The position numbers were made by a program, and so were the translations under genes. The notes below the pieces were generated by a model. It did not search any database. It worked only from the letters and a program-made list of their open reading frames with translations, and was not told the DNA's origin. DNA of 64,000 nt, taken from NCBI GenBank assembly GCA_904066235.2, contig CAJFCV020000004.1, positions 2,480,001 to 2,544,000 on the forward strand, in the 5' to 3' direction. The stretch comes from Bursaphelenchus xylophilus. Its lineage: Eukaryota > Nematoda > Chromadorea > Rhabditida > Aphelenchoididae. This document shows positions 1-64,000 of this stretch, in pieces (position 1 is the stretch's first letter; each line of letters starts with the position of its first letter).

Positions 1-507
1 ACCGAAAAAGATCTGCAAGATCCTACACAACCTTCCAGAATCAGTAGAAGTGTCTTGAAAATACCACTATGTCGACATCGGGCTTATCAAAAATATTGCC
101 GAAGTGTCAGCTTTTCTTAAAATTTTGCAACAAACCTTGCAAAACAGGTAAATAAACAAAAAAATTTTTTTTGTATAAATGTAGAATACAGTAATGAACA
201 CGTAGGTTCAAATCCGGAGATATCCGCTCCGGGTGGACTCGAACTTCCAAAGCCTCCCTCCCCCAAAAGAATTGTGCGTGGAACTTTTTCCACTAGACTA
301 TTTGGTGACGCCCTCCAAGGCCTTTCGGTTCGTCTTTTCTCTCTTTCGATTTTTTGGTCGGATCTTTTCGACGATATTTCTCGTCGCACAGACTTATTCG
401 GCAAGTAGAAAAAACGGATTCCTACTAAATTTTACCTGCTCTTTCAGAATATCTAGGTTTCATTTGTGGATCCCACGGATCGTTGGGACCATTCCCTTGT
501 AAGGTAG
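1..507. other. left-edge non-coding stretch
   Basis: No coding exon can be supported here. Short open frames on both strands have no start context, splice sites or recognisable motifs. The sequence is AT-rich. A third exon for the galectin-like fragment at 1872-2081 would be expected in this direction, but none was found. Confidence 0.4.
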
Positions 508-1372
508 TACAGGGTGTCCAGAGAAATGTGCCGGAAAGTTTTGTCGATTTCTTGGCGCTCAATCAAGATATCCGAAAAATTCTTTTTGCAGGATAAAGAA
601 GAATATGGGCGGTTTTTTGTGCAAAAGAATCATTTTCTCCGCCAGCGCGGAAGGCAGTGTATTCGGCGGAGACTTTTGATCGCTTTTTTGATCATCGCAC
701 CAACTTTAAACGCTTTATTATGAAGTTTGATGGTTGAAACAAAGATATTTGCATATTTTCATGTTTACCAAGTGTTCGGCGAAGGTATGGCGGACGCTCG
801 CCGAATCGGCGGAGGCCATAACTCAGCTGCGGACAAGACATGGTCCAACACAATTTTTATGGCCTGGCTAGAACACCCTGCTGGCTTCGTATGCCTTCGA
901 AAATTTTGTGACCAAGCTTTGGCAGAAGCTAAGCCATCAGAAAACCACTTGGTGCACCAGAAAACAACAAAATATTTTTTGTTCAAATTTCCTTTTGATT
1001 TGCTGTTTCAAACCTCCGCACGGTGCACTCGGACTTTATTGGTGTTGCAGCGACAGGCTGCACCGTGCAGTCGCTATATGGGATCGCATTGCGATGTCGC
1101 TGTCTGTGTGATTTATTGCGTCAAAAAATTTGAAGACTTTCCGGAAGTTTCAGCATCATAATAAAGCGTTTAAAATTGGTGTGATGGCCAAAAAAGCGAT
1201 CAAAAGTCTCCGCCGAATACACTACTTTCCGCGCTGGCGGAAAAAATGATTCTTTCGGACAAAAAACCGCCCAAATTCTTCTTTATCTTGCAAAAAGAAT
1301 TTTTCGGATATCTTTATTGAGCGCCAAGAAATCGACAAAAACTTTCCGGCACATTTCTCTGGACACCCTGTA
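508..1372. repeat. F1 foldback element, TA-flanked
   Basis: The left end (acagggtgtccagagaaatg) returns as its reverse complement at 1351-1371, with TA on both sides. The arms run roughly 508-730 and 1150-1372 and share a block rich in gcggagacttttga. The ~420-bp centre is not symmetrical. There is no transposase frame, so this is a non-autonomous element. A one-arm relative lies at 27792-28030. The TA target suggests mobilisation by a Tc/mariner-type enzyme; that part is inference. Confidence 0.8.
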
Positions 1373-1665
1373 CAACCCCCCAGTCCAGTTCAGCCCCCCT
1401 GGACCCAGTATAAACCTCCTCATCCAGTCTGAAGCGCCTACTCGGGATTGGGTTCTCTCGGCTACGATCAGCGTTGCCTGAACCACAAGAACGAATTTGG
1501 ACGGTAACTGGGGGTTTGAGCTAAAACGCCGGGGGGCTTACCCTAGTTTGCATTTTTTGTATTTTTCTAATTTTTTCATTATGGGGGTGTGAAATGGACA
1601 AAACAGTGGGGGTTTGAACTACCTTTCCTGGGGGGGCTGAACTACCAAAGCCCCAAAAAATGTGT
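1373..1665. repeat. G/C-run repeat related to 25545-25660
   Basis: This stretch carries runs such as cccccagtccagttcagccc and ggggggctgaactacc. The same phrases recur in inverted order at 25545-25660. It is non-coding and probably a degenerate element. Confidence 0.5.
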
Positions 1666-1696
1666 TATATCACGTAATGAATGCAGTATTCATATT

Positions 1697-1813
1697 TACA
1701 GTTCGGTCCCCGGTCGGCCCCCGGCCCGCCGAGAAAATTTGAAGGGGGCCGGGGCCGACCTCTTCCGGCCCCCGGGCCGGGCCGCGATTTTCGGCCCGGC
1801 CCGGCCCCCTGCC
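1697..1813. repeat. extremely GC-rich palindromic block
   Basis: About 115 bases consist almost entirely of ggcccggcc- and ccggcccc-type runs around short AT islands (gaaaattt, cgattttcgg), in a window that is otherwise AT-rich. The halves are inverted relative to each other. There is no coding signal. It lies just downstream, in gene sense, of the truncated galectin-like fragment. Confidence 0.6.
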
Positions 1814-1871
1814 ATGTCTAATTGCAACACCCTGTGCAATACCATATCTCTCTACCCTCACGATTCCTTAC

Positions 1872-2081
1872 CAATCTCAAAGCGCCGGTTGTCCGTAAAG
1901 TTGAGTTGATACGGCAATTGGTACTCGGCGGCCCATTGCGTACTATTACATTCAATTTGAACGATGGCGTACTGAAAAAGAAAAATAGATCAACTGAAAA
2001 ATCGGGAATTTTCCGAACTCAAAACATAGAGGACATCGAACTCACCGTAAAGATCAAAATGAAAACTCGACCGGACAGCAT
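1872..2081 (-). pseudogene. 5' fragment of a second galectin-like secreted gene (two exons)
   Basis: Two exons match the first two exons of the gene at 2988-4266: exon 1 at 2081-2046 (12 codons, MLSGRVFILIFT) and exon 2 at 1971-1872. They share donor gtgagt, acceptor tttttcag and the same phases. Exon 2 encodes YAIVQIECN, then after about ten diverged residues LPYQLNFTDNRRFEI, nearly the same as the intact gene (YAIVQIECN, LPYQLNFTDNRHFEI). A good donor (gtaagg) follows, but no counterpart of the large third exon is visible down to position 1. The space is taken by GC-rich and foldback repeats. It is either a 5'-truncated duplicate or a gene whose third exon lies outside the window. The two exons are themselves intact, so the break is recent or the gene is live. 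Confidence 0.6.
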
Positions 2082-2097
2082 TGTAAAGAGTTCAAAC

Positions 2098-2987
2098 TGA
2101 GCGCAGTCCAATTTCCCAACCGAATTTGTGGTTGAAAAATTTGACTTTGAATTTTAAGCCATGCAAATTTAGCTCCAAAAACCCGAAACCTTGGGAATTT
2201 CGATTTTTCATAGTTGCAAAAATTCGAGTTTTTTAAAAGTTCAAATTTTGGTCTTTGACACGGAATGCAACGAGCGGACCATAGTCACAATTGTAGAGGG
2301 TCTTTCAAGAAACGTGAAGGAAAGTGGGAGGCTATAATTTTTGGCGGAGGCGGCGCAGAGAGCTCGTTTTTGGAATATTTATTTTTAAGCGGCATTCATT
2401 TTTGTCTACGAAAGAAACAAGATTTTAAAGTGCAAACTGAGGTCGGTACGACCTTCTGAAGTAGGGGCATTTCTACCCCGAAAAACCAGTGTTTTTCGGT
2501 TGAAAATCACCAAAAAATGTCGGATTTTTTCGGTATTTTGGATACCGTTAACGTTAAAAACAGGGAATGATGTTACCGACACGTTGAAAATTGAGAAAAA
2601 ATTCGGCTACCATTCATTATGCCACTTTGGCCAACCAGTTTTGGCTAGTCGTGTAAAAGTTTTGTTGTCATTCCTACCCTTTGACGCCCAATACAACCTT
2701 GCAACTTTTGATTAGTTTTTCCAATTGTTAGAGAAGGGAGGTATTTCGCGGTATTTTGGATCCTTTCCGGATGCATAATGGTACGTTTTTTACCACTGGA
2801 TCAGGTCCGCCAATGCAACTGTGTATGCTTTGATTTTCTTCAGTTTTTGGCCTACCATTGGTGCGCAAAACAGACAAAATCCTCCGATATGGTAAAGTAT
2901 TCAACAATTTCCGTAAAATTTGGTGATTTTCCAAAAAAAACAAAAAAAAATCCATCGTCCACCCAAAATATTTTATTTCATCGGCAA
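2098..2987. other. intergenic stretch with one half R1 copy
   Basis: There is no supported gene. The only recognisable feature is a half copy of R1 at 2731-2815, ending in accactggatcaggtccgcc. A minus-strand poly(A) signal (AATAAA, about 2978-2970) lies roughly 15 bases past the stop of the galectin-like gene. Confidence 0.5.
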
Positions 2988-4266
2988 CTAAGTTGGATCA
3001 GGTAGTAAAGCAGTTATTCCAGTGACCTCGAAATTCTTGCCCACTTCACTCTGCACCAAAAGAAAGATCGCTTCCGTCCCAACTTTGTTTGGGAAAACGT
3101 TCGGATTCCTTCGTTTCCCATTTATGATGACATTGTAACCGCCTTCCACTCTCTCAATGATCACCTCCGACACATCGCCGTTGTTTGTGCACTCGGTGAA
3201 GTTGGCTTCTCCGTCGCAGATAAAAATCTCCGTAGCCCAGACGTCGTGCAACGCATAGTTCAGGATGAGGTTTTGTCCGCGAACGGTTATGAAAAAGTTT
3301 ACGTCATTGTTCTCGTCATGTAGACCAATCGTCGAGCCGTGTATGAGGCGAACGTAGATTATGAGCATGCAGCCTGGAAAAAAGAGGTTTTGTGGATTAG
3401 GTAATGAGCAAAAAATTGGTAAAAGTTCCTTATTCTGGTCACAACGTATAACTTTGCGCAAAGTATTTAGCATTGGCCGAAATTTGGAAAACAGGTTTAG
3501 TTGACCGTTCTAAACGCAAGGACGTTGCATTTATTTATTTACATTAGTTAGGTACCTCAAGTTCCGGCTAACCCTTGAAAGACGGCAGCAGACTGCGGTT
3601 TCGCTTTATACGACGAAATCTCTCTCGGATTGAACTATTGTTTCCGGAACCAAATGAGAGCTTTAATAGTCCTTAGAGGTGACTAAAAATCATATAGACG
3701 GTACGGTAAGCCAGGACAAGCTGGGTCCAAACCTTTTTTTCTACCTTTAGTTTCCAAGCTTGGGCACAGGTCGCAGAATACATTTTTTGTGGTCAGAATA
3801 AGCAACTTTTTCCACTACCATGAATCATCAAATATCTAACAATAATAAGTTTTTCTGTGGGAAACAAACAACCGAAGAAAAGGCAGGATCGACCAGTCCT
3901 TACCCCACAATGAGTCTTAACTTTGGCCTATCATATTTCAAGCTATGGGTTAGAGAAGACCTCAAAGGCAGTATTCAAAAACTGCTCGCCATGAAAGCAA
4001 ACCTTAAAGAAAAATCATGTTAATGAAATTTGTTTTTACTTATGAAATATCAAGCTCTGCCCACAGGGTTCCTTACCAATCTCAAAATGCCGGTTGTCCG
4101 TAAAGTTGAGTTGATACGGTAATGGATAATCTTTGGACCAATCCGTAATATTACATTCAATTTGAACGATGGCATACTGAAAAAAAGAGAAATCATCAGA
4201 ATCAACAGAATATATCAGAAATGAACTCACTGTAAAGATCAAAACAAGTACTCGACCGGGTAGCAT
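2988..4266 (-). CDS. secreted galectin-like protein, 173 aa, 3 exons
   Basis: Exons are 4266-4231, 4176-4077 and 3373-2988. The phases close to give 173 aa. The N-terminus (MLPGRVLVLIF, continuing hydrophobic to IEC) looks like a signal peptide split by a 54-base intron. The body LPYQLNFTDNRHFEIG..MLIIYVRL, then HDENNDVNFFITVRGQ, WATEIF and a C-terminal NFEVTGITAL reads like the strand order of a galectin carbohydrate domain: FxIG opening, FxI strand, W-x-x-E region and a final ITAL strand. The classical HxNPR sugar-binding motif is not evident, so sugar binding is doubtful. It is about one domain long. A minus-strand AATAAA follows the stop almost at once. The 703-base second intron (3374-4076) holds no recognisable repeat. 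The family call is inference from pattern and could be another beta-sandwich fold. Confidence 0.7.
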
Positions 4267-4867
4267 TGTAAAGAGTTCAAAATGATCGGTCGTTTGGAAA
4301 AATTGCTATCATCACACAGATTTTTTGATTTTTTGAAGCTTCCCAGGACATTTTTTCGTGATGTGGCACACAGTTTTGCTCATGTAGCAAATGAGCAAAA
4401 CTTTTTTTTGTTCATTGTGATTCATTGGGCATGCCTACCGTGGCGGACTTTATCCAGTGGCAAAAAATGCACAATTTTGCATCCGGGAAGTATCAAAAAA
4501 TGTAGCAAAATACCTCCCTCTCCAAGCGAAAAGACTCCGATTCCAAAAGCGCGCCCGCTCTTTTTATGAGGGAGTCTGTGCTTTTTATCACATCAGAATA
4601 CGGTCCTCCACATTTCTTGCATCATCAAGTTTGTCCCAACAAATTAAAAATTCGAAATTACAAATTAATTTTGGCCAAGAAGGCCAACTAATTCTCAATT
4701 ACCAAAGTAATTGCTACTTTCCGAAATCAAAATTATTCAATGAGCCGAGTTAACGAAGCAAATCATAAATTAGCATTCAAACAGTCCGAGGGTTTAATTA
4801 AATTCCTGTCTGTATAAAATGCCTTCTGTTCTTGGGAAACTTACAACATTCCGTTTTGATTCCGAAA
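4267..4867. other. intergenic stretch between divergent genes, with half R1 copy
   Basis: This lies between the start of the minus-strand galectin-like gene and the plus-strand gene at 4868. It contains a half R1 element (4437-4575: gtggcggac..atccagtggc, then ctccctctccaag) that ends at the hairpin turn. The rest is AT-rich and probably holds both promoters. Confidence 0.5.
4813..4819 (+). promoter_or_regulatory. TATA box of the 88-aa secreted protein gene
   Basis: TATAAAA sits 49 bases before the ATG at 4868, a spacing that leaves room for a 5' UTR of roughly 20-25 bases. This is the clearest TATA element in front of any gene here. Confidence 0.5.
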
Positions 4868-7800
4868 ATGTTCAAAGCTTTGGTTGTGTTGGGTCTTCTT
4901 CTCGCCGTGGTCCTCGGCGATTATTGTAAGTTTAAGTATGAAGGTGTAAAGTAGCCATTAAGTGACGGACCTGAGCCAGTGGCAAAAAATGTAATATTTT
5001 ACGTCCGGGAAGTATCAAAAATGTAGCAAAATGCCTCCCTCTCCAACTAAAAAAAAACTCTGCTTTGAAAAGCGCGCCCTTTCTCTCACAAAAAGAGAGG
5101 GCGCAATCTTAAAACCGGAGATTTTTCACTTGGAGAGGGAGGTATTTTGCTACGTTTTTTATGCTTCCTGAATGCAAAATGGTACGTTTTTTGCTGAAGC
5201 AGGTCCGTCACTGTATACAGAGACATTTGACGTACTGTATTCTCTATTGCGTCACTTGTGGATATAGCCATGTAAAATTTTTTTGTATCCGGAAAGTATC
5301 AAAAAATGTGGCAAATACAAATAAATATATCAGTTATATACAATGGGGGACCTGATCCAGTGGCAAAAAAAGTATCATTTTGCATCCGGGAATTATCAAA
5401 AAATGTGTCAAAATACCTCCCTCTCCAACAAAAAAACTCCGATTTCAAAAGCAAGCTGGCTCTTTTTGTGAGGGAAAGCCTTCAAAACGGAGTTTTTCGG
5501 ATAATTGTTAAGCTGTCCCCAAATTTATACCATTCTGTCCCCAAATTTCCCCATTCTGTCCCCAACGACCTGTCCCCAAATAGGAGTTCGGAATCTGTCC
5601 CCAAAATATTCCGAATATGTCCCCAGACACAAAAATTAGTGTAGGGTCCATGTTTCGGGGTAGTAATAACACTTCGGGCTAAAAAATTTGAAAATTCAAA
5701 TTGGTGATTACGTAATAAGCAAAAGTTCAAAACTTTTGGGTAAAAATCGGATATAGGGGTAATCGAGGATGCTGATTTTGAAAATGATATTCATTTTACA
5801 TGATTTTAACTTTTTTCTTAAGTAGTAGTGTAAAGTAGTAACTTTTGAAAATTTTAGACGAGATGTCGATTTATAGGTAATCGACACCGCGGATTTCGAA
5901 AACAATACCAGTTTTTTATGATTGTAACTTTTTTCTTAAGTAGTAGTGTAAAGTAGTCACTTTTGAAAATTTTAGACGAGATGTCGATTTATAGGTAATC
6001 GACACCGCGGATTTCAAAAACAGTACCAGTTTTTTTATGATTGTATCTTTTTCCTTAAATAGTACTGTAAAGTATTAATTTTTGAGATTTTTTGAATTGG
6101 TAGGGTTTATGGGTGCTGATTCCAGAATAAGATTCCTGATGAGTTGTGCATTAAAGTTGTGATTTCTTTGTTTTTATTTTATTTTTTTGATGAATCGTTA
6201 GCTAAGTACAAGGTTTGTGTTATTGTTGATTCAAAAACTGTGTTCATCTTCTGTAGTTTTTATTCACTTCCAATCTGTTGGCAGAAGAATTTTTGCTCAG
6301 AATTTTCTGTCAAACCTGGCATAGCGGCAGGCTATCCCAAGCCAAACAATTTTATAGCAGAAAAATTTCTGTCAAACCCCGCCCATTTTGGCGCGCTCGA
6401 TGAAGAGCAGAAGCAATACCGTTGATGACTCGAAGTAATAATCGCATGAAAAACAATCCTTTTGGATAATGATAATAGTTTAGCATTAAAAAAAAAAAAA
6501 AAAAAAAACACAATAAAAATTTAAAATATTTTACAAATATTTTCAACTCCTTCAGGTCCGTGTGATATCACCTAAAACAATATCTGCCTAATTGCAATAA
6601 ATCGGTAGAGAAAACGTTGAAACAGCAAATAACTTGTGTAAATTTAACCTATTCTTGTACGGACAACGTCACAAAATAGTACGGTTGTTTTTTTTTCTTT
6701 TTATGACAAAAAATTTTTAAAATATAACTATGTTGTCTAAAGAGAAGTATTTTTAAATTTCAAAAAGTTTTTTTGCTAATTTAAGTTCTTTGAGCAACAT
6801 CGTGTTATTATCCAACAGGATTGTTTTTCATGCGATTATTACTTCGAGTCATCAACGGTATTGCTTCTGCTCTTCATCGAGCGCGCCAAAATGGGCGGGG
6901 TTTGACAGAAATTTTTCTGCTATAAAATTGTTTGGCTTGGGATAGCCTGCCGCTATGCCAGGTTTGACAGAAAATTCTGAGCAAAAATTCTTCTGCCAAC
7001 AGATTGGAAGTGAATAAAAACTACAGAAGATGAACACAGTTTTTGAATCAACAATAACACATACCTTGTACTTAGCTAACGATTCATCAAAAAAATAAAA
7101 TAAAAACAAAGAAATCACAACTTTAATGCACAACTCATCAGGAATCTTATTCTGGAATCAGCACCCATAAACCCTACCAATTCAAAAAATCTCAAAAATT
7201 AATACTTTACAGTACTATTTAAGGAAAAAGTTACAATCATAAAAAAACTGGTACTGTTTTTGAAATCCGCGGTGTCGATTACCTATAAATCGACATCTCG
7301 TCTAAAATTTTCAAAAGTGACTACTTTACACTACTACTTAAGAAAAAAGTCAAAATCATGAAGAATGAATATCATTTTCAAAATCAGCATCCTCGATTAC
7401 CTATAACTCGACATCTCATCTAAAATTTTCAAAAATTACTACTTTACACTACTACTTAAGAAAAAAGTTACAATCATAAAAAACTGGTATTGTTTTCGAA
7501 ATCCGCGGTGTCGATTACCTATAAATCGACATCTCGTCTAAAATTTTCAAAAGTTACTACTTTACACTACTACTTAAGAAAAAAGTTAAAATCATGTAAA
7601 ATGAATATCATTTTCAAAATCAGCATCCTCGATTACCCCTATATCCGATTTTTACCCAAAAGTTTTGAACTTTTGCTTATTACGTAATCACCAATTTGAA
7701 TTTTCAAATTTTTTAGCCCGAAGTGTTATTACTACCCCGAAACATGGACCCTACACTAATTTTTGTGTTTGGGGACATATTCGGAATATTTTGGGGACAG

Positions 7801-8234
7801 ATTCCGAACTCCTATTTGGGGACAGGTCGTTGGGGACAGAATGGGGAAATTTGGGGACAGAATGGTATAAATTTGGGGACAGCCATTGCGTTGTCCGAGT
7901 TTTTCACTTGGAGAAGGAGGCATTTGCTTCATTTTTTGATACCTCCCGGATGAAAAATGGTACCTTCTTTGCCACTAGATCCATCACTGTACGTAGCGAA
8001 AACAATACAATATACCAACTTTCAGTATACGACGATCGTGATGGCCGTCCATTGAGAGCCCGCAAAGTTGGCTACGCCAAAGTTTACCGCGATAGAGACG
8101 ATAGAGGTGACTACCGGGGGCCTCGTCTGCGACAAGTGGGAGTCGCCCGGGTTCACCATCATCACCGTCATAGCAGCGAGGAGGAGGACGACAAAGGCAG
8201 AGGAAGAGGAAGAGGAAGACTTGTCTTGGGATGA
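4868..8234 (+). CDS. small secreted Arg/Asp/Gly-rich protein, 88 aa, 2 exons
   Basis: Exon 1 is 4868-4925 (19 codons plus one base, donor gtaagt) and exon 2 is 8026-8234 (acceptor aactttcag). The joined frame is open, 88 aa. Residues 1-17 (MFKALVVLGLLLAVVLG) form a clear signal peptide. The mature part is low-complexity: D/R/Y-rich (YDDRDGR, YRDRDDRGDYRG), then a HHHHRH cluster, SSEEEDD, and a basic GRGRGRGR tail. A TATA box lies at 4813 and AATAAA at 8317-8322. The 3.1-kb intron holds R1 at 4959-5215 and a second R1 split by a 2.4-kb foldback. No family is recognised. A metal-binding or antimicrobial role would be speculation from composition. Confidence 0.7.
4959..5215. repeat. R1 palindromic MITE, full copy
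   Basis: The ends are taagtgacggacctg and caggtccgtcactgta, with TA on both sides. It is internally palindromic around the gcgccc / gggcgc turn and contains no open frame of note. It lies in the intron of the 88-aa gene. Confidence 0.85.
5341..7991. repeat. R1 palindromic MITE split by foldback F2
   Basis: The left half (5341-5498, gacctgatccagtggc..) and right half (7897-7991, ..gccactagatccatcactgta) would join into a normal ~250-bp R1. The 2.4-kb F2 element sits between them, with the 9-base target GAGTTTTTC present on both sides. Confidence 0.8.
5499..7896. mobile_element. F2 long foldback element with 9-bp target duplication
   Basis: Two ~1-kb arms are near-perfect inverted copies: the same 93-aa frame reads out at 6144-6425 on plus and 6852-7133 on minus, residue for residue. 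The ends carry repeated ctgtccccaaattt units. GAGTTTTTC flanks both ends (5490-5498 and 7897-7905). Each arm also holds ~120-bp tandem units containing cttaagtagtagtgtaaagt, three in the left arm and four in the right. The ~400-bp centre, with a poly(A) run near 6488, is not symmetrical. Long inverted repeats plus a 9-bp duplication fit a Mutator-like foldback. No transposase is present, so it is non-autonomous. Confidence 0.85.
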
Positions 8235-8476
8235 ACAAAACATTCTACAGAGTCACCAATCTTAATCCACATATCTTATTTTACCTTGCAATTTGAATAC
8301 GCTTCTTCTTGATTAAAATAAATTGGAAATTACAATTTGTCGTGCAATTAGCGGGCTGGTAATCAATTGGCCGTTTGACTAGCCAAATACCGTTTATCAT
8401 AATGGATAATTTGATTAGCCATTTTGAAATTTATAGCCTTCATACTGATTGAACGATCAATCAGTATTCGAAGGAA

Positions 8477-9815
8477 ATGCTGAAAATATTGCTGACTTTC
8501 TTTGTGGCTTTTGCAGTTTTTGATGAAGTTAATGCAAAATGTAAGTTATTCTAAAAGTTGTGGGAAAAGTATAACAAGATCTCCAGAACCAAAGTATCAA
8601 TCTGTCGGGAAAATAATGAACACATTGTCGCGTCTACAGTTGCATCGCTGCCGAGGAAATGAGTTCTGTCACCGCAAAATCAATTTTTTTCTCACTTCAG
8701 CGGCGCAATCGGCGCAGCGACATTGTGCTCATTGTTTTTCCGGCAGACTGATAACAGGAAAGTGTAAAAATTTGTCGGCATCAAACAAGATATGGCATTC
8801 ACCATTCCAAAGCCTTTGAAAAGTAGTATGTACTACAGTGACCTGATCTTGTGGCAAAATATGTATTATTTTGCATCCGGGAAGTATCAAAAAATGTAGC
8901 AAAATACCTCCCTCTCCAAGTTAAAAAACTCCGATTTCAAAAGCGCGCCCGCTATTTTTGTGAGGGAGCCCTTCAAAACGGAGTTTTTCACTTGCAGAGG
9001 GAGGCATTTTGCCATACTTTTTAATACTTCCCGAATGCAAAATGATACGTTCTTTGCCACTGGATCAGGTCCGTCATTGTACGCCTTGGCAATAAGCCAT
9101 TAAAGACAAAGCATAGTCACATATTTCAGTGTTCATAATCAGGCCCAGACCACCCTCCTCCCCCTCATGCGGTTCTCCGTCTTGCCCTGTCAGCCGAAAG
9201 CCCACACCAATTCCGACAGCTCCGATATACCGCCCGAGAGTTCAGCCGTCTTACGTTCCTATTCCTGCTTATGACGCCCAAGGTCGAGACGGTAGATACC
9301 GTTCAAGGGTTCAGCCGTCTTACGTTCCAATTCCTGCTTATGATCCCACAGGTCGAGGCGGTGGATACCGTCCAACACTTCCCCCATCCTATGTTCCTAT
9401 TTATGACTATGAACGTGATGATGCCAAAGGTCGAAACAGTGGATATCGTCCAAAAGTTCCCCCATCCTATGTTCCTATTTATGACTATGATCGTGGTGAT
9501 GCCACAGGTCGAAGCGGTGGATACCGCCCGAGAGTTCAGCCGTCATATGTTCCTATTCCTGCTTATGATGCCACAAGTCGAAACGCTCGATACCGCCCAA
9601 GAGCTCGGCCTTCCTACATTCCCAATTATGACAAAGATCATGATGACGCCCAAGGTCGAGACGATCGATACCGCCCAAGAGTTCCCCCATCCTACCTTCC
9701 CATTTACAGCTTTGATCACGATGACGCCACAGATCGAGACGATGGATACGTGGGGAAGCCGCAGAAGAGCGGGTCGGAATATTACCGTTCAAGGTACAGT
9801 AGAAGGAGAACTTGA
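8477..9815 (+). CDS. secreted Tyr/Pro-rich tandem-repeat protein, 249 aa, 2 exons
   Basis: Exon 1 is 8477-8540 (signal peptide MLKILLTFFVAFAVFDEVNA) and exon 2 is 9130-9815 (acceptor atatttcag). The phases close to 249 aa. After a Pro/Ser/Cys segment (RPRPPSSPSCGSPSC) come seven repeats of 23-28 residues built on YRPRVQPSYVPIPAYD and a GR-containing linker. Later copies gain acidic residues (DYDRGDATGR, DKDHDDAQGR). One Tyr opens each repeat and more recur within it, so cross-linking in a cuticle or other extracellular matrix is plausible, but that is inference. The intron holds an R3 and an R1 copy. AATAAA lies at 9845-9850. No known family is recognised. Confidence 0.75.
8597..8752. repeat. 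R3 MITE copy
   Basis: The ends are atctgtcgggaaaataatga and ccggcagactgat in inverted orientation, with an interior cgcagcgacattgtgctcat. It sits in the intron of the Tyr/Pro repeat protein. Confidence 0.75.
8834..9081. repeat. R1 palindromic MITE, full copy
   Basis: The ends tacagtgacctgatcttgtg and caggtccgtcattgta lie within the intron of the Tyr/Pro repeat gene. Confidence 0.85.
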
Positions 9816-9861
9816 TAAAAGAAATCTTGAGTTTGAATATTGGAAATAAAAGTTTGCGCCG

Positions 9862-10735
9862 CTGCCGAAAAAATTATTCTTTTTTCCAAAGATTTCTCAA
9901 ACTTCTCCATTTTTCCTTCGCTTCGAAGTGATCAACATTGGCTTTACGAACTTGACATCCAATACGATTGATGGCTATTGTCCCAGGCAAAGCCTTTCGT
10001 GCCTGTGATGACATGGGTGGACAGGAAAAACCGACCGCTCTCCGAGGAGAAAAAATTGGAATTCGTCTGTATTTTTGTTTCAAAAAGAAAGTGCTTTTTT
10101 GAGTCGTTATTTTCCCGACAGACTGATATAACTTTAAGCCATCAAATCCGAGAAATTTTGATTCAAAAAAATGAACCTGGCATGCGACGAAACCGGGAAC
10201 CGGTTAACGGCATTCCCGGCTCGAAACTGGAATCGACCGCCCTACAAAACGCCGGCGCCTTTTGTTTCGGATCCGGAAGTCGACGGCAAAACATTTTTGA
10301 AGTTCAACGGAAAGCGGTTCGCGTCTTCAGTTGCGGGATTTATGAAAGTGATATTGCAGTTAGGAATTTTTTTATCATCTTTGTTTCCTACACTTATTTC
10401 TAGTTAGCGTTTTGAAGAAAAGACCGAGATTTTTTTAGATCGAATCTTGGCAAAAATGTGATAACTTTTAGCGCTTTTTCGAATGACAAGTTTTATACGG
10501 GTTCCTGCCGTAAAGCGGGTAATGTTTCAACAAACACAATTATTTTTACCGCATAAAAATGGCAAGGGCCAAAAAGCCTTTTTCTCCTTGACCGCTCTCG
10601 GCGTTTGCCTACTCTCTCGGCGGCGAAGATCGTTGAATATCTTGGTTGCTCGTGAAAAGCGATGTCTAAGACTTTCAAGAATTAATATGTGGCATGAGCC
10701 TGATATTTGCGCAAAATTTAATTAAAATCTTTAAA
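9862..10735. other. repeat fragments downstream of the repeat-protein gene
   Basis: Pieces include 9965-10045 (tgggtggacaggaaaaaccg, matching the outer part of the repeat at 26613-26700 in reverse), an R3 end at 10096-10127 (cccgacagactgata), and a worn R2 copy at about 10418-10735 (aaccgtaaagc-like centre, tctctcggcggcg, caagaattaatatg). No gene is supported apart from the doubtful frame at 10171. Confidence 0.5.
10171..10407 (+). CDS. possible orphan ORF, 78 aa
   Basis: A single open frame starts MNLACDETGNRL and contains PPYKTPAPF and FLKFNGKRF. Its base composition is clearly richer in G/C, especially at third positions, than the flanks over 10180-10340, which is why it is listed. It has no signal peptide, no recognised domain and no convincing upstream acceptor. 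It could be an exon remnant or chance. It lies between repeat fragments. Confidence 0.25.
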   Translation: MNLACDETGNRLTAFPARNWNRPPYKTPAPFVSDPEVDGKTFLKFNGKRFASSVAGFMKVILQLGIFLSSLFPTLISS

Positions 10736-11118
10736 AAAGCCTTCGCTTGTCAAACTTTTAGTGCCTTTATTATGACCTTTTATTGTCAGAGATGCTTACT
10801 ATATCGTCTATAAAGTCTATAAAGCGTCTATAAAGTTCAACCCGTCATTCTTGAATATTGAAAATGCTGTAGAGGTAACTATTTTTTTAATTCCAATCCT
10901 TTTCCCTCCCCAATTTTTGTGCTCTAATAACTTCCCGCTCTAGCTCCATAAAAACACACTTCTAAAGGAATTACTTCCATTTTTCATTTCTTATGTGTTT
11001 ATACGCGCGCCGGAAGAAGAGGGCTTGATTTCGGCGAGATACCGAAAAACAAGCGATTTTTCACAGTGTTGCGCAAAAAACTTGTCGAACGAAACGTGAA
11101 AACCTCGGTAAATCAAGT

Positions 11119-11575
11119 GGCGCTACGACTCGACAGTTCGGGTCAGCGATACTATGGATCGCTTCGGTTGGTCGTTGTATGGATGTGGGAGGCTAGGAGA
11201 AGGCTTAGTTAGTATAAATAATAAGATTGATGGAGTCCTAGAATAGCTTATGACCTAGAGGTATTTTACATGTACTCACATCCATAACATCTAGATCAAA
11301 GTTACGGAGCTTTGTTTTTTGCCGCAAATTTTGGTTTTTTATATGTTACAGTAAGTCAGAGTAAAGAAAACTAACGTTAACAATAGCAAAAATTACAAAA
11401 AATGGACATATTTCAAGCCTTCGCCAAGCTGTTGCCGAGTCTCCGCCGAGTCTTCGCCGACCATCCAATGGCTTTGTCAGGCCTCGTAGACACTTCCTAC
11501 AACCTTTTTTGGATATCCACCAGTCCTACGCCCTGTATCGATCCTCTTTGTGTTAACCCGAGCTTTTATCGACCC
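11119..11575. repeat. R4 element copy
   Basis: It starts gcgctacgactcg with gttcgggtcagcgatac, continues with ggctaggagaaggcttagtt, then a ccgccgagtcttcgccgacc block, and ends near tgttaacccgagc. It is non-coding. Other copies are listed separately. Confidence 0.7.
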
Positions 11576-11756
11576 TAAAAATCAGTCTGCGGTCAAAACG
11601 GGTCTGGAAATGCGCTGAATTTGACGTGCCTCAATCCTATGTACGCCTATAGGCCTGTAAACTTTTATTGTACGAATTCTTAGCTCTACATCAAGAAATA
11701 AATAGAAGATTTATAGCCTGCTATTTCAGATAAACCTACAATTTCCATTCTCCAAC

Positions 11757-12995
11757 ATGCTTGTGAAAACAATGGTTTCCTTAGCGGCATTGGGTAAGCC
11801 TCATTTTTTACAAGTTTTTTTTGTCGGAGTGATTACTTGGCCCAATGATTTCTTGTTGTTTCAGCGCTTCTGGCCTTTTCCGTTCCCCTGCCAAGAGAGG
11901 AAGTCCCGATCTGCCCCAGCGGATCCCAGCCAATGTTGCGGCCGGATGGAGAGCCCAGAAAATGTCTGCCCCATCAAAGTCATCTCTGTCTGAACGCCTT
12001 GGACGATGGGGTATGTTTATTTAGCGGGGTTGGAAGTTTAATAGTCAAACTTGGATGTTTTATAGTAATTTTTGTTTTTGCTATCGTAAGATAGCAATTT
12101 TTTCTTTTGCTATTGTAAGATAGCAAAAGCAATTTTTTTGCTCCAAATCCAAAGTTCAAGCAAAAAATCCTTTTTTTCGATAGCCATACTATCAGTCTGT
12201 TAGAAAAGTAATGAGGGAAATGTCGCTGCGCCGATCGTGTTGCTGAAGTGGAACGCAATTGGATTTTGCCGCGACACAATTCATTATCTCGGCGGCGATG
12301 CGATTTTCGTTGCGACAGAGTGCTCGTTATTTTCCCGACAGACTGATTCTAATCTGTTCACAAAGTTGCTTGTGGGATTTTGGCGTCAAAACACTGTGAA
12401 AAAAGAGCTCAGGATGCTTGTGTCAGCCTCAAAAATTCTATTCCACATTACTGACAGTCCTTTTGCAAAGTCGAATTACTAGTCGGGAATTGTCTTGAAA
12501 TTCCTACAGTGCCCAATCTGATACCGTGGAAAAAAACTTATCTTTTTACATCCAGGAAGTATCAAAAAATGAGGCAAAATTCCTCCCTCTCCAACTAAAA
12601 CAACTCCGTTTTGAAGAGTGCGCCCTTTCCTTCACAAAAGAGCGGGCTGCTTTTGAAATCGGAGTTTTTCACTTGGGAGGCATTTTGCCACATTTTTTGA
12701 TACTTCCCGGATGCAAAATAATTCGTTTTTTTCCATTGCATCAGGTCCGTCACTGTAGTGGCCAAGCCAATTTTTCTCGCTGACTGTTTCTTTTTAACTT
12801 TAGGCCGATCCAAATTCCGTCTGCTGCTGGCATAACAAGGTCGATTACTTCTGCTGTACGAATGTCGCTGAGGCCCATTGTCCGGCCTACTCCAATGTAA
12901 CCGTTGTGATCCACAACAGCTTCCCGCAGAACTCCTTCCCCATCAAAACGTTCCATTTCCGAAAAGGCATCGAAAATGATCTCCGATTACAATGA
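11757..12995 (+). CDS. secreted Cys-rich lustrin/EB-like protein, 124 aa, 3 exons
   Basis: Exons are 11757-11793, 11865-12010 and 12804-12995. Introns of 71 and 793 bases have gtaagc..tttcag and gtatgt..ctttag ends, and the phases close to 124 aa. Residues 1-18 (MLVKTMVSLAALALLAFS) are a signal peptide. The mature part opens with ICPSGSQPM, C, HLCLN and then SVCCWHNKVDYFCC. The C-P-x-G..C..C..CC order resembles nematode lustrin-type or EB-module Cys repeats, which are usually extracellular. The C-terminus (about 40 residues) is unlike anything I recognise. AATAAA is at 13062-13067, so its 3' end meets the anoctamin gene. The second intron contains one R3 and one R1. Confidence 0.75.
12190..12347. 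repeat. R3 MITE copy
   Basis: The inverted ends are atcagtctgttagaaaagta and ttttcccgacagactgat. It lies in intron 2 of the Cys-rich gene. Confidence 0.8.
12505..12757. repeat. R1 MITE copy
   Basis: It runs from tacagtgcccaatctg to catcaggtccgtcactgta with TA flanks, in intron 2 of the Cys-rich gene. Its left end is more worn than the right. Confidence 0.8.
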
Positions 12996-13077
12996 ACGAT
13001 TACCAGCAAAAGCCTCCCGAAATTTGGGTCTTGTATTTAATTTACATTTAATATGTGTAATAATAAATAAGGCACCA

Positions 13078-16000
13078 TTAAACGTCCTTTCGGTCTTCGG
13101 AATGAAGGCGATTCGTTGTCGGCGTGACACTTCGATGGGTCCGGTTGAGCGTAAAGTTCTTGGAGAGGCCGGGAAGAGGAGCGCGTTTGCGGACGAAGCG
13201 GCCGAACCCTCGCGAATTCTCCGGGATCTGCGGTCGGGCTTGGGGAGGGGCTGGAAATTGAATGGTCTTTAGTTTGTAAATGAAGATGTAGAGGTTCAAT
13301 TTAGAGGTCTTCATAAGGAAAGTACTTTTATGGGGCTCCTAGCTTTAGGCCATGTAAATTACAAAAAAAATGGCATCCAGGAGGTATCAAAAATGTAACA
13401 ATGCCTCCCTCTCCAACTAAAAAACTTCGTTCCAAAGGCCTCACAAAAAGAGTGGGCGCGCTGTTGAAACCAAAGTTTTTTCACTTGTTGAGGTATTTTG
13501 CTACGTTTTTTGATATTTCCCGGGAGCAAAATGATACGTTTTTTGCCTCTGGATCAGGTACGCTGTAGGAACTCAAATCAACTTATGGGTAATTTTTTAT
13601 CCCTAAAAACCAAAATTGGGCAACTAATTTTGATATATTCTTAATCAGCATAACTTTACGTCTTTTTTGAGATACGTCCCGTCTAAAAGTAAGTAGCCCC
13701 CCATAAATGTACTCTCCTTGGAAAATAAAGATCAAAAAGGCTTATTAAATATTTAAACTCTCCATTTGTAATTTCGAATTTTGAATTTATAGCCTGAAAG
13801 TCCCTGGCGAAGCTCTCAAAAAAATGGAAGACTCTGTCTAAATTTCACGATCTTTAAACGCTTCTAAAAAAACAAGGTAGACAACTTTTCTGTGAATTTT
13901 CCAAGTTTTTGATGACATTATAATCAAACAAGTTATCAACAAAAATTGAAAAATTTTGGATCAGTTCCCTCTAACTTACCATTGTCACCATTGACCGCTC
14001 GTTTCTCTGGCGGTGAGGAACTATGAAGCGTATGGTTTGGCAAAGGTAATTGTGGACCGGGCGACTGATGAACCGAGCCTCGTCGCGAGTTTAGCTTGCT
14101 TTCTCGCTGAAAATAGATACTCTTAAATTGACCAAAAAAGATGGAATTTTTTTGGAAAAGAGGGCCCACAATCTGTGGACATTCATTCATTCGGGAAGAT
14201 CTTTCTAAAAGAACAGCTTTAAACACTCACCTTGTACGCCTCCCTCCGCCAATGCTCCATTTTGGCGGTCTGCACCCGAATCCACAACGGCACATCCGGA
14301 ATGGCCATATCCAACAAAAACTTGGCCGCCAGTACCAGATGCTCCAAGATGACGACCAGCAAAACTTGGCCACCAAACGAGAGGCCGGGCAGCAGCCGCT
14401 GCACCAAGCCGCTCTGACCAATCAGCGCGCAGTTCACCACAACCCCCAGAACTCCCATAATCTCCATCGCTTTCTGCCAAGCCCCAATGTTCTTGACCTG
14501 GCGGCCGAACGGACGTTGGACTGCGTTGCAGAGTTTGAAGGCGTCAACGCGAATCTCCAACATGTTGCTGAACAGGCAGAAGACGGCGGCCAGTGGGAAG
14601 GCTGGCGAGAAGAGGAGAACGTATCCGAATTGGATGAACATTTCAAGGTAGTCGTCCAGAGGCCGCGCGTACACCGTCATCAAGCTTTGGAGCTCCGCGT
14701 CAGTGAAGACAAATTCTGGAAAATGGAAAAGATTTTTTTGAGTTTGGAGCAGACATTGCCACGGCTCCAGGCTCCGGCTCTGAGCGGCTCCACCCAAAAT
14801 CGGAGCCAGACTTCTCAGCGTTCAGAAAATTAAAAATTTCGTGATCTTGTTAAACAAATTGCATAAAAAATACTGGGAAGAATGTGTTGCGTACTTACGA
14901 ATTGGTTCAAAAACGTTGGGTGTGCCATCTCTGGCACACGTAACGTTTGTTTTAGGAAAAACATTTAAAAAAAAATTTTTTTGCAGCCTGGGAGCCGGAG
15001 CCGCAAATTTGGCCTCGGCTTCGGCTCTGAGAGCTAAGAGCCGGAGCCAAAATTTTGTCCGTGGCAGTCTCTGTTTCGGAGTGTCAATTTTTGCCCATTT
15101 TGATGAGAACGCGGAAAACGAAGAGAGCTGTCAGAGAAAGGGTTTTTTGCCCGTATCCATACAGCGTATCAGTCTGTAGAAGAAGTAATGAACACTCTGT
15201 CACATCGAAAATCGCATCGCTGCTGAGAAAATTAACTGTGTCGCGAGTCGCGGCAAAATCAAATTGCTTTTCACTTCAGCAACTCGATTGGCGCAGCGAC
15301 TTTGAGCTCATTATTTTCTCGACTGACAGATACTCGCGCCGAACTATGGGCAATTTTTTTTTCACTGGCAAAGCGCGTATAATAACTTTTTTATTATATA
15401 GTTTTTTATAAAGTCTGCATGCTGCAAATCCCAGAACTCCCCGTTTTATAAGCACTTACTGTCAGTCGGACAGAACTCCGGAAGTGGAAGTCGCGAGTTT
15501 GAAGAGGGCAAAGGAGATGTCAGCTTCTGAAATTTTACTTCTAAATCTAATCTTTCAGCCAAAAATTAGCATTAAAACCTTTTTACTTCTCTATCAGCCA
15601 AAAATCAACACTAAAACCCGTCGAAAATAAATTCTAATCTTCGGCGAAGCAGGTCAAACTGAGAAGTCCGATGATAGACCTTCGCTATCGGTTTTTTACA
15701 CTTTGTCCTGATTTCACAGAGAAGACAGAGAAAAGGCGCGCAAAAACGTACTCTCTCGCCCTAAAAGCTCCCCATTTCTTGCTCGACAAAAGGTTTTCTT
15801 GCGTCTTTTTGTGCGAATTTTTTGACGGCTCCATTCACAGGACCGTTTTAGCTTATCTCAGTTTGACGTGCGAGGCATCGGGCTCTAATTGTCAATTATT
15901 GAAGAGATGTGAACCTACACTCAACAGTTCCACATTTTTCGTCGAGAACTGACTCCTTCGCAGTCGATTCGGGCTGAATTGATTGTCCGGCAGCGTGCTC

Positions 16001-19000
16001 GGCCTTCTGATTGTCAAATTATTTGAATTCTTTTCCTCTTCCTCTTTTGGGATCTCAAATTTAACCAAATTCTCGTATTCTCCACACTTCTCCGGCGTCT
16101 TCAGCTCCGTGGAATTTTGCCTCCGAATCTTTTCTTCTTTGGCAATTTCCACGTGCCTTCGAAGTGAACGTTCGCTCAAAGTGCGGGTCATCCGATAGCT
16201 GAGACGCCAGAACTTTAGCCGCTCCATGAGAAATGGAGCCGCAACTTCGAAGACGTTCTGGGTGAATTGGCGAGCAAAGAGAAGGGTGGCCAAGGTCTGG
16301 AATTCGAAACAAGGTAAGTCATGAAGAAGACGGCTGGACTCGTTATCCCCAAAATCGATTCTGACATCAATTTATCAAAATTTTGACTGGCGCTTTGATC
16401 AAGACGATCTTTGCCGCTCTTAACAGTCAATACCAAAAGGACTTTACCGTTTGGGACATCTCCTTGAACCATGAGAGAAAAATACCAAAAAATGGCTATA
16501 TTAGCAAGTTTTGGGGAAAAACATTAATCAAATATCTGTATATGCATTACACTGAGAAAAGGCCGTTTTTGAGCCTAGAGACCTCTGGGTGCCCGTTCGA
16601 AGAATTATTCTTACTTTCCCCTCTGTAAAAACCCACATACTCCTCACTTACATCTCTCAGTCGCTTCATGTCGTTCATGAAGAAGGCAATGTAAAAGAGC
16701 GATCCAAATGCGCTCACGCATTGAAACAGCGCAATCTTTGTGATCAAAAAGGTCTCGTATTCATCATCAGTTCGGTAGTTCTCTTAAAAAATAGAAAGTG
16801 TTTTCAAATACCCATAGATTATACTATGTAAACATGCACTAGCAATACGGGCAATTTCCTCACCTAAATCGTTGAAAAACAACGCCAAATGTCGATACAG
16901 TTGATCCGCCACCATAACCATCAGCGCGTAAACTACGATAGGGACGTATATGAGCCAATAAAAGAAAAAGGAGTCGTTGAAATATCTGGAATTAACATAA
17001 TTTTGGTGATTGCAGCAAGTCTCGCACAGGGGCCTCATACGCGGTCCAATTTTCCATTTTTTTTTGTTATTTCGCGCGACCAAATAAATAGCTAACTGTG
17101 TGCTCCACCCTTGTAAACTTACGCTTCAGTAATATCCTGTAGATAGAGCAAGAAGAACATCATCAAAAACATGAACAGACAGCACAACAGTGTTATCGGA
17201 TATGTCACTCCGTACCGTATCACCGCGTGCTTCCAAGGCGGATAGTGTGGCTCGATCCGACCGCTCACCGGGTTCGGCGCCAGATCCCCTTTGAAGGCGG
17301 GCCGGGGATCGTCCATTAAAGGGTCACGCTCAACGTCATAGGTGCCCCATTGAAAGGCCAGCTCAGCTTGACGTCGTTTCCACAGCTCAATGTAGGCGGT
17401 GGACCAAACACAATTGAAGAAGGCGAAGATGACGAAACAAATGTCGGAGAAGAGCTGGAAATATTTTTGTTTTGGAACCTAGATTTTTCAAATGTAATAC
17501 ATACAATGATGGAGCCGATTCAGTGGCAGAAAACGTACCATTCTTCATCAGGGATGTATCAAAATTGTAGCAAAATGCCTCCCTTTTCAACTGAAAAAAC
17601 TCCGTTTTGAAGAGAGTGCGCCCTTTCCCTGACAAAAAGAGCGGGCGCGCTTTTGAAATCGCAGTTTTTTCACTTGAAAATGGAGGCATTTTGCTACATT
17701 TTTTATGCTTCCCGGATGCAACGTGGTACGTTTTTTGCCACTGGATCAGGTCCGCCACTTTAAAATAGGACCCTCATACAGCCAAGCCTGCCTGTAACAA
17801 CCAATTTTTTAGCTAACTTTAGGCTAACAGGGGAAGTACAGTGTGACGCTCAGATTTTGATGAAACTTGGCACAAATTTAGAATAATTTTTCTAAAATAT
17901 ATGCGAGAATCCTAGCTCGCGCTTTGTAGAAACAACCGAGATTTTTAGATCGAAAGTCGGCGAAAATTTAGAACTTTTTGCCGAATTTCGGCACGAAAAG
18001 TTTCATGCCTATTTCAGCCGTAAAGGATAATGTTTCTACAAAAAATCAAATTTTTCCGCACGAAACTGCCAAAGTTATGGCCAAAAAGCGCTTTTCTCTC
18101 TGACCGCTCTCCACTTTTAGCGTGCTCTCTCGGCGGCAAAAATCGTTCGATATCTCGGCGGCGCCCGCAAAGCGCGAGCTAAAACTTTCAGGAATTGATA
18201 TTTAGTCCATGCCCTACGTGTGTGCAAAATTTAAAGAAAATCTGAGCGTCGCACTTGGAATACCTCCCTTGTTAGCGGAACACGTTACAGATTTTAACAA
18301 TACGCCGCTTAGACTTTCAACTACATACCGTATTATGACGCTCATTCCCACTACAAATCTCGTCCAGCTCATCGCATTCAAGCTCAACCGCCCTTCCGCT
18401 AAAACTCCACTCCAACAGCCACAAAATCAACCCAAGAATTGCGGGAGCGCCGAGCGCGGCAGTCAAGTGGCCAAGCCACGCGAAATACATGGCAATCTCC
18501 GTCCCAAAGTAGTCCTTGATACTATCCAGAGGCTGAGGGTCCATGGTGAGGACCCATTTCCGTTGGAGCTCTTTGAGTTCGTCGGTGTCGTGGAGTGGGA
18601 GAACATGGTCGACGATGGCGTGTCGGCCGGAGCGGAGAAAGGTTACTGAAATTGGAGGAATGCAAATCAGCATCGAGTCAGCATCTCTTGCAATTTTCAG
18701 TTTGAAAATCTCAAATTAACCTATTTATTAGTGTGGATTGCAATGTTTCGACAAAAAAGTATTTTTTATGTAGTTTTAAAAGTGTCTGTGGTATAAACAA
18801 CGCCTATATATGGCTAGTAATACCTTCTATTGCAAGCAATAGAATTTTATAGAAACTGAGGAGTCCTGTGACCGGAATAGACCCTTCGCTATCGGTTTTT
18901 TTACACTTTGTCTTGATTTCACGGAGAAGACAGAGAACAGACTCGCAAAATGTACTCTCTCGCCCCAAAAAATCACCATTTCTTCCCCGACAAAAATATT

Positions 19001-22000
19001 TTTCATCTTTTTTGGCGAATTCTCCTTTCATCGGACTATTTTATCTTATCTCAGTTTGCGTGTGATGTCCCTAGCCATGTAAATTTGCCGTATCTACTCT
19101 TAAAACTCACTCAAAGTTCGTCCATCCGGCACAGTCAGGAACTGATCTTCCTTCATCCCAATCTGACAGCTCAATCCCCCAATCGGAGCGCGAATCATGT
19201 CCAGCATTTGCTTGGCAATCATCGTCCGTTCCATCTGGCTGAAGAAGCTCTCTTTGCTCTCCACGTTCAGGAAACATTGAGCCTCGTCAAACGCGAATTC
19301 CCTCATGCCGCCGCCATAAATCGGCTTCAATTCCTTTTTCAGATGACATAATTCGGCGCCTTTGAGAAGACTGACGTAGGTTGAGGTAATGTAAAGTGCG
19401 TAGCAGTTGGTCAATGTGTGATAGCGCACCTCGACTTTGAACTGGGGCTCAAGACGCTTTAGCTGTAATTTTTTTAAATATTTTTTTTTGAAAAAGGTGT
19501 TTATCTTTGGAGATATATAATAAATAAAACAAAATGGAAATTTATATAGAATTTAGCCCCAAAAATTACAAAAGTCTTACCACATCCACAAGCCACACAC
19601 ACTGGGCTTTGGCGAGTTCCTGCTCTCTCGATCGAAGACTGACGACCAGATCACATTTGGGAGAGATCACTGAATTCTGAGAGAGGTTGGAATACAAGGC
19701 CAGTCGTTGACCTGAAATAAGACATCATCAGGAGTCCCTTTTTATTTGACTTCATTCTTAAATTTCGTTTTTTATTCTTCCAAATATTTGTGTTAAAAGC
19801 TGGGTATTTGACAACCCAAAAAAAGGAAAGAACGTTTCTTAAAATTTTTAAAAATTTGACAAGAAAGTTCTGAACTTCAAATTGCTTCATAATGAGGATT
19901 AGAATTTGACCGAAATTTGACCGGCCTTCGATCAACATTGACTAATAGGCAGGTCAAGAGATCAGGTGTGACCTTTTACACCCCCTATTATGACCTTGTC
20001 CGGTCATGACGGAGTCGGGTCAGATCAGGATCAGTTAGAGGACTGATCCTGGTCTTTCTGTCATTACCTTCTCACAGGTGTGGCTCTATCTGTCAATGGA
20101 TACTCGCAATTCTTTAGTGAAGCGCCATGGCACCCAGGATGTCTTCTGCTTCCATTCGGTACTTCGCCCACCCAGTATCGATTCAGTTCAAGCAAAATTC
20201 AAACGAAAATCCACAATACGGTCACCAAAAAATAAAATTTTTTCGGAATTATAATATTTTGTTTCTTTGTCAATTATGAAGCTTGGCTTGGACAAAAGGC
20301 CGAGAGAAATCTTTGTTCAATTTTGTGTTGTGTTTCATAAAGACTCGGTAAAGCACTTTAGTCGTCCAAAAGATCGTTAGAACAGCCATTTGCACTAATA
20401 TGGTCAGTCAACCATTCCCCTCAAATCGTCATTCCCCGCGAATAAACCGCCTTACCTTCCACATAGATCCTAATCGCAGGCAAAGGCCGTTTCATAAATG
20501 TTTTCAGAAAAAATCACAAAATAAAAAAAAAATGTTGAAAAAATTCTGGGAAGCTTGAACGGACACAAAACCCTGACTCATTCAGCCGTTATTCATTAAA
20601 TTTTTGTCTCATGACATCAATAAAATTGTACGAAAAAGAATTGGAGAGACTTACCTTCCGCTATACCATCTTGGATTATGGAGCCAAGCCGATGCCTTAA
20701 CATGAACTGAAGCCGGCCCGCGAGATTTTGCGCTGCAATAATTGTAAATTTTTAAAAAAATCGCCAAAACTTGAACTCTAGCTAAGAAAAATCAAAAAAT
20801 TAAAAAAAAAAACCCAAAAAATCGCTCAATTTTCGAGCAAAAATTTATTTTCTCCCAAAATTCTATAAACTTTTTTCCGGCCCCAACACCTTCCAAACAA
20901 TCGAAGGCCTTGAAAATGTCGGTTTTTCGTGGTTTCGGACAAAAAGAAAGCACAAAAAAGCCCCAGGACCGGCGCGGCCGAAAAAGAGTGGTATATGAAT
21001 AAAGAGCGAGAGATTTCCCCCTCCAAATAAGGCCATTCGGACGGGGAGATGGAGGAAAGAAGGGAATTTAAATTAGCTCGGGTAAAAGTGTCCTCTATTG
21101 GGGTAAAATTGGAAGCGGACGATTCGAGAATTTGTTTTTTTTTTGTTTTACTGAATTAGTAATGGGCCGGCGGCGGATTGGATTGAGAAATTCAGGAAAT
21201 AAAAAGCTGAAATCTCATTAAAACTTGATGTAAATATTGTAGTAAAAAAATCGTAGAAAAAACAGAGATTTTTTCCCCTAAAGTTGGTGGAAAATTGATG
21301 ACTTTTTTTGGTGAGTTAGGCATAACTAACAGGGGAAGTACTCCAAGTGCGACGCCCAGATTTTCTTTAAATTTTGCACACACGTCGGGTATGGACTAGA
21401 TATCAATTCCTGAAAGGTTTAGCTCGCGCTTTGCGGGCGTCGCCGAGATATCGGACGATTTTTGCCGCCGAGACAGCACGCTAAACGTGGAGAGCGGTCA
21501 GAGAGAAAAGCGCTTTTTGGCCATAACTTTGGCAGTTTCGTGCGGAAAATTTTGATTTTTTGTAGAAACATTATCCTTTACGGTAGAAATAGGCATGAAA
21601 CTTTTCGTGCCGAAATTCGGCAAAAAGTCCAAAATTTTGGCCGACTTTTGATCTAAAAATCTCGGTTGTTTCTGCAAAGCTAGGATTCTCGCATATATCT
21701 TAGAAAAAATTATTCTAAATTTGTGCCACGTTTCATCAAAATCTGAGCGTCGCAATTGGAGTTCTTCCCTTGTAAATTACTGCCGTATTTCCGGCGGCGA
21801 GACCGGCGTTATCACAAAAAAATATAGTTTTTCGCAAAAGACTGGAATACTAGCTGAAGCCTTTTTTCTCTCTACCCGTTCTCCGCATTTCACATACTCT
21901 TACGCTTAATTTACCTGTCATCTTCGGAATGGCCGAGGAAAAGCATTAGAAAAATAGAAACAGTCAACCCTCCGTACAATAAATAGTAAGCGATCGAAGG

Positions 22001-24587
22001 AATATTGGTTATAGAAAGGTTTCGTTTTACAGAAGCTTGTTATGGCCTAAAATTGCATGTGGCCTCCAAACCTGTTCGTTATAGACAGGTTACGCTGTAC
22101 AGGAGTCGCTCAAAGAGCGGTCGAAAAAGAGAGGTTTTTTAGCGGCTCTAAATTTTACTAAAGCCTAGTAACATTCGCGTCCCGACATTTCGGGTCAGGG
22201 ACAACTCGGGTCGCGACAACTCGGGTCGACGACAACTCGGGTCAACGACAACTCGGGTCAACGACACTTCGGGTCAACGACATTTCGGGTCAACGATACC
22301 GTTTAATATTTTCGCTTCGGGACTGTGAAAAAACAATTTTTTGGTGAATTTGAGAAATTTTTGAAATGTTTTCGCTTCGGGACTTGCGTTCTCGGAGGAT
22401 AGGTTACCCCGAGGATAGGTTACCTGAAAAAAATTTTTTTTTGAAATGTTTTCGCTTCGGGACTCGGAAAAAAAGGACTTTTTGTGAAATTTGAAAAAAT
22501 TTTCAAATGTTTTCGCTTCGGGAGTTGGAAAAAAAGGATTTTTTGTGAAATTTGAAAAAAATTTGAAGTGTTTTCGCTTCGAGACTGGGAAAAAAAGATT
22601 TTTTGGAAAATTCAACAAAATTTTGAAATGTTTTCGCATCGGAAGTAGAAAAAAGGGTGTCTGACTGAATATTAACTGTGGTGCCGGCAGCACTAAAATT
22701 TTGTCTAAAACCAATGGTACCACCTGGTACTATATAGTACCACGTGTTTTTGGGCTCTACTAAGCACCAAACCATCACCATTACTGCCTCATGGCCAAGT
22801 TTTCACTTCTCACAAAACAGTACCAGTTGGCACTATATAGTACCAAGTGTTAAAACGTGTTTTTGGGTTCTACTAAGCACCAAACCAACGCCATTACCGC
22901 CTTACGGCCAAATTTGCACCTCGTACTAAATAGTACCAGGTAGTACTATTTAGTACGAAGTGTTAAAAATGTGTTTTTAAGCAGTACTAGGCACCAAAAC
23001 AACACCATTAACGTCTAAAAGTGTTATAAGTCGAAAAATTTTCAAAAAGAATCCCTAAAGGCAGTAAGGTAACAGAAACCCAGTTTTCATATTCAGTCAG
23101 TTCATACTCAGTCAGCTCGAAAACCTTTCAAATTTTTTTCAATTTTCACAAAAAATCCTTTTGTTAAAAGTCCCGAAGCGAAAACATTTCAAAATTTTTT
23201 CAAATTTCACAAAGAATCCTTTTTTTTCAACTCCCGAAGCGAAAACATTTCAAATTTTATTCAAATTTCACAAAAAATCCTTTTTTTCCAAGTCCCGAAG
23301 CGAAAAAATTTGAAAAATTTTTTAAATTCACCAAAAAATTCTTTTTTCCAAGTCCCGAAGCGAAAATATTAAACGGTATCGTTGACCCGAAATGTCGTTG
23401 ACCCGAGGTGTCGTTGACCCGAAGTGTCGTTGACCCGAGTTGTCGTTGACCCGAGTTGTCGCGACCCGAGTTGTCCCTGACCCGAAATGTCGTAGCGCCG
23501 TAACATTCACTTCCAGAAATTTATTTTTGCTTTGCTATCTTGTAAAAACATTCTGAGCCCAAACTAAACCGAAAATCCTCTTATGAGGTCTTAGCGGGCC
23601 AGATTTTCATTTCCATGTCTACCAGATGTTCTAGAACTTCCTGTGTGGCAACAACGGCCCATAAAAAATAATTACAGAGGTTTGAGAGACAGCTTTTTAA
23701 AAAAACTTGATAGAATGAAGCCTTTCTATAACACATATTTTTTTGTGATCCAAAGTTCAGACTTTTTTAAAGAAAGAGTCTAAAGAACACAAAAAATAGA
23801 CAACGGCCTAATGATCCTAATATAAAATTCTTTTTTCCTCTGGAAACAATCGAACGGATTAAACCCGGAAGAGGATAAATTATAACACTGTTCGACACAA
23901 ACAAGTAACGGAAAAGGAAAAAATAATACTACAATTGCAAAGCTATACAGCTTGATCAAAATAAAGCCAACGCACAGGTTTAAGAATGAAATATTTTGGC
24001 CTCTTATTGAGGAGCTTTCAGAGCGGGGTTCATTACAATTTTTATATAGTCTGAAAGTGGAGCCTTTACTATATATCCTGGCAAATTTTTATGTCTCTAG
24101 CTTGAACAGCTAGCGAGCAATGGATTAAAGAAGAAGGTCATTTTTGAAAAAATAAAAAAATTTTGGAGGTGTCCCAAAAGTACAGAATGCCGTGTATAGA
24201 AGAGTTTCGCTGTTTGGAGGTTACACCTGTTGAAAAAAATATATGCAGCAGAATAACGTTTTGTAACTTTTTGAAAGGAACTCTCTTCATATTGCACGGT
24301 CTCTCAGAAAAAACGATCGCTTAATATCGCCACCCTTGCTGGAACCGCAAGTTCAAATTCTCACAATTTGACATATTTGATAGATAGATAAGACTTTCAA
24401 AATTTCAAAAAATCCCGTCTTATGAAGTCTGAGAAAAACACTTACATTCTCCGTCAACCCGAATCTTCGGGACCTCCACTTGGCCTTTCAATCCGCATTT
24501 ATCGCTTTCATATAGCACTCTATTCTTAACGGCGAAGTTAACTTCAGGCCGGAGACTTTCACTCCGTTTTCGCTTTATGGTCTCCAT
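13078..24587 (-). CDS. anoctamin (TMEM16), ANO8-like, 944 aa, 13 exons
   Basis: Exons (minus) are 24587-24446, 20732-20655, 19711-19581, 19462-19111, 18645-18329, 17454-17123, 16985-16864, 16782-16652, 16296-15919, 15526-15460, 14715-14231, 14106-13980 and 13250-13078. They sum to 2835 bases with every phase matching. Hallmarks are FLRSGRHAIVDHVLPLHD, IKDYFGTEIAMYFAWLGH, YIELWKRRQAELAFQWGT, ENYRTDDEYE, and DDYLEMFIQFGYVLLFSPAF followed by NMLEIRVDAFKLC. The Glu/Asp in DYLE and EIRVDAF match acidic positions that bind Ca2+ in other TMEM16 proteins. The family are membrane ion channels or lipid scramblases. The match to GVLGVVVNCALIGQ and AIPDVPLWI points to the ANO8 branch. A variable loop (15919-16160) and a ~100-residue Ser/Pro/Arg tail follow family habit. 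The ATG directly follows an acceptor (tttacag), so it may be trans-spliced, or an upstream exon may exist. Introns carry R1, R2, R3, R5, R6 and F3. Confidence 0.92.
13365..13567. repeat. R1 MITE copy, worn
   Basis: The left end is degraded (ggcatccaggaggtatcaaa) and the right end reads ggatcaggtacgctgta. It is in the last intron of the anoctamin gene. Confidence 0.6.
14748..15075. repeat. R6 GC-rich element
   Basis: The ends read cattgccacggctcc and gtggcagtctctg. Inside are ggctccggctctgagcgg and cggagccgcaaatttgg runs separated by an AT stretch (aaatttcgtgatcttgtt). Other copies lie at 25676-25768, 49906-50349 and 50608-50665. It sits in intron 10 of the anoctamin gene, directly beside exon 11. 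Confidence 0.6.
15168..15332. repeat. R3 MITE copy
   Basis: Starts atcagtctgtagaagaagta and ends ttttctcgactgacagat. It lies in anoctamin intron 10. Confidence 0.7.
15655..15872. repeat. R5 element copy
   Basis: Contains agaccttcgctatcgg, ctctctcgccctaaaa and ccattcacaggaccgtttt in the usual order, in anoctamin intron 9. Other copies are at 18855-19054, 26412-26612, 36975-37090 (partial) and 53785-53983 (reverse). Confidence 0.65.
17502..17762. repeat. R1 MITE copy
   Basis: Runs from tacaatgatggagccgattc to ggatcaggtccgccacttta in anoctamin intron 5. It is palindromic around gagcgggcgcgc. Confidence 0.8.
17825..18274. repeat. R2 MITE copy, full length
   Basis: Starts taacaggggaagtacagtg..gacgctcagattttg and ends tctgagcgtcgcacttgg..ttgtta. 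It lies in anoctamin intron 5 next to an R1. Inside are the family marks aaccgagatttttagatcg and ggcgcccgcaaagcgcgagc. Confidence 0.8.
18855..19054. repeat. R5 element copy
   Basis: Runs from gaggagtcctgtgaccgg through agacccttcgctatcgg to tcggactattttatc, in anoctamin intron 4. Confidence 0.65.
21327..21774. repeat. R2 MITE copy, full length
   Basis: It is inverted relative to the copy at 17825. It starts taacaggggaagtactcc and ends gcgtcgcaattggagttctt, with the usual gccgccgagacagcacgc block. It lies in the 3.7-kb first coding intron of the anoctamin. Confidence 0.8.
22171..23502. mobile_element. F3 composite foldback with tandem-repeat arms
   Basis: Outer arms are about seven tandem units of 15-16 bases (caacgacaactcgggt type) on the left and the inverse (tgacccgagttgtcg) on the right. 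Next comes a set of ~75-85-bp units with gttttcgcttcgggact and aaaaaggattttttgtgaaa, again inverted on the other side. The ~430-bp centre (22650-23080) has its own ~110-bp direct repeats with palindromic ggtactatatagtacc. There is no transposase frame. The outer motif is shared with R4 ends. It lies in anoctamin intron 1. Confidence 0.85.
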
Positions 24588-26005
24588 CTGTAAATTAGAT
24601 CAAACCGGTTGTAGCGTTCGTTTGGCCCCGAAAAAAAACGTTCTTGTTTTCTCTTTCTTTCCGAGAAAATAACAGTTGTCGCTTGCATGAAAAGTTTAGA
24701 GTGCAAATAAAACTTTTTGGGAAAGGCCATGCGGAGTTTCGTCTTGATTTGCCTTAACCAATGTGCTAACTGAAAGCTTGCTGAAATTAGTTGAAAATGA
24801 TAGAGTGCGGCTCGGAGAAACTGCAGCGGCGCACGTCAAGAAATTGCGGGCATTGCAAAGGTTCTCACAGCGAAAAAAAAATCATAAAATCTGTCATCCA
24901 AATTGGACATAACAACAATGTTTAACCTAATTTTTTTTATGGGAGCTCTAGGGAGTACTACTAGTCGTATACAACTGTTTTTTATACCACTGGCACATTC
25001 TGAATGGGTGTCATTGTGACGCATTTTTTGAACACGGTTCGAGCTAGGCTAAAAATAGTGCAAATTTCAAGGCCGAATATCAAAAAAACTGTCCCATCAA
25101 GCGGGACGAGACCGATGTAGATACTCGAAGAATAGGTTAAGGATTTTTTTGACGTGGAGCCTATACCCCCTTCCAGTTCTCTCTGACTCGGTATCGTCGA
25201 TACAAAATTTTATTTAGACGTTGTTTTCTTCGCCTTGGAAGACTGTCAAAATACTATGATTATGGGTATATTTTGGTTCTATTAGCTTAAGCAACTCTCG
25301 AGCTTTCTATTGGTATCAATATCTTGTGATTTACTAATAATCTTTATGTCAAAATATTGCAAACTATTTGGACAAAAACGGATTTGCACCGGGCAGAATG
25401 CCAAAAAAAATTCTAGGCTTTTTCATTGGGCGCCCGTTTTTCTTTTATTTTTTCTTGACGTGCGGCGCAGCTCGGAAGCACAAAAAAATTAGAATAATCC
25501 AAAAAAAAGTTCATCTAAAACGTAGGGGGCTTGTGCTGGACCATACAACTTGGTTTAATTCTCTGAAATAAATTTTGGAGGTTCAGAATGGACGAGGGGG
25601 GTTGTACTGGGTCATGGGGGGCTGAACTGGACTGGGGGGTTGTACTACCTTAGCCCCAAATTTTGATTATACTCTTCTGAACGCTGAGAAGCCTGGCTCC
25701 GACTTTCGGCTCGGGAGCCGCTCAGAGCCGGAGCCAAGAGCCGGCTCCGGAGCCGTGGCAATCTCTGGTTAGCGCAATGACCCAGATCTTTCAAACCCTC
25801 CATTTCTGCAAGCAACTGGCCAACTAGCTTATCTCAAAACCATGTTTTGAACGACAAAGAACAAGTTGGCATTTGCTTCCAAATTTTATTATGTTAAAGC
25901 CTTTGGTAAGCATAAATCAACGTTAAATTAATGCAACGACATTATCTTGTGCAGCGTATTGAATAGAGTATTAATCGAAGTGAAATTGGTGAAATTGTAC
26001 GTTAT
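24588..26005. other. intergenic stretch upstream of the anoctamin gene
   Basis: There is no supported gene. It holds a worn G/C-run repeat (25545-25660, with ggggggctgaactggactgg) and an R6 fragment (25676-25768, gagccggagccaagagccgg). The stretch 24588-24850 may hold the anoctamin promoter; I see no clear core element. Confidence 0.45.
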
Positions 26006-26225
26006 TTAATTAACCACAAAACGATGAAGGGGCAGGGGCATACCAAGGGGAGGAGGCCGTCTACCAAATACTCGTATCAAGGCTAAAAACCTGAATTACA
26101 AAACTAAAATAGTATTACTTACTGCCGTTTGAAAGAATCTCAAAGTGGTAGTTACTTCTGAAGACTCCGTCTACTACGAGAACTACGACAGCAAAAAGAA
26201 TTATAATTCTAAAGACTCGAGACAT
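26006..26225 (-). CDS. small secreted peptide, family S2 copy 1, 59 aa, 2 exons
   Basis: Exon 1 is 26225-26123 (34 codons plus one base) and exon 2 is 26082-26006, with a 40-base intron (gtaagtaata..gtttttag). A slightly earlier AG (aattcag) would meet a stop at once, so the later acceptor was chosen. The signal peptide is MSRVFRIIILFAVVVLVVDG. The mature part is FRSNYHFEILSNG, then a basic, Pro-rich tail with RVFGRRPPPLG and PLPLHRF. It has no cysteines. The 5' flank (ctctttttaaagacgg, gtcataaatattctaac) matches that of copy 2. The function is unknown; a secreted signalling or antimicrobial peptide is possible. Confidence 0.6.
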
Positions 26226-26411
26226 CTTTTGGTCAGAGTCTTGCAGCTATCGTCTCTTTTTAAAGACGGCTTAATTCATAGTTAACGTCATAAATATTCT
26301 AACGAGTTATGACATTTGATTGAATAACTAATTTTTTAATCGTTATTGAACGTTACGAGCAGTCGACCCAAGAAACATCCAGTTTTTTTTGTCAACTGTG
26401 GCCTTTGCACG

Positions 26412-26710
26412 TCATACTGAGGAGTCCGGTGACGGGAATAGACCCTTCGCTATCGTTTTTTAACACTTCGTCTTGATTGCACAGAGAAGACAGAAAAAAG
26501 ACGCGGAAAATATGCTCTCTCGCCCCAAAATTTCCCCATTTCTTCCCCGACAAAAGGTTTTTTCGCGTCTTTTTTTTGCGAATTGTCAATCCATTCACCG
26601 GACTTTTCTACCTGGAGAGCGGTCGGTTTTTCCTGTCCACCCATGCCGTTGCGGTCACAAAGGACTTCGCCTGGAAGAGTGGCTGTTCGTCGTAGTGGAT
26701 CCAAGTTACT
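26412..26710. repeat. R5 element copy with attached fragment
   Basis: Runs from gaggagtccggtgacggg to ccattcaccggacttttc, followed to about 26700 by ggtcggtttttcctgtccac and tggaagagtggctgttc. Part of this also occurs reversed at 9965-10045. It separates the two S2 peptide genes. Confidence 0.65.
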
Positions 26711-26828
26711 CATGGGCGCTTCAGGAAGTGTAAATTTAACGACCAATTTATTACTTATCCACTACCGTAACAGAATTATTACATTTCTCAGCAACATAGC
26801 GCGGTTACGAAGTTCTTCAATAGAACAA

Positions 26829-27055
26829 TTAACCACAAGTTATCAAGTATTTTCCGAGTGAACCGTATAACTTCCGCGGTCGGTCGTACCTATCTTCTGG
26901 TGGTACAAGAAAAGCTAAAATTTGTATCAAAAAATCGAAAACTACGTACTGCCGTTTGGGAGACGAGCCCATTTGTGTTGATTAGGATGAAGGAGTCCGT
27001 TTACTGCAAGCACTGCGAGAGCCAAAAGCATGATAATTCTGAAGAGCCGAGACAT
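26829..27055 (-). CDS. small secreted peptide, family S2 copy 2, 63 aa, 2 exons
   Basis: Exon 1 is 27055-26950 and exon 2 is 26914-26829, with a 35-base intron (gtacgtag..aaattttag). The signal peptide MSRLFRIIMLLALAVLAVNG is close to that of copy 1. The mature part differs: LLHPNQHKWARLPNG, then PPEDRYDRPRKLYGS and a tail ending ITCG. Intron position and phase match copy 1, and both join after Asn-Gly. The coding bases at the splice are the same (aaacggca). The function is unknown. Confidence 0.6.
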
Positions 27056-27276
27056 CGTTTTGGTTCATAATATAGCAGTTATTGCCTCTTTTTAAACAAG
27101 ATTTAATTCATACTAAACGTTATAATATTATGTATTCTAAAGTCTTATAACGTTTGATTGAATAACTAAATCATTTGTCACTATTAAAATACGAAACAAA
27201 GAATCGGGATGACTTTCAGATCGAGGAGAAAATTGCCAAAATAGCTCCAAAGGCAAAGTTGAAATTTCGATTTGTG

Positions 27277-27440
27277 TCACGACTTCGCGTGCGAATTTGC
27301 ATATTCCCACGGAATGACCGACAAATTGGTCTAAAAGGAAGAGAAATCGCCAATTATGTAGTATTATTTTTGTGTCTTGTCTTTTCCCGCTTATGCGGTT
27401 GTGTCCAATAAAGTCTACTGTATTTACTATTTGTCTATTG
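27277..27440 (+). repeat. LTR-like repeat, copy 1
   Basis: Begins tcacgacttcgcgtgcgaat, contains ggtctaaaaggaag and later ccaataaagtctactg, and matches 31581-31760 in the same orientation. A TATA-like box followed about 100 bases later by a poly(A) signal is the layout of a retroviral-type LTR. No internal gag/pol frame lies beside it, so it is at most a solo LTR or a fragment. Confidence 0.5.
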
Positions 27441-27619
27441 ATTTGTGTATGGTCTCTTGTGTTGTTGGAGTCAAGCATTGTGAGTTCATTTGTGAAGTTG
27501 TTGCCTAGGGCATAGTTAGTTGTATTGTCGCTTGTTTGAATAGTTGTTGTCTTCGTGTTCGCATAGGGCTTGGGATCTTAGGTAGAACTATGTAGATTAG
27601 GGACCCTTATCACTTGCTG

Positions 27620-27725
27620 GCATTAACGTTATCAAATATTCTAATGCCTTACAACACTTGATTGTACGACTAAATTGTTCATCACTGTTGAAAGTTATAA
27701 GCAGTCGACCTCGGAACCATCTAGC
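27620..27725 (-). promoter_or_regulatory. orphan S2-family 5' flank (lost copy)
   Basis: The block ttatcaaatattctaatgcc..cttgattgtacgactaaa..agcagtcgacctcgg..catctag matches the region upstream of S2 copy 1 (26285-26385). No coding exon follows, so this looks like the promoter of a third S2 gene whose body was lost. Confidence 0.45.
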
Positions 27726-27791
27726 TTTTGAATGAAAGAATTACACGCGATTGGCTTTTACAGGGTCCTTGAAGAAACGTCAAAGAAAAGT

Positions 27792-28030
27792 ACAGGGTGT
27801 TTCAAGAAATTCCCCGGAAAGTAATCGTCGATTTCTTAGCGCTCAGTCAAGATATCGAAAAAATTTTTTTTGCATAATAAAGAAGAATATGGGCGGTTTT
27901 TTGCCTATAAAAATCATTTTCTCCGCCAACGCGGAAAGCAGTGTATTCGGCGGAGACTTTTGGGCGCTTTTTTGGTCACCACACGAATTTTTAATGCTTT
28001 ATTGCGACACTGAAGCATCCAGAAAGTCTT
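27792..28030. repeat. one-arm relative of foldback F1
   Basis: Begins acagggtgtttcaagaaatt, includes tttcttagcgctcagtcaag, gaagaatatgggcggttttt and gtgtattcggcggagac, and stops at the join with the peptide-family flank at about 28030. The second arm is missing. Confidence 0.7.
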
Positions 28031-28130
28031 CAACCTTGGCTTTTAAACCGGTCATAATTCAATTAAAAACTTGAATTTATTATTAAATTATGTTTTAAAA
28101 TTTTAGAATATCAATGAAAAACGATTTATA
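28031..28130 (-). promoter_or_regulatory. orphan S1-family 5' flank (lost copy)
   Basis: The block cttggcttttaaaccggtca + taattcaattaaaaa is the same one found directly upstream of each of the four S1 peptide genes, yet the coding part below it is replaced by the F1-like fragment. It is the remains of a fifth array member. Confidence 0.6.
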
Positions 28131-28786
28131 ATCACGTCGTTATTTCTCTGACATTTCAAACACGCTCTTTTTTTGATACAAAAATTTGACAGTTTCTTGT
28201 ATTTTTGGTTATATCTTTGTGTTCTTTGCAGCTACCTACAAAATTCAAGATGTATTTAAAATTCGTAATTGCGCGTTTTTATTATACACAAAGAATTTTT
28301 TCAAGTCTCGGCGGAGAGAAAATTTTTCGGCGGAGGCATTCGATGTCTTTCTTGAAAATTATACCTTGTTAGAAAGCCCACACTTCTTTACTACGGATGA
28401 AATTGGGTTTTGTCATATTGGTAGATTGTTGACTGTTAGTTTCGATAACTTGTTGGATGTTTCACACATCGGCGAAGGCTCGGCGGAGACTTTATAACGG
28501 CGGGCATCGTTTTGGACTCTCAATTTTTGCATTTTTGGTATTTCCTCCCGCAAAAGCCGTCGATAGGAATGCCAAACAATAAGACAATTATTTGGAAATA
28601 TGTAAAATTCCACTATAATTATTTTCTGTTGTTATTGGTAGAGTAGACAGAAAAATTTGTTAAAATTTTGTTGCCCGAGCCTTGAAGAGCCCATATTCAA
28701 AAACATGGGTTTAAAGTTATCATGGTGGTAACGAATCTGATATTTATTGAGAAGAATATATCATAAAGCAGAGTTTTAATTCTTTA

Positions 28787-28988
28787 TCAAGGACGTTTTG
28801 TTGTTGGCTTGGCGGTGGCCATGATTAATTTCACCATTTCAAGCCAACTGCGACGAGCTACAAGATAACAAAGAGCATTGTTATACGTGGTGCCTAGACT
28901 TACGGAAACAGCCGCCTGGACCATAAATTCCTTGCACGGCGCACACCATGATTGCAAAGATAAAAAGAACTTTACCAATGTTGAACAT
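28787..28988 (-). CDS. small secreted peptide, family S1 copy A, 51 aa, 2 exons
   Basis: Exon 1 is 28988-28904 and exon 2 is 28857-28787, with a 46-base intron (gtaagtctag..atcttgtag). The signal peptide is MFNIGKVLFIFAIMVCAVQG. The mature peptide is IYGPGGCFPRRSW.. with the family tail TAKPTTKRP. A minus-strand AATAAA lies about 40 bases past the stop. The upstream flank aaaccggtcataattcaatt is shared by all copies. Frames read straight through the intron stop early, so splicing is needed. No known family is recognised. Confidence 0.65.
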
Positions 28989-29545
28989 GTTGGGATTAGT
29001 CACTTCGATACCGCGTCTTGGCTTTTAAACCGGTCATAATTCAATTAAAAATTTTGAATTTATTATTAATTTATAATGTCAAGTTTAGTATCAAGTTTAC
29101 TGACCAAATTGACACATTAAAATTGAAAAAAACGGCCTTTATTTGTGTCAATTTTTATCAATTTATTAACTTGTAAAATTTAGGAATATTGATTAAAAAA
29201 GATTTATGATTATAGCGGTAACTTCCAGTGTTGGTGTAGTTTTTTATATGGGTTTAACGTCATCTACAAAATTTCATTTATTTCCGTGCTATTTTTCAGA
29301 TAAAATTTATGTAATGTATGGATTATATATGTGTATAATACATATATTATGAAATAAATATGTAATGCCAGTTTATAGATGCGGTCGTGAAATATCATCA
29401 TAGTTTTTTTTCTGTTGTTATTGGTACAGTAGTGAGAAACTTTTGTTAAAATTTTGTCTCCGAGCCTTATTTAAGGTGTTTCATCGTGGTAATGAGTTTG
29501 ATATTTATTGAAAAAATTATCACAAAGCAGTATATTGATTCTTTA

Positions 29546-29744
29546 TCAAGGACGTTTGGTTGTTGGCTTGGCGGCGGCTATGATTAATCCCCTTTCTTCT
29601 AGCCATTCTCTTGCTGCAAGATAACAAAAGGCGTCGTTATACGTAATGTCTAGACTTACGGATCCAGCTATATTTGCCCACAATTCCTTGCACGCCGCAC
29701 ACCATGATTGCAAGGATAAAAAGCACTTTACCAATGTTGAACAT
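29546..29744 (-). CDS. small secreted peptide, family S1 copy B, 50 aa, 2 exons
   Basis: Exon 1 is 29744-29660 and exon 2 is 29613-29546, with a 46-base intron (gtaagtctag..atcttgcag). The signal peptide MFNIGKVLFILAIMVCGVQG is followed by IVGKYSWIPREWLEERG and the tail AAAKPTTKRP. Unlike copies A, C and D the mature part has no cysteine. The spacer to copy C (29850-30180) is itself a duplicate of the A-B spacer (29180-29500), so the whole unit was duplicated. Confidence 0.65.
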
Positions 29745-30198
29745 GTTGGGATCGTCGACTTCGAAACCGAGTCTTGGCTTTTAAACCGGTCATAATTCAA
29801 TTAAAAATTTGAATTTATTATTAAATTATGTTGTAAAATTTAGGAATATTGATTAAAAAAGATTTCTGATCACAGCGGTAACTTCCAGTATTGGTGGAGC
29901 TTTTTATATGGTTTTAACGTCTTCTACAAAATTTCGTTTATTTCCGTGATATTTTTCACATAAAATTTATGTATTGTATGGACTATATATGTGTATAATA
30001 ATATCATGAAATAAATAATGCCAGTTTAGAGATGCGGTAGTCAAATGTCACCATAATTTCTTTCTGTTGTTATTGGCACAGCAGTCATAAACTTTTGTTA
30101 AAATTTTGTCTCCGAGCCTTATTTAAGGTGTTTCATTGTGGTAATGAGTTGGATATTTATTGAAAAAAATTATCACAAAGCAGAATATTGATCCTTGA

Positions 30199-30430
30199 TC
30201 AAGAACGTTTGGTTGTTGGCTTGGCGGTGGTCAGTATAAGCAAGGGAAATTTCCGTGAGATGGGGAAGATGGTCGAGAGTCTTGGCCGACCGAAAGCTGC
30301 AAGATAACAAAAGGCGTCGTTATACGTGGTGCCTAGACTTACGGAAACAGCCACCATATCTTCCCCAAAGTCCTTGCACGGCGCACACCATGATTGCAAG
30401 GATAAAAAGAACTTTACCAGTGTTGAACAT
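30199..30430 (-). CDS. small secreted peptide, family S1 copy C, 61 aa, 2 exons
   Basis: Exon 1 is 30430-30343 and exon 2 is 30296-30199, with a 46-base intron. The signal peptide MFNTGKVLFILAIMVCAVQG is followed by LWGRYGGCFPFGRPRLS and TIFPISRKFPLLI, then the tail TAKPTTKRS. The second exon is about ten codons longer than in A and B, and the insertion is basic and hydrophobic. The same shared flank lies upstream. An R2 fragment (30528-30865) separates it from copy D. Confidence 0.65.
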
Positions 30431-30527
30431 CTTGGAATCAGCAATTTGGAAACCGGGTCTTGGCTTTAAACCGGTCATAATTCAATTATTACTCAAAATT
30501 CAATTAAAAATTTGAATTTATTATTAA

Positions 30528-30865
30528 ATTAACGGCTCACGCTTTGCAGAAACAACCGAGATTTTCGTTAGATCGAAAGTCGGCGAAAATTTAAGAATTT
30601 TTGTCGTATTTCGGCACGAAAATTTTCATGCCAATTTCTACCATGAGGATAATGTTTCCACAAAAAATCTTTTTTTCCGCACGGAACTAGCAAATTTATG
30701 GCCAAAAGTGTTTTTCTCTCTGACCGCTATTTGTGTTTAGTGCTCTCAAAGATCGTTCAATATCTTGGTGGAGCTTGCAAAGCGTGAGCTAAAACTTTCA
30801 GGAATTGACATTTAGTTCATGACCGACGTGTGCGCAAAATTTAAAGAAAATCTGGGCGTCGACAA
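30528..30865. repeat. R2 MITE fragment
   Basis: Carries the family marks (acgctttgcagaaacaaccg, tctctctgaccgctat, aatctgggcgtcgac) but lacks the outer ends. It lies between S1 copies C and D. Confidence 0.7.
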
Positions 30866-31069
30866 TATATTATCACGGCGTTTCTTTGACATTGCAAACA
30901 CGCTCTTTTTTGATACATTTTTTACTTCAGGTAAAAAAAAACTTTTGTTTCCCGAGCCTTTGAAAGACCACATTCAAAAATATTGCTTGAAGATTTTCAT
31001 GATGGCAATGAATTTAATATTTATTGAAAAAATGTTATTAATATATTAAAGTAGAATGTTTCCTCTTTG

Positions 31070-31267
31070 TCAAAGAGTTTTTGTTCGTGGCTTGGCGGTG
31101 GCCAGTCTAGCCCAGATTTCTTCCAGTGTTAACCTTGGAAGAACTGCAATATAACAAAAGGGGTCGTTATAGTGACAAGACTTACGACAAGATTTGCCAC
31201 ATTTCATTCCTTGCACGGCGCACACCATGATTGCAAGGATAAAAAGAACTTTACCAATGTTGAACAT
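31070..31267 (-). CDS. small secreted peptide, family S1 copy D, 51 aa (or 65 aa unspliced)
   Basis: Exon 1 is 31267-31186 and exon 2 is 31143-31070, with a 42-base intron (gtaagtcttg..atattgcag). Spliced, it reads signal peptide MFNIGKVLFILAIMVCAVQG, then MKCGKSCLLPRLTLEEIW and the tail TAKPRTKTL. Because 42 is a multiple of three and the intron has no stop, the unspliced frame is also open (65 aa) and adds two more cysteines (RKSCHYNDPFCYIA). The splice sites are the same as in A-C, where splicing is obligatory, so the spliced form is preferred, but both may be made. Confidence 0.6.
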   Translation of the reverse strand: MFNIGKVLFILAIMVCAVQGMKCGKSCRKSCHYNDPFCYIAVLPRLTLEEIWARLATAKPRTKTL

Positions 31268-31450
31268 CTTGGGATCAGCAACTTCGAAACCGAGTCATGA
31301 CTTTTAAACCGGTCATAATTCAATTAAAAATTTGAATTTATACTAATTAAATTACAATATCAAAATCAACTGACCAAATTGACACGTTAAAATTGAAAAG
31401 AAACAGCTTTCATCTGTGTCAATTTTCATCGGAAAAAAACGTTTTTTTTG

Positions 31451-32059
31451 TATGTGCAGTGAAAGACCTGATCCAGTGGCAAAAAAGCGTACCATTTCGC
31501 ATCCGAGAAGCATCAAGAATGTGGCGAAATGCTTCCCTTTCCAAGTGAAAGAACTTCGTTTTGAAGGGCGCGCGCGCCTTTCACGACTTCGCGTGCGAAT
31601 TTGCATATTCCCACGGAATGACCGACAAATTGGTATAAAAGGAAGAGAAATCACGAATTATGATTGTATTATTTTTGTGTTTTGTCTTTTCCCGGTTGTG
31701 TTGTATGCAATAAACCGTTGTATTTTCTACTGTAGTCTATTGTTGTTGTATGGTGGTCCCATCGTCTGGAGTCAATACCGTGAGTTTACAGTTCTATTGC
31801 CAGAGTCCTCTAGTCTGTGTCTCCGGTTTATCAGAGGGTAGTGAATACTAGTAGTAGCGGGCAAGTTAAGGGCCATCTTACACGACTCATAGCTAACAAA
31901 TTGTAAGTCGTGATACGCCCTTTCCCTCACAAAAAGAGCGGGCGCGCTTTTGAAATCGGGGTTTTGTCACATGGAGAGGGAAGAATTTTGCCACATTTTT
32001 GATACTTCCCGGATGCAAAATGATACTTTTTTTGCCACTGGATCAGGTCCCCCACTGTA
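31451..32059. repeat. R1 MITE split by an LTR-like insertion
   Basis: The left half starts gaaagacctgatccagtggc and the right half ends ggatcaggtcccccactgta. Between them is the 333-bp LTR-like block. The R1 body breaks at its central cgcgccctttc turn. Confidence 0.75.
31581..31913 (+). repeat. LTR-like repeat, copy 2 (solo)
   Basis: Bounded by tcacgactt and its inverse aagtcgtga. It contains ggtataaaaggaag and, about 70 bases on, gcaataaaccgttg. It matches the block at 27277-27440. It inserted into the centre of an R1 copy. The ends do not show the usual TG..CA and I cannot see an exact target duplication, so a MITE with promoter-like content remains possible. Confidence 0.55.
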
Positions 32060-32158
32060 TATAACTGATATATTTATTTGCTCTTTACCATAGATATATT
32101 AGATGATATCACATTTCAATTAAAGCTTTGTACATTGAAATACCCATGACGATGTTCT

Positions 32159-35100
32159 CTAATCTTCCAATTTTTTCTTTCCCTTCTCCACACTCTCACT
32201 TTGATATCCCTCTTTCGTGTAATACGCTGGCTCGGCCGTTGCGAACTTGTAGAAGGCCCCATTGGCAAAGAAAAGGAGTCCAGCGACGATCAGAAAGATT
32301 GTCCGCCACTGCTCTTTGGCGGTTTCGTCATCCACAAAGACCGCGACCATAGCCGGCCCCAGGAAAAGCACAATGCATTTGAGGAATTGGCAGTTCGCCA
32401 CAACGAAATGACTATACTGTCGGGTGTAAAGAACCCCCAATTTGTAGAATCCACCACATGCGGCGCCTGTGACAGTGTTCAAAAGTCCGATGCAGAGGAC
32501 CGCCAGGAATGGAGTGTCATCAGGGACAAAGCCGATTGCAATGTAGAATATGCCGGCGCCAGCAACGGTAATCGTGTTGAAGAACATTAGTTTGGCGGTG
32601 TCGGACATGAACCTAAAAATAATGAGCGATTATGTATAGGTATCTTCTACAGTGTTGGATAGGAAATACCCCTTTGATCAAGAAAGTCTGTAAATAATTT
32701 ATTTTAATGAAATTTGGGGTTGGTCTAGAGTCATCGACCGTGTAATCGACCGTGCTTATTTAAAAAAAAACCCTTTTTTTTATTAAATACCTTTACTAAA
32801 CGCATAGCATATGTGTTAAAAAGTTGTAAACTTGGCTCAAGTCTCTTTAAGATTCAATTGTTGTACAGTGACGGGCCTGATCCAGTATCAAAAAATGTAC
32901 CATTTTACATTCATGGAGTATCAAAAAATGTGGCAAAATGCCTCCCTCTAAAACTAATAGGGCAGGCTCTTCAAAACGGAGTTTTTTCACTTGAAGAAGG
33001 AGGTGTTTTGCTACACTTTTTGATACTTCCCGGATGCAAAATGGCACATTTTTTGACACTGAACCCAGGTCCTTCACTGTACAACACTTGAATTTCAAAG
33101 AGGACCCACTTCAAATGCGTTGAAAAATGAGTTCAAAAGGTCGTCTTTGACAGACTAAAGAAGTTGAAGCAGGCGGGATACTACTGTAATTTTACTACTC
33201 AATCATGCACTCATACAGTGACGGACTTGATCCAGTGTCTAGAAATGTACCATTTTGCATCCGGGAAGTATAAAAAAATGTGGCAAAATGCCTCGCTCTC
33301 CAACTAAAAAGCTTTGTTTTGAAGGCTTTCCCTCACAAAAAAAGCGAGCGCGCTTTTGAAATCTGAGTTTTTTCACTTGGAGAGGGAGGTATTTTACCAC
33401 ATTTTTTGAAGCTTCCTGGATGCAAAACGATACCTTTTCTGCCTTTGGATCACTGCCGCCACTGTACCTCAACAACCTCTCCATTAGCAGAAATCATAAA
33501 CAAACCCTCAAAGCCTACGTTATTTTATCGCTGAGTAGGCCACAAATCAGTCGGAATGGGACTTGCGTCACCCTGGAAATCGCCGACAAATGTCCAGTAG
33601 CCTCCACTGAGTAATGAAGAACATTTTTCATATAATACGGAGCATAAACGGCGAAGAAATTGGTTGAAAAAATCTCGGTGAACGCGTTCAGCCACACACA
33701 CCACACCACAAGGTCCGTCAAGATGGCCTTGTAGGGCATATTGGTCTCGCCGTTGATTTGGGCGGCACTCTTGTTTCGATGAATCTTCTCCAGCTCAACA
33801 CCGCTCACTCTGCTCGACATTTGCGGCGCATCCGAGTAGTACAAAAACCAGAGGGCGAAGATGAGCAGCGAGACGAAACAATGGCCATAGAAAATCATTG
33901 GCCAGCCGAACGAGGAGTTGCAAATCATCCCACTCACCGAGTTGGTGATTCCAGTCGATAGTGGAGAGTATGAGGTGAGGACGCCGAGGAAGAAGCCGTT
34001 TTGTTTGAGAGAAGCCCATTTGGAGCAGACCATTCCAACGGCCGCAAAGTCAGCGGCATATGAGACTCCCTGAAAGGTAAAAAGGTAGGTGAATGAAGGT
34101 TGAGAAACATAGATATTAACATCGAGAGGGTTGTAATTGTGTAACAATCATATAGTTTGACTTTGTGAGAATGCAGGCGCTTTTATGGCGTCTGCCTTGC
34201 AGGAAATGCCGCGGATTTTAAGGTCGATTTTTATCGACGATTTTCAGATTTGACGCCCTATACAGTGGTGGACCTGATCCAGTGGCAAAAAAAACGTACC
34301 ATTTTGCATCCAGGAAGCTTCAAAAAATGTGGTAAAACACCTCCCTCTCCAAGTGAAAAAAACTCAGATTTCAAAAGCGCGCCCGCTCTTTTTGTGAGAA
34401 AAAAGCGCGCCCTTCAAAATGAAGTTTTTCACTTGGAGAGGGAAGCATTTTGCCACATTTTTGATATTTCCCGGATACAAAATGGTACGTTTTTTGCCAC
34501 TGGATCAGCTCCCCCACTGTACTTTCCGTCGCAAGGAAAATGCACGGTACAGACTCTAATTCGTAGCCTGCATCAAAAATATGCGAAAAACAGCTGAATG
34601 CATAAGCGGCAAACAGGGGAGAAAAGGCAAAAATAGTCTGTCGGGAAAATGGTGAGCATTCTGCGGCATTGAAAATTGCATTGCCGCAATTGCCACCGTG
34701 AAAATAAATTATGTCGCGGCAAAATCAAATTTTTTTTTCATTTCAGCAACGGGATTGGCACAGCGACGAAAAATAGTGTGCTCATTATTTTCCCGACAGA
34801 CTGATAGTAAATAGGCCATGCAAAATTTTGCTACAAAGACAGCCTAAAATCTACCCCTCTTCTTGAACATTTATCCCAGTACTTTTACTCACCTGTAGGA
34901 ACCTCATAGCCAACAACAAATAAATATTGATCTGCGCCGCTGATGGCATTAATCCCGTCGAAATGGCGGACAAAATTCCAGCAAAAAGGAATGGGTATTT
35001 GGCTCCATACCGACTGTATGCCTCGGTAAAAGGGATCGTCGCAAGAGCCGTGCCGACTCCGACAGCTCCATTAATCAGCGACAGCTCTTTCGGTGTGTAG

Positions 35101-35312
35101 TCGATTGTAGGATGAGGACTGGGTATTGACTGAAAATGAGGTCTTGAAAAGTCGTTTTCTACACTTACAGTTTCATTGATATTTGAATCGGATGCCATAC
35201 AAACTTGGGCAATATTAAAGGCCAACATGTTGGATGAGATCGAGGTTAATGCCAGACAACCGATGATTAAGATAAGGTATCGGAAACGATGAGAACAACA
35301 GGCGTCCGCCAT
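32159..35312 (-). CDS. major facilitator transporter, SLC17-like, 461 aa, 4 exons
   Basis: Exons are 35312-35169, 35129-34893, 34069-33519 and 32612-32159. Introns are 39, 823 and 906 bases and the phases close to 461 aa, normal for SLC17 (Na/phosphate and anion cotransporter, vesicular glutamate) proteins. Marks: an N-terminal helix (YLILIIGCLALTSISSN), glycosylation-type NET in the first luminal loop, YTPKELSLINGAVGVGTALA, YSRYGAKYPF, MRFLQGVSYAADFAAVGMV, KWASLKQNGFFLGV, then YYSDAP and the late LICGLLSDKITFMSDTAK. The C-terminus ends in AYYTKEGYQSE and a Lys-rich stretch, cytosolic as in the family. The substrate cannot be told from sequence. A minus-strand AATAAA lies near 32078. Introns 2 and 3 hold three R1 and one R3. 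Confidence 0.9.
32864..33081. repeat. R1 MITE copy
   Basis: Runs from tacagtgacgggcctgatcc to ggtccttcactgta, with a shortened centre, in intron 3 of the transporter. Confidence 0.8.
33214..33466. repeat. R1 MITE copy
   Basis: Runs from tacagtgacggacttgatcc to gatcactgccgccactgta, 53 bases before exon 3 of the transporter in plus coordinates. Confidence 0.8.
34261..34521. repeat. R1 MITE copy
   Basis: Runs from tacagtggtggacctgatcc to ggatcagctcccccactgta, in intron 2 of the transporter. Confidence 0.85.
34633..34806. repeat. R3 MITE copy
   Basis: Runs from agtctgtcgggaaaatggtg to attttcccgacagactgata, in intron 2 of the transporter. Confidence 0.85.
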
Positions 35313-37105
35313 TTTTGATATGCTTTGGTTTCGCGAGTGATATGTTAGAATGGAGTAGGCTTAGTGACCTGAAAATTAAGTCATCATAGAGAAACAGTAC
35401 TCGATTTTGAAGTGGCTTTCGAAACATGTCCCGCAACAAATTATTAACATTACATAAAAGTTTATTGTTGAAATTTCGATTGTTGTAAGAGACAAATAAG
35501 TATGGACAAAGTCATAAAAAGTGATTGAAGGCTAGGAGAAGGCTTAGTTAGGTGAAATTAAGATTGATAACGTCCTAGGATAGCTGTTCACCTATTTTGA
35601 GGTATTTGACATGTACTCACATCAATAATATCAAGGTAAAAGTTACGGAAATTCGTTTTCTGCCGCAAATTTTGGTCTTTTATACGTTACAATAACTCAG
35701 GGTGAAGAAAACTAACGTTAGTATAATATAAAAAGTAGACATAATACAAGCCTCCGCCAAGCCTTCGCCGAGCGTCCGCCGACCACCCAGCTGCTTTGTC
35801 AGACCTTGTAGCCCTACAACCCTATTTCGGGCATTTGCTTGCCCTAGTGATCGATTTTTTTGATGATCCGAACTGTTGTCAATCCGAAAGGACGGGAAGA
35901 CAAAAGCAGCATTTTTCGAAGAAAACGGAAGCCTTCTAAATTCAACGCCAAGATTTCCTTCAACTCTTTGAGGCATGAACCGGATATCAATTGCAAATGT
36001 TGAAAACTTTAGCACCGAACTTTAACGCTTAGCCTCCGGTAATAAACGATGTTTGAAGAAGGATCTGTGCAAATTATCAGCAGAAAAATTGATGCTTTAT
36101 CGAAGAATTGTTTGAAGAAAAATGCCAATTTGTATGCCAGCCCTTGCCAACCTGCATAAAATAAAAAGTATGGCCTATAATCAAAAAATGGCTTCATATA
36201 GCAAATGCGCAGTAAACATTCCGAAAACTCAATTTTTTCGGTCATTACTCGTAACTGATACCATATGTAATACAAAAAATTTTCTTGCTATTTAAGCAGA
36301 TTTATGATCAGCGGTGTTTGAAGGGATCAAAATCAAAGCCGTCCAAGTGTTCGCTTGCATTTCAACGTCCCAGAAACGCTTAATATTTGCGTTCAAACAT
36401 TTTTCTTCAAATCTATTTGAACCCAACGGCTAGACAAACAAAAAAATGAACGGTGATGTAATAATATACAGTAGGGAACATCAAAACGCATCTTTTCAGT
36501 TTCAAAAACCCTGGTAAAGTTTATGGCCCTATTCTGAGGCTACAGTGAAAAATGAGCGAAACGCAACGCGTATTTATATCGAAAAACGCGATAGTTTGAT
36601 AATCTCTCTCGCTGGTCAGGTCAAATTTTGCGAGGGAAACGGTATCCTTTCGTAAACGTTTATTTAGAGTGCGTATCGTTTCGGGTTGATAAAAAAAAAT
36701 TTGTTTGTTGAAAGATCAACGAAATGGAAATTTATGGCTTCGGGGGTTTGATCGCAGCATTGCGGGGGGTACTGTTTGGGTCTGCTCGGCCAAATTTTGT
36801 GTCATTGTAAGAGATTGATCAATGCTTCGTTATCAATACTGTAGCGTTAACTCTGAATTCTATCAGGGTTGAGTCAGAAGACGGCACGTTTGGGAAGAGG
36901 GCAACCGGAGGGAAGAGTGAACTTTGAGAAAAAATATGGTTAGGGGGGACCAAGGCAGACTTTTCAAGAACGATTTTCTTTTTGGTTTTCAAAGAGAATG
37001 GTATGGTAAAGAAAAGAAGCGCAAAGTGTACTCTCTCGCCCCAAAAACTTCCATATTTCTTCACGAAAATATCTTTGGCGAATTTTCAACTCACTTTTTT
37101 TGACT

Positions 37106-37555
37106 TACAAAGGAAGTACCCCAAGTGCGACGCTCAAATTTTCTTTAAAATTTGCACACCCGTCGGTCATGAACTTGGTATCAATTCCTGAAAGTTTTAG
37201 CTCGCGCTTTGCAAGCTCCACCGAGATACTGAACGATCTTTGCCGCCAAGAAAGTACTCTAAACTTGGTGAGCGGCCGGAGAAAAAAAAAACACTTTTTG
37301 GCTATAAATTTGACAGTTTCTTGCGGAAAAAATTATTTTTTTGTGAAGCCATTACCCTTTACGGTAGAAATAGGGGTGCAACTTTTCGTGCCGAAATTCG
37401 GCAAAAAGTGTCAAATTTTCACCGACCTTCGACCTAAAAATCTCGGTTATTTCTGCAAAGCGCGAGCTAGGATTCTCGCATTAAAAAAAATTATTCAAAA
37501 TTTGTGCCGAGTTTCATCAAAATCTGAGCGTCGCACTTGGGGTACTTCCTCTGTA
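37106..37555. repeat. R2 MITE copy, full length
   Basis: The ends are tacaaaggaagtaccccaag and cttggggtacttcctctgta, with inner tgcgacgctcaaattttc and aaatctgagcgtcgcac. One strand carries a long chance open frame that is not a gene. Confidence 0.85.
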
Positions 37556-38473
37556 AACTCCAAAATACCTCATCCTTTATACATGCACTTACCTCGCCAC
37601 ACATACACATATACCTTATGCTCTATTTAAGTCCGTTAAACATCAAATTCAAAGGCCTATTGTAAACGCAGGCCTACCCCGCAAACATGCGCGTTTTACA
37701 ATACTATAACAAAGCACCTTTAAAAACCTACTCGTCTATATATGTGTGCCTCTAAATTTTGATTGATTATGACTCATTTTTGGAGGGCAGATCTATTGCT
37801 TTTTTTACTCAAAAAGAGTAACAGCGCAATGACGTCATCCGATCAAAGCGAATTTCGCAGCCACTACTGTTGGAATAAAGGTCATATGTGAAGGGGAAAA
37901 GCATGACCAAAAAGTCGTTTTACAGAGAGAAAGTAAGGAGATTATATAACAATATGACGGGCTTCGAAATGTTGAAATATTTTTTTGAAAGAAATGGGGT
38001 ACAAAAGTCGCACACTGGTTTTGATGGGTACAAAAATAATCCAATGTGAGTTGCGGAAGTTGCCCTTTCAAAAAGTTTTTTTGGAAAAAAAATTATGACA
38101 AATCAAGATCAAACATCCGAAAAAAACCGAAGCTGCGTCATTCGTTTGTTCTTTCGGTTTATAAACAACTTGTTTTTCGCTGGATATCCAATCCGCCGCG
38201 CAAATGAAATGCACGACGGAACAGTGATCTGTGCTGCGCGGCCGAGGGATCAAAGCCTTGCGGTCGAAAATGAGGTAAAAAACTAGAAGGTAGTTAGTGA
38301 AAGTTCTGAAGTTTTATCGACCTGCCGTTACTGAGTTAAAAGCTATCGCTCCAACTTTGAGCACTACTTTTGGGTCAACCGGAGTTTTTGGTCGATTTTT
38401 CTCATACTCTCTCGCCAATGTGAGATCTTTTAGTGCCTGTGACCAGTAGTGGACAAAAAAGCGTCCATTACCT

Positions 38474-39061
38474 TACATGGGAAGTAAGTGCGACGCTCAT
38501 ATTTTCTTTAAATTTTGCACACGCGTCAGGAATGGGCCACATATCAAAGTTTTTGCGCGCGCTTTCCAAGATATTGGACAATATTTGCTGCCGAGAGAGT
38601 AGGCAAAACGCGGAGAGAAAAAGACATTCTTTGACCATTAATTTTCGTGCCAAAATTCAAAAAAAAAAGAATCGCATTTTTACCGGCTTTCAATATAAAA
38701 ATCCCGCTTGTTTCTGCAAAACGCGAGCTAAGATTCTCTAATGTGTCTTTGAAAAAAGCAATCTACAGTGGGGGAGCTCCAGTGGCAAAAAACGTACCAT
38801 TTTGCATCCGGGAAGTGTCAAAAATGTGGCAAAATGCTTCCCTCTCCAAGTGAAAAACTCCTATTTTCAGAAGCGTGAGGAAAAAGGCGAGGCCATCAAA
38901 ACGAAGTTTTTTCGCTTGGAGAGGGAAGCATTTCGCTGCATTTTTGATACTTCCCGGATACAAAATGGCACTTTTTTGCCACTGGATCAGGTCCCCCATT
39001 GTAATTTTGCGCCAAGCTTTATCAAAATCTGAGCGTCGCACTTGTGCTACTTCCCCTGCTA
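38474..39061. repeat. R2 MITE with an R1 MITE nested inside (38764-39003)
   Basis: R2 starts tacatgggaagtaagtgcga and ends cacttgtgctacttcccctg. The R1 copy (tacagtgggggagctccagt .. ggatcaggtcccccattgta) interrupts it, splitting the tail that reads aagctttatcaaaatctgag. So R1 moved after this R2 copy had settled. Confidence 0.85.
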
Positions 39062-39659
39062 GCCGAACAGGTTTGTAATCATCAGCAAAAAACTCAGCTT
39101 TATAGACATTAGATAGGCTATTTCATAGTAACACAAAGCGTCAAAACATGAATAAACAAGAGGCGCGTAAGAGGAGACGTCTGTGTTAAATACTGTATCC
39201 GCCAGCCTACAAATCAAACCTTGCTTTTTTTCGCTATTGATCAAGTTTGCTAACAAGAACAGAACAGACCACTTTTATTTATCAAACTTCTATTATGGTT
39301 AAAATCTATCACATAATGAAAGAAGAATATTTTTAAATTCTAAAGTTACAAAATTTCGATCAGATACTCTTGGAAGATTGGTAAAAGTAATACGGCTTCT
39401 AAGCAACCCTCGAAAATGAAAACTAAAGGAGAATTGACGTACTTCGGATGTAATGAAGCCTTTAAAGTTTACCATAGCGGGATCATTTGTCAAAATCATC
39501 ACTCCACATTGTTGAAAATAAGAGAAACAGTTCTGTGGTCAAGTGAAAAAATCTTTTTTTTGGGTTCAGGGGTTTCTTTCACGTGCCTAATGTTCTCTCG
39601 TTCGCTCATAATTCTATTTTATTTGTTTAAAAGAATACCAGACGTTTTACTAGGGAGTG

Positions 39660-40205
39660 CGCCAAGCGTCAGACTTTTCGGGTCGACGACACTTCGGGTC
39701 AACACAAAATCGATCGACACAGGGTGTAGGACAGGTGGATACCAAAAAAAGGTTGTACGAAGTGTCTTCGAGGCCTTTCATAGCCGTTGAATGGTCGGCG
39801 AACCATTCAGGTTCGGCGAAGGCTCGGCGGAGACTTCGAGGAGACTTACAATATGTCCACTTTTCTATTGCTAACCTTAGTTTTTTTGAAATTGAGATAT
39901 TGTAACGTAGGCCTGGCAAAGCCGTGGGATGGTCCGCGGACGCTCGGCGGAGACTTGGCGAGGACTTTCTAATTTTAGTTATTACTAACGTTAGTTTTCT
40001 TTACCCTGAGTTATTGTAACATAGAAAGGACCACAATCTGCTCAAAAAACGAAGATCCTAAGTTCTACTTGGATATTGCTGCAGTACTGCATTTAAAATG
40101 CCTCAAAGCAGGCGATAAAATGTCCTAGAGTTTGATCAATCTTTTTGTTTCTATGTATTAACAAAGCCTTCTTCTGGCCTCCCTCATGCATACAACGACA
40201 AGCCA
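39660..40205. repeat. R4 element copy
   Basis: Starts gacttttcgggtcgacgaca with aacacaaaatcgatcgacac, includes ggcgaaggctcggcggagac and ttctttaccctgagttattg, and fades at ctggcctccctcatgc. It is opposite in orientation to 11119-11575. Confidence 0.7.
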
Positions 40206-41948
40206 AGGCAACCCAAAGTAATGTATCTTTGGCTGTTCGATAAACTTTATTTTTGCTAACCCCTTTTTCTATTTCTTACTGTAGATTACCACCAATGATC
40301 ACCTGAACTATTACTACATTTTCGTTCAAGTTCGACAAACCCAGCTGTTCCGCGACCGTTCTTTTCCTGGATATGACGCGAAGAGAACGTGAGACGAGTC
40401 AAAAGTCTTGATTTGGCGAACAATTGAGACTTTTAAAGGAAACTCTATCGGGAGAACAGCTCGATTCAAAAATCGGAAATAAGTAAACAAAATTTGCGAG
40501 CTGGCCTTAGAAATGAGCGGTTTTTAAACGATTAAAATCAGACAGAGATATGGCTCGTTGACGTATGCTACATTAGAATAGAAATGAGTTATATTGGTTT
40601 AAAGATGGCGGAGATGTAGGTGACGTAAATACGTTTTTAAGTCATTTACTGATGACGTGAAAGATGAAAAGAATTTTCGCAGACGGTTAAGCGAAAAAGG
40701 CGCTATGACTTTATATTTTACAATAACTCAGGGTAAAGAAAACCAACGTGTGCAATAACTAAGGTTAGAATAAGCGGGCATATGAAAAGTCTTTGCCAAG
40801 TCTCCGCCGAGAGTCCGCCGACCATCCTATGCCGTTGCCAGGCCTCATAAACAATTCTTAAAATTTTTTGGATGATAGTATTTTCATAAAGTCATCATTT
40901 TTTCATAAAGTTTGTTATCCCTATCAAATCATCTGGGTGCTCCCAGAAATCAAATAACCCAAACTAGGTCGCTCTGGGGTCGAGCCAGACCGAAGCAAAT
41001 TTGATACTGGCCGGTCTGGGCTAATTCCTGGGCTAAGCTACGCTTGTTGGCCCGGTCCAACCCGGCAGTCATGTCTCCTCTAATCCCAGCCTCAAAGAAC
41101 TCGACTAATCGAGTGGAAAATCGAAAAACAACAGCGGCAAGAACATAACACACACTGGTCGTAAACTATATGAACTCAAAGGTTATGCAAGACCGCCAAA
41201 AACACAATAGTTATTTTCTCGCTTTTATTATTGCGGGCAGCTCGTTACAAGGCGCGACAACGGGTCGGATGTCGTTGACACGAGCCTACAGGTACGAGAG
41301 GTGATTATGGGGCAAATAAAGTCTTGAACACAGAGAGAACTGTTGCGTTGAACTCGTTTTTTGTGGGTACCGTAAATCATCAAGAATTGGAAGATGTTTG
41401 TTATAAATAATGGTTTGAGAAGAGACAAATTTCAAGCTGTCCATGAAAATCAGAAAATTTTAGAGGATTGCGGCGATGGATACTGTAGAAAGGATGAGGA
41501 GAAATGAAGGTGAATTTTAGAGCCATTATGTAAATAAAAAACTAATCAAAAAAAAGCGGGTATTAAATGTTGAAAAGGAAAGCGTTCAAAGCTTGCTACT
41601 GTGATTTCCTTGAAATTCCACACACGCGTTGTGCATTAATCAATTTTACTAGAAATCCACAAAAAAATTTAGCTTGCGCTTTACAGGACACGGCAATTCA
41701 AAAAAAAAAGAAAAGAAAAATGTCTCCTGCCCTCTTTTTAAATAATTTTGCCCGGAGTGTCCAAGATGACAAAAAAAAGTATGTAAAATAATCACAAGAA
41801 AAATATTTTTTGGTAGAAAAACTATAGGAAAAATTCTGTTGTGAAATTCCGTTTGAAAATATATGGATACTGGGTGGGCGGGGTACCAAAAAGAGGCGGG
41901 AGACTTCTTGGGTTAATGTATAAGGGCACCTGGGAAACTTATTTACCT

Positions 41949-43452
41949 ATACTGCGGGACTAAAGTTTGGAACAGGCTATATTTTCTTTGCGGCTTGAGA
42001 TCGGAGTTTCATTTCTTTTCTATAAGAATCGGAATATATTAAAACCCCATAATGGATGCATAGCCGTAGTAATCAGAAAGCTCATATGAGCAAAAAACAA
42101 AATTTTTAAAAATAGGTGGGACAAAAGTTTGGAACAGGGTTAGGAATGCGATCATAAATTTCGCAGTATAGTCAAAAACTTCTAGGCTTTGGTATTTTTA
42201 GATGCTGCGAGGAGTCAGGATCTCAACAACATACTGATTTTCATCGATGAACTCAAAATGAAAAAAATTCTTATTGAGCCAACAATGACGGTCAAACTTG
42301 CGAAAAAAAATTATTTTTTGGGTTGGGTTCTCTATGTTATCGGTGTGTAAGCATTCTAAAATATTTGATATGGTCGTATAACCGTACAAAGACACTCAGA
42401 TATTCGCATAGGAACCTTATCCGCACAGTATAATTTATGAAAATTTTGGAATGTGCTTCGAATCTTGGTCTAATGAATTTTAGATTTTTTGTATGACGAC
42501 ATGAAGACTAATTGGCCCTTTTATGATCACTGTGAGATAAAAAAGTATCTTCACAAAGCGAAACCTGACCGCAATTTGCAATATCCCACGCCAGATGTTT
42601 CAAACATTTAAAAAAAATTTCGGTCACCAAAATCAATGTTTATATCGACCTGGATTCCTAGTATGATACATTGTAGAGTTGGCTAACAAAACTATATCAG
42701 TGTGGTAAGGATAAAGGCATTTAGTTTGGCGCCATATGGCGACCTAAAATTAAGGTAAAAAATATGGGTCATCTTAACATCTCATATATCCGGGTTTTTC
42801 AAAGTTGTGGCGTTTCGTGTTGCAAATAGCGGTTGGTTTTTGTTTCTTGAAGATACCTTTTCATCCCACAAAACCTAAGAAAAGGCCAATTAGCCATCAA
42901 GCCGCCTTATAAAAAATATAAAAATCATTGAACCAAGATTTGAGGCACAACTCAAAATTTTCATAATTTATACTATGCGTATACGGTGCCAATGGGAGGA
43001 TGTGACTATCTGTATGAGATTATGCGACCATAATTGATATTTTAGAATGCTAATACATCGATAACATTGGTAACCCAACCCAAAAAATAATTTTTTTCGC
43101 AAGTTTGACCGTCATTGTTGGCTCAATAAGAATTTTTTTCGTTTTGAGTTCATCGATGAAAATCAGTATGTCGTTGAGATCCTGACTCCTCGCAGCATCT
43201 AAAAATACCAAAGCCTAGAAGTTTTTGACTATACTGCGAAATTTATGATCGCATTCCTAACCCTGTTCCAAACTTTTGTCCCACCTATTTTTAAAAATTT
43301 TGTTTTTTGCTCATATGAGCTTTCTGATTACTACGGCTATGCATCCATTATGGGGTTTTAATATATTCCGATTCTTATAGAAAAGAAATGAAACTCCGAT
43401 CTCAAGCCGCAAAGAAAATATAGCCTGTTCCAAACTTTAGTCCCGCAGTATA
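41949..43452. mobile_element. F4 long foldback element, TA-flanked
   Basis: The left end tatactgcgggactaaagtt and right end aactttagtcccgcagtata are exact inverses next to TA. The arms match closely for about 450 bases (41949-42400 against 43000-43452). They match only in patches toward the centre near 42700, for example the motif around accaagatt near 42470 and 42940. There is no transposase frame, so it is a non-autonomous Tc/mariner-type foldback by its target. Confidence 0.85.
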
Positions 43453-43614
43453 TGTATTGTTGTCGACGAGGGACCACGCAAAATTTCGAGAACCACCGAG
43501 ACATTTTCTGGTCATAACTCTGCTTTTTCCGCATGAAAATTTTTGATACCTCCTATAGGAGCCCTAGACTTTCCAGTAGGAATCAACGTATTCACTTTTC
43601 TCATTACAAAATTC

Positions 43615-44066
43615 ACAAGGGAAGTACCCCAAGTGCGACACTCAGATTTCCTTTAAATTTTGCACACACCTCGGTCATGGACAAAGTATCAATTCCTGAA
43701 AGTTTTAGCTCGCGCTTTGCAGGCGCCACCAAGACATTGAACGATTTTTGCCGCCGAGAGAGCACACTAAACGTGGAGAGCGGCCAGAGGGAAAATCACT
43801 TTTTGGCCATAACTTTGCTAGTTTCGCGCGGAAAAAATTTATTTTTTGTGGAAACATTACCCTCTATGGAAGAAATAGGCACGAAACTTTTCGTGCCGAA
43901 GTTCGGCAAAAATTGCCAAATTTTCGCCAACTTTCGATCCAAAAATCTCGGTTGTTTCTGCAAAGCGCGAGCTAGGATTCTCGCGTATGTCTTAGAAAAA
44001 AATATTCTAAATTTGTGCCAAGTTTCATTAAAATCTGAGCGTCGCACTTGGGTGCTTCCCCTGTCA
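43615..44066. repeat. R2 MITE copy, full length
   Basis: Starts agggaagtaccccaagtgcg and ends cgcacttgggtgcttcccct. It carries a 224-codon chance frame on plus that tracks the R2 consensus and also appears in other copies, so it was not called as a gene. Confidence 0.85.
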
Positions 44067-44809
44067 GTTAAACCGGTCGATTTTTGCTTACTGTCGACTA
44101 AAAATTACCGGTTCTCCTTGAAAGCGCTAGCTATTTCAAAAATTTTAAATCTCATCCGCAGTAAGTGTATTTTGAAAACTACTGAAAATGAAGGGAACAG
44201 AAGATAATTTTTGGCCCATTCCTCTTCAATTATCAATGAAAAAAGGCATTCTTTTGCCAGAGAAATGACTTGAGAGGTGCCAACTTTCAATCTTGAAATC
44301 TTGGCGGCTTCGTTGTAAGCAAAATTAAATTTAACGCTACGAAAGAAAAATAATTTTACTGGTCAACAGCAGCTCAAAAGAATATATGTATATACAACAA
44401 TTTGAAGCGCAATACATTTGAAAATCCATGGTAAAAAAGTGTTCACCGTAGTGAAGCCATGATCTAATCCAAAAGGCTCAAACAGTCGGAGTTTTTTCCG
44501 CCCAAACAGATTTGAAAAGCCCCTCAATTATATGCCTATATTGCTCATCACAAAGCCCTCGATTTTCAAAGCTTACAAGTATTTTTGCACACCAAAAAGA
44601 TCATTAAAAATCATGATTTTTTTTGAAATTCCCATTCAAAAAGTTGATGCAAAATTTCAATAAACAAAAAATATAAAAAAATTACAGTAACCCTCATTTA
44701 TTCCACTCTCTAATAATACGTGAATAAACGCGTCTCTGATAAGACAAATGCATGTAAAAGTTGAGATAAAAATGGATGATATATACCTCGATGATATAAT
44801 GCAGATCAA
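44067..44809. other. 3' flank of the ALDH-like gene
   Basis: AT-rich, with no repeat or gene recognised. A minus-strand poly(A) signal (AATAAA, 44702-44697) lies 108 bases past the ALDH-like stop. Confidence 0.45.
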
Positions 44810-47800
44810 TCACTCGATGGAGATCCGCTTTCGCCGAGAGAAGCGCTCGAATAAGTCGGCGGCTTGCAGGGTTGGGGTCGTCATGGTGTTTTGCTCCACT
44901 GAAAAAATATTTATAAATAAAAAAATACAATAAAAAAAATTTAAAAAAAAAAGTCGTATAAGGGACCCCAAGTGCGACGCTCAGATTTTCTTTAAATTTT
45001 GCACATATGTCGGGCATAGACTAGATATCAATTCCTGAAAGTTTTAGCTCGCGTTTCTCAGGCTCCACCGAGATATTGAACGATTTTTCTCGCCAAGAGA
45101 GTACGCTAAACGCGGAGAGCGGTCAGAGAAAACACACTTTTTGACTACATCTTTGCTAGTTTCGCTCGGAAAAAATTAGTTTTTTGTGGAAATAATTACC
45201 GTCTATGATAGAAACAGGCATGAAACTTTTGGTAAAAAAAATCGGTAAAAAGTCTCAAATTTTTGCCGACTTTCGATCCAAAAAACTCGGTTGTTTCTGC
45301 AAAACGCGAGCTAGAATTCTCGCATATATATAATACTTTTAAAAAATATAGGTAGCAGAATGAAAAGACCTCGGTCATGGGCAATCCACCAGACATCATC
45401 CTGAAATATTCTAATACTGGGAATGGGATTTTTTGATGACCGTCGAGAGTACGCTAAACGCGGAGAGCGGTCAGAGAAAAAACTCTTTTTGTCTATATTT
45501 TTGCCAGTTTCGCTCTGAAAAAAAAAATGATTTTTTGTGGAAACATTACACTCTATGGTAGAAATAGGCATGAAACTTTTCGTACCAAAATTCGGTAAAA
45601 AGTATCACATCTTTTCCAATTTTCGATCCAAAAATCTCGGTTGTTTCTGCAAAGCGCGACCTAGAATCCTCGCATATATTTTAGAAAAAATGATTCTAAA
45701 TTTGTGCCAAGTTTCATCAAAATCTGAGCGTCGCATTTGGGGTATTTCCTCTGTCAGTAAAATCTTAGTCATCGCTTTCCACACTCCCCTATGAACTCAC
45801 CGTATTTCACAACCTTCTCTCCATTCACCACAGTCACTCGTTCAGCTCGTATTTGCCGCTGCAATTTGTCCAGCCTCTCTTGATCGCTTCCGTAAATCCT
45901 CACATTACTCGGCTTTTCGCCATATTTGTTTATAAAATCGATCGAATCTTGAGTGGACTCCACCAACAGAATAGGCAATATGGGGCCGAGAATCTCTTCC
46001 TTCAGCAAAACATCGTCCTCGTCGACCTTGTAGACGTACGGAGCGATATAATATTCGGTCCGGCTGTCAAAGCCGACTGGCGGATTCCAAAGCAAATCGC
46101 CCTCAGTTTTTGTGAGGACGTTCTGGATCTTACTGAAAATGAGAATTAATATTCGCATAATATGTAGTATCAGTCTGTCGGGAAAATAATGAGCTTCCTC
46201 TCGCAGCAAAAATCGCATCGAAAAAATGAATTTTATTGCGACAAAATCAAATTGCTTTTCACTTCAGCGACGCGATTGGCCCAACGGCATTGTGCTCATT
46301 ATTTTCCCGACGGACTGATGGCACTTTCATAAAGTGCATGGACATTTTTTCGTTTTCATTCAGTGCATTTTTTGCGCTGTAGATACTACGCTCGTCAATC
46401 CAAAATAGAAGAAAAAATTTCCCGCCCCTTTTTGGCAATTCGTTCAAAACGAAATGTCACTATCCGATAAAAAGCATTTTCTTACCTTTTTTCTTCCTTT
46501 TCGAGAAAACGCAATTATTTCGAGCGAGAAAAAGTGCCGATAATTTCGCGACATTTCGTCTCTCTTTTAAGTCAATGAAAACGATACGAAGTTTCGAAAC
46601 GGTTCAGGAAATGGCTGGATTGACGTGCTACGCCCCTTCAAAAGTGCGTAGACTTTTTGCACAGTGCGGAAAACTTGCGACATAAAGTCTACGCACTTTT
46701 GAAGCGGCGTGGAATTCATTATTTTCGCATGTGCAAACCTCAAAAAAGTCTTTTTCACTGTGCAAATTCCTGGAGCCGACGCAGCCATGTAGTTGAAACT
46801 TGCTTATTCAAGTAAATTTTAAAGCAGCGATACTTGGCTGCACAGTGCAAAAAGGAAAAAAATCAAAATGCACGGTGCAAGATGGGGGCTTTTTGTGCAC
46901 AATGCGGAGCGCCCCAAATGCCCATGCACTTTATGAAAATACTAATAAAAGTCTGTCGGGAAAATAATGAGGTCCTCTGACGCATCGAAAATCGTATCGC
47001 TGCCGAGAAAATGAATTGTGTTGCGGCAAAACCGCATTGTTTTTTCACTTCAGCGACGCAATTGACGCAGCGACATTGTGCTCATTATTTTCCCGACAGA
47101 CCAGTAGTATAATAAAATGTAGCACTAGCCCACTTACTCGAACATTTGATGATTCAAAACCCTCTTGAAGTTCGCTGATTCCTCCGGGTTTTCTCCGAAA
47201 ACTGCTACAGCTTCGTGGCTCAGTGCAGCCACCAGGGAATGCACATCCTCTTCGCTGTAGCATATTGCATAGTCAATGGCATGGAGCAGCTGAAAATACG
47301 TTCGATATTGACGCTTTAGGGACCTCTTTAAACCCACCTCTCCATTGGCATTCCACTTGTTTTGAACAATATCTTTAGCGACGGCGTTGAGATCGGCGGA
47401 TGGTAAAACTAGGACCGCGCTAGAATAAAAAAATATGAAGAATCACGTATTTTACCCAAAACATTCGATTCTATATGATGAAACTTTGTACAACCAAGCC
47501 TCTCAATGTATCAGTTTGTCGGGAAAATAATGAGAGCTGCGCCGATCGCGTCGCGGAAGTGAAAAGCAATTTGGTTTCGCCGCGATTTTCCATTTTCTCG
47601 GCGGCGAAGCAGTTTTCGATGTGACACAGTGCTCATTATTTTCCTGACAGACTGTAAAAACGAGTATATTTTGTCGTCTTGCAGCTCGTTATATAGGAAT
47701 TTGGCTATGCTTAGCGTACAGAGTGGGACGCCCGAAACTCCCAACTTCTTTTACAATTGTTAGGTACTTCTCCGCCAATGTTGCACAGATTTCTGTAAAG

Positions 47801-50775
47801 TTTTTTTTCGAGTTATAGCTGAGACACCCCATTTCTTGCCCACCAAATATCACCGGTCGTTCACGGAGGCACCCGTACTGACCTTTAGCATTTTCATTCA
47901 AAATTTTGAAGCCCGAAATCAATGAAACTTTGAAATTTCTTGTGAAGCGTGCCATCCTGGACCTAGACGGGCCATATTTAGTGCACAAGAAATGGGGTGT
48001 CTCGGCCTCAATTTAATATAAATTTTATATAAATTGGTGCATTAGTGGCGGAGAAATGCCTGAAAAAAGGTTGGGAGTTTCAAGTCACCCACCCTGTATG
48101 AAAGGAGCATCCAAAACCTCACCTTTTCCCCAACAATTCCACAGTAACTGGCGTCAAACGTTGCGCCGCCGCGCTCAGCACAAACTTGGCCACGCGATGT
48201 GGCCCAACAAACAAAATGTGGTCCCAAGCCTCGTTCAGCAGCTCTTTCGCGGTCCATTGATCGCCCGGGATCACCGCTAACTGATCCTAAATCGACGTTC
48301 ATAGCCTGGTTTTTTATTACTCACTTCTTCAAAGGCTTCTGCGAAGGTTTCACTCAACGCTGCAGCGGTTTTTGGCGCCAACTCGGATGGCTTTATTACA
48401 ACGACATTGCCGGCGGCCAACGCCGCCATTGCGGGGATTATACACGCAGTAATTGGATAGGTAAAAGTTCCCAAAATAAGGACCGACCCAGCCGGTTCAA
48501 AGATGATTTCAGAGGAGTTTGAGGCCTAAAATACAAAAGTTCTTTTATAACCAGACCCTTTTAATCATCGGAAATGATGAAATAATAAGATTACGGTAAT
48601 ATCCCACCTGCTTAAGCTCATTTAGCCTGTCAAAGACGACCTTGAACTCATTTTCAACGCATTTGAAGTGGGTCTTTTCCAACACATCCCTCGAGCATTT
48701 GAGATCCTCGGCCAGCGCTTGGGAAAACTCTTTGATGTTGGTTTCAAAAAGACATCTCAATTTGTTCAACAGCGACAGTCGGTATTCAATTGGAAAGGTC
48801 TTTCCGGTCTTGAAGAGGTCCTTTTGGCATTCCACTAGCTAAATTGGAAGTTTTGTTAGCTTTTGTTTTTACGGGTTCTTAATTTGCAAGCTAGCAGCAT
48901 GAGAAAAGCGCAATAAAAAATTGCGATACATCTGGAATAATCATTTCCAAGACACACGCTAAACACCAACCACTAAAATTGTTCATTATAGAGAAGTTTC
49001 GTATTGTGGAAGCCGCTGTAGCAGTTGAAAGGGATGTTGGAAATACAGCAGCAAAATGGTACGTTTTTCCAGCGGCAAAAAACGTGCCATTTTGCTTCCT
49101 GGAAGTATCAAAAAGTGTAGCAAAATACCTCGCTTTCCAAGAGAAAAACTTCAATTTCAAAAGCGCGCCCGTCTTTTTGTGAGGGAGCCCTCCAAAATGG
49201 AGAGTTTTTAGTTGGAGAGGGAGGCATTTTACCTCATTTTTCATACATCCCGAATGCAAAATGGTACGTTCTTTGCCACTGGATCTGGTCCAAATCAAAT
49301 GGCTTTTCACGTTCGGCGCAACCAAACTTCTTTTTTACGTTCTAAAAAGCCAAATTGACCTCACATGAAAGAGCAATTTCTTATCAGCCTTTCCGTACTC
49401 ATAAATTTTGATCATACCACAACATCAAATTATCACTTACCCGATGAGTTTCCTCTTGCCGGATCTCCGACTTGGTTGGCCTGTAATTCATGTTTCAAAA
49501 ATTGAAAAAACCAAGTAACTAAGCAAAGAAACAATTAGATTTGATTGTCACAAATACAGCAGATAACGGTGGTAAGATAAGATCAAATTTTTAGTCATTT
49601 CCGCAAAAAGTATTTCGTCAAGATTTCACTTCGTTGCAGTTTAATAAGCACAAAATAAATTGAGAAAACAGCCTTCGTCGTATTTTAAATTACGAATATA
49701 GCATTTCAGCAATGTTGTTTTCAAAGCAGCGACAAATATTTTATGCCGGCAGGAAACCACTATGCGGGCAGCTAGGAAAAATACGGAGATTCTGCGAGCA
49801 TGTTTGGAGATCAGCCAACATTTGAGTATAACATGAAATTCAAACGATGGATATGGCAGTTAGATGTTGCGAATCAAATTTCTTGGTGTTTAAATGGGTT
49901 GAATACAGAGATTGCCACGGTCAAAATTTCGGCTCCGGCTCCGGCTCTTAGCTCCCAGAGCCGGAGCCGAAGCCAAATTTGCAGCTCCGGCTCCGGCTCC
50001 CGGCTCCGTGCAAAATTTAAAAAACGTCTCCGGCTCCGAACCTCGGCTCCTATGCAAAATTTTTTTGAAACATTTTTTCAAAAGTAAAATTTCTTAGTGC
50101 CAGAGATCATACAGCCAACGTTTTTGCAGCCAAGTCACATCCTCCGCAGTGTTTTTTCAAGCAATTTGGTTTAACAAGATCACGAAATTTTTACTTTTCT
50201 GACCGCTGGGAAGCCTGGCTCCGACTTTGGGCTCGGGAGCCGGAGCCAACCCCAAAATTTCCGGCTCCGGCTCTGGCTCCCGGCTCGGAGCCGGAGCCGC
50301 TCAGAGCCGGAGCCAAGAACCGGCTCCGGAGCCGTGGCAATCTCTGGTTGAATAGTTACCGTAAAGTTAATCAAGCAATTTTTCATTGTTTGGAAGCAAA
50401 CTGCCATAACTTTGAAAGCGGTTTATGAATTTAATAGATTCGTGTACTTATCAGTACCAGGGAGTTGCTAATGCAAAATTTCTATCATACTACATAGATG
50501 ACAGGAGGTAAATCGTAATTCAAATTGGTAAATCTCGGCTGCCCGCGTAGTGGTTGCCCCCTCAAGTTTTCAAAGACGTATGACATCACTTTTAAACTAC
50601 TAACAAGATTGCAACGGCCAAAATTGCGGCTCCGGCTCCGGAGCCGTGACAATCTCTGCTACTCACTGCTACAATATTTTCTTCCTTAACCGAAAAAATA
50701 AACCCCCACTTACTCGTGCTCCGGGTCGTCGCAACTGACAACATCATCTTCGACCAAACTCTGGAGCTGTCCCAT
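44810..50775 (-). CDS. ALDH3-like protein lacking catalytic Cys and Asn (probable pseudoenzyme), 450 aa, 9 exons
   Basis: Exons are 50775-50714, 49480-49441, 48838-48608, 48525-48325, 48286-48123, 47419-47338, 47289-47138, 46132-45801 and 44898-44810. They total 1353 bases with all phases matching. Family marks: KTGKTFPIEYRLSLLNKL, FEPAGSVLILGTF, MAALAAGNVVVIKPSE, DHILFVGPHRVAKFV, TPVTVE and EEILGPILPI. Departures: the AWNYP motif with the oxyanion Asn reads TFTYP; ELGGK reads ELLGK; the NSGQTC nucleophile motif reads NANGELL, placing Leu at the Cys position; and the C-terminal LPFGG loop is replaced by a short tail ending LFERFSRRKRISIE. Normal ALDH3 proteins oxidise fatty aldehydes with NAD(P). 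MGQLQS at the start fits an N-myristoylation signal. A distant ALDH paralogue with a non-enzymatic role is my reading. Confidence 0.88.
44956..45757. repeat. two partial R2 copies head-to-tail in the last ALDH-like intron
   Basis: The first (44956-45340) has the start (gaccccaagtgcgacgctca) but not the end. The second (about 45444-45757) resumes at gagtacgctaaacgcggaga and ends gcgtcgcatttggggtattt. The same central block occurs in both, so this is a partial tandem duplication of one element. Confidence 0.7.
46169..46319. repeat. R3 MITE copy
   Basis: Runs from atcagtctgtcgggaaaata to tattttcccgacggactgat, in ALDH-like intron 7. Confidence 0.85.
46322..46943. repeat. element with 20-bp inverted ends, between two R3 copies
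   Basis: The left end ctttcataaagtgcatggac and right end gcccatgcactttatgaaaa are inverses. The interior has a further inverted pair around gtgcgtagactttttgcac. It is not otherwise seen in this window and contains no coding frame. Confidence 0.6.
46950..47104. repeat. R3 MITE copy
   Basis: Runs from agtctgtcgggaaaataatg to tattttcccgacagacc, in ALDH-like intron 7. Confidence 0.8.
47510..47655. repeat. R3 MITE copy
   Basis: Runs from atcagtttgtcgggaaaata to attttcctgacagactgt, in ALDH-like intron 5. Confidence 0.8.
47819..48005. repeat. short MITE with 19-bp inverted ends
   Basis: The left end ctgagacaccccatttcttg and right end caagaaatggggtgtctcgg flank a ~145-bp unique centre, in ALDH-like intron 5. 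Only one copy is seen in this window. Confidence 0.6.
49060..49292. repeat. R1 MITE copy, ends eroded
   Basis: Carries ccagcggcaaaaaacgtgcc, the gcgcgcccgtctttttgtga turn and gccactggatctggtcc, but the outermost cagtg bases are gone. It lies in ALDH-like intron 2. Confidence 0.7.
49906..50349. repeat. R6 GC-rich element, longest copy
   Basis: Starts gagattgccacggtcaaaat and ends gccgtggcaatctctgg. Two GC-rich blocks (ggctccggctccggctct type and its inverse) enclose an AT part with aacaagatcacgaaattttt. It lies in ALDH-like intron 1. A short relative is at 50608-50665. Confidence 0.65.
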
Positions 50776-52635
50776 TCTTTACAAGTCCAAGTTTCTTAAA
50801 GTGAAACAAACTTTAATCCAGCCACTTTACAGCCTAAGTCGAATACGACTAATCTTCGACTTCCGTTCGCTTCGGACGTCAATAATCTTGTTTATCAATG
50901 GAAATGATAAAAATAATAATTTGAGAGCGGAATTTTTTTATAATTTCTCTTTTTTTGCTCTGATCAAGAGGCGGCCTTGACGGAGAAGAAAAAGTTTTCT
51001 CTTGCCGTCTCTACGTATATTAGAGGAGCTGGCTGTACTGTATTTTATGGGGCTTTTTTATAGGCTTTGTCATTCCGTTTTTATTGTAAAAGTTGTTTAT
51101 AGTGGACTTTATTGTGTTGGGAAACATGTTATTTATTTTATAGGGTGTTATGTGAGCTGAATGGTTTTCTGGTTTTGAGAGAAAAAAGATCAATTTTGTC
51201 TTGATGATTTACTGAGGAAATGTTTGCAATTCTACGGTCATTTCTTGATGAAATATGATGATTTTAAATTAACTGTTTTTTAAGGCACTTGCAATATTTA
51301 TAGCCTGCGTTTTGCAAATATAACGGAGATCTTTAGGTTAAATTTGATGTCAAATTTGATATTTTTGTGGCGTCTCGACTTGTTTGGTACCAAAAAAAAG
51401 GTTGTAGGAAGTGCCTACGAGGCCTAGCAACGCCATTGGATAGTCAGCGGACGCTCGGCGGAGGCTTGGCGAAGACTTGCAGTATTTCCATTTTTTCTAA
51501 TGTTAGCTATTATTACTTTCGTTAGTTTTCTTTACCCTGAGTTATTATAACAAATAAAAGACCAAAATTTCCCGGCAAAAAACAAAGATTCGTAACTTTT
51601 ATCTTGGTATTATTGATGTGAGTACATGTAAGAAGACCCGATCAATCTTGTTATTTCTATAACGAAGCCTTCTCCTAGCCTTCTCCATGTAAAAAACGAC
51701 GAACCGACGTGAGCTATAGTATCGTTGACCCGAATTGCCGTAGTGCCTTTTTTCTTTATTACAGGCCATTGGCCATGAAGATTTTCAAATTTCTGGCAAA
51801 TCCCACGCTAAAAATCTCAAATGTGTTTATCACAAACGGTATGTTAAGAATATGGGCATGTGTCCTAGAAAAGAACGACCTTGATGTGTGTCAGGTTTTG
51901 TCAGAATCTGCAAAAGTTTTGCCCAATAAACAACCTCTAGTCATTTTTCAAAATTCTTAACCTTTCCATTCTCATTCCAATCAATAAAAGCAACATTTTT
52001 ATTCATTTTGAAATTCATTCATAAAAAAACCACAAATTTTGATTATTCATCAGTATTACTTGTGTAAGAGACGTATCCGTACGTAGACAACAAAGTTTGT
52101 TCAAAAGCAGGGAACACGTGTGGGAATTGGACCAGTATGCCTAACACAGAATGGAGAGAACACAACAAACTTGAAAAAGGCTATAACAATTGTATTTAGA
52201 CCAAAGCAGAAAACACTTGAGAATTAAGACAAACGCTGCGAAATTATGACAAAAAATCAAAAAATCCTAACGTAGTGTGAGTATGTAGTGATACTGCTCT
52301 CACAAAAAAAAACTCGACAATTGCAGACCAATTAAAATTGTATTAAACCACTTATTAGATAGCTTTTCAACAAGAAAATGGAAATAATTGTGAGAAAATT
52401 CCAAAAAATGGGAAAAAATCGGTGATCTCAGAAAAAAATATAGGCTAAAAGTATGTGTAAGTTGTAGAATTAGCAAAGAAATTTACTATAGTCGTTCAAA
52501 TCGCATGATTTTTATCCCGAAAACATAAAAAATTGACTAATTTTTTTGATGCTTTAATCAATTTTCCTATGGACTAAAAAACATAAAAAAGACCTCAAAA
52601 AGTATCAAGACGCCACAAAATTTTTTTATCTAATT
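50776..52635. other. intergenic stretch between ALDH-like start and OSGIN-like stop
   Basis: Holds an R4 part (51386-51748, ending atcgttgacccgaattgccg). Otherwise AT-rich with nothing recognised. The gap of about 1.86 kb argues against the two minus-strand genes forming an operon. Confidence 0.5.
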
Positions 52636-55442
52636 TCACGACAGAGATTCCAACGGCCCACTGGAGCTGTGATGAGTGCTACACGGCAGCCGGAACCATT
52701 TGCACATGATCCGCGGCACCGTAAAACTCTTGCCCAAAATCTCGCTGAAACGCGACGAAGAGGCGTGACTTTGCTCCGACTCCACACTGTCCGCAATGCT
52801 GCCAGCACTTGCGTGCATGTCCGCTTTGTGCTGTTGCTGAAGGCGTTGCGCGACCTTGAGTGCGCCGCCCACCAGATACCGGACGAAATGGTCGCCGATA
52901 ACGGAGCCAATCGCAAACAACGTAGGGTCTTCCTCGGCTTCGTAGTCGGCTTGGAAGTTGTACTTGTCCTCCAGCATGCTGAGCTCGGTCCGCAGCCCCA
53001 CACAGATGACGATGCATCGATAGTCGAGCATCTGATGACTGCTAGAGTTTCGCTGAATCTCCGCCGAAGCGTTGGGGAAGATCCGTTGAACCGTGGAGCA
53101 GGACATCTTCGTGTAGAGCGGATTCTCGGAGCGTCCGATCATGAGACTAAAGACCTCGGCGTATTCGGGATAGACGCTGGATGAAAGCCTTGCCAACATC
53201 GTGTTCTTGAGCTCCCGTTCGCTTCGTCGGAACACGTGGATCACGGGAATTCCCATCTTCAAACAGCTCATTATCGAATCAGCGGCGGAGATTCCATCAC
53301 CGACCACCAGGACCGGCCGATTTGAGAGGTCCAGCTCGTTGTTAAAGGAATTTTCATCGATCTCGTGCAGAACTTGACGCATCTCCTTGGCTGTGTAGAC
53401 CAGATTCATAGCATTGTTTTCACCGGGAACCTGGAATTGGAAAAATTAGAGGGGTTCAAGGGAAAAGGTAAAAAAATCAAGGACTATGGTAAGATAAAGG
53501 ATAATTTTGGAGTTTATTATAGACTGAGGGATACCTGAGGGCTTGAGAAATATATATCAAATCCTGGGAGGGGTAAGAAAAAACAGAAAATATTCTTGCC
53601 AAAAAAACTCATTTTCTTTTTGAAAATTTTATCTTTTTTGTCGTCAAAATTAAAGTTCTGCTCCTTAGAAGTCCTGTTGGGGAATACGGAGGTACCACTA
53701 ACACAAAAAGGACCAAAATTCTATACCAGTGAAGAAACCGGGACCAAAATTATGGATTATTCTAAAGATTCGTCCTAGGGTAAGCTAACAGTCCGGTGAA
53801 TAAATTGGCAGGTCGCCAAAAAAAGACGCAAAAGCTCTTTTTGTCGGCTGAGAAATGGGAAATTTTTGGGGCACGAGAGTATGTTTTGCGCGTCTTTTCT
53901 CTGTCTTCTCTGTGCAATCAAGACAAAGTGTAAAAAACCGATAGCGAAAAGTCTATTCCGGTCACCGAACTCGTCAGTTTGACGTGTGGTGTGCAGAACT
54001 TACATCAAGCTGTCGATGATGGCTTCTTCCACACGCCAGAACAATCCTCTTCGAAGTGATCGAGAAGGCATTTCCATCTTGATCGTAACCCGAAACCTTC
54101 CAATATTCCTTTTGATCCACGTCGGAGCAGAACTTCATCACGTTGGTCACCGTTGTGTATTGCGCGAAATTCTCCTCCAATCCCATCTTCTTGGCGTAGG
54201 CTTTGAAGTATTCGCGGATGAGACCGGCCGGAAGACGGGCAATCAAACTCTGACCTCCGAGGAAGTTGGCCAATGAGTAGCCGGGGAGATCCATCCAGGT
54301 GCACAGGGAGACTGTGGCCATCTGAAAAAACGGTTGATAATCTATGTAGCTCATAGGAAATCGAACTAAATTGAGCTCATTTTCGGGAACAATCTCTATG
54401 CAAAATTCCAAGGCCTTTTATGGCCCACAACAACATTTTATTAGGGTTTCCCTTAAGTCTTTCTGATTTTGGAGGCTGAAATTTAAAGGGAAATCCAAAC
54501 ATCATAGAATCCCAAAACCAACGCCGCTTCAAACCCCCTTACATTGTCATCGTAGCGATTCCAGCTCCCACCAATCGGCCCATCGCCCAAAACAACATGC
54601 GGCACCCTTCGTGCCGGGCAAAATTCGAAATCCAAGCAAGGCCCAACCGTACTGGGCTCTGAACCCTCTGGCCGCATCAACCGATCCATCAGGTCGGAGT
54701 AGAGGCCCACGGAAGCACTGGCATGTTGCTCGTATTCGGGCCGATACCAGCTGAGATCCTGATCCAAGAGGGAGAGCTGAGAGTTCTCGGCGAGATTCTC
54801 ATGAATGAATTGATTCGGATGCGGACGATCCAACGAGTAATAGGGCAGCCAGCCCGACAGGAAGGCTGAGAGGGAGATTCCGGCGGGGCCGTTACCTGAA
54901 ATGGAGAAATTGTTGAAGAGTACGTGATAAGGCTAACAATAAGAAGTTTATTTTGATGACAAAAGCAGAATGGCCAACCTCTTTGCGGGCAGCTTGAGGA
55001 GGGGATCCTTGGAAATCAGCCAAAATTTGCTCAAAACAGGAAATTCAAACAATAGATTTGGAAGTTAGATGTTGCTAAACAAATTTTCAGGTGTATAAGT
55101 GGCTTGGGTAGTTAACAGAAGGCAAACCAGGCATTTTTGAAAGTTCAGAAACTATCTTGTAAAGAGAAACTCTCATAACTATGCGAGCGGTGGATGAATT
55201 CAATAGATTCGTGCACCCATCTGCAACAAGAAGGCTAAAACTTTCAGCTCGCTTTTTACAGCTACAAGCCGAAATATTCGACGATTTTTGGCATCTATGG
55301 GCAACGAACGATGAAGGAAAAATAGGTTACACAGTAGCAAACTTCTACCCAAAGAAGACCAAATTCCCAGGTATGCTTTAGAAACAAGATATTCCCAAAA
55401 TCCCTTACCAATAACAATGACTTCAGTGTCAACTTCGAACAT
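52636..55442 (-). CDS. OSGIN-like FAD/NAD(P)-binding flavoprotein, 499 aa, 4 exons
   Basis: Exons are 55442-55409, 54895-54543, 54321-54004 and 53430-52636. They total 1500 bases with all phases matching. The N-terminal EVIVIGNGPAGISLSAFLSG, split by intron 1 inside the Gly, is the dinucleotide-binding GxGxxG. It is followed by the family DLSWYRPE and PARRVPHVVLGDGPIGGSW stretches, then MDLPGYSL, KRIVLACG, and a second dinucleotide site VLVVGDGISAADS. Oxidative-stress growth-inhibitor (OSGIN) proteins are flavin-monooxygenase-like; the reaction of the animal members is not settled. The length suits the family. The ATG is the first after an in-frame TAA. The Ser/His-rich ~60-residue tail is not conserved-looking. 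Intron 3 carries a reverse R5 (53785-53983) and a block repeated at 60545-60680. Confidence 0.9.
53445..53600. repeat. dispersed ~140-bp block, copy 1
   Basis: Includes ggtaaaaaaatcaaggacta, ggactgaggga-type and ctgagggcttgagaaatata and aaatcctgggaggggtaaga. The same order recurs at 60545-60680 with about one difference in eight bases by eye. It lies in OSGIN-like intron 3. Confidence 0.6.
53785..53983. repeat. R5 element copy, reversed
   Basis: Runs from acagtccggtgaataaattg to accgatagcgaaaagtctat and ggtcaccgaactcgtcagtt, in OSGIN-like intron 3. Confidence 0.65.
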
Positions 55443-58400
55443 CCTCCACCACTCTCTTCCAAACGTTCCCAATAAATTATCAACTAATATAAATTAGGCT
55501 TGATATGTAGAGTCGGTTCCTCGTTCCTTCAGTCGCAACAACAGCAGCAACAACAACAGTTTCCTGGCACTTCCTTGCTGGTCTTGGCGATCACGTTGGC
55601 AAAGGGTTGTTGTTGTCGGACGATGGAGAACATTGGTTCAAAAGTTCCGAATTTTGGGAAACGAGGAAGAAGGTAGCGGTGTAATCTTGGAATGTGGGGG
55701 GAAATTACACCAGAAATTGGATTACACCTCCAGCTGATAGAGATGAAGTTGAAAAATGGGGGAAAATTGATGATTTTGAGGAAAAATCAATGAGATTTTG
55801 CGATTTGAGTGGTTGAATTCGTAAGTAGAAGGCGGATTCTGAAAGAAAATTGATAAATAAAGTGTTCATGTAGACTGACTTTACGTATTTTACCCGTAAA
55901 TTTTATTTACATAATAAAAAACGCGATAAAATTTTTAAAAAAACAAAAAAACTTCAAAAAATGTAAGTACTTTTCGTTCAAAAAATCAGAAAAAAATTTT
56001 AATAAATAAAACCGTTGAGCCGTAGAAAATGAGAAACGGACGACAGTAAAAACATCATTGGACAGAAATTTCGCTGACTTTGGGAGACGGCGCTACGACT
56101 TTTCGGGTCAGCGACAGTTCAGGTCAACAATACTGTGGACCACGTCGACTAACCGTGTTAAGCATTGAGGAGGCTAAGAGAAGGCTTAATTTGTAGAAAT
56201 AATAAGATTGATCGGGTCTTAGGATAGCTCGTCACCTTTTTTTTGAGGAATCTCACATGTATTCACATCAATAATATCTCTTTAAAAGTGACGGATATTC
56301 GTTTTTTTGCCGCAAATTTTAGTCTTTTATATGTTACAGTAACTCAGGGTAAAGAAAACTAATGCTAGTAATAGCTAAAATATGTCCATTTAGGAAAAGT
56401 GGACATATTTCAAGCCTTGCCAAGTCTCCGCCGAGGCTTCGCCGAGCGTCCGCCGATCATCCAACGGCTCCGCCAACTGACCAAATGCCTCGTAGGCACT
56501 TTCTACAACCTTTTTTTAGGTATCCACTTGCCCTACGCCCATTTATCGATCGATTTTGTGTTGACCCGAAAAGCCGGGACACGTCCAAAAATGTTCTTTG
56601 CACTAAAGTCTTTAGCTCAAAAGTGCAAATGAGGCGTAAACAAGTTCAGGGCTCCTAAATATACGTCATATTTAAGTCATATTTTTCTTGCTCTATACAG
56701 CACTAGCTAAATCGCTGTTAACGGTCGTATTTGACCTTTCAATGCATCTTCATCCCATCCTCTTTCAAATTGCGAAATCTACAATAACAAACAACCGCGG
56801 CCACAAGTCGTCTTTTCACGCAAATGCGAGAAGAACGAAGAAAACTTTCACGCAAAGTGCCGGCTCGCCCGTTCCCCTGTCTCAACGGGTTGTGCCTCAG
56901 CGTGTATTCGAGTCTCTGTGCTGAATATTCGTACTACAAACTAGAGTTTCGAGTATTCGAAGAGTAGAAAAAAGAGATTTAATACAGGAGTTTGGACCAC
57001 TTTGTGTAAGATTGCATAAACACGGATTCTGAGGTTTTTAATTATGTAATGAAAGAAGAAAACGGTTAAGAGTGGAGATTATGGGAACAGTGAGGTGTGG
57101 TGGAAGAGATTAGAGATGATTTGGGATAATTTTGGAGGGAAGATAATAAGAAGATAAGGAGGATAAGATGGAATAAGTCGAAAATTGAAGGAAAATTGGA
57201 AAAATATGATAATTCAAAGTGAAAAAAAAACATGAAAGAAACATAGAACAGTTATCGTATAGGTCTGCAGTAGCTGTATGAACTCGATTTTAGGCGAAAA
57301 TATACAATTTGAAAAGGCGATACTGCAGAAACCTCCAAAAGACAACAGTCACACTTTGATGACCCTCGGAAAAAAGTTAAGGCCACACCTTTCCAAGATA
57401 TTAGCAAGACTTTAAGCTCACATTTAACAGAAATTTTCAGGGCTGTGAAAACGTCAAAAATGTTGGCTTCGTCATCAAAGCACACCCAAAAAAGAGTGTT
57501 CTGCGGCCTACACAGTTTTTTTTTTTCAAAACAATGTGTACCTCATGTAGTCGATGAAATAACGGCAGACATGAATGTAATGCCCTTTTTAATAAATACC
57601 ACAGAGAACACAGGGAAATAAAATTAGGTTGATTCAAGAATTGTGCCAAAAATCACAAATTCAAAAAACCAAAAATTTTGGACACCCGGAATTTAGAAGA
57701 ACCGCCATAACGTCCGAGCAATGAAACCAAATCGTATGAAACTTTGTATTGCTTATTCTTAAAGGCTGATTCACATTTGTGTAAAATTTCATAACATTTG
57801 GAGAAAAACCCCCCGAGATATGATCAAAAAAATGTGGTGGAACCAAAAACCTGTGACGCACAGTAACGTTCCTGATTGCGAAATTTCGCCTTTTCATAAA
57901 ATCACTTTTTCCCGAAAAAATATAAAAATGGGTATACAGTGTCATAATTGGAGCTCTGTGCATAGAGTTAGACCGAAATTAGAAGTAAGAACAGACAAAA
58001 ACCCCCAATATCTCTCATTTTCATCAAAAAGTAAGTGCCATCCCATTCGTTTCTCATAATCACTGATTTTCAAATTACACTCGACCCTTGTGACGCAAGA
58101 AAATTCAATTTGACGCGCCCTCACCTTGACCTTTTTACGGATTGTACACAAACAAATGGTATGATGTCCGTGGTTCCTTATCATTAATAAATGATCCAAA
58201 ATTTCGCCGGAAGTTACAAAAAAAAGTGAAAAATTCAAATGGAAAAAACGGTGGATAAAATAACTATTGATAGGATCAGCAAGGAAGCTCTATGTTTTGT
58301 AGAAATACAAGAAATTTTATGATTTTAGAGAGAAAATGCAGAAACACCGTTTGTTTTGGAGAAAATCTGATGAAAAGTCCGATTTGTGGGTGGGAAACGA

Positions 58401-58640
58401 TGGGAAATACGGAAATAACATGAACAAGATGATCTTAGAGATCTGTAAATTATTTTAAAGCAGCTTTAAAGAGGATAGAACACATCAAAAATTATAATTT
58501 TAGTTTTGGAAGAGCTGAAGTCAAGTGTAATATAAATTGATGTCAAGGAGGCTATGAGACTTGATAAATAGCTGTTAAATACGATCGATGGCCAAACTAT
58601 GACTATAGTTTTTCTTCAATTTTAGCTTTTCCTTTACCGT
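55443..58640. other. intergenic region upstream of the OSGIN-like gene
   Basis: Contains a caa/cag triplet run (55535-55559) and a 34-codon minus frame ending in eight Cys and Asp (55633-55529), which may be a chance product of that run or an upstream ORF of the OSGIN-like mRNA. An R4 copy (56089-56583) follows, then a G/C-richer patch (56765-56920) that may be promoter, then a long stretch with nothing recognised. Confidence 0.45.
56089..56583. repeat. R4 element copy
   Basis: Starts ggcgctacgacttttcgggt, has cagtaactcagggtaaagaa and ccgccgaggcttcgccgagc, and ends gtgttgacccgaaaagccgg. Both ends are clear. Confidence 0.75.
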
Positions 58641-59129
58641 ACCCCAAATAAATTGTTCTCATCAAACTCAAACAACCACCTCAGACCCTCAAAAACAATA
58701 CCATCAAACTACAAAATCTCATGGATTTTCACGTCAACCCGCCGTTTGCTCTCACGCACCCAAAATTCGCATGGTCTGGCGTCGAATTTGAGCTTTATGG
58801 CCTTCAAAAAGCTCTGATTTTGCCATAGCAGGTAAGAAAAAAATTCGGCCAAAAATCAGAGATTTCATTGGCAAAGAGAAAAATAGTGGCCTGAGGTCAC
58901 AAAACGGCACAAAACAGCGACAAAATGAGACAACAACGAGTCAGACAGTTATTCATGGATGAATAAATGGTGCTTTGAAATACACGAAGGGTCGGAAAAA
59001 ATTTTTGCGGGAAGTTTTGAATTTTTGGGAGGTCCTTTCACACTTTGCAAACAACTCTCAATAGGGTACCCTAGACAACAAGAATGATCTTTAGCTAAAA
59101 CATTGCTGCGATTTTAGAGGAAATTTTTG

Positions 59130-59797
59130 CGACCTAACTTTTCGGGTCAACGACAATTCGGGTCAACACAACCTGAGGCGACAGAGGTTTGAAACACCTT
59201 TCTGTAAAACCAATATAGGACAAAAAACATTTAAATTTCGTGCCAGTACTGTGTCTAACCAATCCTGACCGATTCACCACCGAACCGGACGATCATGGCG
59301 CACAGGCAATTTGTCTAGCGCAATAAAGTTGAAAGTTGAAAGTTGAAGTTGAACACAAAATCGATCGATACGGAACGTATGGCAGGTAGATACAGAAAAA
59401 AGGGCCTAGAAAGTGCCTACGAGGGCTGGCAAAGCCGCTGGATGCTCGGTGGACGCTCGGTGAAGGCTTAGCAGACTTTGGCGAAGGCTTGAAATAGGCC
59501 CACTTTTTTGAAGTTTAGAAATTACTAACGTTAGTTTTCTTTACCCCCTGAGTCATTGTAACATGTAAAAGACCCAAAAATTGCAGCAAAAAACGAAGAT
59601 CGGCAGCTTTTTATGCTTTTATCTAGATATTATTGATGTGAGTACATGTAAAATACCTCAAAAAAGGTGATAAGCTATCCTTAGACCCGATAAATCTTGT
59701 TATTTCTACTAACTAAGCCTTCACTTAGCCTTCCAAATGCATGCAAAGACGAACTGATGCAATCCATAGTATCGTTGACCCGAAAATTCGTAGCGCC
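59130..59797. repeat. R4 element copy, longest
   Basis: Starts aacttttcgggtcaacgaca and ends atcgttgacccgaaaattcg + tagcgcc. It contains gctcggtgaaggcttagcag, ttctttaccccctgagtcat and taactaagccttcacttagc. Confidence 0.75.
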
Positions 59798-61573
59798 AAA
59801 CTTTTGAAATTTTGACGAGAAATCTGTGATTTCTGTGGTTTTTTTGGCCAATACATTAAAACAAAGCCAAAACAGTGTCGAAAAAGACATGTTGATGGAA
59901 AATGCGCCTAATCCAAAGACTGAGGGACAAAGTTGGACTCATAAACAACCCTTTCTTTTGGCCAAAGAATCTGACAAAAAACAAATGATGCAAAGGGCAA
60001 AAACTGAAAAATACGGTAGCAAATAGGGCCGCAAAGGCTGAAAACATGAGATAAGATGGGAAATAAGGCCATAAAAACTTTGAAAATTATAGAGTAGACC
60101 TGGTAAACTATGTCCAGATAATTTTTAAGACACTATTTTACTTGCAGACCCAAAAAAACCCCTTGAAAAATCTTTATTTTCCACGAAAATCCCATCAAAA
60201 TCTCCATAAAATGACGTCTTGGACACAAGGCCTTCGTTTTGTTCGGAAATTCCATAAAAAACGGCGACAAAATGAGACAACAACGTGTCAGACAGTTATT
60301 CATGGATGAATAAATGGTGTTTTGAAATACATGAAAGGTCGGAAAGAAATTTGAGGGAAATTTTTGATTTTTAGGAAAACCTTATTGTTAGATAAGAGAT
60401 ATAGAAAAAAAACTCAATTCCCGCGAAAAAAAATATTTTTTTTTGGAAAATATTTGATTTTTTGGGAGAAAAATTAAACTCTAATAACTTGTTACAAACA
60501 GTGGGTTATAATAATTACAACCGCTGCACGTCAAACTAGGGGTTTACGGGAAAAGTAAAAAAATCAAGAACTATGTTAAGACAAAGGATAATTTTCGAGT
60601 TAAGTGTGGACTGAGGGATGCCTGAGGGCTTGAGAAAGATATATCAAATCCTGAGAGGGGTAAGAAATGGCATATTCTTGCCCAATTGCAGCTTTTGCGG
60701 CTGTCGGTGGAAGCTTTTCAAAATAATTTTTAGGCTCATAATTTCTAGTATATTGATGCATATCGTCGCCAAATATGACACATTTTTATTGACGACCACA
60801 AAGTTACAGCGATTTTTAAAGTGCGGTTTTGAATTGCTTGAATTTCAAAATTTTCAAAATTCAAATTGGAAAAAAATTCTCACAATTTACGAGCAAAAAG
60901 CTCTATTGTTTCACTGCCATGCCCAAGCTAAAAACCCTGCAAAAAATCGCAAAGAAACATAGTTTTTGCCGACCGAAATAACGTCCAGCCCCGACATTTT
61001 CTTCATAGTTCAAATTTCATTTCTCATTTTGCTTCAATTCCCCGAACTGTGAAAGTCTCTTCATTAGCAGAGTTACGTAATCTTTAGTCCCAGAAAACCT
61101 TTTCTTTTATTTCGCTGCCCCAAAATTTCTCATTAAATTCGGCCTCTTCCCTAAATATTTATTACATCAACTACTTTCGAAACTTTTGCAAAACAAAATT
61201 TGGATAAAAGAAAAAAAATTTTTGGCCAAAAATAAGCCCTCTAAACCCTTGGTGCCAAAGATCGCTTTTCGCAAATTTCGAAAGCGCCGAAAAAAAGAGT
61301 TTTTTGGCCAGCCGCTTGAGAGGCCAAAGGGATTTGAATGGCAAAAAAATGGGGGGTAAATTGAGTTGGAAAGAGAGAGCGGGGGAAATGAGAGAGTGAG
61401 AGAGAAAAGGAGAAAAATGATTAAAATGATTAGAGAGAAAGAGAAGAAGATGTTGGCAGAAAATGAAAATGTTATTTTTGGCGTCACTTTGACAAAATCG
61501 AAGATCCATAAATGCAAAAAAAATTGAAAAAAATTTTAAAAAAAAATTTTTTTCTTATTTAAAAAAATTATTT

Positions 61574-62031
61574 TACGGAGGAAGTACTCCAAGTGCGGCG
61601 CTCAGATTTTCTTTAAATTTTGCACACACGTCGGGGATCAACTAAATATCAATTCCTGAAAGTTTTAGCTTGCGCTTTGCGGGCGCCGCCTGGATATCGA
61701 ACGATTTTTTCCGCCGAGAGAGCACGCTAAACGTGGAGAGCGGTCAGAGAGAAATTTGCGTTTTTGGCAATAACTTTGGCAGTTTCGTGCAGGAAAATTT
61801 GATTTTTTGTAGAAACATTATCCTTTACGGTTGAATAGGCATGAAACTTTTCGTGCCGAAATTCGACAAAAAGTCTTAAATTTTCTCCGACTTCGATCTA
61901 AAAATCTCGGTTGTTTCTGCAAAGCGCGAGCTAGGGTTCTCGCATATATCTTACGAAAAAATTGTTAAAAAAAATTGTTCTAAAGTTGTGCCAAGTTTCA
62001 TCAAAATCTGAGCGTCGCACTTGGAGTACTA
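61574..62031. repeat. R2 MITE copy, full length
   Basis: Starts tacggaggaagtactccaag and ends gcgtcgcacttggagtacta. It has all the usual inner marks (gagcggtcagagagaaa, aaatctcggttgtttctg). Confidence 0.85.
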
Positions 62032-63808
62032 TAATAAAATATTGAAAAACTAATTAAGAGTAGTTCACGTTATCTGAATATCAAAAAATTTGGTTGAGAC
62101 AGTATTTGGGAATTTTGAAAAATAAAAAAATTACGAAAAAATCTCAAAATTCCTTTTAAAAATTTCAAAATTAAATTACAATTCACTTAAAATCCCCTGT
62201 TCAAAATTTCCCCCACAAAAATTTAAAAATTGCCTTAAAAAAGACTTTTTTCGGACCCGAAAACATAAATTTTTCGGTCCGTGTCCAGGCACAGAACGGG
62301 ACGTTGGCCCAGAAAAAGTAGAAGGAAAAAATGTTGGGCTTTTGAATCCACACAGACTGAAGAGAGAAAAGATCTCTGGCCTTTTTAGGGTCTACGGACT
62401 TTCGAATTTCCCTTGACGGTCCGAAAAATTCCACTCAATTGGGAATTCTTTTGTCCTGAACTTTGCAAAAGTGCGATGGAATTTTAATAAGGGCCTATTC
62501 GGAATTTTTGACACGCAAAAAAAGGATTTGAAGATGACAAATAAAATTTTATGGGCTGAAATGTTGTGAAATTTTTTCAAAAAACCATGACATCACTTTA
62601 AAACTATATACTAGATACTACAAAATTGTCTTCTTTAGCTCAAAAATTACTCTAAAATTTCTAAGAATCGTCTCTATTTAACAATAATACAATTAGAGTA
62701 CAATTCCACAAGTATTTTACAATTTATCTTCTCTTTTTGAGGTCTTTGAGCCGCTCCTAAACTCGACAAATAAGGTTCACACCTTATCTACGGCGTAGAA
62801 TTGTAACAGGAAGTTAGAAGGGGGAATTCCGTAGAGATTCCGGGAAAATGGGTAAAAATATCATATCATGTGATATTTTTACCCGGTAATACGGTAAAAC
62901 CGGACACAATGAAAAATCTATTATACGTAATCATGCAGAGATATCAAATGAGCGTTCCATTTCCTATGTGTTTTAAACAGCATGCCCACAATATTTTTTT
63001 ATCTTGTGGCGAAATTCAGATATAGTCATAAAAGCGTCTTCTTCCGCTCTCCGCATCCCCTATACTCTCTTGTCAGTTATGATCATTGAACATCTCGGCT
63101 GCCCCTAGAAAGCGCGAGCTAACAACTTTCAGGAATTGATATGTGGCCTAGTCTAGAGGTGTCAAGCAAGCAGACCCGGGGCTTTTTCGATGTTGCGCTG
63201 TCCGATAAAAGCTCGGCCGGACCAAGTGCCACCGCCAGCCTGGGCCCGGCTTGACTGCAAAATTTAAGGCGGAGCAGGTGAAGCTCAATTTTGTACGAGT
63301 TGTCTTGCTGCAAAGCTCATGTATACGGTAGGGAAAAAGGGTATATAAATCTTTTTATTATACAAATAATGAATCTAAAAAAGGCCATCAAAAAGTATTC
63401 TGAGCAGAAAATCTTGATAGTCTCAGTAAATCGCAGGCAAAATTTGGCCAAATACTCTAAAGCCCACACTATGATGACTTTCTCTTCAAAAATCATTATT
63501 TTTTCGCTAAAAAATCTCATTTTTTGAAAGAAAAATAAATAATTCTTCATTGATTGAAATGAAAATTACCTATCTCCAAGACCATTACATAAAATTTTTG
63601 AATCCTTGATCAGAAATCCCTAAACAATCCCAAAATACCCAAATAAAATTACCGCGCATCCCTCTCGGCGTGCCCGCCGTTCCCTTTGATTCTTCGCCTT
63701 TTATAATGTGATTTACACTGGAAACCAACTTCCCCTCCCATTTGCCCTAAAGGGAAATGACGGCAGCCGGGAAAAAACATTCAAATTTAATTAAAATACC
63801 ACATTTAG

Positions 63809-63934
63809 GAGAAATGTAAAATCAAATTTGAGGACGTGAAAAAAGCTGGAATGGATGTGAAAGTCACAGAAAACTGTCTGAGAATGGTGGAAAACAAAGG
63901 TAGCGCAGACAAAAAGTGGGACAATTACTTTGAG
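63809..63934 (+). CDS. possible exon of a gene running off the right edge, 42 codons
   Basis: An acceptor (ataccacatttag) and donor (gag/gtaggt) enclose 126 bases open in one plus frame only: EKCKIKFEDVKKAGMDVKV .. NCLRMVENKGSADKKWDNYF. The lysine-rich, codon-like composition and both splice signals support it. Against it, the minus strand is also open here and no other exon of the gene is in view. No domain is recognised. Confidence 0.3.
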
Positions 63935-64000
63935 GTAGGTTTCGCAATACGTTTTTTATGGCCTTGAAAGAGGGAGATAAGAGCGATCAAGGGAAATAAA

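What the first reader, a model, noticed from the sequence alone, without database searches (positions are those of the whole stretch)
28031..31380. Tandem array of four tiny secreted peptides with conserved ends and diverged middle
All four genes share the signal peptide, a single phase-1 intron of 42-46 bases, the tail T/A-AKPTTKRP and a 5' flank with aaaccggtcataattcaatt. The mature segment between differs almost completely (GPGGCF, GKYSWI, GRYGGCF, KCGKSC). That pattern is seen in fast-evolving immune or signalling peptides. A fifth promoter without a gene lies at 28031-28130.
Basis: partly seen in the sequence, partly recalled or inferred. Interest (0 to 1): 0.75.

Follow-up and report, generated by a model that had tools for sequence, protein, structure and literature searches.

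The report
Fast-changing secreted mini-peptides in pinewood nematode
Four neighbouring genes in the pinewood nematode look like recent copies that would make tiny secreted peptides with similar ends but very different middles, a pattern usual for molecules in contact with enemies, hosts or rivals; whether they are expressed, and what they do, was not tested.

Summary
Four minus-strand genes (28787-31267) share a hydrophobic leader, one phase-1 intron (46, 46, 46, 42 nt), a basic Thr/Pro tail (exact AKPTTKRP in 2 of 4), a promoter block and AATAAA. The assembly is Bursaphelenchus xylophilus Ka4C1 v5. Scans found three more members: a tandem pair about 225 kb away and an intronless copy on another scaffold. 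An alignment of six members found no protein relative at E<=10, in a database that holds B. xylophilus proteins. Leader and tail are recognisable in 21 of 21 pairs; the middle in 6 of 7 within-cluster and 2 of 14 between-cluster pairs. The intron is better kept than the coding stretch before it (6 of 7 pairs) and after it (7 of 7, some narrowly). In the middle dN exceeds dS in the distal pair and 1 of 6 array pairs; array synonymous change there is also high, so saturation, or exchange that spared the middle, is possible. Best reading: a lineage-restricted family of small, net-positive secreted peptides with a diversifying middle, most likely defensive or antagonistic. Function, splicing and secretion are inferred. 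STATAWAARS is absent from 300 bp upstream of 7 of 7 genes. Expression was not testable.

The parts
28904..28988 (-). gene 1 exon 1: leader plus first variable segment
   Evidence: leader core (residues 7-19) mean hydropathy 2.73
28858..28903 (-). gene 1 intron, 46 nt, phase 1
   Evidence: GTAAGT...TTGTAG; inferred, no transcript seen
28787..28857 (-). gene 1 exon 2: second variable segment, TAKPTTKRP tail, stop
28743..28748 (-). gene 1 AATAAA poly(A)-signal-like hexamer
   Evidence: offset 38 nt after the stop; place read
29660..29744 (-). gene 2 exon 1
29614..29659 (-). gene 2 intron, 46 nt, phase 1
   Evidence: inferred
29546..29613 (-). gene 2 exon 2 with AAKPTTKRP tail and stop
29504..29509 (-). 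gene 2 AATAAA
   Evidence: offset 36; place read
30343..30430 (-). gene 3 exon 1
30297..30342 (-). gene 3 intron, 46 nt, phase 1
   Evidence: inferred
30199..30296 (-). gene 3 exon 2 (longest middle of the array) with TAKPTTKRS tail and stop
   Evidence: DNA search with 30199-30300 found only itself at E<=10
30156..30161 (-). gene 3 AATAAA
   Evidence: offset 37; place read
31186..31267 (-). gene 4 exon 1
31144..31185 (-). gene 4 intron, 42 nt, phase 1; in frame and without stop if retained
   Evidence: inferred
31070..31143 (-). gene 4 exon 2 with diverged TAKPRTKTL tail and stop
31020..31025 (-). gene 4 AATAAA
   Evidence: offset 44; place read
29027..29046 (-). gene 1 promoter-block core (AATTGAATTATGACCGGTTT in gene sense)
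29783..29802 (-). gene 2 promoter-block core
30468..30487 (-). gene 3 promoter-block core
31306..31325 (-). gene 4 promoter-block core
28035..28142 (-). orphan promoter block without a gene, 88% like the gene-2 flank
   Evidence: core exact at 28045-28064
28202..28515 (.). dispersed repeat between the orphan promoter block and gene 1
   Evidence: 52 matches listed for 28131-28700, the query itself included; a lower bound (40 of 220 candidates scored)

Best explanation
This is a young, lineage-restricted family of very small secreted-peptide genes in Bursaphelenchus xylophilus, seven found so far: four in the window array, a tandem pair about 225 kb away on the same scaffold and a single intronless copy on another scaffold. 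Shown by sequence: a shared promoter block, an N-terminal hydrophobic leader, a basic Thr/Pro tail, and a 21-36 residue middle that diverges much more than the leader and tail and, in the array, more than the intron that interrupts it. Inferred: the leader sends the peptide out of the cell; the tail is a shared working part (wall or surface attachment, glycosylation or processing); the middle meets a changing partner and is pushed to diversify, while duplication and exchange between copies renew the rest. The most likely role is an extracellular defensive or antagonistic peptide (antimicrobial-like: short, net positive in 7 of 7), acting against microbes, fungi or the host.
For: The same anatomy in 7 of 7 loci, with the frame kept across a phase-1 intron in 6 of 6 intron-bearing copies (the acceptors of the distal pair were set by eye at 43 nt). 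Leader recognisable in 21 of 21 pairs (0 of 200 shuffles each), tail in 21 of 21 (at most 1 of 200), middle in only 2 of 14 between-cluster pairs. In the 12 array-versus-other pairs the tail shows pS 0.64-0.91 against pN 0.05-0.28, i.e. constraint at protein level. Middle against intron: g2-g3 30/63 v 3/46, g1-g4 35/63 v 9/42, d1-d2 21/99 v 5/43; one-sided Fisher p 1.6e-6, 4.4e-4, 0.13 (3 of 7 within-cluster pairs tested). d1-d2 middle dN 0.29, dS 0.14; nonsynonymous 18/75 v synonymous plus intron 10/90, p 0.023. Predicted mature charge +3 to +8 in 7 of 7, cleavage after residue 20 assumed. Promoter block alignable in 7 of 7 plus the orphan, though its ACCGGT core is changed in the distal pair.
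Against: No transcript or peptide was seen; splicing and secretion are inferred. With free-gap DNA alignment the contrast is weaker: middle below the noncoding flanks at p<0.05 in 5 of 7 pairs and below the intron in 2 of 7. In the array dN does not exceed dS in 5 of 6 pairs, and the tail of gene 4 has itself changed (pN 0.23-0.29, pS 0.06-0.19 against genes 1-3). No match to a known peptide family. GATA-type sites are not enriched upstream (HGATAR 4 seen, shuffle mean 10.4); that C. [quoted passage not shown] The middles share no cysteine framework (mature parts hold 0-2 Cys) and their own charge is only 0 to +5.
Confidence: 0.5

Rival explanations
1. Plant- or fungus-directed effectors: the peptides are made in the pharyngeal glands and injected, and host recognition drives the middle to change.
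For: The organism is B. xylophilus, a plant-parasitic nematode; conserved ends with a variable centre are described for HYP effectors of cyst nematodes (abstract and passages of PMC11228951); these are short orphan proteins with a leader.
Against: STATAWAARS, the promoter motif tied to gland expression in this species (passages of PMC6062891), is absent from the 300 bp upstream of 7 of 7 genes (0.2 expected in shuffles). Weak evidence: that paper reports the motif in only 597 of 17,735 genes.
Confidence: 0.25
2. Old divergence kept alive: exchange between tandem copies homogenises promoter, leader, intron and 3' flank, while selection keeps copies with different middles (as proposed for introns of MHC genes; recalled). 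The middle then looks fast only because it is older than its surroundings.
For: Array middles have high synonymous divergence (pS 0.31-0.69) while introns differ at 7-21%. Two-against-two sites favour g1+g2 in the second variable segment (6 of 9) but g1+g4 / g2+g3 downstream (10 of 13; 1 of 13 for g1+g2), Fisher p 0.0066, a contrast chosen after seeing the data.
Against: Needs very short exchange tracts around a 46-nt intron. The distal pair d1-d2 has no raised pS in the middle (0.12), so ordinary selection is enough there.
Confidence: 0.3
3. Relaxed constraint: the middle is only a spacer between leader and tail, so it drifts freely and takes up indels; the tail is the active part.
For: Middle lengths vary from 21 to 36 residues with codon indels; tail constrained between clusters.
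Against: Neutral drift should not exceed the intron; in 2 of the 3 pairs tested it does, strongly, and the third goes the same way without significance; d1-d2 has dN about twice dS in the middle.
Confidence: 0.2
4. Self- or mate-recognition peptides, with the middle serving as an identity tag, as for SELF-1 of Pristionchus.
For: SELF-1 is a small nematode peptide with a hypervariable segment and variable copy number between strains (passages of PMC10721034).
Against: In SELF-1 the variable part is the C-terminus; here the C-terminus is the better conserved end. No strain data here.
Confidence: 0.08

Closest known systems
HYP (hyper-variable) effectors of Globodera
   Same: Signal peptide, nearly identical 5' and 3' coding ends, highly variable centre, no known domain (abstract and passages of PMC11228951).
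   Different: HYP variation is allelic at single loci and made of shuffled motifs inside one exon; here it lies between tandem genes, in two segments either side of an intron, and the proteins are far shorter. I saw no repeated motif in the middles but ran no motif search on them.
nlp-29 antimicrobial peptide cluster of C. elegans
   Same: Small clustered antimicrobial-peptide genes, recent duplication, diversification by selection (abstract and passages of PMC2453101).
   Different: No sequence relation found; the middles are not of the Gly/Tyr-rich type (that motif is recalled); no enrichment of GATA sites.
SELF-1 of Pristionchus pacificus
   Same: Small nematode peptide with a hypervariable segment and a paralogue (passages of PMC10721034).
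   Different: SELF-1 varies at the C-terminus; here the C-terminal tail is conserved and the middle varies.
Venom peptide genes such as conotoxins and snake phospholipases A2 (recalled, no call)
   Same: Conserved signal region and introns with fast-changing mature coding sequence.
   Different: Those keep a cysteine framework; this family has none (0-2 Cys) and keeps a C-terminal tail.

Membership tests
Secreted peptide (general) | N-terminal signal peptide | tested here: inconclusive
   Lys (5) or Arg (2) then a hydrophobic core (residues 7-19, mean hydropathy 2.06-2.81) in 7 of 7 and a V-Q-G cleavage-like end in 6 of 7 (sequences); no trained predictor was run.
Fast-evolving tandem peptide family (kind) | conserved leader, variable mature part, tandem duplication | tested here: met
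Fast-evolving tandem peptide family (kind) | positive selection (dN>dS) on the variable part | tested here: inconclusive
   dN>dS for d1-d2 (0.29 v 0.14) and for g3-g4 (0.63 v 0.39); not for the other 5 of 6 array pairs.
HYP effectors | shuffling of defined motifs inside one exon of a single-gene locus | tested here: not met
   Several tandem genes; the variable part is split by an inferred intron and differs by substitutions and codon indels between paralogues. Alleles could not be examined.
B. [quoted passage not shown]
   0 of 7 genes
C. elegans nlp/cnc antimicrobial peptides | sequence relation to a known family | tested here: not met
   No Pfam family above its cut-off for 7 of 7 proteins (best DAP10 E 0.017 and TrbC E 0.13, both under cut-off); profile of six members: no PDB chain at E<=1, no protein at E<=10. 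nlp/cnc sequences were not compared directly.
C. elegans nlp/cnc antimicrobial peptides | induction by infection; antimicrobial activity | not testable with these tools
   no expression data or assay
SELF-1 | hypervariable C-terminus | tested here: not met
   C-terminal tail is a conserved end

The most novel reading that the evidence does not exclude
A nematode recognition or attack-peptide system in which copies in one array keep exchanging promoter, leader, intron and 3' flank while the two coding segments either side of a tiny intron are held apart, so the array acts as a store of distinct middles on a fixed two-ended scaffold; strains would then carry different sets of middles.
Probability: 0.12. 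Interest if true: 0.8.

Novelty: new member of a known kind. Interest (0 to 1): 0.45.

Why it matters
No relative was found in the protein collection searched, although that collection holds B. xylophilus and B. okinawaensis proteins, so the family is probably unannotated and absent from lists built on those annotations, in a major forest pest. If expressed, its variable middle gives a small, testable case of what drives diversification of nematode peptides (microbes, host or rivals), and its intron gives a neutral yardstick only tens of bases from the changing codons.

Tried and rejected
Coding reading of the introns: in the frame of exon 2 the introns of genes 1-3 read TYN[DN]A[FL]CYL.A and gene 4 HYNDPFCYIA, and in gene 4 the 42-nt intron is in frame and open. 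I considered that the intron is really coding; rejected as the main model because genes 1-3 meet a stop when read on from the leader, and the distal pair has an intron of unlike sequence at the same phase with a like tail. It stays possible as an extra isoform of gene 4.

Cassette donor: exon 2 of gene 3 has no second match in the assembly at E<=10; exon 2 of the other genes was not searched this way. Retrocopy origin of the intronless copy: not favoured, because its upstream region matches that of the distal pair (80% over 188 query bases).

The 2-mismatch hit of the flank at C6:7172258 shows no family leader or tail in the 1 kb translated in three forward frames or in a six-frame motif scan of the 9 kb around it, apart from one loose tail-motif match without a leader. 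Rfam (gathering threshold) and tRNA scans of the window gave nothing. A first species search with one transporter exon named only other nematodes, because full-length proteins were outside its length limits; one search settled it. A search for the leader and tail letters found 0 papers. Searches listed no paper on such a family; I judged by title and abstract start only, and saw 25 of 108, 20 of 1,148 and 10 of 69. Passages of a B. xylophilus secretome paper (PMC3689755) held nothing on it. One search scored only 40 of 894 candidates; 36 of its 40 rows match just the first 74 or so bases of the query and were set aside as a dispersed repeat. An earlier count said the repeat at 28202-28515 sits where a fifth gene would be; that is wrong, it lies on the upstream side.

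Full report
Where it is. The window is C4:2480001-2544000 of a 78,253,340-base assembly in 8 contigs. A transporter pieced together from window reading frames matches at 97% a B. xylophilus protein whose source contig is 12,794,883 bases long, the length of C4. The Ka4C1 v5 paper, read whole (PMC7561696), gives 78.3 Mb, 11 scaffolds and an N50 of 12,794 kb. So this is the pinewood nematode; the 8 contigs held here are fewer than the 11 of the paper.

The genes. Four gene models on the minus strand each have a leader MFN.GKVLFI.AIMVC.VQG, a short variable stretch, one phase-1 intron (46, 46, 46, 42 nt), a second variable stretch and a tail. Tails: TAKPTTKRP, AAKPTTKRP, TAKPTTKRS, TAKPRTKTL. All four have AATAAA 36-44 nt after the stop; the intronless copy has it at 30; the distal pair has none in the first 100 nt. 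The units repeat every 686-837 nt. An orphan promoter block lies at 28035-28142; upstream of it 28202-28515 is a dispersed repeat.

The rest of the family. A DNA search with part of gene 3 (5 matches), a protein search (6), searches with the two outside members and two degenerate patterns together give seven loci; each hit all seven. Outside the array these are d1 at C4:2282938 and d2 at C4:2283748, a tandem pair each with a 43-nt phase-1 intron and tail TTAKPTTRRF, and c6 at C6:10514956, an intronless 65-aa frame with tail TTAKPATKRP. The leader pattern gave 7 hits against 1 for its reversed control, the tail pattern 6 against 0 (gene 4 is missed because its tail has changed). d2 has a weak acceptor (TTTTAAG), so its splice is the least certain.

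Not found elsewhere. A six-member alignment (all but d2) found no protein at E<=10 among 477 candidates sharing short words, in a collection that does hold B. xylophilus and B. okinawaensis proteins. No Pfam family reached its cut-off for the seven proteins and no PDB chain matched the six-member profile at E<=1.

How it changes. Within the array, leaders differ at 1-3 of 60 nt and introns are 79-93% identical. Codon alignments of the middle differ at about 40-56% of aligned nucleotides, with 1-12 codons of gap. For three non-overlapping pairs out of the seven within-cluster pairs, middle against intron is 30/63 v 3/46, 35/63 v 9/42 and 21/99 v 5/43 (p 1.6e-6, 4.4e-4, 0.13). With free-gap alignment, which flatters short stretches, the middle is below the noncoding flanks at p<0.05 in 5 of 7 pairs and below the intron in 2 of 7; segment by segment the intron beats the first variable stretch in 6 of 7 pairs and the second in 7 of 7, in three of them by 1-3 points. 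Leader and tail stay recognisable in 21 of 21 pairs; the middle in 6 of 7 within-cluster pairs and 2 of 14 between clusters. In the 12 array-versus-other pairs the tail has pS 0.64-0.91 and pN 0.05-0.28, and the leader is closer to even (pS 0.21-0.44, pN 0.16-0.26), so constraint on the tail as protein is the clearer of the two. Against that, the tail of gene 4 differs from genes 1-3 mostly by amino-acid changes (pN 0.23-0.29, pS 0.06-0.19).

Against a simple story. In the array the middle is also rich in synonymous change (pS 0.31-0.69), and dN exceeds dS in 1 of 6 pairs (g3-g4). This may be saturation, misplaced codons, or older middles in a background made alike by exchange. Informative sites point to exchange: 6 of 9 in the second variable segment group g1+g2, while 10 of 13 downstream group g1+g4 and g2+g3 (p 0.0066, contrast chosen after seeing the data). 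In d1-d2 the middle has dN 0.29 and dS 0.14, the ordinary mark of diversifying selection, on few sites.

What it does. Predicted mature parts are 30-45 residues with net charge +3 to +8 and 0-2 cysteines (a cut after residue 20 is assumed for all seven). Together with tandem duplication, a shared promoter and a shifting middle, this fits secreted defensive or antagonistic peptides best, by analogy with the nlp-29 cluster (PMC2453101, abstract and passages). A gland-effector reading is not excluded, but the STATAWAARS motif is absent from the 300 bp upstream of 7 of 7. GATA-type sites are not enriched (4 against a shuffle mean of 10.4). Function is inference throughout.

Verdict. A real, probably unannotated family of a known kind, with two unusual touches: a conserved tail as well as a conserved leader, and an intron better kept than the coding sequence on both sides of it.

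Noticed in passing
31144-31185: The 42-nt intron of gene 4 is in frame and free of stops, so a retained-intron product of 65 aa with four cysteines after the leader is possible; the other three introns give a stop.
   Followed up: partly
27277-27453 and 31581-31754: Direct repeats (about 86% over 180 columns) lie on either side of the array; the right-hand one sits between inverted repeats (31451-31486 / 32028-32063) whose surroundings recur many times in the window. They may have helped duplication.
   Followed up: partly
L019:4957-5154: The C6 family member is a single open frame without intron yet shares its upstream region with the distal pair, so the intron was probably lost without a retrocopy step.
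   Followed up: partly
L020:5509-5749: The second distal copy has an AAG acceptor where its neighbour has CAG; its splicing is uncertain.
   Followed up: no
32159-35360: Multi-exon major-facilitator transporter gene on the minus strand beside the array; the pieced-together product is 97% identical to B. xylophilus protein P0006.
   Followed up: partly
upstream of genes 1-4, e.g. 29027-29046: The promoter block contains an ATG (ATGACCGG in gene sense) ahead of the main start; whether it lies in the transcript is unknown.
   Followed up: no
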